Shown here: positions 1 to 47,133 of the stretch, piece after piece
Numbering within the stretch: position 1 is the stretch's first letter
How the letters are laid out: each line of letters starts with the position of its first letter
DNA from: Planctomycetia bacterium
GTDB lineage: Bacteria > Planctomycetota > UBA1135 > UBA2386
Reading direction: 5' to 3'
Assembly (NCBI GenBank): GCA_005776475.1
Contig: SXPB01000042.1
Location: 1 to 47,133 of the forward strand
Length of the DNA stretch: 47,133 bases
Notes under the pieces: model-generated
Database searches by the model: none
Told to the model about the DNA's origin: nothing
The model's input: the letters and a program-made list of their open reading frames with translations, nothing else
Program-made: the position numbers and the translations under genes

Positions 1-176
1 TCGCGGACGAGCCGACCGGCAACCTCGATTCGCGTTCGGGTGCCGAGGTCACGGCGCTGCTCGAGGGGTTGTGGCGCGAGGGGCGGACGTTGGTGGTGGT
101 GACTCACGATCCGGCGATGGCGGCGCGGGCCAGCCGTTGCGTGCGGTTGCTGGACGGGCGCGTGCAGGCCGAGTGA
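1..176 (+). CDS. ABC transporter ATP-binding protein, C-terminal part
   Basis: The window opens inside this gene; the reading frame starts at base 3 and ends at the TGA at 174-176. The visible 57 residues begin at the Walker B / D-loop segment ADEPTGNLD and continue to the H-loop VVVTHD, ending in LLDGRVQAE. DEPTGNLD is typical of the MacB/LolD/FtsE branch of ABC ATPases, which power lipoprotein release or macrolide/peptide export with an FtsX-like permease. The permease is not downstream, so it would lie upstream of the window. The stop codon overlaps the next start (TGATG), suggesting translational coupling to the DUF2024 gene. The family is clear; the substrate cannot be told. Confidence 0.9.
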   Translation, partial: ADEPTGNLDSRSGAEVTALLEGLWREGRTLVVVTHDPAMAARASRCVRLLDGRVQAE

Positions 177-457
177 TGGCGGCCTGGTACCCGGGCGCCG
201 CGCACGAGTTTTCGCTACGGATGACCAAGAAGGACGGCTCACTGATGCACTTTGACATCCTGGTGCCCGGCGAGGTGACGAATGCGGAGACCGTCTACCA
301 GTTCGGCCGCGCCTACCTGCAACAGAAGGGTCAGGCAGGCCAGAAGCTGACGGCCAAGGAATGCCGCCTCTGCCACACGGAGACCGCTTCGCCCGGCGTC
401 ATTGCCGCCATCCAGCGTCAGGGCTACTCCATCCTCGAGATGGAAGGTTGCGCCTAG
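176..457 (+). CDS. DUF2024 family protein
   Basis: A 93-residue protein if started at the ATG that overlaps the preceding stop. It matches the small DUF2024 family in its core: KKDGSLMHFDILVP, then VYQFGRAYLQQKGQ, then KECRLCHTE and a C-terminal YSILEMEGC. The paired cysteines of CRLCH are a family hallmark; function is unknown. Family members usually begin about eight residues before the KKDG motif. Here that stretch does not look like the family, and an alternative ATG at 221 starts right at the motif, so the N-terminus may be eroded. It lies directly before a scrap of a deiodinase-like gene. Confidence 0.85.
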   Translation: MAAWYPGAAHEFSLRMTKKDGSLMHFDILVPGEVTNAETVYQFGRAYLQQKGQAGQKLTAKECRLCHTETASPGVIAAIQRQGYSILEMEGCA

Positions 458-460
458 CCG

Positions 461-556
461 CGCCGGGCCCGCGCCCGGTGGCGCCCAGCCGAACTCGAGC
501 AGGCGATCGAGGTCGCGCTGGCGCCGGCGAAGAAGGAAGAGCGGCGCGTGTTCTGA
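461..556 (+). pseudogene. Remnant: C-terminal tail of a deiodinase-like protein
   Basis: In the same frame as the DUF2024 stop, and with no start of its own, this stretch reads PAELEQAIEVALAPAK, then KEERRVF and TGA. The intact EF-hand/deiodinase-like protein elsewhere in the window (16929-17957) ends PDELEKAIEVALAPAK, then PAERREY. The match is obvious in protein and DNA. Only about 25 codons remain and the region before them no longer reads as the protein. I take it as the leftover end of a second deiodinase-like gene lost by deletion. Confidence 0.75.
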
Positions 557-575
557 GCCGCGGCGGCGCCACCGG

Positions 576-1178
576 CTACCCGCGCAGCTGCGACGCCACC
601 AGACTGCACACGCGCTGGTGTTCGCGCACGGCGGTGTCGAACGCAGGGTCCTTCTGGCGGGCATCGTCGATCGCCGCCGTGGTCTCTGCGTCCAGCACAC
701 CATCGGCATAGAGCGCGAACAGCACCGTGGCCTGCCGATGCATCTGCCGCTGGTAGAACGCGGCGTAGGCCAAGGCGCCAGCCAGGATGCCCGTGCCCGG
801 CACGCCCACGCGCAGGGCGCGTTCCCAGCCGCTGGCGATGCCGATCACCACGACGACCAACGCGAAGACCATGACGAACCAGCCCATCGGCAGTGGTGGC
901 CGCGGCTGCACGTGCTTCCACAACAGCGGCGCCGGCACGCTCGGCTTCCGGTCACTGCGAGCGGCCAGCAGCGCCGTGGCGCACGCATAGATGGCGACGA
1001 AGAAACCGACCGACGCCTGCGGCCAGACGCGCGCCAGTTCGCCGGCGAGCAGTCCGTAGAGCAGCATCGCCATGGCGATCGCGGCAACGCCGATGCCAAC
1101 CCAGAACAGCACACGCATCAGGCGGTGCGGCACGCGGCGCACGCCGACCAGCGGGATCAGTGGTTCGTCGTCCTTCAT
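576..1178 (-). CDS. Four-helix membrane protein, putative anti-sigma factor
   Basis: A 200-residue protein whose ATG overlaps the stop of the upstream ECF sigma gene (ATGA), so the two are almost certainly coupled. It has about four hydrophobic helices: near residues 20-48, 53-72, 95-115 and 120-140. The roughly 50-residue cytoplasmic tail reads LYADGVLDAETTAAIDDAR and so on, which resembles the 'L..G.L......A...H' helix of zinc-finger anti-sigma domains but lacks the His/Cys ligands and sits at the C-terminus instead of the N-terminus. The position behind a sigma factor gives the functional suggestion; sequence alone would not. Confidence 0.6.
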   Translation of the reverse strand: MKDDEPLIPLVGVRRVPHRLMRVLFWVGIGVAAIAMAMLLYGLLAGELARVWPQASVGFFVAIYACATALLAARSDRKPSVPAPLLWKHVQPRPPLPMGWFVMVFALVVVVIGIASGWERALRVGVPGTGILAGALAYAAFYQRQMHRQATVLFALYADGVLDAETTAAIDDARQKDPAFDTAVREHQRVCSLVASQLRG

Positions 1179-1612
1179 CGCAGCCTCCGTTGCAGCTCGG
1201 CGACCGCGGCGTACCGATGTGCGGCCACGGTGCCGAGCGAAACGTCGAGGATCGCCGCCGCCTCGCGGTAGCCAAGTCCGTCGATGGCGGTGAGCAGCAG
1301 CGCCTCGCGATGGGGCAGCGGCAATTGGTCGATCGCCTCCGCGAGATCGCGGTGGCCGGTCGCATCCGGAGCTTGGACCACCATGTCCGCGCGCGACTCA
1401 GGACGGTGCTTGCGCCGCAGGTCGATGCAGCGGTTGCGGGCGAGCCGGAACAGCAGCACTTCGGGCTGTTCGTCGAGCTGGTAGCGATCCTTCGTCGTCA
1501 GCAACTTCGCGAATACGTCGTGCACGACTTCCTCCGCATCGTGGGCGTGGCGAAGCAGCTGGGTGCAGAAGCGGAGCAGCCGCGGTCGCCAGGTCTGGTA
1601 GAGGGCATCCAC
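1175..1612 (-). CDS. ECF-family RNA polymerase sigma factor
   Basis: A 145-residue protein starting at GTG (1610-1612); the in-frame stop just upstream leaves no better start. Region 2 is visible as YQTWRPRLLRFCTQLL then DAEEVVHDVFAKLL, with FRLARNRCIDLRRK following. Region 4 reads LPLPHREALLLTAIDGLGY then EAAAILDVSLGTVAAHRYAAV, a helix-turn-helix for the -35 element. Length is short for the family but complete. The gene diverges from the secreted metalloprotease at 1746 across 133 bases, which must hold both promoters. Its partner is the overlapping downstream membrane protein. The target regulon is unknown. Confidence 0.9.
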   Translation of the reverse strand: MDALYQTWRPRLLRFCTQLLRHAHDAEEVVHDVFAKLLTTKDRYQLDEQPEVLLFRLARNRCIDLRRKHRPESRADMVVQAPDATGHRDLAEAIDQLPLPHREALLLTAIDGLGYREAAAILDVSLGTVAAHRYAAVAELQRRLR

Positions 1613-1745
1613 TCGTGCGGTTCACGATCGAACCGTGCCATTGTTCAGTTGGAGGCGAGGAATCGGGGCGAATGTGCGATGACTGCGCGCCGAGAGGGTG
1701 GTTGGCCACCTGGACGCGCTCGTCCAGGTGCGGCAGGATGCGAGG

Positions 1746-3578
1746 ATGGGTGCCCGCGTGTGGTTGTTGGCCGTGTCGGTTGCCATCGGCAATCCGGCTG
1801 TCGCGTCGCCGCAGGTGGCGCCGGAGCCGTGGTGCTTCCCTGGCTACCACGTCGCCATGGCCTTTCCGCTGCAGACCAAGGTCCAGCATCCGACGCTCGC
1901 CGCGCACTGCTTCCTGCCCAACGCGGCGGATCGGGCCCGCGTGCAGTTGCTGCAGAACCATCGCTGCGTGCGGCTGCAAGGCCTGGCGATCCCCGGTGGC
2001 GGCGTGATCGACCTCGAGTTGACGCGCATCGATGACGTGGCGCCCAGGTTCGTGTCGCTCAATGGAGCGCCGCCGGGCACGCCGGGGGCGCCGTTGCCGA
2101 CCACGATGTCGCTGTGGTGGGGCAACATCCCGGGCATCGTGGGGTCCGACGCGTGCATCGCGTTCTCGGCGGTTGGCGTGTGGGGTTGGATCCGGACGAG
2201 CAACAAGCTGTTCCACGTGTCCAGCTTTCCGGTGGCCGGCAGCTGGACCAACCATCGGATGCTCCTCGTCGACGACGCCATCAAGAACCAGCTCGGTGGT
2301 TGGCAATGCGGCGACCTGATCGTCGAACCACCGACGTTGCCACCCGTGTTCAGTTCTTGTTTTTCGGGGCTGCTGCCCGCGCCGTGGAGCTACCAGTGCC
2401 CGGATCCGAACGTCGCGCAGTTGCGGCGGTGTCGGGCGGTGGTCGAGACTGACTACCAGTTCTTCCAACGCTTCGGCAACCTGCCGGCCGCGGAGGTGTA
2501 TGCGCGCTTCGTGCTCGGCACGGTGGCGCAGGCGCTGCGGCTCGACGTGCGCGTCGTCGTGGATTTGCAGTACCTGGGAATGTGGACCACGGCAGCGGAT
2601 CCCTGGGTCGCGCAGGACCTCCCCCTCGGGGGGACGGCTGGCGCCTGCTGTGTGGACGTGTTCTATGAGTTCCAGCACAAGTGGGGCACGCAGGACCTGG
2701 CGTTTGCCGGGCCGCGGTTCAACCTGGGCCCGGGTCTGGGCCTCGCGCCCGTCGCCGCGGACTTGTTCCATCTGATGAGCGGCGTGCAGATGGGTTGTGC
2801 CGTCGGCGCCCGCGGCGTCGGCACGTCGCATGGCGGCTTCTCGATCTCGACCGGAATGGGCGCGATCAGCTACGGCAATCCCAACGAACCGCGCGCCTCG
2901 CCCTTCTTCCAGCTCTACGGCGCTGGCCACGAGATCGGGCACAGCTTCGGTGTCGGCCACTCGCACGACTTCAAGATCGACGTGCTCGGCACTCCGAGCA
3001 ACCTCGCGGACGACGTGCCGATCGACAACTGCGGTATCGATCCAAGCGGCGGCGGGATCAGCTGCGCCGGCGTGGGTTTCGGGCAGAGCACGTTGATGTC
3101 GTACTGCATCCACTGCGCGCCTGCCGGGCTCGGCAACATCCGGATGCGGTACCACCCGGAAATGGCGCGCTGCATGCGCGCGCAGACCATCGCCCTGCCG
3201 GACTACGAGGGCGTGCACTTCGTGACCGACCTCGGCAACGCCAGCGCGCCATCACCGGCGACGCCGCCGACGCTGGGCTTTGGCGGGTATTCGTCCGGCA
3301 TGGACACGCTGACGCTCGTCGGCAGCAACCATCCGCCGGTCTACGACGCCAATGCGCTGATCGTCGGGTTGTTCGGCGGCCATGCCGCCGTGCTCGGCTT
3401 CACGCTGGTGCCGACGCTCGACGTCCTGCTGTTCGGCGTCGCGCCGACGCTGCCCATCGACATCCCGTTGCCTGACGGTTTCCCCAACGGGCTGATGCTC
3501 TACTTCCAGCAGGCCTTCGTGGTCAACGGCACGGAGGTATTCACCTCCAACGCGATCGCGCTGGAAGTCGTGCGCTGA
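1746..3578 (+). CDS. Secreted metzincin-type metalloprotease
   Basis: A 610-residue protein. The ATG at 1746 was chosen because it opens a signal peptide (MGARVWLLAVSVAIG, then NPAVAS); upstream in-frame ATGs add non-secretory sequence. The zinc site is H395-E-I-G-H399-S-F-G-V-G-H405, with another His at 407, which is the HExxHxxGxxH pattern of metzincins. A Met-turn follows about 50 residues on (STLMSYC, M451). The C-terminal hundred residues form a beta-rich segment like that of the other secreted proteins here. It probably cleaves proteins outside the cell or in the periplasm. The exact metzincin family (reprolysin-like or other) cannot be fixed by eye. Many cysteines suggest disulfides. 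Confidence 0.85.
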   Translation: MGARVWLLAVSVAIGNPAVASPQVAPEPWCFPGYHVAMAFPLQTKVQHPTLAAHCFLPNAADRARVQLLQNHRCVRLQGLAIPGGGVIDLELTRIDDVAPRFVSLNGAPPGTPGAPLPTTMSLWWGNIPGIVGSDACIAFSAVGVWGWIRTSNKLFHVSSFPVAGSWTNHRMLLVDDAIKNQLGGWQCGDLIVEPPTLPPVFSSCFSGLLPAPWSYQCPDPNVAQLRRCRAVVETDYQFFQRFGNLPAAEVYARFVLGTVAQALRLDVRVVVDLQYLGMWTTAADPWVAQDLPLGGTAGACCVDVFYEFQHKWGTQDLAFAGPRFNLGPGLGLAPVAADLFHLMSGVQMGCAVGARGVGTSHGGFSISTGMGAISYGNPNEPRASPFFQLYGAGHEIGHSFGVGHSHDFKIDVLGTPSNLADDVPIDNCGIDPSGGGISCAGVGFGQSTLMSYCIHCAPAGLGNIRMRYHPEMARCMRAQTIALPDYEGVHFVTDLGNASAPSPATPPTLGFGGYSSGMDTLTLVGSNHPPVYDANALIVGLFGGHAAVLGFTLVPTLDVLLFGVAPTLPIDIPLPDGFPNGLMLYFQQAFVVNGTEVFTSNAIALEVVR

Positions 3579-3937
3579 GCGTGCGGTCCGCCGTTCGAGC
3601 GCTTCGATCGATCAGGCTCTCAGGCGTTCGCCGGCAACGACCGGAACGGGCTTCACGTCCGCCGTGGCGCCGTTGCCGTTCCGCTCTTGTTCGATCAGCC
3701 GGTTGTTCGTGACGAGCATCGCCGCGAGCCCCGAACCTACGATCAGGGTGCCGACTGGGCGACGACGGCCGGCATCGCCCTGCTCGCTGCCGTCTGGTTG
3801 TCGACCTTGTCGTGCGCTGCCGCCACGCCGATTCGGCCGGTTTCCGTTCCGGTGGCGGCCGGTCCGCACGGTCCTCTGAACGCTGGCCGGCCGGGCGCCC
3901 CCGACGCCGTCCAGGACCACCTGCCACGAGATCGATC
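3579..3937. other. Intergenic region without a recognised gene
   Basis: A 359-base gap between two co-oriented secreted-protein genes. It must hold the promoter of the gene at 3938. On the minus strand, about 45 codons ending at a TGA at 3612 (read LIVGSGLAAMLVTNN, later VKPVPVVAGERLRA) have a somewhat protein-like composition, but I recognise no family and there is no clear start. Nothing else was seen. Confidence 0.4.
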
Positions 3938-5398
3938 ATGAACCCGCACACCGCGCGTCGCTTCCTTTCGTCGCTGACCCTGCCGCTGCTCGTCGGCCTG
4001 CTCGCCGACGCGTCGCCCGGCCAACTGCCGCCAGGTTGGTGGATCAGCTCGCACCACCTGAGCCCGACCACCTCCGGTCCCGCCGGCCTCTGGCTGCACC
4101 ATCCGACCGGTGCCGTGCCTTCGGTTGCCGTCTCCGGACTGAGCGGAGGCCTCACGGGCATCGGCGTCATTTCCGGCGGCACCGGGCTGCCGACCGCGGG
4201 CGCTGCCAGCGTCACGCTGTGCGAGGCGACCGGCACGGTCGTCTACGTCGGCGAGGTGGTGAGCAGCAGCGCCGACAGTCTCGATCTGCACCGCGTCACG
4301 ATGGCCGGCACCACCGTGATCGCTGACGTCGTCGTCGCTTCGATTCCGGCCTACCCCGGCACGATCCGGCGCATCAGTTCGCTGGCGCCAACGTCCCTCG
4401 GCGTGAGCCCCGCGAGCGAGCCGTACATCCTGATGACCATCGCCGGCCAGCCGGCGGGCTATCCGCAACTCGCCGTCTACCACACGTTCACCGGCCTCAG
4501 CATCGTGCCGACTCTCTTCGGCATGCCTCCGGGCACCGCGACCGCGGTCGTCTACACGCAGAGCTACCCGAGCACGACGATCGCCGTTGTCGCTGGCGGC
4601 ACGACGACGATCGTGACGGTGAACATCAGCTTCGGGGCGTTTTCGTACCAGGTCAGTCCGGTGACGACCCTGGCGACCATTCCGGCCAGCGTCGCCGCGA
4701 TGGACTACGACGCGACCACCGGACTGATCTACTGCGCCTGCGATGGCGGCGCGGGAGCGCTCTACACCGTCAACGCCGCGACCGGCGCGGTGACCGCGCT
4801 CGGCGGCGGCGGCGCTCGGCGCGGCATCGCGTGGGACGCGGACACCGGCACCATCGCGACGGTCGGCACCGGGTTCGCCGCGTTCGGCACGCCGCTGCGT
4901 TCGACGATGGCGGGCTTCACCACCGTCGTCACCGCGCCTCCCGCCGGCGGCTGGGGCACGCCGTCGGGCGTCGACGTACAGGCCGCGATGCGGCAGCTCG
5001 AGTCCGGTCCAACCCTCAGCACCGTCGACCTGCGCTGGAACACGCCGTGGACGGCGGCCGCCGCCGGCGTCGCCAACCTGCCGCTTTCTGGCAACGCCGG
5101 TTGGGGACTGTCGGTGTCGCCGTCGATCTTCGCGCCGATCACCGCGTTCGTCGGCGTGTCGCTGGCGCCGTCACCGTTCCCGATCCCGTTCGGCGTGCCG
5201 CCGCAGTTCATCCTGATCGACCTGTCGCCCGGTTCGTTCCTCGGCGTCCTGCCGGCGTCCGGCTTCGGTGTCGCGGCGCTGCCGTTCCCGATCCCGCCCG
5301 GCTTCGCCGGTGCCGAGCTTTGGTTCCAGGCGGTGTGCTCGGTCGCGACCGTGCCGGATCCGATCCTGACTGACGCCATGCAGGTGACGATCCTGTGA
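3938..5398 (+). CDS. Secreted protein of unknown function, beta-propeller-like
   Basis: A 486-residue protein. The ATG at 3938 opens a signal peptide (MNPHTARRFLSSLTLPLLVG). The middle is rich in Thr, Val and Gly and contains stretches such as DYDATTGLIYCACDGG followed by LYTVNAATGAVTAL and GIAWDADTGTIATVG, typical of blades in beta-propeller surface proteins. The last 150 residues match the C-terminal domain shared with its neighbours: FVGVSLAPSP, then ILIDLSPGSF, then FPIPPGFAGAELWFQAVC. It is most likely exported and cell-surface or extracellular. I see no catalytic motif. Confidence 0.75.
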   Translation: MNPHTARRFLSSLTLPLLVGLLADASPGQLPPGWWISSHHLSPTTSGPAGLWLHHPTGAVPSVAVSGLSGGLTGIGVISGGTGLPTAGAASVTLCEATGTVVYVGEVVSSSADSLDLHRVTMAGTTVIADVVVASIPAYPGTIRRISSLAPTSLGVSPASEPYILMTIAGQPAGYPQLAVYHTFTGLSIVPTLFGMPPGTATAVVYTQSYPSTTIAVVAGGTTTIVTVNISFGAFSYQVSPVTTLATIPASVAAMDYDATTGLIYCACDGGAGALYTVNAATGAVTALGGGGARRGIAWDADTGTIATVGTGFAAFGTPLRSTMAGFTTVVTAPPAGGWGTPSGVDVQAAMRQLESGPTLSTVDLRWNTPWTAAAAGVANLPLSGNAGWGLSVSPSIFAPITAFVGVSLAPSPFPIPFGVPPQFILIDLSPGSFLGVLPASGFGVAALPFPIPPGFAGAELWFQAVCSVATVPDPILTDAMQVTIL

Positions 5399-5583
5399 GG
5401 CGTCCCGCGGGTGCGCGGACTGGATCGCGTGGCCGACCGACCGGGGCCACCAGCGGCGGCGCGTGCAACGACTGCATCCGCGACCATCGTTCCGTCACCA
5501 TGCCGCCCGGTCCGCCACGGCAGGACGCGCCGGTTCGGGGGGCCGGCTTCCGGGCCAACACGTATCCCCATACCATCCGCGCC

Positions 5584-6072
5584 ATGAACCTTCGCGCCTT
5601 CGCGTCTTGCCTTCTCGGGATCGTCGCGGCAGCACCGGCAGTCGCACAGTGTGTGCCCCATTCGTTTCCTATGGGTTCGGGCTGCGGGTTCTCGACGCCA
5701 TGGGGCGTATCGGTGGCGCAATGCTCGGGGCAGCCGACCATCGGCAATGCCGGGTTCGGCATCACCTCGACCAGCCTGTGCGTCGGGACGCCGATCGTGG
5801 GTGCCTTGATGGTGGGAACCTGCCTGCCGTCGCCGATCGTGTTCACGAACGCGAGCACGGGCTTGTGCATCAGCCAGGCGGTCTGCGCCCTCTACGTCAA
5901 TCCGATCGTCGTGGTCCCCGGCACACTGCAAGGCGGAGTGTTCGTCTACGCGACGCCGATCCCCAACGCGCCCCAGTTCGTCGGGCTGCAAGTGTGCGTC
6001 CAGGCGGCCCACACCTGCACCGGCCTCAACTGCGTCATGGGCTCGAACGCGCTCCGCGTCACGCTGATGTAG
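5584..6072 (+). CDS. Small secreted protein with the shared C-terminal domain
   Basis: A 162-residue protein. The ATG at 5584 begins a clear signal peptide (MNLRAFASCLLGIVAAAPAV, cleaved near AQC). Almost the whole mature part is the beta-rich domain found at the ends of the other secreted proteins in this window, including QPTIGNAGFGI (the P-x-IGN-x-x-F motif), IPNAPQFVGLQVCVQA and the terminal SNALRV. Cysteines are frequent, probably as disulfides. It is therefore a nearly free-standing copy of a domain that is usually appended to something else. Function unknown. Confidence 0.75.
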   Translation: MNLRAFASCLLGIVAAAPAVAQCVPHSFPMGSGCGFSTPWGVSVAQCSGQPTIGNAGFGITSTSLCVGTPIVGALMVGTCLPSPIVFTNASTGLCISQAVCALYVNPIVVVPGTLQGGVFVYATPIPNAPQFVGLQVCVQAAHTCTGLNCVMGSNALRVTLM

Positions 6073-6170
6073 GTGATCGGGCCCGCGTCCCGCCGGCGAT
6101 GGCGCGTTTTGTTTGGCAATCCGTGCGCTTGCGATGCGGCCCCTGGTCGGCGGGCACCTACGGTCACCGA

Positions 6171-6524
6171 ATGAGAAAGACCATCAACACGGAATAGCTG
6201 CAGAGCATGCGCAAGGGCACGGAAGGCTTCGTGCTCATCGACGTGCTGCCGAAGGTCGAGTTCGACCGCGACCACATCCCTGGCGCCCGCAACGTGCCGA
6301 TCGACACCTTCGACTTCGCCAAGGCCGTCGCCGACAAGAGCGCCGGCAGCAAGACGCGCAAGGTCGTGCTCTACGGCCGCGGCGTGAATTGCGATGTTGC
6401 CGCGCGCGGCATTCGCATGCTGGCGACGGCGTGCTTCACCAACGTCTCCGAATACGAAGGTGGAATCGCGGCCTGGAACGAGAGCAAGCGGGCGCGGCTC
6501 GCGGCGTCGACGCAACGTCCCTGA
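6171..6524 (+). pseudogene. Rhodanese-like protein interrupted by an amber codon
   Basis: The full rhodanese domain reads from the ATG at 6171: MRKTINTE, then TAG (6195-6197), then LQSMRKGTEGFVLIDVLP, all in one frame, continuing through FDRDHIPGARNVP and NVSEYEGGIAAW to the stop at 6522-6524. In homologues the position of the TAG is normally an ordinary residue in a segment like 'ISxEEL'. Translation could restart at the ATG at 6207, giving 105 residues. The usual catalytic Cys after VVLY is a Gly here (VVLYGRGVNCDVAARG), though a second Cys lies six residues on. Together these suggest a decaying, probably inactive gene. An assembly error at one base is the alternative. Confidence 0.7.
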
Positions 6525-6609
6525 ACCGGCACGCCGAACCGGCTGCCGGGACGAAGTGTGCCGGCAAGCCGTGGCCTCGATCGCGTTCTGCTCCGACGCA
6601 GGGCAATCG

Positions 6610-7749
6610 CTACCGCACGATGCCGCCGACTACCGGGCTGAGTTGCAGCGGGAAGGTCGGGCCACTGACGCCCTGAAACCACCACGCGGCGTGGGTGATG
6701 CCCGCCGGAATGGTCCAGGTCACAGCGGCCTGGCCCGAGGCATCGGCGAGCAGGAACGCAACCGGGAACGCGTTCGCGGCGTCCAGCAGCAGCGGCTGCT
6801 CCAGTGCCGGCAGTGGCGAGGTGCCGAGCGAATTGCTGGCGAAGATGGCGACATACCCGTTCGCATCGGTCTGGAACTCGAGCCCAAGGGTTCCGGCAGC
6901 CTGCGGTGCCGCCACGCGGTGGACTCCCAACAACAGACCGCTCGGGATGCCGGCCGGACAGGTGGGCACGAGGGTGCATCGAGCGAGACGCCCGGCGTTC
7001 GCGTCGACGGGACAGACTCGAGTGCCATTCGGGTAGGCGCCTCCCGTCAGCGTCGAGTCGCTGGTCCACACGATGCTGGTGGTCGCGCGCAGAGCCGGTT
7101 GTGGAGGGTAGGCCAGGGCGACCGTGCCCGACCCGCCCAACGCCGTGAGCCGGCTGCCCTGCAACGTCGAGTTCTGCAGAACGACCGCCGCGCCGGCGGG
7201 TGGACCATTCAGTGGATGGCCGGCATTGGCGCCGGTGAAGCTGCTGTCGACTGCAGAGACCGTGGCATTGACCGCCGCGAGTCCGGCCCGCAGTCCCGGT
7301 GAACCCTGCCCGCCGAGGAAGGTGCACGCGTGGCAGTGCAAGATGCCGTTGGCGAGCGAGACCGCCGTCGTTCCCCAGAACTGGTACGCTGTCAGCGTGC
7401 AGCCATCGAGCGTCGTCGTGCCGCCGCTGATCGTCAGCACGCGGATCGACAGATCGACCAGGTGCACAGTTTCGTTCGCGGCCAGCGTGACCGTGCTCGA
7501 GACCAAGGCTCCGACGATCGCGACGTTGACCAGGACGGTGCCGGGCGTAGCCGCCCGGATCGTCACGCCGAACGTCACCGCGAACGGCTCGTAGATTCCC
7601 GGATCGACAACGAGCACATCCCCGGGGGCGGCGACCGCCAAGGCGGCGTTGATCTGTGCGAAGCCGTTCGGGCCAACGACGTGCGTTGCCTGCGAACGTG
7701 CAGCAACAGCCAGCAGGGCAACTGCGAGAACTGGCGTCAGTGATCGCAT
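6610..7749 (-). CDS. Secreted right-handed beta-helix protein
   Basis: A 379-residue protein with a signal peptide (MRSLTPVLAVALLAVAARSQ). The next 60 residues, AQINAALAVAAPGDVLVVDPG followed by IYEPFAVTFGVTIRA, match the start of parallel beta-helix (pectate-lyase-like) proteins. They are followed by short repeating units such as GGTTTLDGCTLTAY, ANGILHCHACTFLGG and ATVSAVDSSFTGA, each one turn of the helix. The last 120 residues form the beta-sandwich-like C-terminal segment common to the exported proteins here (LGLEFQTDANGYVAIFAS, then PAGITHAAWWFQGVSG). No lyase catalytic residues can be named with confidence. Probably a surface or extracellular protein. Confidence 0.75.
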   Translation of the reverse strand: MRSLTPVLAVALLAVAARSQATHVVGPNGFAQINAALAVAAPGDVLVVDPGIYEPFAVTFGVTIRAATPGTVLVNVAIVGALVSSTVTLAANETVHLVDLSIRVLTISGGTTTLDGCTLTAYQFWGTTAVSLANGILHCHACTFLGGQGSPGLRAGLAAVNATVSAVDSSFTGANAGHPLNGPPAGAAVVLQNSTLQGSRLTALGGSGTVALAYPPQPALRATTSIVWTSDSTLTGGAYPNGTRVCPVDANAGRLARCTLVPTCPAGIPSGLLLGVHRVAAPQAAGTLGLEFQTDANGYVAIFASNSLGTSPLPALEQPLLLDAANAFPVAFLLADASGQAAVTWTIPAGITHAAWWFQGVSGPTFPLQLSPVVGGIVR

Positions 7750-7899
7750 CGGGGGAGGGGAATGCTACCGGGATCCGGACAGGCGACGCTACCGGGCCGC
7801 GGCCCTGGTGCCTTCTGGTGCCGATGCAGTTACCATGCCGGCATCGGTGCGTGGTGGTTCCTTGCCGCTGCGCGCCAGGGCCAGGCTGCTGGGTACACC

Positions 7900-8319
7900 A
7901 TGCTCAAACTCACGATCCTCGTTGCCGCCGTGCTCGGTGGCACCGCCCTCCGCGCGCAGTGCGCGACCCTCGATTCCACGGGTAACGGTGCCGCCGGCAC
8001 CAACCTCACGCTGGCGATCACCGGCGCCGACGTGGATCAGTTCGCCTTCCTGCTCCTCGGTACCTCGGCAGGGAGTTCGTCACTGCAGCTCGGCCCGTTC
8101 GGCACCCTCAACTTCGGATTGGCGCAGCCGTGGTTCCCGTACTACATCGGCCAGACGAATCCGGCCGGGGCGGCGGCGGTGACCATCCCGATTCCATTGT
8201 CGCTCCCGGTGAGCACGACGATGGCCGGTCAGGGCTTGACCTTCGGCCTCGAGTCCGGCACGAGCACGCCCACGCTGAACAGCTGCACGACCAACGTCAT
8301 CACGTTCCGGATCGGGTAG
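7900..8319 (+). CDS. Small secreted protein of unknown function
   Basis: A 139-residue protein starting at the ATG at 7900, which opens a signal peptide (MLKLTILVAAVLGGTALRAQ). The mature part begins CATLDSTGNGAAGTNLTLAI and continues with FAFLLLGTSAG, IPIPLSLPVSTTMAGQGLTFG and a terminal CTTNVITFRIG. This is the layout of the window's shared C-terminal domain, carried here alone, as in the gene at 5584. The upstream neighbour on the other strand diverges from it, so the 150 bases between hold both promoters. No enzymatic motif is visible. Confidence 0.7.
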   Translation: MLKLTILVAAVLGGTALRAQCATLDSTGNGAAGTNLTLAITGADVDQFAFLLLGTSAGSSSLQLGPFGTLNFGLAQPWFPYYIGQTNPAGAAAVTIPIPLSLPVSTTMAGQGLTFGLESGTSTPTLNSCTTNVITFRIG

Positions 8320-8571
8320 ATCGAGGGCGACGGCGAGATCGTCTCAGCGGCTGCCGGAGCTTCGCTGAGGCCAGAGCGCCTCGGTCGACGCGTCGCCCAG
8401 CCTGGCCGCGGCCACGGTGATGGTCTGCGCCACGTCACTCCTGCGAACGGCACGTCTTCGTCCGCACGCAGCCGACTGTTACGGCCAGCGCACGCCACGT
8501 TCCGACAAACTCGCAGCGGGCCTGGTTGCGTCGGTCGTGCGGTGTGCACGCCAGTGATGGGCGCGCGCCGG

Positions 8572-10500
8572 CTATTGGATGCGGAACGCGAGTCCGCCCG
8601 TCACCGCGAGCCCGGCTGGATTCGCACCGTCGACGGCCGCACCTTGGCCGAAGAACGTCAACCGCAGCAACGCGGGGCTCGGCGGGATCGGCACTGGTCG
8701 CAGCATGTGACCCGATGCGTCGAACACACCGAAGGCCAGCAGCTCCGGGCCTGTCCAGAAGGTGCAGCCAGGCGCGCCGATGAAGGCCATGTCGAGCGGC
8801 AGCACGGGCACGCCGTTCCATGTCCTCGCACTCACGCCGAGCCAGCTGGCACCGACCACACCCGGCAGGCCGCCCGATACGCGCAGCGCGAACGCCGCGT
8901 TGCCGATCGTCGGTGCGCTGGTGGCGGTGATCGTCGGTGCCGCGGGCAACGAGGCCGCGCACGGGCTGCCGAAGTTGGACACGCCGCCGAGCCAGTTCTG
9001 CCAGACCACCAGCCGTTCGAGTTGGATCGCGGCAGCCAGGTCGGGCCACGAGTCGCCGTTGATGTCGCCGACCGCGAGATCCAGGGCAGCGGTGGACGTC
9101 AGCTCCGGCAGTCCGGAGTTGGCGACCACGGCGAACGACAGGCCGCCGAGATTGCGCAGCAGTTGTACTCCGTAATCCTGGTCGGACCACGCGATCGCCA
9201 GATCGAGCCAACCATCGCGATCGAAGTCGAGCACGGCGACGCTGCTTGCCGGCCGCGCGGGAATGCCGGTGACGCTCGCCGCAGTCCATGCGTTGGCACC
9301 GACACGGCCCATCACGGCGACTCCCGTCCAGTAGTTCGCGTAGATGAGTTCGGGTTGGCCGTCGGCGTCGAGATCACCAACGGCGACGCCGCCTCCCAAC
9401 ATGCCCACGAGGCCGGAGCCCGGCGTCCAATTGCCCTGGCCGTCGCCAGCCCATACGCCTTCCTTGGCGACGATGTCGAGCCAACCGTCGCCGGTGACGT
9501 CGGCCAACTGCAGCTCAGGGCTTCCATTGTTTCCACCCGGGCTGGGCAGACCGTTGCTGGCATTGGTGAAGGTGCGGCTGCTGCTGCCGAGGAGCGCCCG
9601 GAGATTGCCTTGGGTGTCGCCATACGCGATGTCATCGCGACCGTCCGCGTTGATGTCGCCTGCGGCCACGCTCCAACCGTTGAACAGGCCCGGCGAGCTT
9701 GTCCACTGCGACCCGCCGTTGCCCCAGAACACGTAGCCGCCGGCGTTGACGATGTCCTGCCAACCGTCGCCGTCGAAGTCCCCGGCCGCGACCCTCGGCG
9801 CGGGAAGCGACGAGCTTCCGAACAGGCCCGCATTGGACTCCGTCCACGTCGTGCCGGTGCGCAACCACGCCGACGTGTTGTTGATCAGGTCGTCGTTGCC
9901 GTCCCCATCCAGATCCGCGATGGCGACCGCCGAGGAGTAGGAAGTCGACGCGAGCTGCACACCGATGGCATCCACGGCAAACGGTTCGGCGGGTACCGCC
10001 ACGATGTTGATCACCCGCGCGTGCGTCGCCGCCGTGATCGTCGCGAAGGCCGTCACTGCAGCGGGCGACGCTGCCTGCCAGATGCCAGGGAGGCCAGTGC
10101 TGCTCGCCAGGGCCACTTTGATGGAGGCCACGGTCGGCGTCACCGGTGCTTGCACGAAGGCCGTGAAGATGTGGGTGCCGGGCAGCTGCGCGCCGTTCCG
10201 GGACCAACTGGCGAGGTACGCGCCTGGCTCGGCCGTGTAGAGCGACAGCAGGGTCGGATCGTCGCGCGTGGCAGGCTGCGCGTTGCCACTGATGCCGGCC
10301 ACGGTGAAACCGAGCGGCAACTGCAGCACGCAGCCGGCGGAGCCGAGTTGCGCGTTGTTGCTGAACTGGACCGAGACTGCGAACACCTGGCCGACGGGCG
10401 AGGTTGCTGGCATCACGAAGTTCAGGAACGTGAGTTGGCATCCGGGCAGGGTCAGCAACATGCCGACGAGTGCCATCCGACAGACTTGCTTGTTCCGCAT
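8572..10500 (-). CDS. FG-GAP/VCBS-repeat surface lipoprotein
   Basis: A 642-residue protein. The ATG at 10500 is preceded by a GGAG a few bases upstream and opens a lipoprotein-like signal (MRNKQVCRMALVGMLLTLPG then C), so I prefer it to the longer frame. Seven calcium-binding-type repeat cores are visible, in order: DLDGDGNDDLI, DFDGDGWQDIV, DINADGRDDIA, DVTGDGWLDIV, DLDADGQPELI, DFDRDGWLDLA and DINGDSWPDLA. These are FG-GAP/VCBS units that build an integrin-type beta-propeller. The end is the shared domain, with FGSPCAASLP, APTIGNAAFALRVSGG and the terminal TGGLAFRIQ. Likely a surface adhesion or binding protein; ligand unknown. Confidence 0.85.
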   Translation of the reverse strand: MRNKQVCRMALVGMLLTLPGCQLTFLNFVMPATSPVGQVFAVSVQFSNNAQLGSAGCVLQLPLGFTVAGISGNAQPATRDDPTLLSLYTAEPGAYLASWSRNGAQLPGTHIFTAFVQAPVTPTVASIKVALASSTGLPGIWQAASPAAVTAFATITAATHARVINIVAVPAEPFAVDAIGVQLASTSYSSAVAIADLDGDGNDDLINNTSAWLRTGTTWTESNAGLFGSSSLPAPRVAAGDFDGDGWQDIVNAGGYVFWGNGGSQWTSSPGLFNGWSVAAGDINADGRDDIAYGDTQGNLRALLGSSSRTFTNASNGLPSPGGNNGSPELQLADVTGDGWLDIVAKEGVWAGDGQGNWTPGSGLVGMLGGGVAVGDLDADGQPELIYANYWTGVAVMGRVGANAWTAASVTGIPARPASSVAVLDFDRDGWLDLAIAWSDQDYGVQLLRNLGGLSFAVVANSGLPELTSTAALDLAVGDINGDSWPDLAAAIQLERLVVWQNWLGGVSNFGSPCAASLPAAPTITATSAPTIGNAAFALRVSGGLPGVVGASWLGVSARTWNGVPVLPLDMAFIGAPGCTFWTGPELLAFGVFDASGHMLRPVPIPPSPALLRLTFFGQGAAVDGANPAGLAVTGGLAFRIQ

Positions 10501-10887
10501 CGCTCCGATTCCTCGCAAGGGGAGGCGGGAGGATAGCAGGTTCGATGCGCGCCGGTTGGCGGCGCCGCCGCTTGGACGACGTGGTGGCCTTCTCGTGCCA
10601 AGGCCGCCGATTCTCGTCGTCGTGGGTAACGTGGGCATGCCCTCCGTCATGGTCACTTTGGATGCGCTGCTTTCGCACCGTTCCTAACCACCCATGAAGG
10701 CGCAAGGCCGGCCTAGCCAGCGATGGCGCCGACCGGCTGGTCGAGGGCGCCGCGTCCGGAAGGACCGGACCGTTCGCCATTCCCCATGTCGTCGCCGGCG
10801 ATTGTTTGCCCGGCGACGTGGCGCGTGCGAGGGGGACACCGATACCGTTCGCCGCGCGACGGCACCATTCTCCCAACGAACGAACCC
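10501..10887. other. Intergenic region between divergent genes
   Basis: A 387-base gap between the divergently read VCBS lipoprotein and the AbgT-family transporter. It must carry both promoters. I find no recognisable gene, repeat, riboswitch or hairpin with a T-run in it. Confidence 0.4.
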
Positions 10888-12444
10888 ATGAGCTCCGTAC
10901 CGGCACCCGCCAAGAAGCGTTTCTCTGATCGTGCCCTCGACCTCATCGAGAAGGTCGGCAACAAGCTGCCGGATCCGGCGGCGCTGTTCGTGCTGGCACT
11001 GCTCGCGACCTGGGTGCTGTCATGGTTGCTGGCGGGAACCGCGGTGCGGATTCCGAAGGCCGACGGCAGCTTCGACGAGCAGCTCGTCACCAACCAGCTC
11101 ACCGGCACGGCGCTGGTAACGTTCCTGACGTCGATGGTCCGCGAGTTCGTCAACTTCGCGCCGCTCGGCGTCGTGTTGGTGGCGATGCTTGGCCTTGGCA
11201 TCGCCGACCGTTCGGGCTTCATCAACGCCGCGCTGAAGCGACTGCTCGCGTTCACGCCGAAGGCGCTGCTGACGCCGGTCGTGATCGCCGTCGGGCTGCT
11301 GAGCCTCGTCGCAGTTGATGCTGGCTACGTGCTGGTGATCCCGCTCGGCGCCGTGATCTTCTATGCCGCTGGTCGTCACCCGATCGCCGGCATTGCCGCG
11401 GGATTCTGCGCAGTTTCGGGCGGCTTTGGCGCCAGCTACGTGCCGACCGCGCTCGACAACATCCTGGCCGGGCTCACCGAAGCGGGCGCTCGCATCGTCG
11501 ATGTCGGCAAGACGGTCAACCCGCTCTGCAACTACTACTTCACGTGCGCTTCGGCCGCGGTCGTGGTGTTGATCGGCTGGTTCCTGACCGACAAGGTGAT
11601 CGAGCCGCGCCTGCGCCGCAGCATCACGGTCGACGGCGATCCGGCCGACATGCCGAAGATGGAACCGCTGACGGCGCTGGAGAAGAAGGGGCTCAACTGG
11701 GGCCTGCTGTCGATGCTCGTCGGCCTTGGCCTGCTGGCCTGGGCGTGCTGGCCCGCCGACTCGCCGTTCCGCGGTCCGACCGGTTCGCTGACCGAGAAGC
11801 AGCCGCCGCTGATGCGCTCGATCGTGCCGCTGATCCTGTTGCTGTTCTTCGTGCCGGGCGTCGTGCACGGCTGCATCACCAGGACGTTCAAGAACCACCG
11901 CGACGTCGTACAGGCGATGGCGAAGACGATGAACACCATGGGCTACTACATGGTGATGGCGTTCTGCGCGGCACTGTTCATCTACGCGTTCAACACCAGC
12001 AACCTCGGCAAGCTGATCGCGATCAGCGGCGCCAACGGCCTGAAGAGCCTCGGCCTGCCGACCGGGATCACGGTCGTGGGCATGATCCTCTGCTGCGCGA
12101 CGGTCAACCTGTTGATGGGTTCGTCGTCGGCGAAGTGGACGCTGCTGGCGCCGATCTTCGTGCCGATGCTGATGCAGCTCAAAATCTCGCCCGAACTGAC
12201 GCAGGCCGCCTACCGGATCGGCGACTCGACGACGAACATCATCACGCCGCTCAACCCGTACTTCCCGCTGATCGTCACGTTCACCGCGAAGTACTACAAG
12301 AAGACCGGCGTCGGCACGCTGATCTCGATCATGCTGCCGTATTCGCTGTGCTTCCTCGTCGGCTGGACGCTGTTCCTGCTGGCCTACTGGGGACTCAGCA
12401 TGCCGCTGGGTGTCGCCGCCGAGTACACCTACATTCCTAAGTAG
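10888..12444 (+). CDS. AbgT-family transporter
   Basis: A 518-residue inner-membrane protein, close to the usual ~510 of the AbgT/MtrF family. It begins FSDRALDLIEKVGNKLPDPA, the typical entry helix, followed by about ten hydrophobic segments. Conserved patches include VDAGYVLVIPLGAVIF, GIAAGFCAVSGGFGASYVPT, NLLMGSSSAKWTLLAPIF and RIGDSTTNIITPLNPYFPLI. Characterised members take up p-aminobenzoyl-glutamate or export sulfonamides by ion coupling; the substrate here is unknown. The ATG at 10888 was chosen because upstream sequence is not family-like. The gene stands alone, so no operon partner hints at its role. Confidence 0.9.
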   Translation: MSSVPAPAKKRFSDRALDLIEKVGNKLPDPAALFVLALLATWVLSWLLAGTAVRIPKADGSFDEQLVTNQLTGTALVTFLTSMVREFVNFAPLGVVLVAMLGLGIADRSGFINAALKRLLAFTPKALLTPVVIAVGLLSLVAVDAGYVLVIPLGAVIFYAAGRHPIAGIAAGFCAVSGGFGASYVPTALDNILAGLTEAGARIVDVGKTVNPLCNYYFTCASAAVVVLIGWFLTDKVIEPRLRRSITVDGDPADMPKMEPLTALEKKGLNWGLLSMLVGLGLLAWACWPADSPFRGPTGSLTEKQPPLMRSIVPLILLLFFVPGVVHGCITRTFKNHRDVVQAMAKTMNTMGYYMVMAFCAALFIYAFNTSNLGKLIAISGANGLKSLGLPTGITVVGMILCCATVNLLMGSSSAKWTLLAPIFVPMLMQLKISPELTQAAYRIGDSTTNIITPLNPYFPLIVTFTAKYYKKTGVGTLISIMLPYSLCFLVGWTLFLLAYWGLSMPLGVAAEYTYIPK

Positions 12445-12611
12445 CGGAACCGGGCGGCACGGCGCCGTTCGGAGACACCTGCGTCGGCATCGCGGCTCCG
12501 GTGCCCGTCGTCAGCGGCAACGCGAACTTCGCGGTCCAGCTCGATGGCGGAACTTCCGGTGGCCTGTGCTTGCTGTGGTTCGGTGGCTGCGGCGTAGCCA
12601 CCGCTGCGCTT
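12441..12611 (+). pseudogene. Remnant of a secreted-protein C-terminal domain
   Basis: Immediately after, and in a different frame from, the AbgT stop, this stretch reads AEPGGTAPFGDTCVGIAAP, then VPVVSGNANFAVQLDGG and GGLCLLWFGG. This is the beginning of the domain that ends many secreted proteins in this window (compare the FGSPC, then IGNAAFALRVSGG of the gene at 8572). There is no start codon, no signal peptide and no proper end. It looks like a leftover of a lost secreted-protein gene. Confidence 0.65.
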
Positions 12612-12627
12612 CGCCGCGGCAGCCTGG

Positions 12628-13851
12628 TCACGCCCACAGATTCGCGGAGGCATGCTCGCCGCCGAGCACCGCCTTGCTGTCGATGCCGAGCCAGACGAGC
12701 AGGTCGCGATAGACCGAACGGAAGTCGACGGTCGCGATCGGATCGCCGTCGTCGAGCCTGGCCAGATCGGGCGGCGTGCCGACGACGCCGCCGCGCGCGC
12801 CACCGAGCAGCACGAACGCCGGCGCCGCGGCGCCGTGGTCGGTGCCTTGGCTGGCGTTCTCGGCAGCGCGGCGCCCGAACTCGCTGTGCACGAGGATCGC
12901 AACCTTGTCGCCGTGCCCGTGCGCTTCGAGGTCGGTGACGAACGCGGCGAGCGCCGCGTCGAGTTCTGCCAACAGCCCGGCGTGCGTCGGCAACTGCCGC
13001 GCGTGCGTGTCGAAGCCGGTGAAGCCCAGGTGCAGGAGCCGCGTGCCAAAACCGGAGACCACCAGTTGCGCCGCCAGCCGCAGTTGGCGACCGAGGCCAC
13101 TGTCGGGGTAGTCCGCCGTCGGCTGGTAACGCGCGAGTGCGCTCTCGAGGCCACCGGCGAGCTGCACGGCCCGTTGCGACATCGCTGCCGCGAACGCCCG
13201 CAGATCGTCAGCGGACGGCGTCGCCGCACCTGCCACCACTGCTCGCGTCGGCGACGTTGCCGCCAGCGCTTCGCGCCGCTGCAGCGCCAACCACTGGAAG
13301 TCCTCGACGCGGCGCAAGCTCGGCACGCGCACGCGGTGGCCCTTCAGCAGCAGCGGCACTTCCAGCCCGCCGATCGCCGCCGCCGGCACGCCGTCGCCGG
13401 CATTCGCCTGCGCGAGCGCATCGGCCGCGCGGCCGAGCCAGCCGGTGGTCGCCGCCGCCACGCGCTGGTGCGCCGGATCGCCGACGTGCCAGATGTCGCG
13501 ACTGCGGAAGTGCGAACGGTCCGGGTTCGCATAACCGACGCCGTGCAGCACCGTCGCCTTGCCGGCGCCCACCATGGCATGCAGTTGCGCGAGTGCGGGA
13601 TGCAGGCGCGTGCCGTCGGCCAGCTCGCGCGCCCCATTCTGCACCGCCGACAACTTCGGCCGCAGCCGCGTGTAGGCCGCGTCGCCGCTCGGGATCACCG
13701 TGTTGAGGCCGTCGTTGCCGCCGACCAGTTCCAGGACCAGCAAGGTGCGCTCGCCGGCCGTCGGCAACCACGCGCCCGCACCACGCACGCTCCACCACAG
13801 CGGGATCGCCGTGGCGCACTGCAGGAACGAGCGGCGGTTGAGTCGGGTCAT
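12628..13851 (-). CDS. DUF1501 family protein, Tat-exported
   Basis: A 407-residue protein starting at the ATG at 13851, which opens a twin-arginine signal (MTRLNRRSFLQCATAIPLWW). The mature protein carries the family's marks: LLVLELVGGNDGLNTVIP near the start, GFTGFDTHARQ in the middle, and HSEFGRRAAENASQGTDHGA near the end, inside an alkaline-phosphatase-like fold. It is the last gene of a three-gene operon, seven bases after the DUF1800 gene. This DUF1800-DUF1501 pairing is common in planctomycetes and related bacteria; the biochemical role is not established. Confidence 0.93.
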   Translation of the reverse strand: MTRLNRRSFLQCATAIPLWWSVRGAGAWLPTAGERTLLVLELVGGNDGLNTVIPSGDAAYTRLRPKLSAVQNGARELADGTRLHPALAQLHAMVGAGKATVLHGVGYANPDRSHFRSRDIWHVGDPAHQRVAAATTGWLGRAADALAQANAGDGVPAAAIGGLEVPLLLKGHRVRVPSLRRVEDFQWLALQRREALAATSPTRAVVAGAATPSADDLRAFAAAMSQRAVQLAGGLESALARYQPTADYPDSGLGRQLRLAAQLVVSGFGTRLLHLGFTGFDTHARQLPTHAGLLAELDAALAAFVTDLEAHGHGDKVAILVHSEFGRRAAENASQGTDHGAAAPAFVLLGGARGGVVGTPPDLARLDDGDPIATVDFRSVYRDLLVWLGIDSKAVLGGEHASANLWA

Positions 13852-13858
13852 CGTGGCC

Positions 13859-15175
13859 TCACGCGAGTTGGTATTCGGGCAAGCATGCTGCAGCGTGCAG
13901 CACCGCGTGCGCCGCCGCCCTGGTGTCGGCACCGTGCGCGGCGGCGACGTCGGCGAGCCGCTCCGCATCTTCCTTGCGCAGCGCCCCGTCGAGCAGCAGC
14001 AGCGCGGCGATGCGCGCGAACTCGGCCGGCTTCTCGGCGCGTTTGAAGGAACGTTCGGGATCCGGCGCCAGCTTGCCGGTGCGCCCGCTGAGCAGATCGG
14101 CGACGAAGTTCACGCGCAGCAACCACGACGCCGGCGACAGCCACGCCCGTTCGCCATGCCAGCCTTCGACCGACGGCGGTTCGCACCAGGTCTCGCCGAG
14201 CGACGCCATCGTCGCGGCGAGTTCGACCGGGGCCGCGCGCGCGCCGAGCGCCCGCACGAAACCGAGCACGAAATCGGCCGGGCTCTTCACCTTCGCCCGC
14301 AGCGCCCGCGGTGCGAAGAACAGCTTGCTGGCCAACAATGTCGTCAACGTCGCGCGCACGTCGCGGCCGGTCTGCTCGTAGACCGCGGCCAACGCATCGA
14401 TCTCGGCCCGCTCCGGTTCGGGATGCACGAAGAAGCGCAGCCAGCGATCGGCGAGGAACTCGGCCGACTCGCGCCGCGCGACCGTGGCCGCGACCACGTC
14501 GTCGCCGGTCAGCCGGCCACTCTTGCCGAACAGGACCTTGTCGCCATCGTCGTGCAGGCGCGCGTGGAAGAAGAACTGGCCATCGCGCACATGCCAGCCG
14601 GTGAAGCAGCGCGCCGCTTCGCGGATGTCGGCTTCGCTGTAGTTGCCGCGTCCCAGCGCGAACAACTCGAACAGCTCGCGCGCGAAGTTCTCGTTCGGCT
14701 TCGCCTTGGTGTTGACGTCGTTGTCGAGCCAGCGCAGCAGCGCCGGATCGCGGCACAGCGCGGCCAGCAGCTCGTCGAAGCGCGCGAGTCCGAGTCGATC
14801 GAACGTCGCCAGTTGCAGCGCCATCGCGCGCGGATCGTTCAGCTTCGTGTTGCTCGTCGCGAAGTGGCCGTGCCAGAAGTAGCTCACCCGCTGCGTCAGC
14901 GGCTGCTGCGCGTTCTGTGCCAGCCACACGCGGAAGGCGCGCACGCGCTCGATGTCGCCGAACGCGATCGCGTCCTGCAGCAGCGTCTCGTCGGGCGGTG
15001 CTGGCGTCGCAACCCCGGCAAGCTGTGCGATCGCCGCGGTGACGCCGGCCTGTTCGAGCTGCCGTCGCTGCGTCAACGAGCCGCCAAACCCGGCGCGGCG
15101 CAGCAGGTGCCCGACCTTGACCAGGTCGAAGGGGTCCGTTGCCGTCGGTTGCCAGGGTGTGAGCAGATCGTTCAT
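13859..15175 (-). CDS. DUF1800 domain-containing protein
   Basis: A 438-residue protein; the ATG at 15175 overlaps the stop of the upstream gene (ATGA), which fixes the start. Family features are plain: VKVGHLLRRAGFGGS at residues ~18-32, RVSYFWHGHFATSNTKLNDP, NENFARELFELFALGRGNYS, EAARCFTGWH, and near the end CEPPSVEGWHGERAWLSPAS. No signal peptide is visible, as is usual for the family. It works, in some still unknown way, with the DUF1501 protein encoded directly downstream. The upstream overlapping gene is probably part of the same function. Confidence 0.93.
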   Translation of the reverse strand: MNDLLTPWQPTATDPFDLVKVGHLLRRAGFGGSLTQRRQLEQAGVTAAIAQLAGVATPAPPDETLLQDAIAFGDIERVRAFRVWLAQNAQQPLTQRVSYFWHGHFATSNTKLNDPRAMALQLATFDRLGLARFDELLAALCRDPALLRWLDNDVNTKAKPNENFARELFELFALGRGNYSEADIREAARCFTGWHVRDGQFFFHARLHDDGDKVLFGKSGRLTGDDVVAATVARRESAEFLADRWLRFFVHPEPERAEIDALAAVYEQTGRDVRATLTTLLASKLFFAPRALRAKVKSPADFVLGFVRALGARAAPVELAATMASLGETWCEPPSVEGWHGERAWLSPASWLLRVNFVADLLSGRTGKLAPDPERSFKRAEKPAEFARIAALLLLDGALRKEDAERLADVAAAHGADTRAAAHAVLHAAACLPEYQLA

Positions 15176-16767
15176 CGCGCCCGCTCCACGCTGAGCTCCA
15201 CCGTGGTCGTCGTCGCCGCACACTGCACCGCGAACGTCACTTCGTGCAGCGCGTTGGCGACGATGTCGAGCACGTCGAAGAACTGCGTTGCGGTGGCCGG
15301 TTCCTCGCCTTCGTCGAGCACGCGCCCGAGTTCGAACACCGGTCGGCTGGCAGCGATCGCGGCGCCGATCGCCGGACCACGCAACACGAGGCGGTCGCCC
15401 ATGGGTTCCGTTGGCGTCGTGCCCGCTTGCCGCACGGCCGCGAGGGCCGCCATCGCGGCGTCGTAGGTGCTGGCGAGCACCGCGTGGCCGTTCTCGCACC
15501 ACAGCGTCGGCGACAGTCCCTGCTCGATGGGGGGCGCACCGGGACCACGCCACGGCAGCGGCTCGCCGACGAGCCCGCGGCCCGCTTCGCTGCGACGCAG
15601 GCGCAGTGGAAAGGGCGACTGGCCCCGCTGCGAGCGTTCGGTGTTCGCGATCAGCCCGAACGCCTCGGCAACGCGGAACAGCACCTTCTCCGCCTTCGGA
15701 TCGTGGATGCGCGCCACCAGCGCAAGGCCCGGCAACTGCAACCGCGACGGCGGTCCGTCCACCGGCGGCGTGATCGGCAACAGCAGCAGCGTGAACGGTT
15801 CGCCCAGGCCGCCGACCAGGTCGTCGACGAATGACGAGTGGGGGCCATCGATGGCGTCGGCGATCGACAGGAAGCCCTGCACGGAGAGCACCTCGGCGGG
15901 TTTCAGCAATCGCTCCGGTTGCTGCAGCAGCGTGCGCAGGCTGCGATCCAGGCGGAGCGACGCGAGCCCGTCGGCCGGCAGCGGCACTTCCGTGGCCTGG
16001 CCGGCGGCGGGCAACATCGCCGACAGCGGCGTCGTGCGCACCGAGTTCGCCGTGGTCGCCGTGACCACGAGCCGGTCGCCGCCGCGCACCGCGAACGTGA
16101 CCATCGCTGCGTCCGTCACCACGGGCGCGAACGGCAACAGCAGGAACTTCGCGCCGGCTTCGAGCGACGCGAACGTCGGCGCCTTGTTGCCGAGGCCGCG
16201 CCGGATCGCCGCCACGTCGATCGCCCCGCGCATCGCTGCGGCGGGACCGAAATCGATGTCGGCCCAGCGGCCCTTTGCCCGGGCCACCCGCGCGGCGGTC
16301 GCGGCGACGAGTTGCTGGTCAGCGCTGAGCACCAGCACGCCATCGACGACCTGCCGCGGCAGCTTGCCGGCGAACTTCGTGCACCAACGCTCCGTGGCCG
16401 GCACGTCGTGCGGTCGCAGCAGCAGGACGGCTTGTGGTTTCCGGCCGTCTGGAACCAGCGCCAGCACGGCCCCGCCGCCCGAAACTTGCGTCGCGAACGC
16501 CTCCGGATCGCCATCGACCGCGATCCACATCGCGGCGAGCCCGGTCCAGGCGGCGACACCCATGCGTTCCTTCAACCCCGGCGGAATGCCGCCCACTGCC
16601 TGCAGCAGGCTGCGGGTCGCCGCCACCGGATCGGCCATCTCGACGACGACGATCGCTTCCTCCGGAACTGCGGCCCGCAAGCCGGGCTCCTGACCTCGTG
16701 CCGAAGCCACCGGCAACCAGCCGGCGATGGCGAGCAGCAACGGCGACAAGGCGGGAAGGTCGTGCAT
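15172..16767 (-). CDS. Secreted protein of unknown function, first gene of DUF1800-DUF1501 operon
   Basis: A 531-residue protein. The ATG at 16767 begins a signal peptide (MHDLPALSPLLLAIAGWLPV, cleavage near ARGQ). The mature part opens VPEEAIVVVEMADPVAATRS, a style seen in planctomycete proteins that resemble DUF3352 (long alpha/beta proteins beginning 'lP.dt...v.v.d'). Later parts include AAVLALVPD-like strands and EPFTLLLLPITPP. I see no catalytic motif. It is translationally coupled to the DUF1800 gene by a four-base overlap, so it is probably a periplasmic companion of that pair. Confidence 0.6.
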   Translation of the reverse strand: MHDLPALSPLLLAIAGWLPVASARGQEPGLRAAVPEEAIVVVEMADPVAATRSLLQAVGGIPPGLKERMGVAAWTGLAAMWIAVDGDPEAFATQVSGGGAVLALVPDGRKPQAVLLLRPHDVPATERWCTKFAGKLPRQVVDGVLVLSADQQLVAATAARVARAKGRWADIDFGPAAAMRGAIDVAAIRRGLGNKAPTFASLEAGAKFLLLPFAPVVTDAAMVTFAVRGGDRLVVTATTANSVRTTPLSAMLPAAGQATEVPLPADGLASLRLDRSLRTLLQQPERLLKPAEVLSVQGFLSIADAIDGPHSSFVDDLVGGLGEPFTLLLLPITPPVDGPPSRLQLPGLALVARIHDPKAEKVLFRVAEAFGLIANTERSQRGQSPFPLRLRRSEAGRGLVGEPLPWRGPGAPPIEQGLSPTLWCENGHAVLASTYDAAMAALAAVRQAGTTPTEPMGDRLVLRGPAIGAAIAASRPVFELGRVLDEGEEPATATQFFDVLDIVANALHEVTFAVQCAATTTTVELSVERAR

Positions 16768-16928
16768 GCGAAACAACCGCCCGCAGGTGGCCGAGCGGTC
16801 GCGGTTCGTGTCGAGCGTCCTGCATTGTCCGCTCGCTGGGAAGAGGGACACGCGGCCACGGGCGCGATCGGATGCCGTTCGGAGCATCTGCGCGCCCGCC
16901 TCGTCCGGTTGGCGAGCGGACCAGTCTC

Positions 16929-17957
16929 TCAGTACTCGCGCCGTTCGGCCGGCTTCGCGGGCGCCAGGGCAACCTCGATGGCCTTCTCGAGTTCGTCCGG
17001 CTTGAAGCCGAACGGGCCGCGCGCGCCGGCATAGGCGATCTTGCCGTCCTTGCCGATCAGGTAGAGCCGGTCCGGGTGCGAGGCATAGGCCTTGCTCACC
17101 GCGTCGTCGACCTGGTCGAGCAGCGCCGGCATCGCAAAACCGATCTCGGCGACGAACTTCTTGGCAACGTCGCGGCGCTCGGCGTTCGTGACCGGATCTT
17201 CCACCAGGGTTTTGGTGCTCGGGGACGCGCCGTCGATCGGGTGGGCCTCACGGCAATACACGAACAGGAACTCGACGCGGTCGCCGAACTTGGTGTGCAG
17301 GCTCTTCAGCTGACCAGCTGAAGCGACGAACGGGCCTCAAGTACAACTGCCGAAGATCAGCGCCACGGGTTTGTTGCCGCGGAAGCTCGACAGCTTGACC
17401 TTCTTCTCGGCGTCGCTGACCAGCGTCAGTTCGAAGTCCGGTGCCGCGGTGCCGGCCTGCGGCCCGGTGCTCCGGTTGCGATCGCCGCCGCCGTGCCGCG
17501 GGGTGCTGCTCTCGACCTGCCAATCCGCCGCAGTCAGCACGCCGTCCTGGTTGCGATCGAGGCGGGTGAAGGTCGCGGCGTCGCGCGCGTACTCCTGCTT
17601 GCTGACTTCGCCGTTCTTGTCGGCGTCGTACTTCTCGGCCAGGAACTTGAAGGCCTGCTCGCCGCCGCCGTCGCGTCCGCCGCCTTGGCCGCGACCGCCG
17701 CGCGCAGGGGTGTTGGCGGGCATGGCCGCCATCTCTTCCTTGCTGACGATGCCGTCGCCGTCCTTGTCGGCAGCGACGAGGCGCGTCCACATGCGCTCGT
17801 CGGTGACCTCGTCCTTGCTGAGCTTGCCGTCCTTGTTGGCATCGAAGCGCTCGAGCATGCGCGCGGTGCGATCGGCAGGTGGGCCGCCGCCCTGGGCCGG
17901 GGCCATGGTGGCGAGAAGCAACGCGGTAACGCCAGTGCCGAGCAGGAACGTGTGCAT
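16929..17957 (-). CDS. EF-hand / iodothyronine-deiodinase-like selenoprotein
   Basis: Read through the TGA at 17337-17339 as selenocysteine, this is 342 residues. Signal peptide 1-22 (MHTFLLGTGVTALLLATMAP); EF-hand loops at residues 39-50, 64-75, 111-122 and 134-145 (for example DKDGDGIVSKEE); then a thioredoxin-like domain from ~172. The active site reads IFGSCT-U207-GPF, matching the deiodinase signature FGSCT-U-PPF, and after the TGA the same frame continues FLFVYCREAHPIDG, another deiodinase hallmark. It ends KPDELEKAIEVALAP. Likely a periplasmic calcium-binding thiol/selenol oxidoreductase; real deiodination is not implied. If TGA were a stop, both halves would be incomplete. The ATG at 17957 was chosen for the signal peptide. 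Confidence 0.9.
17304..17323 (-). promoter_or_regulatory. Candidate bacterial SECIS element (deiodinase-like gene)
   Basis: On the coding strand, 13 bases after the TGA, an uninterrupted eight-base-pair stem (CTTCAGCT paired with AGCTGAAG) closes a GGTC tetraloop. The first loop G lies 22 bases after the TGA. Bacterial SECIS hairpins sit inside the coding sequence just after the UGA, with a G near the start of the apical loop to bind SelB; the E. coli fdhF loop also contains GGUC. The sequence is coding, so the perfect symmetry is notable. Confidence 0.8.
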
Positions 17958-18074
17958 GGTGGCAGCAAACGGCCAGCGCGAGCGGTCGCCCACGGTGGTG
18001 GTCTCCGCCGGAAGATTCGTCACATTCGCGAACGGGCGCAAGGCCCGTCGCCGGACTGCCTGCGACCAGGCCGC

Positions 18075-19442
18075 TCAGTCGCCGCCGCCGTTCCGCCCAC
18101 CACCACCACCGCCCCGCCCGCCGCCCATCAGGCCCGACAGTCCGGCGGCTGGCACCACTTCGCCAAGCTCGCGCTGCAGGAAGTTCTTGAACTCCGCTCC
18201 ATCGCCGCCGCGCACCACCTTGGCCGCGGCTTCGAGCCACGCCTTCGTGTCCAGCGCCTCTTCGCGCGCCGCGGCCTCTTCGAGCGTCAAGGCGAACTCC
18301 GCATCGCGGCGTGAGGCGAGCACGAACGCCGCCGTCGATCGCACCTTGGACGACGGATCGCGCAGTGCAGAACGCAGGCCTTCCTGCACCTTCGCCTTGT
18401 CGTCGACCTGGGACAGCGCCAGCAACGCTTGCGCGCGCACTTCAACATTCGGCTCCTTCGCCATCAGCTTGTCGATCTGCGCCAGGGTCTCCTTCTGCGC
18501 GGGGCCACTGCTCGCCATCGCTCGCAGCAGGCGACCGCGCACCTTGTCGTCCTTCTCCAGCTTGTATTGCTTGGCCAGCGCCGCGAAGGCCTTGGGCTCG
18601 GCGATGCGTTCGAGTGCGCCGGCAGCGGCGAAACGAACGGACTCATCGCGGTTGGTCAGATAGCCGCCGATCACGGTGTGGTAGGCCTTCGGCGAGATCA
18701 TGCCCATCGTGTCGAGCGCGCCTGTGACCCAGTTCGCCTGCAGCCCCTTCAAGGTGGAGTCAATGAAGCCGATCGCATCGGGATGGTCGCTCCTCATCAG
18801 CAGCTCGATCTCCGCCAGGTTGCCGAACGCACCGCGGCGGGACTTCCTGACTTCCTTGAGCGCCTCGGCCACCTCTTCCTTGGTCGGCGGCTTGCCATTC
18901 TCGCCACGTTCCACCGCGCCGAAGCTGAGCCGCGTCGGTGCGCGTGCGGCCGTGCTCAGTTCCCACGCGAACTTGGGATCGACCTTCCTGATCGCGTCCA
19001 CCCAGGCCCATTCCAGCTCGCCCTTGGTGATGCGGTACGAAACGGCGCTCAACACGGTGCCGTCCGGGCCGACGAACACATGCTGCGGCGCGATGACGTC
19101 CTCGCCCGGACCGATCTTGAGCACCTGCAGCCGCGCCTGCTGCTCGGCGGCCTGATGCTGGGCGGGCGTCACCCCGGGCACCCGGGGTTCGGTCGCGATC
19201 GAACAGAACACATTGACCGAGAACTGCGACAGCTTGCCGAGGACCGGGTCCTTGTAGTGGTCCGCGACCATCTCGTCGTTGGCGCGTTCCCCGGCGAGGT
19301 TGAAGGCGAACAGGACGACCTTGTTCTCGGCCTTGGCAACCTGCATCGCCTCATCGAAGCGCGGGGTCCAGCGGATCTGGGCTACCGCGGGCGTCAGGAG
19401 GGAGGTGATGGCTACGACTGCGGCCAGGGAACGTGCTTGCAT
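18075..19442 (-). CDS. Secreted protein with thioredoxin-like N-domain and HEAT repeats
   Basis: A 455-residue protein. The ATG at 19442 opens a signal peptide (MQARSLAAVVAITSLLTPAV). Residues ~25-160 resemble the thioredoxin fold used in planctomycete redox-like proteins (RFDEAMQVAKAENKVVLFAF, later PQHVFVGPDGTVLS), but the CxxC position holds AGER and is not redox active. From ~230 onward HEAT-type helices are visible (SVRFAAAGALERIAEPKAF, VRAQALLALSQVDDKAKV, KVRSTAAFVLASRRDAEF), suiting protein binding. The tail is glycine-rich. It lies 117 bases upstream of, and in line with, the deiodinase-like gene, so the two may act together. Confidence 0.75.
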   Translation of the reverse strand: MQARSLAAVVAITSLLTPAVAQIRWTPRFDEAMQVAKAENKVVLFAFNLAGERANDEMVADHYKDPVLGKLSQFSVNVFCSIATEPRVPGVTPAQHQAAEQQARLQVLKIGPGEDVIAPQHVFVGPDGTVLSAVSYRITKGELEWAWVDAIRKVDPKFAWELSTAARAPTRLSFGAVERGENGKPPTKEEVAEALKEVRKSRRGAFGNLAEIELLMRSDHPDAIGFIDSTLKGLQANWVTGALDTMGMISPKAYHTVIGGYLTNRDESVRFAAAGALERIAEPKAFAALAKQYKLEKDDKVRGRLLRAMASSGPAQKETLAQIDKLMAKEPNVEVRAQALLALSQVDDKAKVQEGLRSALRDPSSKVRSTAAFVLASRRDAEFALTLEEAAAREEALDTKAWLEAAAKVVRGGDGAEFKNFLQRELGEVVPAAGLSGLMGGGRGGGGGGRNGGGD

Positions 19443-19547
19443 GGTGATTGGCGCCGGAAGTCGGCGCCCCTGTCTTGGTCCGGATAACGGACGGGGACAG
19501 TGCGAATCACCTTGTGACAAGATGCTGGCAACGACCCGGCCGCGGCC

Positions 19548-20360
19548 TCAGTTCACCCGGAGGTCCCACGTCACGTTGTTCACCGGGGCGTTGCCGCTGG
19601 TGTTGGCGAGGAACAGCTTGCCGGTGCCCGGCACCGGGATCGTCATCGAGAAGGACGTCTGGTTCGGCTGGATCGTCGCCTTGACGACCCCGGCCTGGTC
19701 CTTGATCACCAGGGCGCCGCCACCCGGGGCGCGGGTCATCGATACGGTGTAGTTCTTGGGGACAGGGCTCGCGTTTTCGACGATCGGGCCGGGGGCCTGG
19801 TTGCTGGGCCACGTGGTCGCCGGCGGGATGCTGTAGGGGCCGAAGTCGAACCCGAACACCGCTTCGCCGGTCCCCGCGGTCACACCGATGTTGGTGACGA
19901 CGAGGTTGCTGGCGGCGACCTGGCCGGTGGGGGCCAGCACGAGGGCCTGCAGCGCGAGGTCGAGACCGGTCAGCGCCGGATCCGGCGGGATCGGCAACGT
20001 CATCGAGCCGAGGCCCAGGGGGGAGAGCGGCAGCGGCATCGTGCCGAGCAAGGCCAGCGGATCGAGATACAACGCCAGCGGATCCGCGAACGGGTGCCAG
20101 GCGGGCCACACGTTCGTGCTGATGCCGGTGATGCCAAACGTGAACCCGGGCGCCATCAGGCCCCAGCTCGCAGTACCGCCGACGATCGGCGGCATGCCGC
20201 CGTCGAGTCGCACGACGCCGCCGGGCGGGATCCCGCCGGAGGCACCGAACATGGGTTCGTGGGCGGCGCGGGCGTCTTGGGCCACTGCGCTGCCGATGGC
20301 GAGGCCGACGAGGCAGGTGGTGCGGAGGAGGGAGCGGACGGTGTTGGCTTCTGCGTTCAT
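19548..20360 (-). CDS. Secreted protein of unknown function
   Basis: A 270-residue protein starting at the ATG at 20360, which opens a signal peptide (MNAEANTVRSLLRTTCLVGL, cleavage near SAVAQ). The mature part is rich in Pro, Gly, Leu and Thr, with LALYLDPLALLGTMPLPLSP and DLALQALVLAPTGQVAASN in the middle. It ends in a Thr/Val/Asn-rich beta-sheet segment (PNQTSFSMTIPVPGTGKLFL, then VNNVTWDLRVN). The middle resembles the shared secreted-protein domain, but the end does not. No motif for catalysis is visible. It is followed on the same strand by the Trx/HEAT gene after 105 bases. Confidence 0.6.
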   Translation of the reverse strand: MNAEANTVRSLLRTTCLVGLAIGSAVAQDARAAHEPMFGASGGIPPGGVVRLDGGMPPIVGGTASWGLMAPGFTFGITGISTNVWPAWHPFADPLALYLDPLALLGTMPLPLSPLGLGSMTLPIPPDPALTGLDLALQALVLAPTGQVAASNLVVTNIGVTAGTGEAVFGFDFGPYSIPPATTWPSNQAPGPIVENASPVPKNYTVSMTRAPGGGALVIKDQAGVVKATIQPNQTSFSMTIPVPGTGKLFLANTSGNAPVNNVTWDLRVN

Positions 20361-20479
20361 TGTGGTTCTCGGTAGGGCGACGGGGATAGGTCTGCCTTCT
20401 GAACCGCATGCGGAGGCCGCAACCGGAGGGCCTTCCTTCGAATTGTTGCCGGCTCGACCGGTGCGCGACGGCGGCGCGT

Positions 20480-20707
20480 GCGCACGGCCTGGCGACGTTC
20501 GTCGCCGCGGGGTTCGAGCACAGCATCGCGAACATGTACTTCGTGCCGCTCGCCCTGTTCCTGGACGTGCCCGGCACCGGCGTCGCACTCGGCTGGGACG
20601 GCTTCGTGCGCAACCTCGTGCCGGTGACGCTCGGCAACCTGGTCGGCGGTGCGGGCCTCGTCGGTGCGGTCTACTGGATCGTCTACCGGCGGCCGGTGCT
20701 CAGCTGA
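20480..20707 (+). pseudogene. Remnant: C-terminal end of a formate/nitrite channel (FocA/NirC type)
   Basis: The frame reads GLATFVAAGFEHSIANMYFV, then PLALFL, then ALGWDGFVRNLVPVTLGNLV and GGAGLVGAVYWIVYRR. This is the highly conserved end of the FNT channel family (GFEHSxANM, NLxPVTLGNxVGG). A whole member has about 280 residues and six helices; only the last two helices survive. Sequence before ~20480 is not family-like, and no suitable start is present. It lies between two minus-strand secreted-protein genes and is surely not functional as a channel. Confidence 0.85.
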
Positions 20708-20792
20708 CGCGGTCGTCGTCGAGTCGCGACGCGCTAGAAGGTGCCGATCCATCGCATGTCGCTGACCGCCCGGACAACGACACGGCAGCAGC

Positions 20793-23168
20793 CTACGGGG
20801 CGATGATCAGCGTCAGCGCGTTGCTGATGTCGACATTGAGCGCCTGGCACCAGAGCGCAGCACCCGCGGTTCCCGGCGGCACGACGAGGCTCAAGCCGCC
20901 GATGCCCGCCGCATCGAGCGGCAGTCCGAACGCGACGGCGCCGGCAAGGTCGATGCCGACGATGCCGAGCGTGCCGAGGTCGAGCTTCCCCGGCCCGGGG
21001 CCGAACGCGAGGATCGCGAAGCTGTTTGGTACGCCGCCGTCGACCCGGAACGTGATCGTCTGCGCCACCTGCGGCGTGCCGAACAGCAGCAGGTCGAAGT
21101 CGAGCGGGCTGCCGGTGCGGCGGGCGTCGTAGCGCCGGCCGGTGCCGGCCTGCACCGGCGGCGCGTTCGCGGTCGGCGTCCACAGGTACCACTGGTCGGG
21201 CCCGGCCGCCGGCATGCGGCCGTAGCTGCGATCGGCCTTCTGCAGGATGAAGCGGTAGCCGTCGAGGTAGCGCTTGTTGTTCGCGATGGTGTCGGACAGC
21301 ACGACCCACTCGCCGTCCTTGCTCAACTTGAAGTTGGCGTGCAACGGACCGTCGAGCGGCTCTTCGTCGCACCAGACGCGCACGTAGCCGCCGGCGGGCA
21401 CCATGGTGCCGTTCGGGAACTGCCACTTGGTGACGAGCGCCGGATCGTCGGACAGGTAGTGCCCGGTCAGGTCGTACGGCACGGCGCCGGTGTTGTGCAC
21501 TTCGATCCAGTCCTCGAACTCGTTGGCTTCATCGACGTCGATCGTCTCGTTGTCGGCCAGCAGTTCGGACACTCGCAGCGGACCGAACGGCGTGCCACCT
21601 TCGCTGCGCACCGACAGGAAGACGTGTTCGGCTTCCGGCGGGAACACCTGCACGGTGTTGCTGGTGTTGCGGGCGTGCACGTAGTAGCGCATCAGCTGCA
21701 GCGGCCCGGGTGCCGTGAACGACGCGCCCCAGATGCCGTCGCCGGCGGCGCCATCGTTGTGCAACCCGTCGTCGAACATCGGCGTCGGCGTGAACGGTCC
21801 GGCGACCGACGCGCGCAGCTCCACGGCGGCGATGGCCGGCGTGCCGACCACGCGGGCAGTGACCCAGAACGGCTGGCCCGGCAGGGCCAGCGGCTGCAAC
21901 GCCGTGACCTGCGTGATCTGCGGCTCGGGCTTGGTCAGGTCGATCTGGGTGTCGAGGAACGCGCGGCGATTCAGCGCGACCTGCTGCAGGCCGTGCACGT
22001 AGTGGAACGACATGAAGACGCTGCCCGTGAACGACGGATTGAAGTACGCCGGGTAGAGCAGATTCGGGTCCGTCTGCACGTGCGGGAGGATCAGGCTTTG
22101 GTACTGCGCGTTGAGCGGCTGCAGCACATTGGTCCAGTCCATCCAGCGGTTCTTGGCGGTGCGGTAGTGCGCGAAGTACAGCTCGCGCCACTCCGGCACC
22201 GCGAGCAGCTTCTGCACCAGCGGGTACGACGACGACGTGGCGTTCTGCAGGATCGGGTAGTTCCAGGGGTTGGTCGCCGGTCCGTGCACCCCGAACGACT
22301 CGTTGAGATCCCACGGGATCATGTTCATGCGCCCGTCGGTCGGATCGAAGTACATGTAGTAGTTGTGGCCGGCCCCCATGTAGTCGTCGGAGTTGACCAG
22401 CATGTTCATCAACGCCATGTACCAGAGCGCCCGGTCGACGTTGAGCACCTGCTCAATCACGGTCTTGAAGTTCGCAGTCGGCGTGTTGTTGAGCTTGTCG
22501 ATCAGGTTGACGAGGTCGGTCCAGACGTTCGGGTGCGTCGGCGTCTTCGCTTCGTAGCTGTTGAAGTAGAGGCCGGGCGTGCTGCCGAGCCAGTTGAGTC
22601 GTGACGTGCCCACCGCCGCTGCCCCGGGGCGGTCGCCCTTGTAGCGATCGCCTTCGTCGCTGCTGAACCACGTGCGCACGAAGTCCTTGTTCGGCTGCTC
22701 GACCAGGATGTAGAGGCCCCAATAGGTGCCGTTCAGGTGCAGTCGGAAGTAGGCGGTGCGTGGCGACGGGATGAAGTCGCGCATCACGCGGTAGCTGATG
22801 GTCTCGCGGGTCAGGGTCGGGTCGACCGCGCCGTTGTTGAGGTTGAGCGTCGAGAAGCCGTAGATCGCCTGGTTCTGGACGAACGCGTCCATCGTCAGGT
22901 TGAACGGCTTCTTGTTGCCCGCGACCATCGACGAACTCGAGCTGCGCATCCGGATGCCGACGCTCGGGTAGGTGATGCCGTCGACGACCAGCGTGGCCGG
23001 AATGTCGAGGCCGGTGGACTGTGAGTTCTGCAGGTCCTGCCACCAGGTCGGCTGCGCGAACGTGAAGTAGAAGTCGCGCACCTGGGTCATGTCCCAGAGA
23101 TCCTGGGCGGCGGCCGGGCGGGCGAACGACAGCAGGAAGGCGAGGACGGCGAGGGCGGTCTTGAGCAT
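20793..23168 (-). CDS. Secreted CotH-kinase-like protein with lamin-tail domain
   Basis: A 791-residue protein with signal peptide (MLKTALAVLAFLLSFARPAA). Residues ~55-400 form a CotH-type kinase domain: GIRMRSSSSSMVAGNKKPFN (start), TYWGLYILVEQPNKDFVRTW, and the DLNES motif at 287-291 within NMIPWDLNESFG. Around 530-620 is a lamin-tail domain (RVSELLADNE, then FEDWIEVHNTGAVPYDLTGH). The last ~110 residues are the shared secreted-protein C-terminal domain, ending SNALTLIIAP. CotH proteins are atypical kinases that phosphorylate secreted or surface proteins; here the target is unknown. The start is the only one giving a signal peptide. Confidence 0.9.
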   Translation of the reverse strand: MLKTALAVLAFLLSFARPAAAQDLWDMTQVRDFYFTFAQPTWWQDLQNSQSTGLDIPATLVVDGITYPSVGIRMRSSSSSMVAGNKKPFNLTMDAFVQNQAIYGFSTLNLNNGAVDPTLTRETISYRVMRDFIPSPRTAYFRLHLNGTYWGLYILVEQPNKDFVRTWFSSDEGDRYKGDRPGAAAVGTSRLNWLGSTPGLYFNSYEAKTPTHPNVWTDLVNLIDKLNNTPTANFKTVIEQVLNVDRALWYMALMNMLVNSDDYMGAGHNYYMYFDPTDGRMNMIPWDLNESFGVHGPATNPWNYPILQNATSSSYPLVQKLLAVPEWRELYFAHYRTAKNRWMDWTNVLQPLNAQYQSLILPHVQTDPNLLYPAYFNPSFTGSVFMSFHYVHGLQQVALNRRAFLDTQIDLTKPEPQITQVTALQPLALPGQPFWVTARVVGTPAIAAVELRASVAGPFTPTPMFDDGLHNDGAAGDGIWGASFTAPGPLQLMRYYVHARNTSNTVQVFPPEAEHVFLSVRSEGGTPFGPLRVSELLADNETIDVDEANEFEDWIEVHNTGAVPYDLTGHYLSDDPALVTKWQFPNGTMVPAGGYVRVWCDEEPLDGPLHANFKLSKDGEWVVLSDTIANNKRYLDGYRFILQKADRSYGRMPAAGPDQWYLWTPTANAPPVQAGTGRRYDARRTGSPLDFDLLLFGTPQVAQTITFRVDGGVPNSFAILAFGPGPGKLDLGTLGIVGIDLAGAVAFGLPLDAAGIGGLSLVVPPGTAGAALWCQALNVDISNALTLIIAP

Positions 23169-23317
23169 GGTGGGCCGAGGGCTCGGGGCTCCAGCATGCT
23201 ACCCAAAACCGCAGGCTACGCCGGAGTGCGCATGGCTAGGTCGACCGGCGACGTACACAGTGCTGCCCGCCGCCAGCGCCCGCCGCTGCCGCGGCCACGG
23301 TTGGCAAGCCTGCGGCC

Positions 23318-23660
23318 GTGCCTCACATCGTGCTGGCGACGGACCTCTCCGAAGAGTCCAAGCGCGCGTTCGCTCCGACTGCGGCGGTGGCGCGGCGCCT
23401 CGGCATGCGGATCACGCTGGTGAGCGTGCTCGAGACGATGCCGTTCATGCCGACGGAGACCGGGCTCGTCGCGCACTATCCACTTCCCGAACACGTGCGT
23501 GGCGACACGACGCAGGCACTCGCCAGGCTGGCGACGGCGTTCGGGAACGACGTGTGCCCCAGGACCGAAGTGCTCGACGGGGCCGATGCGGCAGCGGCGA
23601 TGTGCAAAACGGATCGGGCCTGGGCACGCGGCCGTCGTCGTGGTTCCATGGGGGCGCCAC
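23318..23660 (+). pseudogene. Truncated, frameshifted universal stress protein (UspA type)
   Basis: From the GTG at 23318 the frame reads HIVLATDLSEESKRAFAPTA, AVARRLGMRITLVSVLE and EVLDGADAAAAMCK, a normal UspA N-terminal two-thirds (to about 23608). The homology then seems to move to the next frame, where GHAAVVVVPWGRHAF resembles the family's 'VVV.S.HGR.GF' strand and turn. The ATP-binding G-x2-G-x9-G(S/T) segment is missing, and the sequence runs into the leader of the secreted-protein gene at 23694. I read it as a gene broken by a frameshift and loss of its end. Confidence 0.7.
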
Positions 23661-23693
23661 GCATTCACTGCCCAAGGGGCAAGGACCAGTTCC

Positions 23694-26096
23694 ATGCGCG
23701 TACCTTCCTGGTTCGTCTCGATCGCCATTTCCGTGGGCGCCATCGGCACGTCGCTGCGAGCCCAATGCGCCAATGCATGGCTGCCGGGCGAAGCGGTGCC
23801 CGGTGTGCTTGGCGAGGTCTTCGCCACCGCGACGTGGGATCCCGACGGTGCCGGTCCGTTGCCCGCGCAACTGGTGGTTGGCGGCAGCTTCACGGTCGCC
23901 GGCGATGTCTTCTGTGCGAACATCGCCAGCTTCGACCACGCGACCGGCACCTGGTCGAGCCTCGGCGTCGGCACGAATGGCGCTGTGCGCGCGCTGGCCA
24001 TCCTGCCGACGGGCGAACTCGTCGCGGCGGGTTCGTTCACGCAGGCCGGTGGAGTGGCGGCGGCCCGCATCGCCCGCTGGAACGGCAACGCGTGGTCGCC
24101 GCTCGGCAGCGGCTTCGACGCCGAAGTGGTTGCCTTGTGTCTCGGGCCGAACGGCATCCTCGTCGCCACGGGTTCGTTCCTCGCCGCGGGCGGGATCCCG
24201 GCGAGTCGCATCGCGCAGTGGGACGGCGCGAACTGGTCGGCGTGTGGTTCGGGGCTCAGTGCCCCGGGTGCCGCACTCGTGCAACTCGCGACGGGCGAAG
24301 CTGTCGTCGGCGGTGGCTTCTGGACGGCCGGCGGGCTTGTGGCCAACGGCGTCGCGAGCTGGAACGGCTCGTCGTGGGCGCTGCTGGGCAATGGCGTCGG
24401 CCCCATCGTGCGGGCCATCGCGGTGGCGCCGAACGGCGACCTCGTCGCTGCCGGCTTCAATGGCATCATCCAACGCTGGAACGGCGCCACCTGGACGCCG
24501 ATGCCGCAGGCGAACATCACGACGAACGCGCTGACGTTCCTGCCGAACGGCGACCTGCTCGCCCACGGCTGGTTGCCGTATGGCCAGGGGCTGCTGTCGC
24601 TTTTCAACGGCACCTGGACGTCGATCACGACGATGGGGCTCGTGAACACGCTCCGCACGGAGGCCAACGGCAGCGTGGTCCTGGGTGGGACCTTCCGGAT
24701 CGGCGGCGGCGTCAGCCTCGCCACCTGGAACGGCACGTTCGCTCCGATCGGCACCGGGTTCGACAATTGGGTCGGCGGCGTGTGCGCGTTGCCCGATGGT
24801 GGCATGGTCGTCGTCGGCAATTTCCAGCGCGCTGGCGCCACGCTCGCCAAAGGCATCGCGCGGTGGAACGGCGCGAACTGGTCCGCCCTCGGTTCGGGCG
24901 CGAACGGCAGTCTGTCCGCGGTGACGGCGTTGCCGAACGGTGACATCGTCGCCGGTGGCTCGTTCACGCAGATCGATGGTGTCGCCGCCAACTACGTCGC
25001 ACGATGGAACGGCACCGCGTGGTCGGCCCTCGGCGCTGGCGTGGGCGGCTTCGTCAGCGCGCTGGCAACGCTGCCGAACGGACAACTGCTCGCGGCGGCC
25101 CGCGCCTACAACCAGTTCCCGACAACCATCGTTCGCTGGAACGGCAGTGTCTGGCAACCACTCGGCGCGGCGACCAACCATCTGGTGACCGACCTGCTGG
25201 TGCTGCCGAACGGTGACATCATCGCGTCCGGCGAGTTCACTGCGATCGGTGCTGCACCGGTGAATCGCATCGCGCGCTGGGACGGCACGACGTGGACGTC
25301 GATCGCGTATCCCGGCAGCCGCGCGTACGGCCTCTCGCTGCTGCCGAACGGGGATCTGCTGGCCAGCGATTACGCCGGCGTCTGGCGCTGGAACGGCCTC
25401 GCGTGGTCGACGGTCGGCAGCGCGTTCAACGGCACCGTCGCCAACGTGCTCGGGTTGCCGAACGGCGACGTGCTCGCCATTGGCTACTTCCTTCAGGCAG
25501 GCGGCCAACCCGCGAATCGCATCGCGCGCTGGAATGGCGCCACGTGGACGGCGGTCGGCGCCGGCTTCGATTCCTACGCCCTCGACATCGCGCGCCTCAC
25601 GAACGACGACGTCGTGGTCACCGGCCCGTTCATGACCGCGGGTGACCAGGTCTCGACGTCGGTGGCGCGCTTGACGACGACGTGCCCGGCGAGCGCTGTG
25701 CCGTTCGGTGCTGGCTGCACAGGCAGCGGTGGCTTGAACTCGCACACCGCGACGGCGTTGCCGTGGCTCGGGGCGACGTTCCGCGCCGAAGCGAGCGGCA
25801 TGCCGGCGAACGGTTTCGTGGTCGCGGTCACCGGTTTCAACCAGGTCGCAGTTCCGTTGCCGTGGGTGCTGGTCGAGGCCCTGCCCGGTTGCCAGGGCCT
25901 CGTGACTCCGGATGCGGTCGAGTTGCTGCTGCCGGTCGCCGGACGCGTGCAGACACAGCTCGCGATTCCCGCCAACGCCGGCCTCGTCGGCCTCGCGCTG
26001 CACCAATACGTGGTCGCGTTCGAACTCGGTGCGGTGGGGCAGATCGCGGCGATCACCAGCTCCAACGCGCTGACCCTGCAGATCGGCTCGTTCTAG
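23694..26096 (+). CDS. Secreted repeat protein with about a dozen W-N-G repeats
   Basis: An 800-residue protein. The ATG at 23694 opens a signal peptide (MRVPSWFVSIAISVGAIGTS). Residues ~50-660 consist of roughly a dozen repeats of 40-50 residues of the type 'GGSFTxAGGVxAxRIARWNG' followed by 'xxWSxLGSGxxxxVxALxxLPNGDLVA', a beta-propeller-like repeat frequent in secreted planctomycete and myxobacterial proteins. The last ~135 residues are the shared C-terminal domain (VPFGAGCTGSGGL, later TSSNALTLQIGSF). It is a candidate surface-binding protein; its ligand is unknown. The repeats are divergent enough in DNA not to be simple tandem duplications. Confidence 0.8.
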   Translation: MRVPSWFVSIAISVGAIGTSLRAQCANAWLPGEAVPGVLGEVFATATWDPDGAGPLPAQLVVGGSFTVAGDVFCANIASFDHATGTWSSLGVGTNGAVRALAILPTGELVAAGSFTQAGGVAAARIARWNGNAWSPLGSGFDAEVVALCLGPNGILVATGSFLAAGGIPASRIAQWDGANWSACGSGLSAPGAALVQLATGEAVVGGGFWTAGGLVANGVASWNGSSWALLGNGVGPIVRAIAVAPNGDLVAAGFNGIIQRWNGATWTPMPQANITTNALTFLPNGDLLAHGWLPYGQGLLSLFNGTWTSITTMGLVNTLRTEANGSVVLGGTFRIGGGVSLATWNGTFAPIGTGFDNWVGGVCALPDGGMVVVGNFQRAGATLAKGIARWNGANWSALGSGANGSLSAVTALPNGDIVAGGSFTQIDGVAANYVARWNGTAWSALGAGVGGFVSALATLPNGQLLAAARAYNQFPTTIVRWNGSVWQPLGAATNHLVTDLLVLPNGDIIASGEFTAIGAAPVNRIARWDGTTWTSIAYPGSRAYGLSLLPNGDLLASDYAGVWRWNGLAWSTVGSAFNGTVANVLGLPNGDVLAIGYFLQAGGQPANRIARWNGATWTAVGAGFDSYALDIARLTNDDVVVTGPFMTAGDQVSTSVARLTTTCPASAVPFGAGCTGSGGLNSHTATALPWLGATFRAEASGMPANGFVVAVTGFNQVAVPLPWVLVEALPGCQGLVTPDAVELLLPVAGRVQTQLAIPANAGLVGLALHQYVVAFELGAVGQIAAITSSNALTLQIGSF

Positions 26097-26129
26097 CCGT
26101 TCGAACCGTGGCTGCGTTCCGTCGGTCGG

Positions 26130-26270
26130 TCAGACGTTGCCGAGGCGCCACGCGAGGCCGTTGCTCACGATGACCTCGAGCGGGGTGCTGGCCCGGTGCT
26201 GGGGCGCAGCGACGGTCGCCCAGGTGTCGCCGTGGTCGCCGGTCGGCGCGTTCCCTTCGCCATTCCGTCC
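26130..26270 (-). pseudogene. Possible remnant of a secreted-protein tail
   Basis: The 309 bases between two plus-strand secreted-protein genes (26097-26405) hold, on the minus strand, a frame ending STPLEVIVSNGLAWRLGNV before a TGA. That ending resembles the tails of the shared C-terminal domain (compare VTGGLAFRIQ at 8572 and SNALTL elsewhere). No start or upstream domain can be found. Low confidence. Confidence 0.35.
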
Positions 26271-26405
26271 GACGTGCGCGACTTTCGCTACGATCGCAAG
26301 CCATCGGCCGCACGCCGACCATGGCATCTGGGTGCATGGCGCCGCGCCGCCCAGGAATCGAGATTTCGCATGGGAATCACGCACCTGGTTTCGCTGGTGA
26401 AGGTC

Positions 26406-27446
26406 ATGCACCCTCTGACCCCACGCGCAACGACGACGTTGCGGTTCGCGGCGTTCGCCCTCGGCGTGGCTTCGGCGACTGCGCAGGCCGTGCCGATCGC
26501 CATCGCCAACCACGGATTCGAACAGCCGGCGATCGCCGCCGGCACCTTTGCCACGAACGCGCCGCCACCGGGCTGGTCCGGCTACGGCGCCTTGAACTTC
26601 GGCGCGCGCACGATCGGCGTGCTGCATCCCGCGACGACGACGCTCTACACGGTGCCGCCGCCCGAAGGTGCGCAGGTCGGGGTGGTGTTCCTGATGGACA
26701 ACCCCGCCAACCAGTTGCAGTTCGCCAACAGCGAAGCGGGGCTGCAGCAGGTTCTCGGCGCCGTGCTGCAGACCAACCGGCGCTACGTGTTGACGGTCGC
26801 CATCGGCAACATCGGCAACGACGTCGCGGCGCCGTTCTTGTTTGGCGGCTTCCCCGGCTATCGCGTCGCGCTGCAAGCCGGCGGCGTGACGATCGGTGTC
26901 GACAGCGGTGCGGTGTTGCCGCCGGAAGCCGGGTTTCTCACCACGACGCTGGTCGTCGATGTGCCGGCCGTGCATCCGCAGGCCGGGTTGCCGCTGCGCA
27001 TCCGCCTCGGCAATCGCAACGCGGCACCGGGCATCGAAGTGAACTTCGACGACGTGCGGCTCACGGTCGAACCGACGGCGACCTGGACCGATCTTGGTCA
27101 GGGACTCGCCGGCGCCGGCGGCATCCCGTCGTTGGTTGGCACCGGCTCGATGCTCGGTGGGTCGACGAACAACCTCGCCGTCGCGGGAGCGCCTGGCGGC
27201 GGGTTGGGGGTGCTGGTGATCGGGCTCGCGGCGGTGAATCAGCCGTTGTTCGGCGGCACGCTGGTCCCGGCGCCTGAGCTCTTGTTCCTGCTGGTCGCCA
27301 ACGGCTCGGGTGCGACGTCGTTTCCCTTCGCGCTCGCGACGCCGCCGCCGAGCGGCACCGAGTTGTTCGCGCAGTACTGGGCATTCGATGCTTCCGTGCC
27401 AACGGGATTCGCGGTCAGCAACGCAGTGCGAGCTTCCGTGCCCTGA
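26406..27446 (+). CDS. Secreted protein with jelly-roll-like domain
   Basis: A 346-residue protein from the ATG at 26406, which opens MHPLTPRATTTLRFAAFALG and a cleavage site near ATAQA; an ATG 12 codons upstream is possible. The mature N-domain starts IAIANHGFEQPAIAAGTFAT, then PPPGWSGYG and later RYVLTVAIGNIGND and NFDDVRLTV. This pattern (an 'N-x-x-FE-P' opening and a closing 'FDDVRLT') is typical of carbohydrate-binding-like jelly-roll domains in exported proteins. The last 110 residues form the shared C-terminal domain, ending FAVSNAVRASVP. Likely extracellular; ligand unknown. Confidence 0.7.
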   Translation: MHPLTPRATTTLRFAAFALGVASATAQAVPIAIANHGFEQPAIAAGTFATNAPPPGWSGYGALNFGARTIGVLHPATTTLYTVPPPEGAQVGVVFLMDNPANQLQFANSEAGLQQVLGAVLQTNRRYVLTVAIGNIGNDVAAPFLFGGFPGYRVALQAGGVTIGVDSGAVLPPEAGFLTTTLVVDVPAVHPQAGLPLRIRLGNRNAAPGIEVNFDDVRLTVEPTATWTDLGQGLAGAGGIPSLVGTGSMLGGSTNNLAVAGAPGGGLGVLVIGLAAVNQPLFGGTLVPAPELLFLLVANGSGATSFPFALATPPPSGTELFAQYWAFDASVPTGFAVSNAVRASVP

Positions 27447-27461
27447 GTCGCGGTTGCGGAG

Positions 27462-27551
27462 TCAGCGACTGCCGACGCGCGCCGTCGCCGGGATCGCGAA
27501 CGTCGTTGACGCGTCCTCGGCGCCGAGGAACACCTTGGCGGCGACGTGCAC
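27462..27551 (-). pseudogene. Possible small ORF or gene tail
   Basis: On the minus strand, a GTG preceded by AGGAG at a good spacing starts 29 codons reading VAAKVFLGAEDASTTFAIPA then TARVGSR and a TGA. Third codon positions are almost all G or C, as in real genes here. I do not recognise a family. It may be the end of a lost gene, as seen in other gaps, or a tiny gene. Low confidence. Confidence 0.3.
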
Positions 27552-27739
27552 TGACTCTCCTGCACGTCGTGTGCTACCGGAACGGGCGCGCCGAAACGCG
27601 CGTGCGCGCTGCGCCGCGGCGCCCGTTCTGTCGTTCTTGACGACGCCGGCCGCACATGGCGGCGCGAAGGACGGCGGGGCTCGTGTGCAACGCCCGCGCA
27701 TCCCGGCATCGCATGGAACGCACACACACGGAGACTGTC

Positions 27740-29035
27740 ATGGCCAGCAAGAAGAAGGACGTTCAGGATTTCTCGGCATCGTGCAGCATCGAGAAGATGC
27801 TGCTCGACGCACTCGCCCGCGGCGACGACTCGATGCAGACGGGGCGCTACCTCGTGACCTATCGCGAAGGGGCCGCCGAAGAGGGCATGAAGGCACTGAA
27901 GACCGGGGGCATGCGCATCGCCGACTCGCGCGACTTCGACGCGCAGGCGATGGCGATGGAGGACATCGGCGACGCCGATGCGGTCGGTTTCGCCGAACTC
28001 GGCGTGGCACTGCTCGGCGCGAAGGCCGCGGAGTCCCAGGGCCTGTCGACCGCTGGCGTCACCGCCGAAGACGGTTCCGGACCCATCGAGGCCGTCGAGC
28101 CCGAGTACTTCGTGTTCGCCGACGGCAGCGACTACCTGCGCGGCTTCCTCAGTGCGTCGCAGACGATCGCTCGCGAGATGGGCGGTGGTGCGGCGGTGGC
28201 CGAACCCGAAGGCGACGAAGCCGAGGCCGAAGCGCTCGGTGCGACCTGGGGGCTGCGTGCAACCCGGGTGCCGTTGAGCCTGCGCAGCGGTGCCGGCATC
28301 AAGGTTGCCGTGCTCGACACCGGCTTCGATCTCGGCCATCCGGACTTCGCCGGTCGCCCGATCGTCTCGCGTTCGTTCGTCGGCCAGCCGGTGCAGGACC
28401 TGAACGGCCACGGCACGCACTGCATCGGAACGGCCTGCGGGCCGCGGTCGCCGGCCGGGACCACGCCGCGCTACGGCATCGGCTACGGCACGCGCATCTA
28501 CGTCGGCAAGGTGCTGACCAACGCCGGTAGCGGTAGCAGCGCGACGGTGCTCGCTGGCATGAACTGGGCGATTGCGAACCGCTGCGAAGTCATCTCGATG
28601 TCGCTCGGCGCACAGACTCCGGTCCAGGCCGCGTACACAGCCGCCGGAGCCGCAGCGTTGCGCCACGGCTTGCTGATCGTCGCCGCGGCTGGCAACACCG
28701 GCGGTCCGACCGGTGCGCCGGCGAACTCGCCGACGATCCTGTCGGTGGCCTCGGTCGACCCGAACCTGGTGCGGTCGAACTTCTCGTGCCGCGGCAAGAT
28801 CGAGATCGCCGCACCCGGTCGTGACGTGTTCTCGTCGTGGCCGCGGCCGCGTCGCTACCACACGATCTCCGGCACCAGCATGGCGACGCCGCACGTGGCC
28901 GGTTGCGCCGCGCTCTTTGCGCAGAGCAATCCCGCCTTGCGCGGCATGGCCCTGTGGCGCCAGTTGCAGGCGCGCGCGCGCCGACTGGCACAGCCCGTCG
29001 CGCACGTCGGCGCGGGCCTCGTGCAGGCTCCATGA
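27740..29035 (+). CDS. Subtilisin-like serine peptidase (S8) with N-terminal I9-like prodomain
   Basis: A 431-residue protein starting at the ATG at 27740, six bases after a GGAG. There is no signal peptide (MASKKKDVQDF). Residues ~35-135 resemble an I9 propeptide: GRYLVTYREGAAEEGMKALK at the start and IEAVEPEYFVFA at the end. The catalytic domain follows, with Asp193 (VAVLDTGFD), His224 (NGHGTHCIGTACG), oxyanion Asn319 (AAAGNTGGP) and Ser380 (SGTSMATPHVAG). All catalytic residues are present. Without a signal it may act in the cytoplasm or leave by another route. A small I9-like protein gene follows after 35 bases and is probably its partner. Confidence 0.93.
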   Translation: MASKKKDVQDFSASCSIEKMLLDALARGDDSMQTGRYLVTYREGAAEEGMKALKTGGMRIADSRDFDAQAMAMEDIGDADAVGFAELGVALLGAKAAESQGLSTAGVTAEDGSGPIEAVEPEYFVFADGSDYLRGFLSASQTIAREMGGGAAVAEPEGDEAEAEALGATWGLRATRVPLSLRSGAGIKVAVLDTGFDLGHPDFAGRPIVSRSFVGQPVQDLNGHGTHCIGTACGPRSPAGTTPRYGIGYGTRIYVGKVLTNAGSGSSATVLAGMNWAIANRCEVISMSLGAQTPVQAAYTAAGAAALRHGLLIVAAAGNTGGPTGAPANSPTILSVASVDPNLVRSNFSCRGKIEIAAPGRDVFSSWPRPRRYHTISGTSMATPHVAGCAALFAQSNPALRGMALWRQLQARARRLAQPVAHVGAGLVQAP

Positions 29036-29070
29036 GCCTGCGGTAGCCTGCACCATCCGCCACGAACCCC

Positions 29071-29307
29071 ATGCCGAAACAACCTCGCTGGACCGTGACT
29101 GCCGACGGCAAGCGTCCGCTCGCCGCCCTGGTGGCTGACCTGGGCAAGCACGGGTTCGTGGTCCGCGAGGTGCTCGGCGAGATCGGCTGCGTCATCGGTG
29201 ATGCCACCCCGGCCGCGGTCCGGCGCCTGCGCAAGCTGGATGGGGTGGCCGACATCGCCCCCGATGCGCCGATCGACCTGGGCGATCCCGACCGCGTCAC
29301 CTGGTGA
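29071..29307 (+). CDS. Small protein resembling a free-standing I9-type propeptide/inhibitor
   Basis: A 78-residue protein 35 bases after the subtilase, same strand, ending before a strong terminator. It reads RWTVTADGKRPLAALVADLG, then FVVREVLGEIGCVIGDAT, then LRKLDGVADIAPDAPIDLG. The beta-alpha-beta plan with a closing 'L..l.GVadv.PD..i' resembles the I9 propeptide of subtilases, which folds and inhibits the enzyme. No protease domain is attached. I infer that it binds the neighbouring subtilase as chaperone or inhibitor. The resemblance was judged by eye and the function is not proven. Confidence 0.65.
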   Translation: MPKQPRWTVTADGKRPLAALVADLGKHGFVVREVLGEIGCVIGDATPAAVRRLRKLDGVADIAPDAPIDLGDPDRVTW

Positions 29308-29458
29308 CCGGCCGGCTCCGGTCCCGACGGCACGGGATTCCGGAATTGCTTGCGCCTGCCGGCGCCAAACGTCGTTTTTCCCGTGGGACGATCGCGCCTG
29401 CTTCCTGCGTGCACCCGCTTGCGCCGGTGCGCCCGAGAAGGGGAAGCGAGGAGAGTCG

Positions 29459-29496
29459 GGGGGGTGCCGGAGGCGAGCCGGCGCCCCCCTGTTTTT
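29459..29496 (+). terminator. Rho-independent terminator after the subtilase operon
   Basis: A twelve-base-pair stem (GGGGGGTGCCGG with CCGGCGCCCCCC, one G-T pair) closes a seven-base loop and is followed by TGTTTTTC. It lies about 150 bases after the small I9-like gene and before the sigma factor operon. This is the clearest intrinsic terminator in the window. Confidence 0.85.
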
Positions 29497-29653
29497 CACG
29501 TGTTGAGCCTTCGTTCCAGCCCTCGCCGTCAGTTGCCCCATGCAACCCACTCCGCAACCTTCACCCGCGCCTGCCTCGCCCTACCGCAAGTCGGTCGCGA
29601 TCGGTGCGGTCGGTGGGGAGCCGTCGGCTACAGTGCCGCGATCGGGGCCTGCC

Positions 29654-30190
29654 ATGTCCGAGCTACCGGAGCATCCGCTGTCGCACGAGGAAGGAGCGCG
29701 CTTGTTCGCCGCCCTGGCGGCGGAACTGCGGCGCATTGCCGGCAGCATCGCCAAGCGGGAGGTCGGCCACACGATGCAGCCGACCGCCTTGGTCAACGAG
29801 CTGTTCATGAAGTTCTTCGGAGGGCGGCCACGCTCGTGGAACGACGAGGTCCACTTCATGCGTTCGGCTGCGGCGACGATGCGCAGCATCCTGCTCGACC
29901 ACAAGAAGCACCGGGCGGCTGCCAAGCGCGGTGGTGGAGCAGCCGACGAGCCACTCGACCTGGTCGTGCACCAGCTCGAAGCAAGCTGTGGCGGCGACCT
30001 GTTCGGTGTGCACGAGGCCATCGAAGCGTTGGCGGAACACGACCCCCTGCTCGCGGAGTACGTCCAGCTGCGGTTCTTCGGTGGGCAGACGAATGAGGAG
30101 ACCACGCGGATCCTCGGCATCAGCGAGCGCACTGGCGACAACCACTGGAACTTCGCGAAGCACTGGCTCAAGCGGAAACTCCAGCCGTGA
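29654..30190 (+). CDS. ECF-type RNA polymerase sigma factor (planctomycete-type, TIGR02999-like)
   Basis: A 178-residue protein. The ATG at 29654 fits the family, whose members begin with a short leader and 'L....Y.ELRR.A'. Visible: LFAALAAELRRIAGSIAKRE, then TMQPTALVNELFMKFF, then FMRSAAATMRSILLDHKKHR, and in region 4 AEYVQLRFFGGQTNEETTRI followed by LGISERTGDNHWNFAKHWL. These are the marks of the sigma subfamily abundant in Rhodopirellula and relatives. The TGA overlaps the GTG start of the kinase gene, so the pair is coupled; such sigma-kinase pairs are thought to form a signalling unit. Confidence 0.92.
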   Translation: MSELPEHPLSHEEGARLFAALAAELRRIAGSIAKREVGHTMQPTALVNELFMKFFGGRPRSWNDEVHFMRSAAATMRSILLDHKKHRAAAKRGGGAADEPLDLVVHQLEASCGGDLFGVHEAIEALAEHDPLLAEYVQLRFFGGQTNEETTRILGISERTGDNHWNFAKHWLKRKLQP

Positions 30191-32685
30191 ACGACCGCTT
30201 CCGTCGCTTGCGCGCTGCGTTCGAGGCCGCCAGGGCCGAAGCCGATCCCCTGCGCCGTGAGCGCGTGTTGCTCGAGACGTGTGGTGGTGATCAGGACTTG
30301 ATGGCGGAGGTCCGCGAACTGCTCGCCGACCAACCGGGCCCCGGGTTTCTCGAGACGCCTCCGGCCGCGACGCCGACCTTGCCGACGAAACTCGGCGAGT
30401 TCGAGCTCGTGCGGCCGATCGGTTCCGGGGGCAGCGGCACGGTCTGGCTGGCGCGCCAGCCGTCCCTGGACCGCAACGTCGCGGTCAAGGTCGTGCTCGA
30501 CGGCGGCACGTCGGATGCGACGCTCGAGCGGTTCCACCGCGAGTCGCGTGCGATCGCCAGCCTGTCGCACCCGCACATCGTGCCCGTGCTGAGCGACGGC
30601 ACCACGGGGGTGATGCACTGGTTCGCGATGCAGTACGTTGACGGGCACGGCCTCGACGTCGAGTTGCGCCGCCAGCGCGATCGCAAGCCGAACGAGAAAC
30701 GGCTGCTGCCCGACTTCAGCTCGGGACACTGGTTCGCTGCCGTTGCGCAGCTGTGTGCCGACGCGGCGGACGCCCTGCACACTGCCCACGAACGCGGCAT
30801 CGTGCACCGCGACGTCAAGCCGGGGAACCTGCTGCTCGACCACCAGGGCAGGGTGCTGGTCGTCGACTTCGGCATCGCGCGCGACGAGCGGTTCGGCGCG
30901 TTGACGGAACCAGGCAGCATCGCCGGCACCTGGCACTACATGAGTCCGGAGCAGGCTCGCGTCGCCGACCTGCCCGTCGACCACCGCACCGACGTGTACT
31001 CGCTCGGCGTCGTGCTGTACGAACTGCTCACGCTGCAGCGTCCGTACGAAGGCCAGACCTCGTTCGAGGTGATCGAGAGCCTCAAGCGCAGGGTGCCGCG
31101 GACGGTGCGGGCGTGGAACCAGCGCACGCCGCGCGACCTGGAAACGATCTGCATGGCGGCGATGGCCCAGGACCCGACCGCGCGGTACCCGACCGCCGCG
31201 GCGCTGCGCGACGACCTGCGCCGCTTCCTCGGTCACGAAGCGATCCTGCAGCAACCGCCCACCTGGCGCGCGCGGTTCGCCCAGGGCATGCGGGCGCGCC
31301 GTCGCAGCTTGAGGGTGGCCCTCGGTTGCGTGGTGGCGGCGGGTGTTGGCATCCTCTTGCAGTCGCAGTGGGCCGCGGCGGCAGGACGTGACACGCTGCG
31401 CCAGACACTGGCGCCGCTGCTCGCGGCCGACGACTTCGAACTCGTGACGGAAGCGCAGCTCGCCGCGGCCTGGATCGCGACCGGCGGCGACGACGGCGTC
31501 GAGGCGCAGGGGGTGCGGCGGCGACTGCTCGAGTACCGCGATCGGTTGCTCGCCAGCAGTGCCGAGGCGTTGGCGCCAAAGCCGGGCGCAGGCGCGGCTG
31601 CGGTCGCCACCGACGAGCGGGAGACCTGGCTGCGCGGCATGTTCCTGTGGTCGCGGGCCGCCGCGATCTTCGTCGACGACGTCCGTGTGGCGGCGGCGCG
31701 GCCGATCGACGCCTTCCAGGCCCAGGTTGCCGTGCGGCTCGTCGACGGTGCCGGTGCAAGCGTCCCCGGTTCGATCGCGCTGCGTTCGATCGACGGGTTG
31801 TCCAGCTTGCCCGGGCCCGTCGTCCTGTCCGCGCTGCAGGTCGGCGCACCCGTGCGACTGCCGGCGGGCCCCGTCCGGTTCGAAGTCGCCACGGCCGCCG
31901 GTGAACGTCGCGAGTTCGACCGCTTCGTCGCCGCCGCGCGCGCCTACGAGTTCGAGTTCGTCGTGCGGCCCGTCGCGCAGCAACTCGATGGCATGGTGCG
32001 CATTGCCGGTGGGGACTTGCAGCTGCCGCCCAGCGCCGCGCCGAGCGGGCTCGCGGGCAGACGCACGGCCGTGCCGGGCTTCTGGATCGACCGCTGCGAG
32101 GTGACGGTCGCCGAGTACCGCGCGTTCTGCCAGGCCACCGGCCGGAGCATGCCGTGGGGCAGCGAACGGCTCGAGCCGCGCCACGACCGGATGCCAATCG
32201 TGCACGTCAGCTTCGACGACGCGGTTGCGTACGCCGAATGGGCGGGCAAGCGACTGCCGACGGTGGCCGAGTGGCTGCTGGCCGCGCACGGGCCCGGGCC
32301 GTCGCCGCGGCGCTATCCCTGGGGGGACGTGGGCATGCACGGCAACGTCGCCGCGCCGTGGACCGGCACGCAGTCGCGCAGCGACGGCTTCGCGCTGTGG
32401 TTGCTCCATGCCGCCGTCGTCGACGCCGACCCGGCGAGTTGCAGCCCCGAGGGCGTGTTCGAATTGTTCGGCAACGTCGAGGAGTGGACCGGTTCCGCGG
32501 GCGTGGATCGTGGCCCGGCCGGTACCTTCGTGCGCAGCGACAAACGCGTGGTGTGCGGCCACGCGATGCACGTCCAGCACGTCAACCCCAAGGCCCATGT
32601 CGGCCAGACGCTGCTTGCGGACTTCGGTCCGACCCACTTCAGCCATCTGCGCGGCTTCCGCTGCGCCAGGAGTACGGAACGATGA
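30187..32685 (+). CDS. Ser/Thr protein kinase with C-terminal SUMF1-like domain
   Basis: An 832-residue membrane protein starting at the GTG that overlaps the sigma stop. The kinase domain spans ~70-355: glycine loop IGSGGSGTVWLA, Lys101 (VAVKVV), catalytic IVHRDVKPGN with Asp209, and VVDFGIA with Asp227, so all residues for catalysis are there. A transmembrane helix follows at ~375-392 (LRVALGCVVAAGVGILL). The C-terminal ~200 residues are a formylglycine-generating-enzyme-like (SUMF1) domain: FWIDRCEVTVAEYRAFCQAT, RLPTVAEWLLAAHG, LFGNVEEWT, HLRGFRCAR. It lacks the known catalytic Cys pair, so it is probably a sensor or binding domain outside the cytoplasm. Confidence 0.95.
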   Translation: MNDRFRRLRAAFEAARAEADPLRRERVLLETCGGDQDLMAEVRELLADQPGPGFLETPPAATPTLPTKLGEFELVRPIGSGGSGTVWLARQPSLDRNVAVKVVLDGGTSDATLERFHRESRAIASLSHPHIVPVLSDGTTGVMHWFAMQYVDGHGLDVELRRQRDRKPNEKRLLPDFSSGHWFAAVAQLCADAADALHTAHERGIVHRDVKPGNLLLDHQGRVLVVDFGIARDERFGALTEPGSIAGTWHYMSPEQARVADLPVDHRTDVYSLGVVLYELLTLQRPYEGQTSFEVIESLKRRVPRTVRAWNQRTPRDLETICMAAMAQDPTARYPTAAALRDDLRRFLGHEAILQQPPTWRARFAQGMRARRRSLRVALGCVVAAGVGILLQSQWAAAAGRDTLRQTLAPLLAADDFELVTEAQLAAAWIATGGDDGVEAQGVRRRLLEYRDRLLASSAEALAPKPGAGAAAVATDERETWLRGMFLWSRAAAIFVDDVRVAAARPIDAFQAQVAVRLVDGAGASVPGSIALRSIDGLSSLPGPVVLSALQVGAPVRLPAGPVRFEVATAAGERREFDRFVAAARAYEFEFVVRPVAQQLDGMVRIAGGDLQLPPSAAPSGLAGRRTAVPGFWIDRCEVTVAEYRAFCQATGRSMPWGSERLEPRHDRMPIVHVSFDDAVAYAEWAGKRLPTVAEWLLAAHGPGPSPRRYPWGDVGMHGNVAAPWTGTQSRSDGFALWLLHAAVVDADPASCSPEGVFELFGNVEEWTGSAGVDRGPAGTFVRSDKRVVCGHAMHVQHVNPKAHVGQTLLADFGPTHFSHLRGFRCARSTER

Positions 32686-33560
32686 GCAACCAAACGAGTC
32701 CGAGCACGCCTGTGCCGCCGGGGCGATTCGAACGGCGACGCGAACACATTGGGTCGAGGCAGTCTGATCCTGGTACCGATCTGGCCGCGCGGCTGGATCG
32801 GGCCAAGGCCCTGTGCACCTTCGACCAATGGAGCGATCCCGACGAGTTTCTGCTGCGCGGCGAAGCGGGCGTCGCCAACGAAATCGTGGTGTTCACCCAG
32901 GTGCTGATCCTGCGCAGCCTGCAGCGGGCGGCGTTCTCGTTGCGTGGGCTGCCGTTCGAGCCCGGGGTCGAGGACAAGTTCTGGATCGCCACGGCCAAGA
33001 ACGCCGAGCGCGTGTTCCGGCGCGCCCTGCGGAGGGCATTCGAGCCGGAGTCGCTCGACCAGGACGAACGGGACGAGGGTGGCCAACAGCAGCGTCCGCT
33101 GGCGCGACTACGGGCCTGCGAGCGGGCGTTCGCGAGCTTCGTCGGTGGCGAACTCCGGCTCGATCGACTCGGCGCCGTGGATCCGAGCGACGCCCTGGCG
33201 TTCCACGGCGCACCGGACGGCGCGAACTACTTCTGCTTCGCCGAGGCCGTGCTGGTGTTCCTGCGCCACGGCCTCAACCCGGGATTCTGGGGGCCATTGC
33301 TGCGCACCTTCGTCGGCGGCGCGCAGGTGTTCGCGGCGGTGCACTGGGATCGCCGGAGCCGGACGCGGGCCGCGTACCTGTGTCGCCCCAACACGGTCGT
33401 CGTTCCAGCCGATGTCGTGCTCGCCGGCATCGACCATTTCACCGGCGGCATGGACCACAGCCAGATGGCGCGTTGGTTCGGCGAGATCGTCGCGGTTTCC
33501 TTGCGCGACGATCCGCTGTTGCCGTCACCCCGTCCCCTCGCACCCGAGTTCCGTTCCTAG
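32682..33560 (+). CDS. Protein of unknown function in sigma-kinase operon
   Basis: A 292-residue protein. The ATG overlaps the kinase stop (ATGA), so coupling is strong. There is no signal peptide or membrane helix. It is moderately charged and appears alpha-rich, with FTQVLILRSLQRAAFSLRGL and WIATAKNAERVFRRALRRAF, followed by a beta-richer half (YFCFAEAVLVFLRHGLNPGF, RTAAYLCRP-like strand, FTGGMDHSQMARWFGEIVAV). I recognise no family. Its tight position makes it a likely cytoplasmic effector or client of the kinase. Confidence 0.65.
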   Translation: MSNQTSPSTPVPPGRFERRREHIGSRQSDPGTDLAARLDRAKALCTFDQWSDPDEFLLRGEAGVANEIVVFTQVLILRSLQRAAFSLRGLPFEPGVEDKFWIATAKNAERVFRRALRRAFEPESLDQDERDEGGQQQRPLARLRACERAFASFVGGELRLDRLGAVDPSDALAFHGAPDGANYFCFAEAVLVFLRHGLNPGFWGPLLRTFVGGAQVFAAVHWDRRSRTRAAYLCRPNTVVVPADVVLAGIDHFTGGMDHSQMARWFGEIVAVSLRDDPLLPSPRPLAPEFRS

Positions 33561-33563
33561 GAG
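33559..33563 (+). promoter_or_regulatory. Ribosome binding site deciding the next start
   Basis: AGGAG overlaps the stop of the 292-residue gene. The ATG at 33564 follows it directly, too close for initiation, while the ATG at 33570 has a six-base spacing. I therefore start the next gene at 33570. Confidence 0.7.
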
Positions 33564-33569
33564 ATGCCC

Positions 33570-33965
33570 ATGACCACGACCGTCGAAGTGCTCTACAAGC
33601 TCTACGAACAGCCGGATCCCAAGGCACGCAGGTTCGTTCCCGTCACTCGGCAGGCCGACCGCGACATCGCCGACCTGCTCGAGTGGGCAGACCCGTTGCG
33701 TGAGGTGGCGACGCACGGCAACGTCACCGAACAGAACCGGCTGCTGCGCGACTACGTGCGCCGGGTTCCGTTCGAACTGCCGGCGCAGGGTCACGTGATC
33801 GATTTCGACGAGGCGGACGACTCACGGTGGGACGAAGATTCGCAGAGTTGGGTCAAGACCCTGCTCGGCGGCGCCACCGCGTTCCCGGTGCAACTCGAGG
33901 GATCGACCGGTCCCGCGCGCCTGCACCTGGCCGTCTGGACCCGCGGGGCCACGGCGGCGCCCTGA
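33570..33965 (+). CDS. Protein of unknown function, last gene of sigma-kinase operon
   Basis: A 131-residue protein without signal peptide or membrane helix. It begins TTTVEVLYKLYEQPDPKARR and ends GPARLHLAVWTRGATAAP. Hydrophilic, Asp/Glu- and Arg-rich, with a short beta-rich end. No family is recognised. It is nine bases after the 292-residue gene with its own good ribosome binding site and completes a four-gene unit (sigma, kinase, two unknowns). The two unknown proteins may form the cytoplasmic part of a response controlled by the kinase. Confidence 0.65.
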   Translation: MTTTVEVLYKLYEQPDPKARRFVPVTRQADRDIADLLEWADPLREVATHGNVTEQNRLLRDYVRRVPFELPAQGHVIDFDEADDSRWDEDSQSWVKTLLGGATAFPVQLEGSTGPARLHLAVWTRGATAAP

Positions 33966-33976
33966 GGCTCCGGCGA

Positions 33977-33998
33977 GCTGACGCACGCGCGCGTCAGC
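33977..33998. terminator. Inverted repeat between convergent genes, possible two-way terminator
   Basis: GCTGACGC and GCGTCAGC, perfect complements, flank six bases (ACGCGC). The repeat sits between the end of the plus-strand operon and the stop of the minus-strand kelch gene, overlapping that stop. No T-run follows, so termination is inferred from position. Confidence 0.45.
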
Positions 33999-36132
33999 GG
34001 CCGAGGTCGAGCCGCAGTCCGGCACTCAGCGTGAAGCCCGCCGGTGCGCTGGTGTCGAGCGTGGCCGCCTGGAAGAAGAAGTCCTCGCCGAGCAGCGCCG
34101 CCTGGTTCGGGATCGGCAACACGAACCGCGCGACGCCGGTCGCGCTCGCGGCCAGCACCGCGCTCGCTTCGCCAGGGTTGACCAGCAGCGTGCAGCCGCC
34201 GAACGGCAGGTTGGCGCCCGTGGCCGCGCCGGCCAGCGCGACCAAGCCGCCGTTCGCGACGCGGGTCACTTCGAGTTCGAACGTCGCCTCGCCGACGCGC
34301 GGCAACGCCGCGCCGAACAGCCGCGGGGCAGTGCTCGTGCACGCCGTGCCGAGCGCAGTCGCGGCAGCAGGCGCCGTCAGCAACTCGACCGCGCCCCAGG
34401 TCGTGCCGTGGTCGAGGATCGTCAGGCGCCCGCTCGGCCCGGTCACGGCGAACCCGTACAGCAGCCACGGCACCGGGCCTCCCGCAGGCCCGGTCACCGG
34501 CAGCGGTGCCCAACCGGAGCCGGTGAACTCGAACAGCGTCGGCGCGAAGAACAGGTCGAGGTGGACCAGCCCGAGGGCGTTGCGCGCGGCGTCGAAGGCG
34601 ATCACGCCCTGTGGGGCGTTCGGCGCGTTGGCGAGCAGTTGCCAGGTCGTGCCGTTCCACGCCCAGGTGTCGCCGAGCTGCACCGGACCAAAGGGACCGA
34701 CGCCGAGGCCCCCGTGCACGACGACGCGTTGGCCGATGGGATCCCACGCCATCGAGTGGTAGCCGCGGCTCGGGGGGCCACCGGCGATCGGCGTCCACGC
34801 CACGCCGTCGAACGTCCACGCGTCGGCATAGGGGACGTCGTTCTGGTCGGCGCCGCCGAACAGCACGGCCTGTTGCCGGATCGGATCGAACACCACGGCC
34901 GCGCCCTGGCGCAGCGGCGGCGTGGCTCCGGTCGGCGTGAGCTGGGTCCAGTTGCTACCGTCCCAACGCCACAGGTCGCCGCGCACGATGCCGGTGAGGC
35001 GGTCGACGCCACCGAACAGGAACGTCGAGCCGGCCTGGTTCCACAGCACCGTGCTCAATCGCCCTGGCGGACCGTTGGCGGCGAGCAGCGTCCAGCTAGC
35101 GCCGTTCCATTCCCACAGTTGGCCGGCGATCGCCGCGTAGTCGCCGTCGAAACGATGCACCGTCGCCGAGCCGGTGGTGCAGACGGCGCTCGGCACGCTG
35201 GTCGGCAATTGGCCGAGGTTCGTGCGCAGCGACCACGCCGTGCCGTTCCAGCTCCACAGCTCGGCGCGGAAGGCGTTGGGCTCGCGCAGTCCCGTCAGCA
35301 GCACCTCCGCGCGCGTGGCGTCGTAGACGAGGCCCGCGGCGGCGACTCCTGGAGCCCACGGCGGCACAGCGCCGATCGCCCACTGGACGCCGTTGTAGGT
35401 CCACACTCCCGCGTTGGTGACCAACATGGTCCGGTTGCGCGCGGCGTCGAACACCATCGGCGTGGCGAACTGCGGTGGTGGCGACGTGGTCGTGACGACC
35501 TGGGTCCAGTTGGAACCGTTCCACTCCCAGGTGTCGGTCGGCGAACCAGGTCCGTCGGTGCCGCCGAACAGCACGACGCGCTGTCGCGCGGTGTCGCAGG
35601 CGAGGCTCGCCGCGTAGCGCGCCGATGGCGAAGTAGTCGGTGTGCGTTGCGTCCACGCTACTCCGTCGAACGTCCAGGTTTCGTTGCGGGGCAGACCCGT
35701 GATGCCGTTGAAGCCACCGAACACCACCAGCTCGTTGCGCACCTCATCGTGCACGAGTGCCGCACCCCAGCACCGGGCGGGACCGCCGGTCGTCGGTAGC
35801 ACGCTCCAGGCCATGCCGATGCGTTGCCAGACCACGAACGTCTGCGCCGACGTGCCGAACGGATCGTCGTCGACGAACGCCAGCAGCCGCCCGTTGCCAG
35901 GTTCGACGTAGCAGCTCGCCGGATTCGGAGCGGGGCCGTCCGGAGTCTGTCGCAGCACGGTGCCGTCCCACTCGAATCCATAGAGCAGGGTGCTGGGCAG
36001 CACGACCTTCTGCCGGATCGGATCGTGGCAGCCGACCGACAGGGCGGGCGGCGCCACGCGTCGCAGTTCCTGGGCGGCGAGAGCGAGGGCCGAAGCGAGA
36101 ACGGGCAACAGCACGCGGACGAAGGGCGACAT
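33994..36132 (-). CDS. Secreted kelch-type repeat protein
   Basis: A 712-residue protein. The ATG at 36132 opens a signal peptide (MSPFVRVLLPVLASALALAA). Repeats run from ~40 to ~590 and have the kelch pattern, for example RNELVVFGGFNGITGLPRNE with TWTFDGVAWTQ, and RQRVVLFGGTDGPGSPTDTW with EWNGSNWTQ. The units build a beta-propeller. The last ~130 residues are the shared secreted-protein C-terminal domain (LGTACTSTAPRLFGAALPRV, FELEVTRVANGGLVALAG, ending LSAGLRLDLGR). Likely a cell-surface or extracellular binding protein. It converges on the sigma-kinase operon. Confidence 0.85.
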   Translation of the reverse strand: MSPFVRVLLPVLASALALAAQELRRVAPPALSVGCHDPIRQKVVLPSTLLYGFEWDGTVLRQTPDGPAPNPASCYVEPGNGRLLAFVDDDPFGTSAQTFVVWQRIGMAWSVLPTTGGPARCWGAALVHDEVRNELVVFGGFNGITGLPRNETWTFDGVAWTQRTPTTSPSARYAASLACDTARQRVVLFGGTDGPGSPTDTWEWNGSNWTQVVTTTSPPPQFATPMVFDAARNRTMLVTNAGVWTYNGVQWAIGAVPPWAPGVAAAGLVYDATRAEVLLTGLREPNAFRAELWSWNGTAWSLRTNLGQLPTSVPSAVCTTGSATVHRFDGDYAAIAGQLWEWNGASWTLLAANGPPGRLSTVLWNQAGSTFLFGGVDRLTGIVRGDLWRWDGSNWTQLTPTGATPPLRQGAAVVFDPIRQQAVLFGGADQNDVPYADAWTFDGVAWTPIAGGPPSRGYHSMAWDPIGQRVVVHGGLGVGPFGPVQLGDTWAWNGTTWQLLANAPNAPQGVIAFDAARNALGLVHLDLFFAPTLFEFTGSGWAPLPVTGPAGGPVPWLLYGFAVTGPSGRLTILDHGTTWGAVELLTAPAAATALGTACTSTAPRLFGAALPRVGEATFELEVTRVANGGLVALAGAATGANLPFGGCTLLVNPGEASAVLAASATGVARFVLPIPNQAALLGEDFFFQAATLDTSAPAGFTLSAGLRLDLGR

Positions 36133-36305
36133 GGTTACGTCTGGGTAGCGACTGGCGGCATGGGTGCGGGACCAATGCCGCACGGCCCGCCATGTGCAAG
36201 GGGCGTGCCTGGCAGCAGTGTAGCGCCAACTTCGCGCCCCGACCGGTTGCTGCGGTCGTCGCGGCGAAGTAGACGCGATTGCCGGCGGCGACGAATCTGC
36301 CGTAG

Positions 36306-36613
36306 GGCGCCCGAGAATGCCGCGGCGTGGCCAGGGCTGCGCGCCGAGGACGGCAGTTGGGTTGCGCGCGACGACGTGTTCGTGACCTACCGACCCGAGC
36401 ACGGGCCGCGCAAGGTCGGCCCGTTGTCGATCGGCTTCGCGGTCTACCAGGGCCGGCACCACATCGGCCCCGAGCATGGTCACCGCGGCAGGCGAGCCGG
36501 ATCCCCGCTGGTTTGGCGCCGATGCCCTGCACCTCAACGAACAGGGCTACCGGCATTGGGCCGAGGTCGTGCGGCCGGTCGTCACCCGCCTGCACGCCGA
36601 GGCCACGCGCTGA
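36306..36613 (+). pseudogene. Remnant of a sialate-esterase/SGNH-type hydrolase
   Basis: The first part (about 36306-36475) reads WPGLRAEDGSWVARDDVFVT and KVGPLSIGFAVYQG, then HIGPE, like the segment before the catalytic region of sialate O-acetylesterase-type SGNH hydrolases ('GPL..GF.....FGPE'). A shift of frame follows, and from 36476 another frame reads DPRWFGADALHLNEQGYRHW then AEVVRPVV, the enzyme's end with the Asp-x-x-His of the catalytic site. The central domain, including the Ser block, is gone. An internal deletion of a once complete enzyme explains this. Confidence 0.75.
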
Positions 36614-36632
36614 ACGGCGCCGCGCGCCGGCG

Positions 36633-37322
36633 TCATGACGTTCGCAGCGCGCGCGAACCCAGCAAGGCCGCCAGCAGCAGGCCGAGCAGGGCGAACGGAC
36701 TGGCGACGAACAGTGCCGTGGCGGAGGTGCCATCGCCGGCGAACCACCCGGCGGCGCCGACGGCGCACAGCACGGCGAGGCAGCCCTCGATCGGGCGCGG
36801 CATGCGCGGCAGCCACAGTCCGACGCGCTCGCGGTAGGCGACGAACGGCGCCCCGAAGCGCCGGACGAGATCGCGTTCCTCGGGCGGACGCGCAACGCCA
36901 TGCCACAGCACCGCACCGGCCAGCGCGTAGAGCACGACGAGAACGTCGTCGCGCCACAGCCCGACCGCGAAGCCCTGGGTGATGCCAGCCAGCGCCATCG
37001 GGTTGCGCAGCCATCGGTACGGACCGGAGGTCACGAACTCGCGCGCCGTGCACATCGGCAACGGCGTGCCGCGACCAAGCACCGCCATCATGATGCCGGT
37101 GGAGAGGCCAAGAGCGCTGGCGGCGACGAACAAGGCGATCGCGACGGGCGTTCCGCCGACGCGTTCGACGCCGAGCCGCGGCAGGGCGAACTTGCTGCCC
37201 AATGCGGACACGAGTTCGGGCAGCAACCACAGGAAGGTGAACCAGAACGCTGCCGTCTGCAGCAACGTCGCGGCGATGTGCCGCGCCGTGCTGGCTTCGT
37301 TGGCGACGCGAAAGCCGATCAT
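36633..37322 (-). CDS. Isoprenylcysteine carboxyl methyltransferase-like membrane protein
   Basis: A 229-residue protein. The ATG at 37322 overlaps the stop of the gene before it (ATGA), fixing the start. It has about five hydrophobic helices and the family marks of ICMT/PEMT-type membrane methyltransferases: FVTSGPYRWLRNPMALAGIT in the middle, then EERDLVRRFGAPFVAYRERV and GLWLPR. These bind S-adenosylmethionine at the membrane and methylate lipids, thiols or small molecules. The bacterial substrate is unknown. Its coupled neighbour is a small membrane protein, which may be part of the same function. Confidence 0.8.
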   Translation of the reverse strand: MIGFRVANEASTARHIAATLLQTAAFWFTFLWLLPELVSALGSKFALPRLGVERVGGTPVAIALFVAASALGLSTGIMMAVLGRGTPLPMCTAREFVTSGPYRWLRNPMALAGITQGFAVGLWRDDVLVVLYALAGAVLWHGVARPPEERDLVRRFGAPFVAYRERVGLWLPRMPRPIEGCLAVLCAVGAAGWFAGDGTSATALFVASPFALLGLLLAALLGSRALRTS

Positions 37323-37711
37323 CGCGGCTCCGGGTCGCGCGCGGTCACCGCCCAACCCATCCCCGCCGAGGCCGCCGCCATCAGGGCGGTCGACAACCAG
37401 CCGGAGCCGGTGACGAGGTTGGTGCCGACACACCACAGCGTCGCGTAGAGCGTCGCTCCCGCGAGCAACCACAGCAGCGGTCGACCCGCCGGGTGCTTGC
37501 TTCGCACCGCCGCCGCCGCGAGCAGCGAACCGAGCACCAGCACGACGACGTCAGGCAGCGCGAAGGCGAGCAGCGTGGCCTCGGGCCAGTCGTCGACCAC
37601 GAACAGGGCGCGTGCTGGCGGCGACCACCACAGCCACAGCCACCATCCGACGATCAGGATTGCCTGCGCCAGCAGGTAGAGCGGCACGAGCGACGCAGGT
37701 GGCCAGCGCAT
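37319..37711 (-). CDS. Small four-helix membrane protein of unknown function
   Basis: A 130-residue protein from the ATG at 37711; longer versions add sequence that lies over the divergent sigma gene. Four hydrophobic stretches are visible: SLVPLYLLAQAILIVGWWLW, ATLLAFALPDVVVLVLGSLL, LLWLLAGATLYATLWCVGTN and LSTALMAAASAGMGWAV. No conserved motif is known to me. It is the first gene of a two-gene unit with the ICMT-like gene, overlapping by four bases. It diverges from a sigma factor gene 129 bases away. Confidence 0.65.
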   Translation of the reverse strand: MRWPPASLVPLYLLAQAILIVGWWLWLWWSPPARALFVVDDWPEATLLAFALPDVVVLVLGSLLAAAAVRSKHPAGRPLLWLLAGATLYATLWCVGTNLVTGSGWLSTALMAAASAGMGWAVTARDPEPR

Positions 37712-37840
37712 CGCGGCATGGTGGTGTAGCGCCGATGACGCGGCAAGCACAAGGTTGGCCTCGGGTCGTACACGACACGCACCGACCTGCATGGCGGTGC
37801 TGGCCGGGCGCAGTTCGCGCACGCCGGGTATCCTCGGCGC

Positions 37841-38410
37841 GTGGTCTCCGATCCGGCACCCGACGATGACGCCCGCGCGCGCTTCGCGACCCAATTCGCG
37901 CAGACCGCACCGCTGTTGTTCGCGTGGGCTGGCTGCCGCATCGGGCGCGAGCTGCGGCAGCGCATCGATCCGGAGGATCTCGTGCAGGAAGTGGGCGTGC
38001 GTGCCTGCCAACGGGCAGCCGACTACGACCCGGGGCGCGGCACCTTCCGCCAGTGGTTGCTCGGCTTCGCCAACCGCGTTTGGCTCGAGGCGCTGCGCGA
38101 ACTCGGCCGCGATCCGCTCGGCCCGCGACGGCGGCTCGGCGGCGATTCGCGCCTGCCGTCCGTGCTCGACAGCGTGACGACGATCAGCCGACGCGTCGCG
38201 AACGACGAGTCGGCGCGAACGTGCCGTGCGCGCATCGACGAACTCGATGTCGAGGATCGCAAGCTGCTGGTCGCGCTCGGCATCGAAGGCCTGACGCACG
38301 GCGAAGCGGGTGCCCTGCTTGGCATCGGCGAGGACGCGTGCCGCAAACGTTGGCAGCGGCTGCGCGATCGCCTGCAGGGTGATCCGCTGCTGCGCCTTTG
38401 CGCCGAGTGA
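37841..38410 (+). CDS. ECF-type RNA polymerase sigma factor
   Basis: A 189-residue protein from a GTG at 37841 (no closer ATG covers region 2). Region 2: LLFAWAGCRIGRELRQRIDP then EDLVQEVGVRACQRAADYDP, followed by FRQWLLGFANRVWLEALREL. Region 4: DELDVEDRKLLVALGIEGLT then HGEAGALLGIGEDACRKRWQ. The linker is a little long. It is read towards a kinase/SUMF1 gene on the opposite strand, 24 bases away, another case of sigma factor beside kinase but in convergent order, so the two are not cotranscribed. Regulon unknown. Confidence 0.88.
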   Translation: MVSDPAPDDDARARFATQFAQTAPLLFAWAGCRIGRELRQRIDPEDLVQEVGVRACQRAADYDPGRGTFRQWLLGFANRVWLEALRELGRDPLGPRRRLGGDSRLPSVLDSVTTISRRVANDESARTCRARIDELDVEDRKLLVALGIEGLTHGEAGALLGIGEDACRKRWQRLRDRLQGDPLLRLCAE

Positions 38411-38434
38411 GCTGCGCTCGCGGCGCCCGCCGCG

Positions 38435-40957
38435 TCACTCGATGCGCCGCGCCGGTCGCACTCCGGCCTCGGCGCCGCTGGTGTTCTTCTGCACTCCCAT
38501 GCGCGCCGCTGCGCGGGCGTCGTCGGTCCAGCTCGAGAAGCTGCCGCCGCGCACGATGCGGTACTCGTCGTACTTGCCGCGTCGCAGCCCGTCGCCCGGC
38601 CGCGGGGCTGCTGCCGGGTAGTCCTCCCACGAATCGGCGCACCATTCCTTCACGTTGCCGCCCATGTCGTGGAAGCCCCAGCCATTCGGCCGCAACGAAC
38701 CCACCGGTGCGTGCACCAGCCAGCCGTCGTCGAGCCAGTCGATGAAGCGCAGCCGGCGATTGGAGCCGCGCTCGCGCGCCGTCACGTCGGCGAGATTCTC
38801 GTGCGTGGCGAGGCTCTTCGCATCCGGACCATACGGATACGGCGAGCTGGTGCCGGCGCGGTAAGCGAACTCCCACTGGGCCTCGGTGGGTAGGCAAAGG
38901 TCGAGCTGCTGCAGGACGCGATCGCAGTCGGTCCACGTGACCAGTTCGATCGGGTGCCGCACGCTCGCGATCGTGGTGAGGCCACCGCCGATCTGGTACG
39001 TCGCCGGATTGCCGCCGGTGTGCCGCTGCCACTGCGCCTGCGTCATCTCGAAGCGGGCCAGGAAGAACGGTTGCAGCGCGAGCGCATAACTCGGCTCCTG
39101 CTCCTTGGGAGTCTCCGGATCGACATTGGCGGGCCGACCGTCTGGCGGCGCTTCCCGGTCCGCACCGAGCAGCGCCGGGCCACCGGGCACCAGCACCAGC
39201 ACGATGCCGCCGTCGTCGGACGCGCGCAGGGCACCATCGGCGGCGCGTTCTGGCACGGAGCCCGACAGCACGTGCGCGAACTCCTCGAGGCCACTGTGCG
39301 GATCGGGTCCGAGCGGCACGAGCCCGAGCTGGGGCTTCAGTTGCAGGCCGCGGTAGCGCGGGTTCGCGGCGATGCGCGCGCTGGCGTCGCGCCAGACCGC
39401 GGCCGGCTCCGCGAGCGTGCGCTGCACCAGGGTGGTGGCGGTCGCCATGCGCGCGTCGACCGCGGTGGCCGTGATTGCGAGCTGGGAATGCACGCCGAGC
39501 AGCAGGTCGAGTTGCTCCCGCTCCCACAGGACCGCGGCATCGGCTTCGCCGTCGCCAAGCGCCGTGCGCCGGTCACGGTGCGCCGGCAGCCGTTCGTGCA
39601 GCACGTCGAACTCGGCGTGCCAGGAGCGCATCGCCGCGAGCCGTTCCGGCCGGGCCGGCCACAGGTCGTCGGCGCGCGCCACCAGTTCGCGCGCGAGCTT
39701 GAGGTCGGCGAGGCGCTTGACGTCGGCGAGGGCACGATCGCTCTGCCGCCACAACCACGTGGTCGCGATGAGGCCGGTCGCGACAGCGAGCACCAGCGCG
39801 CCGAGGCTGCGAGCCAGTCCGGGATTGCGCTGCGCCCACCGCTGCAACCGCAGCAACGGGCTTGCCGGCCGCGCCGCGATCGGCCGCAGGGCGAGCACGC
39901 GGGCGAGGTCGTCGGCGAACGCGGCGGCGGTCGCGTAGCGGTCGAGCGGCACCTTGGCGATCGCGGTAGCGACGACCACGGCGAGGTCGGCGGGCACGCT
40001 CGGGTTGCTCGTGCGCACGTCCGGCGTGGCGCCGTCGGCCAGCGCCTTCAGTTCGTGCGCCATCACGTCGGCTTCGTACGGCCGCCGGCCCGTGAGCAGT
40101 TCGAACAGCACGGCCCCGAGCGAATACACGTCGCTGCGGGCGTCGGCGGCAGCGCCGGCCAGGCGCTCCGGCGCGAGATAGCCGACCGTGCCGAACACCG
40201 AACCGGGCGCGGTGATCGTCGGCGTGGCGGCGCGTTCGTCCGCGGCGAGACCGAAATCGACCAGCACCGGCTCGTCGGCGGCCTTCAACAACAGGTTCGC
40301 CGGCTTGATGTCGCGGTGCAGGATGCCGGCTCCGTGTGCGGCTGCCAGCGCCCGTGCCGCGCGTTCGGCCAGGCGCACCACCGACGCAATGGCCGCGGCA
40401 TCGCGCGGCGGGCCGGCCCGACCCCGCATCTGGTCCTGCACGCTGCCACCCGGAACGTACTGCATCGCGATCCATGCCGCGTCGGCGTCGTGGCCGTGTT
40501 CGTAGACATGGGCGACGCCCTCGTGTTCCAAGCGCGCGATGGCCTCGGCTTCGCGTTGCAACCGCAACAACGCTGCGCCCGACAACGAGCGCACGTCCTG
40601 CTGCAACACCTTCAGCGCGACGCGACGACCGAGCCGTGGGTCCTCGGCGAGGTAGACTACTCCTTGCGCGCCACGGCCGAGTTCGGACAGCAGGTGGTAG
40701 GGGCCCAGCGTCGCCTTGTGGCCGCCGCCGCTGCCGAGCCCGTCGCCCGACGGTGCGGGCACCTCGGGCCGGGCCAGGCCACGCAGCTGCAACCACTCGC
40801 GGGCGATGCGGTCCTCGAACGGCGGGAACATCGCGAGATAGCAGGCCAGCGACTGCGTGCTCCCGGCGAGGGCATCGGCGACGAACCGCTCGAGGAACGC
40901 GACCGCGGCGCGTTCTTCGAGGGCTTCGGGCAAGAGCGTTGTCGTCGGATCGTTCAC
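38435..40957 (-). CDS. Ser/Thr protein kinase with C-terminal SUMF1-like domain
   Basis: An 840-residue membrane protein from a GTG at 40957. Kinase domain ~85-370: glycine loop LGRGAQGVVYLA, Lys116 (VALKVL), ILHRDIKPAN with Asp216, LVDFGLA with Asp234, and an APE-like motif (YLAPERL). A transmembrane helix lies near 388-407 (SLGALVLAVATGLIATTWLW). After a helical linker, the C-terminal ~230 residues are SUMF1-like: PFFLARFEMTQAQWQRHTGG, LCLPTEAQWEFAYRAGT, FHDMGGNVKEWC, IVRGGSFSSW, VRPARRIE. The usual FGE catalytic cysteines after GGSF are absent, so a binding or sensing role is likelier than catalysis. The architecture parallels the kinase at 30187. Confidence 0.95.
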   Translation of the reverse strand: MNDPTTTLLPEALEERAAVAFLERFVADALAGSTQSLACYLAMFPPFEDRIAREWLQLRGLARPEVPAPSGDGLGSGGGHKATLGPYHLLSELGRGAQGVVYLAEDPRLGRRVALKVLQQDVRSLSGAALLRLQREAEAIARLEHEGVAHVYEHGHDADAAWIAMQYVPGGSVQDQMRGRAGPPRDAAAIASVVRLAERAARALAAAHGAGILHRDIKPANLLLKAADEPVLVDFGLAADERAATPTITAPGSVFGTVGYLAPERLAGAAADARSDVYSLGAVLFELLTGRRPYEADVMAHELKALADGATPDVRTSNPSVPADLAVVVATAIAKVPLDRYATAAAFADDLARVLALRPIAARPASPLLRLQRWAQRNPGLARSLGALVLAVATGLIATTWLWRQSDRALADVKRLADLKLARELVARADDLWPARPERLAAMRSWHAEFDVLHERLPAHRDRRTALGDGEADAAVLWEREQLDLLLGVHSQLAITATAVDARMATATTLVQRTLAEPAAVWRDASARIAANPRYRGLQLKPQLGLVPLGPDPHSGLEEFAHVLSGSVPERAADGALRASDDGGIVLVLVPGGPALLGADREAPPDGRPANVDPETPKEQEPSYALALQPFFLARFEMTQAQWQRHTGGNPATYQIGGGLTTIASVRHPIELVTWTDCDRVLQQLDLCLPTEAQWEFAYRAGTSSPYPYGPDAKSLATHENLADVTARERGSNRRLRFIDWLDDGWLVHAPVGSLRPNGWGFHDMGGNVKEWCADSWEDYPAAAPRPGDGLRRGKYDEYRIVRGGSFSSWTDDARAAARMGVQKNTSGAEAGVRPARRIE

Positions 40958-41014
40958 GTGGCCGGGTGCACCTTCGTCGAGTCGCCGGATCCCGTCAATC
41001 GCGTGCGGCGCATG

Positions 41015-44000
41015 TCACTGGGCCTGCAGCACGAGGTCGACGCCGTTGCTGAGCGAGGCGAAGTCGAGGAAGGGGCCGCCCTGCAGCACGACCCATTGCG
41101 CCGACAGGCGCAGACCTGCGAACGCGCCGGACGCCGGGATCGGCAGCGGCTGGTTGGCGAGGCCGTTGGTTCCCGTCAGCAGAGCCAGCGGCGTGGCGAA
41201 GTTGGCGACACGCACTTCGCACGACCCCAGCGCGATTTCGATCGGATCCCCGATGACGACGAGGGCGATCGACGAAGGTGCCGCATCGATCGTCAGCGAG
41301 AACGCACCGTTGCCGAGGGACGGCGCGCCGATCGCCGCGGCGAGCGGTGCCGTCGCCAGCGATGCGGCGCACGGCGTCCCGATCGGGGCCGCCGCCGCCA
41401 TCGTCGGCATCGCGAACAGCTCGCGTCCGGTCGGGCTGGCAGGCGCTTCGGTCTGCGTGGCTGCGAACACGAGCTGCGCGCCGGCGCGCACCGGCCGGGC
41501 CGGGAACGAACCAAGTGCACCCGGCTGCAGCTCCCCGTGCAGCACCGTCCCGATGGCGGTGCCGTCGGTGCGCCACAGCTCCATGCCGCCGTTGCCGTTG
41601 GTGCCGGCGAACACGGCCCGCGCCGCCGCGGGCTCGGCGTGCACGAACCCGGCATAGCCGTTGCCGCCGCCGTCGTGGCGCGGACAACCCGACGCGGGAC
41701 CGGGCAACAAGTCGACGACCAGCTGCGTGCCGGCGGTGGTGCCGTCGCTCTTCCACAGTTCGAAGCCGTGCACGCCGTTGTCGGCGACGAACAGCACGCC
41801 GTTGCCGAACGCGCACAGCGCGTAGGGGTTCGACGAGTCGCTGCCGGGCTTGATGTCCTTGACGAGCGTGATCGTCACGCCGTCGGTGACGCAGAGTTCG
41901 AGTCCGGTGCCCGCTCCGTTCGGTTCCCCGGCGAAGAACAGGCGATTGCCGACTGCGACCTTCTCGTGGTTCTGGCCGACGATGCCGACGACGGTGGTGC
42001 CACCCGCGGTGCCGTCGCTGGCCAGCATGGCGCCGGGGCTCGAACCCAGGTCGAACATGAGCCGGCGGCCGACGGCGCGCAGGTTGAAGAGGTTGCCGCC
42101 GAGCGTGTTCTGCCACACCTGCTGCGTGCCGGCGGTGGTGCCGTCGGTGATCCACAGGTTGTTGCCGCTCGCTTCCTGCGCCGCGAAGAACAGGCGGTTG
42201 CCGACGACGCAGAGGTTGGTGATGGTGCCGCCGTTGCCCGGAAACACGTCCTTCACCAGCACCGGCGCGCCGAGCGCATCGTTCCACGCGTACAGCTCTT
42301 CACCGAGGGCCGGCGTGTAGCCGTCGAAGAAGACGCGGCCGGCGAACGTCACCAGGTCGGTGAACGTCACCTGGACGCCCGGAATCGAATTCGTGCTCGG
42401 CACGGTTCCCGCCGTGCGCCACAGCACGCTGCCGGGCACCGTGTTGAACCACGTGTACTGGCCGAACGACGCCGCGCGCGTGTGCACGCCGCCGCCGCTC
42501 GAAGAACCGCCGGCGGCGTCGACCAGCATCTGCGCGCTGCCTTGCGCACCGCTGCTGAAGTGCGGCTCGCGGCCGAGGGCGCCGGGTCCCGCGTTCGGGC
42601 CACGCTGCGCCGTGAAGAAGAAGCGTCCGTCGATCTGCGGCACGATGCGCCGGGGATCGCTGTCGCCGTTGCTGCCGCGACGGATGTCGCGCACCAGGTG
42701 GCTGCCGGTGCCCTGGCTGGCGAACAGTTCGACGTTGCCGTCGAGCACTCCCGCGAACACGCAGTAGACACCGACGAACCCGAGCACGGTCGGGCTGCCG
42801 TTGCCGTAGCCGACGACGATGTCGCTGCAGCGCTGCGTCGTCGTGCCGTCACTGCGCCACAACTCGTAGCCGGTGCTGCCGTCGTGGGCGCTGAAGTATG
42901 TCCATTGCGAACCGTCCCAGGCGAAGCCGCCTGCCCCGCTGGACGGCGAACCCGGCCACACGTCGTAGATGAACTGCGTGCCGGCGACGGTGCCATCGGT
43001 CGACCACACTTCCCAGCCGACATTGGTGCCGCTGCTCTTGTGCGCGGCAAACCACACGCGATTGCCGCAGGTGGCCAGGTTCTGCGGCGACCGCGGACCC
43101 ACCGCCGGATCGAGCGCGAGCGTGCCGGCCACGGTGCCATCGCTGCGCCACAACCGCGTGGCGCCGCCGCTGGTCGCGCCGAACACCGCGAGGCCGTTCA
43201 GCGCGGCGAAATCCGTCGGATAGCTGCTGCCGCTGCCGGCGTCGATGTCGAGCAGCATCTGCGTGCCACCCTGCGTGCCGTTGCAGCGCCAGAGTTCCCG
43301 GCCCGCCGCGCCGTCGTCGCACGCGAACACCGCCTGGATGCCGGCCAGCGGAACCAGTTCGGTGACGGCGGTCGGCACCGTTGCCGCGAGATAGACCCCG
43401 GAGGAACCATCGCTGGCCCACAGTTCGCCGCCGCTGCCGGTGTCGACCGGCATCCACAGGTGGCTTGGGCCGGCGAACAGCTGTTCGGCGAACACCGGCG
43501 TCGGACTGACCTGGAACGTGTTGCCCGGCGTGCCGTCGGTCCGCCACAGCTTGCCGGCGGCGAGGAAGTAGTAGAGGTTGTTCATGCGCACGAACGGCAC
43601 GTCGCTGCCGAACGTGCCGGAGGCGCCCGGCGTGATGTCGAGCAGCAGCTGCGTGCCGGCACTGGTGCCGTCGGTGCGCCACAATTCGCGGCCGGAGACG
43701 CCGTCATCGGCGACGAACACCAACCAGCCGCCGAGCACCCCGAACAGGTGCGGGTCGCTGCCGCCGTCCGGCACGAGGTCGCGCACCAGGGTCGCGTCGC
43801 CCACGGCCCCGTTCGTGCGCCACAATTCGGCCCCGTACCCGTCGCCGTCCGCGGCGAACCACAGGTAGGAGTTCCAGGTGACTCCCGACAGATGGCGCGG
43901 CTCGTAGAACGAACCTGGATTGTTCGGCGCCGCCGCCTCCACGTCGGCGAGCAGGGTCACCGGCCCCTGGCAAGGCAGGCTCGGGGCCAGGAACAAGGCC

Positions 44001-44044
44001 AGGGCGAGGAGCGGACGGAAGGCAATGGTGTGCACGTGGTGCAT
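41015..44044 (-). CDS. Secreted ELW-TDGT repeat protein
   Basis: A 1009-residue protein, the longest here. The ATG at 44044 opens a signal peptide (MHHVHTIAFRPLLALALFLA). About fourteen repeats of ~45-60 residues follow, each centred on 'ELWRTDGTxAGTxLxxDIxPG', for example ELWRTDGTSAGTQLLLDITP, EVWSTDGTVAGTQFIYDVWP and ELWKSDGTTAGTQLVVDLLP. This repeat is common in bacterial extracellular proteins and probably forms beta-propeller blades. From ~880 the shared C-terminal domain appears (IGTPCAASLATAPLAAAIGA, LGNGAFSLTI, ending LSNGVDLVLQAQ). No enzymatic motif seen. Probably a surface protein; ligand unknown. Confidence 0.85.
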   Translation of the reverse strand: MHHVHTIAFRPLLALALFLAPSLPCQGPVTLLADVEAAAPNNPGSFYEPRHLSGVTWNSYLWFAADGDGYGAELWRTNGAVGDATLVRDLVPDGGSDPHLFGVLGGWLVFVADDGVSGRELWRTDGTSAGTQLLLDITPGASGTFGSDVPFVRMNNLYYFLAAGKLWRTDGTPGNTFQVSPTPVFAEQLFAGPSHLWMPVDTGSGGELWASDGSSGVYLAATVPTAVTELVPLAGIQAVFACDDGAAGRELWRCNGTQGGTQMLLDIDAGSGSSYPTDFAALNGLAVFGATSGGATRLWRSDGTVAGTLALDPAVGPRSPQNLATCGNRVWFAAHKSSGTNVGWEVWSTDGTVAGTQFIYDVWPGSPSSGAGGFAWDGSQWTYFSAHDGSTGYELWRSDGTTTQRCSDIVVGYGNGSPTVLGFVGVYCVFAGVLDGNVELFASQGTGSHLVRDIRRGSNGDSDPRRIVPQIDGRFFFTAQRGPNAGPGALGREPHFSSGAQGSAQMLVDAAGGSSSGGGVHTRAASFGQYTWFNTVPGSVLWRTAGTVPSTNSIPGVQVTFTDLVTFAGRVFFDGYTPALGEELYAWNDALGAPVLVKDVFPGNGGTITNLCVVGNRLFFAAQEASGNNLWITDGTTAGTQQVWQNTLGGNLFNLRAVGRRLMFDLGSSPGAMLASDGTAGGTTVVGIVGQNHEKVAVGNRLFFAGEPNGAGTGLELCVTDGVTITLVKDIKPGSDSSNPYALCAFGNGVLFVADNGVHGFELWKSDGTTAGTQLVVDLLPGPASGCPRHDGGGNGYAGFVHAEPAAARAVFAGTNGNGGMELWRTDGTAIGTVLHGELQPGALGSFPARPVRAGAQLVFAATQTEAPASPTGRELFAMPTMAAAAPIGTPCAASLATAPLAAAIGAPSLGNGAFSLTIDAAPSSIALVVIGDPIEIALGSCEVRVANFATPLALLTGTNGLANQPLPIPASGAFAGLRLSAQWVVLQGGPFLDFASLSNGVDLVLQAQ

Positions 44045-44212
44045 GCCTTCACGTTGCGTGGACGCGGACGAACGTGACCAGATCTTGCAGCCGCCGGCGC
44101 CGGGGTGGTGGTGGGGGGCGGATCCCGCGTTGCACCGGCCTCTCGTCTCGATCCTCGGGCACGGCCACGAAGTGGCTCCAGAGTCGGGCAACAGGCGTTC
44201 TTTGCTGACGCC

Positions 44213-44230
44213 GCTCGCCGAACGGCGAGC
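44213..44230 (-). terminator. Hairpin directly after the glycine-rich gene
   Basis: GCTCGCC and GGCGAGC pair perfectly around a four-base loop, nine bases beyond the stop of the minus-strand gene at 44239. There is no T-run, so it may be a weak terminator or 3'-end protecting hairpin. The rest of 44045-44238 holds no recognisable gene. Confidence 0.4.
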
Positions 44231-44238
44231 CACCAAAC

Positions 44239-45696
44239 TCAGAACAGCGGGAGCAAGAACGGGGAGGGCCGGATGTCGCCCTCGTTGCCCTGGATGTTGA
44301 TCACCAGACCGGTGTCGTCGACGCGCACGCCTTGCGCATTCTCGTACCCGCGCCACGCGAGGTAGCGGCGCTTCTCGCTGCCGGAAAGGGCCACGCCGTT
44401 GCGGAACACGTTGATGTTGTCGTCGAGGATCGTGTTGGTGCCGTCGACATTGGTGCCCGGGCGCGAGAAAAGTTGCACGATGCCCATGCCGCCGTAGCCG
44501 CCCGTGGGGACGGCGTCGATCTGGGCGGCCGACAGTGGCAGGAATCCGTTGTTTCCATACTTGCGGACGATCACGACGTTTCCGTAGGTCCCGGTCCGCG
44601 AGACGCCGCCGTCGGCGGACAACACGAAGTCATAGTTGTTGTTGGCGTACGTCTCGCCCTTCACGTGCAGGTCGATCTGTCCGCTGGCGGCCAGGATCAA
44701 CAAGCCGCCCGAGCCGCCGCCGCCGCCGCCGCCACGCTGGCTCGAACCAGCCCAGCCGCCGCCGCCGCCGTGGCCGCCGTTCGCGGTCACCTTGCCGGCG
44801 GGGCCGACGATGAGGTTGTTGTGCGAGTAGAGGATGAGGCAGCCGCCGCCGCCGCCACCACCGCCGCCCTGGTCGTCGTTGATCCAGCCAGGGCTCGGCA
44901 ACAGGTTGTCGTAGGAGAGATCGCCGCCGCCACCACCGCCGGAACCGCCGACGAGACTGGTGAGATCGCCGGTGATCCACGTCTGCGAAGCCACGTCGTA
45001 GCCGATGCCGAAGAAGTCGTCGTCAGCGCGCGCGTCGAAGAACATCAGCCCACCGGGGCCGCCGCCAAGCAGCGTGCGCGAGGCCGCGCCGGTGGCGCCG
45101 AGGCAGCCAAAGCCGCCAATGCCCAGGCGCTGCACGAACGACGTCCCGGTTCCTTGCGGGGTCTTGAACCACGGATCGCCGGCCGTGGCAAAGGCGCCGC
45201 CGCCGCCACCGGATCCGCGACCACAAGCAGCCAGGATCGAGAGAATGCCACCGCCGCCGCCAAGGCCGGGAGTGTTGCCGGGACCATTGCCGCTGCGCCC
45301 GGCGAGGGACTGCATGGTGAATTGCGGGCTGCCCTGCCCGCCGGTGCCGCCGGCGGCGCCGCCGATGCCGCCGGGAATGGGGATGTTCGCGCTCGACAGC
45401 GTCAGGACGTGATTGCCGTCGCTGCCGTTCACGCTGAGTTCGCCGTCGATCGTGATCGAGTTGGCAACCCAGATCATCGGCTTGCTGCCGATGCCGCGCA
45501 CGGTGCAGCCCGCCGGGATCGTCACTGAATTGAAGATGAACACGCCGCCGGTCACGTTCACCGTGCCGGTGGTCGTCACCACCTGCGTGAAGTCCGTGTT
45601 GAGAACGGTCTCCCCGGATGGCGCGACGAAGTTGGCTTGCGCCAGGGTGTAGGGAGTCAGGCAGAGGAATGCCGCGAGTTGGGCGCTGCGGGTCAT
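44239..45696 (-). CDS. Glycine-rich secreted protein
   Basis: A 485-residue protein with a signal peptide (MTRSAQLAAFLCLTPYTLAQ). The N-domain reads NTDFTQVVTTTGTVNVTGGV, then FNSVTIPAGCTVRGIG and NSITIDGELSVNG, the stacked short strands of a beta-helix. It then enters a long glycine-rich part with runs of seven to nine Gly (for example GGGGGGGGGC near 280), broken by short hydrophobic strands such as LILYSHNNLIVGPAGKVTA and LLILAASGQIDLHVKGETY. It does not carry the shared C-terminal domain, ending PSPFLLPLF. Perhaps a structural cell-surface protein. Family not recognised beyond glycine-rich beta-helix. Confidence 0.65.
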   Translation of the reverse strand: MTRSAQLAAFLCLTPYTLAQANFVAPSGETVLNTDFTQVVTTTGTVNVTGGVFIFNSVTIPAGCTVRGIGSKPMIWVANSITIDGELSVNGSDGNHVLTLSSANIPIPGGIGGAAGGTGGQGSPQFTMQSLAGRSGNGPGNTPGLGGGGGILSILAACGRGSGGGGGAFATAGDPWFKTPQGTGTSFVQRLGIGGFGCLGATGAASRTLLGGGPGGLMFFDARADDDFFGIGYDVASQTWITGDLTSLVGGSGGGGGGDLSYDNLLPSPGWINDDQGGGGGGGGGCLILYSHNNLIVGPAGKVTANGGHGGGGGWAGSSQRGGGGGGGSGGLLILAASGQIDLHVKGETYANNNYDFVLSADGGVSRTGTYGNVVIVRKYGNNGFLPLSAAQIDAVPTGGYGGMGIVQLFSRPGTNVDGTNTILDDNINVFRNGVALSGSEKRRYLAWRGYENAQGVRVDDTGLVINIQGNEGDIRPSPFLLPLF

Positions 45697-45768
45697 GTTC
45701 TTGATGGTCTCCGCGGCGAACTAGCCAGCCCTTGGTTGGCCGTAACGACGCGAGCGAAAGCGCGCGCG

Positions 45769-45798
45769 GCGCGGCGACATCATCATCGAGCGCCGCGC
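45769..45798 (-). terminator. Hairpin after the Trx/PDZ selenoprotein gene
   Basis: GCGCGGCG and CGCCGCGC pair perfectly (eight base pairs) around a fourteen-base loop, 22 bases past the stop of the gene at 45821. No T-run follows. It may end that transcript; position is the main argument. Confidence 0.4.
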
Positions 45799-45820
45799 TG
45801 GCAGCGGAGGCCGCGCCCGT

Positions 45821-47092
45821 TCACTCGGGCAGGCGGTAGCGGAGAACCTGCTCCTTGCCCTGGCGCCACACCACGATCTCGGTCTCGACACCGGCGGTCA
45901 GCGTCAGCCCGACCCAGGCGTGCAGATGCTGGAAGTCGACGAAGTCGCGCTTGCCGGCGAAACCGACCACGATGTCGCCCTTCTTGAGGCCGGCCGCGGC
46001 GGCGGCGTGGCCGCGCGCCGCGCGTTCGCCCCAGTCGACCACGTACTGCACGCGCATCGCGAACGGTGCTTGCTGGAGGCCGAGCTTCGCCCGCGCGGCG
46101 GCGTCGAGCGACGGGCCGCCGAAGCCGCACGACGGCGTCAGGTTCCATTGGAACGGCCGCCACGAGTACTGCTCGGGCGCGCAGCGCTTCCAGCCGTTGG
46201 CGAGAGCGAAGGTCGCGTCGTGTTCCTTGCCGTCGCGCGCGAAGCGGACCGGCAGCCGGTTGGCGCCGAACGGGGCCTCGTGCAGCGCCCACTGCACGTC
46301 GCTCTGCGTGCGCACGCGCCGCTGCACGCCGAGCGAGATCACTTCGTCGCCGGCGCGCAGCCCCGCCGTCGCCGCCGGCGAGCCGGCGGTCACCGCGGTG
46401 ACCTTGGCCTGGCTTTCGCGGTCGAGGGCGAGCCCGACCTGGGCCGGGTCCGGGAACACGTAGGCGTCGTCGCGGCGCCACGTCTTGCGGTCGAAGGCGT
46501 CGGCGAAGGTGGCGTCGTTGATGGTGTGGCAGTGCACGCAGTCGAGGCGTTGGCCGGCGGCGACCTGGCGTTTCAGCACCGGCAGTTCGAGCACCGGCTG
46601 TGGCGGCCGCTTCTTCGGCGGTGACGGCGCCTTGTCGTAGGCGCGATGGTCGGGCAGCGCGTCGCGCAGCAGGGCCGCTAGCGACGACTGGCTCAGGTAG
46701 TGATCGGCGCCTTCGGCACCGCGGCTGCCGTAGCGGTGGTAGATCGTGCCGTCGGCGTGCATCAGCACCGCGGCGAAGGTCAGATCGAAGTCGAACCGGA
46801 TCACGTTCAGGTCGACATTGCTCATGTCGGTGACGCGCACCGCGACGTACGGCGCGGCGGCGGCGGCGAGTTCAGCGGAGGCGCGGCCCAACTGGCCGTA
46901 GAAGTCGCTGCAGTCCTTTCAACGTTCGCAGCGGAACACCACGAACAGCGGCGCCTTCTGTTCGGCCGCGAGCTTTTGCGCGGCGACGAGGTCGATCTGC
47001 CACTCGATCGACGGCGCTTGCGCGGCGAGACCGCCGAGCAGGAACAGGGACAGGAACAGGGACAAGGACGCGGGGACGAGTGGGCGGTCCAT
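45821..47092 (-). CDS. Thioredoxin-like/PDZ selenoprotein (Trx7/PDZ type) with CxxCH motif
   Basis: Read through the TGA at 46919-46921 as selenocysteine, the protein has 423 residues from the ATG at 47092. Signal peptide ~1-25 (LSLFLSLFLLGGLAAQ). Thioredoxin-like domain 30-145 with FVVFRC55-ER-U58-KDC61: the Sec takes the place of the first Cys of a CxxC in homologues (FRCERCxxC). After the TGA the frame continues YVAVRVTDMSNVDLNVIRFD and FAAVLMHADGTIYHRYGSRG, the rest of the same family. C185-V-H-C188-H189 is a haem-binding-type motif. PDZ domains lie at ~220-290 and ~345-412. Probably a periplasmic redox protein. Without recoding, the gene would lack its start and signal. Confidence 0.88.
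46884..46898 (-). promoter_or_regulatory. Candidate bacterial SECIS element (Trx/PDZ gene)
   Basis: Twenty bases after the TGA on the coding strand, CGGCC and GGCCG pair around the loop AGTTG. The loop starts 26 bases after the TGA and has a G at its second position and GU next to each other, within the range known for bacterial SECIS hairpins. The stem is short and GC-rich sequence forms such stems easily, so support is weaker than for the hairpin at 17304-17323. Confidence 0.5.
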
Positions 47093-47133
47093 GGCGGCAC
47101 GATACGCGGGCGCGCCCCGGGGAGCGCCCGCAA

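Follow-up and report, generated by a model that had tools for sequence, protein, structure and literature searches.

A complete gene for a 342-residue protein, in which EF-hand loops precede a deiodinase-like thioredoxin-fold domain, was found on the minus strand of the window (the whole stretch of 47,133 nucleotides of planctomycete DNA analysed here), and its in-frame TGA at 17339-17337 is, judged by sequence, a selenocysteine (Sec) codon. The protein adds a well-supported new case to a fusion type already known, and the cysteine two residues before its Sec is a modest clade-specific feature. The family is common in Planctomycetota, and its host range is wider than the relevant passages of the literature state.

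Gene, domain architecture and known relatives

Translation of the minus strand from 17957 to 16929 with TGA read as U gives 342 residues before the stop codon (TGA). Residue U207 lies at 17339-17337, the motifs FGSCT-U-GPF and VYCREAHPIDG are present, and the start methionine lines up with the start methionine of the relatives in the alignment. The initial annotation had placed the gene at 16929-17957 and the Sec at residue 207, both of which were right, and the strand (minus) is added here. A plus-strand reading of 16929-17957 was rejected, as it gives no sensible protein. The features of the gene are as follows.

16929..17957, minus: EF-hand deiodinase-like selenoprotein gene, complete, 342 aa (ATG 17957-17955, TGA stop 16931-16929)
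17892..17957, minus: signal-peptide-like N terminus, residues 1-22, MHTFLLGTGVTALLLATMAPAQ (sequence inspection)
17808..17843, minus: EF-hand loop 1, residues 39-50, DANKDGKLSKDE (Pfam and loop inspection)
17733..17768, minus: EF-hand loop 2, residues 64-75, DKDGDGIVSKEE (Pfam and loop inspection)
17592..17627, minus: EF-hand loop 3, residues 111-122, DADKNGEVSKQE (forms with loop 4 the pair common to most relatives)
17523..17558, minus: EF-hand loop 4, residues 134-145, DRNQDGVLTAAD (pairs with loop 3)
16974..17459, minus: deiodinase-like thioredoxin-fold domain, residues 167-328 (PF00837, phmmer, Foldseek)
17337..17339, minus: in-frame TGA, putative Sec207 in FGSCTUGPF (translation and TGA conservation in relatives)
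17304..17323, minus: candidate bacterial SECIS hairpin, CUUCAGCU-GGUC-AGCUGAAG (covariation, codon-aware null, fold)

The Pfam profile T4_deiodinase (PF00837) matches residues 167-328 (6.9e-28, 98 bits against a gathering threshold of 27), and EF-hand_5 (PF13202; 9.9e-17, 60 bits against 25.9) and EF-hand_7 (PF13499; 2.3e-11, 44.3 bits against 30) were also found. These matches, with an in-frame TGA at the same place in relatives, bear out the earlier proposal that EF-hands, a deiodinase-like fold and Sec occur in one protein. The signal peptide proposed at the same time translates into probable export, as indicated by the signal-peptide-like residues 1-22 and by a lipobox (LLAGC, LVGC) at the corresponding position in several relatives. 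Directly upstream, a HEAT-repeat protein is encoded at 18075-19520 (minus), the N terminus of which looks thioredoxin-like by eye, without Pfam support. Genes with DUF1501 and DUF1800 (Pfam) adjoin each other at 12628-15553 (minus), a gene pair frequent in planctomycetes. Within about 4 kb, no conserved neighbour was found among 80 named relatives, so genomic context is of no help in naming a partner or substrate.

The fusion had been thought undescribed; however, a 2021 study of GOS marine metagenomes had already presented, as a new fusion form, a deiodinase-like selenoprotein that carries an EF-hand domain (Pfam13499; PMC9402790), one NCBIfam model spans both parts, and the architecture is widespread. 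The 2021 protein is microbial and has the same two-part architecture, and the passage concerned consists of one sentence and one figure panel, with no host assignment in its text; the planctomycete protein, by comparison, comes from a binned genome, has four EF loops and a proximal Cys, and is backed by evidence for a SECIS and the Sec machinery. The NCBIfam model, NF038285 (deiodinase_rel), aligns to the second EF-hand pair with profile positions 37-88 and to the deiodinase domain with 173-344. The score is 222.6 bits, below the model's curated cut-off of 250, which is also missed by all seven relatives that were scored (fusions, PDZ forms and paralogues). Bacterial deiodinase-like selenoproteins with a bacterial SECIS, in Sec and Cys forms, were described from the Sargasso Sea in 2005 (PMC1088965); they share PF00837 and the bacterial SECIS with the protein described here, and the passages on them make no mention of an EF-hand fusion. 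The representative of that family has a UxxC motif (review PMC9312934), whereas the planctomycete protein lacks UxxC and has CxU instead. The ResA/TlpA-type proteins, also exported thioredoxin folds and the next-best fold matches, differ in having CxxC, where the present protein has Sec with no partner Cys at +3. The literature search found no relevant paper connecting deiodinase-like proteins with Planctomycetes, and the biological functions of deiodinase-like proteins are described as largely unknown in the part of a 2026 review that treats them (PMC13188914).

Catalytic domain and proposed chemistry

Deiodinases are the closest solved structures to the enzyme domain, by sequence (phmmer; mouse Dio3 3.7e-21, Dio2 4.3e-13) as well as by fold. 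The AlphaFold2 model on alignment A1 has a mean pLDDT of 80.5, most of the deiodinase domain exceeding 90, and its best Foldseek match in the PDB is Dio3 (4tr3; E 2.2e-13, TMt 0.79, rmsd 2.1), followed by Dio2 (9h48) and then by ResA-like proteins and by peroxiredoxins, among them the 1-Cys type AhpE. A relay of Ser, Thr, Tyr, Glu and two His has been assigned for Dio2/Dio3 (PMC11592359). Residues S204, T206, U207, Y234, E237 and H239 are the equivalents of Dio2 Ser127, Thr129, Sec130, Tyr157, Glu160 and His162, and R297 is that of the substrate clamp Arg275 of Dio3; the relay Ser, Thr, Tyr, Glu and first His are invariant in alignment A1. The likeness to vertebrate DIO1/DIO3 thus includes the thioredoxin fold, FGSCTU with its proximal Cys, the Tyr/Glu/His relay and the clamp Arg. 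The differences are a sequence identity to Dio3 of 30% in the fold alignment and the presence of EF-hands and a signal peptide in place of the membrane anchor and linker of DIO1/DIO3. In the comparison with Dio2/Dio3, the second His of the relay (Dio2 His182, Dio3 His219) and the loop-D Trp (Dio3 Trp207) were found to have no equivalent.

Because of these two missing residues, thyroid-hormone-type substrates are unlikely; vertebrate-type deiodinase activity is not claimed, one relay His being absent, and bacteria are not expected to contain thyroid hormones (PMC1088965). The protein appears, from its residues, to resemble deiodinases in chemistry while lacking one feature of the thyroid-hormone enzymes that was looked for, and reductive chemistry on organohalides or peroxides would be the likeliest class of reaction.

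Here we propose that SelB and Sec-tRNA(Sec) would decode the UGA as Sec, guided by the GGUC hairpin downstream, and that folding of the protein would take place outside the cytoplasm, where the two EF-hand pairs would bind up to four Ca2+. The Sec207 selenolate, assisted by Ser204, Thr206, Tyr234, Glu237 and His239, may then attack a small substrate, either oxidised or halogenated, to give a selenenyl intermediate, which Cys205 could resolve as a selenenyl-sulfide, by analogy with Cys124 of human DIO1, and a thiol system would afterwards reduce the Cys205-Sec207 selenenyl-sulfide. This account as a whole, of an exported EF-hand deiodinase-like selenoprotein with SelB/SECIS decoding, Cys205 resolution and structural Ca2+, is considered reasonably probable. 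A role closer to that of peroxiredoxins, namely mainly the reduction of peroxides outside the cytoplasm instead of organohalides, is the next candidate and a possible one, although the less probable. The Redoxin and AhpC-TSA profiles of Pfam also match the protein, ResA-like proteins and AhpE rank after the deiodinases in the fold search, and Dio catalysis itself is termed peroxiredoxin-like in the title of a reference cited in PMC11592359; however, deiodinases are the best matches by both sequence and fold, and the relay Y234, E237 and H239 with the clamp R297 are deiodinase features.

The Cys205-Thr-Sec207 of the protein is a CxU with the same arrangement as in human DIO1, where a bond between Cys124 and residue 126 is required for re-reduction by glutathione (PMC9141512). 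In most relatives the proximal position, two before Sec, is Tyr (FGSYTUPPF in 63 of the 94 distinct relatives), so that resolution by Cys205 is not a family-wide mechanism. The proximal Cys is found in 13 relatives, which form one clade with one change on the tree (bootstrap/SH-aLRT 97/85); this suggests that the Cys was gained independently in bacteria, which is uncertain because the branch to the vertebrate outgroup is very long. Cys235 accompanies Cys205 in 10 of the 13 proximal-Cys rows, a coupling that was set aside since all these rows belong to one clade. The clade consists of bacterial DIO1/3-like CxU proteins with no membrane anchor, and may serve as a test ground for the resolving-Cys mechanism and for bacterial deiodinase chemistry. 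The Gly that follows Sec, singled out by the initial annotation as a departure from UPPF, turns out to be a recurrent variant: the position changes about five times on the tree, and a second clade mostly has Gly there (UGPF/UGPY).

EF-hands and calcium

The Ca2+ ligands are intact in all four loops by sequence inspection. At least one EF loop, found with a loose loop pattern, lies ahead of the enzyme domain in 88 of 93 relatives, a proportion biased upward because the relatives were ranked by similarity to an EF-hand-bearing query. The pair nearest the enzyme domain is common to most relatives and the first pair occurs elsewhere only in close relatives, the number of loops ranging from one to six. 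Other arrangements were also found: in L033 (G019:C14) a PDZ domain replaces the EF-hands ahead of the Sec deiodinase-like domain; in L045 and L098 (Pirellulaceae) EF-hand loops flank that domain on both sides; and L024 (G006:C70; also L063) joins EF-hands, a Sec deiodinase-like domain and a PHB-depolymerase-like esterase in one 700-residue protein.

Outside the cytoplasm, Ca2+ is normally high and steady. Since Ca2+ is abundant there, the number of EF-hands varies and catalytic domains without EF-hands exist, calcium would more likely be structural, stabilising or positioning the domains, than a switch of activity. The calcium-controlled redox activity put forward in the initial annotation found no direct support, given this abundance of external Ca2+. 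An on/off switch of the selenoenzyme by Ca2+ bound to the EF-hands is unlikely: it would fit the ligands kept in all four loops and the EF pair with the linker EYxRGxxxFxxLDRDxDG that adjoins the enzyme domain in many relatives, but in an apparently exported protein the EF-hands would stay loaded, their number differs from relative to relative, and the same catalytic domain is found in relatives that lack EF-hands or have PDZ in their place. Still more doubtful is a bolder scheme, to which we give little credence, in which external Ca2+ or a lanthanide, sensed by the EF-hands, gates a Sec-dependent dehalogenase outside the planctomycete cytoplasm, the independently evolved resolving Cys of the clade making it the bacterial counterpart of DIO1/DIO3.

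Decoding of the in-frame TGA

The genome is a draft metagenome-assembled genome (MAG), 75.65% complete, and contains all the components of the Sec machinery that the initial annotation had proposed to look for (selA, selB, selC and selD). These include SelB (profile search; 6.5e-105, 351.8 bits, above the cut-off), a tRNA-Sec (75.5 bits; reported by ARAGORN as tRNA-SeC, anticodon tca), SelD (357.7 bits; L009, G000:C8:27713-28630) and SelA, which is present as two complementary pieces (L007, L008), both at contig ends, with profile positions 175-454 at the end of G000:C8 and 1-174 at the start of G000:C238. The split gene suggests that contigs C8 and C238 adjoin. The SelD itself is a selenoprotein, having an in-frame TGA in SGSGUAAKLPPG. 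In the order, SelA was found in 141 of 151 genomes, and for this reason the use of Sec is regarded as the rule in this planctomycete order.

Searching with the joined protein recovered many relatives with an in-frame TGA and few with Cys, and independent assemblies of relatives likewise have TGA at that site. A 76% identical relative has a single in-frame TGA, in the corresponding position. Matches were found in 15 of 34 genomes of the same family, and those that span the active site all carry one TGA except G020:C11, a Cys form (FASYTC). Order-wide, 65 of 151 genomes have a match at E <= 1e-20; among the matches listed, six are without TGA, namely the G020:C11 Cys form and five incomplete matches, most of which miss the active site or lie at contig ends. 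An active-site pattern applied to all loci pooled gave 94 distinct relatives, of which 92 have TGA and two have Cys, the latter being from Isosphaeraceae/Planctomycetales (FGNFTCGPF). Downstream of the TGA, three pairs of relatives give pN/pS values of 0.30, 0.34 and 0.33, indicating purifying selection. The conservation of the TGA and the purifying selection past it therefore make sequencing error, decay or plain termination very unlikely. An artefact, a nonsense mutation or a reassignment of TGA in a variant code, for which the draft, incomplete state of the genome could speak, is given practically no weight, as the same TGA recurs across many independent assemblies of relatives, selection goes on downstream of it, the genome has Sec machinery and the gene itself ends with TGA.

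Downstream of the UGA, a hairpin of 8 bp with a GGUC loop, the stem of which begins 13 nt and the loop 21 nt after the UGA, is the candidate bacterial SECIS. In 15 relatives, 93.3% of the hairpin cells are paired and four of the eight pairs have changed on both sides; none of 500 shuffles attained the covariation score (0.463), and every slid register is far worse. Because the region is coding, random draws of synonymous codons were used as a codon-aware null, in which only 0.02% of draws matched the 8/8 pairs of the gene itself (P = 0.0002), and over 92 relatives the mean number of pairs (of 8) is 6.12 against 3.69 +/- 0.12 for the null. GGUC is found at the loop position in 66 of the 92. The folding energy (MFE) of the hairpin is ordinary (z = -0.15), and since this score is not significant, covariation and the codon-aware null took its place. 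In a scan of the selenoprotein gene no Rfam model matches the hairpin, and RF00031 (SECIS_1) gave no match over the whole genome, a negative that carries no information since it did not match the controls either.

In Planctomycetota the family is large and almost always uses Sec, and annotation that reads TGA only as a stop would truncate its genes at the UGA. A second deiodinase-like Sec gene of the genome, L037 (G000:C79:70-540), has GGFTUPPF, no EF-hands, a long C-terminal region and a similar GGUC hairpin, and genes like it are also present in G010 and G007.
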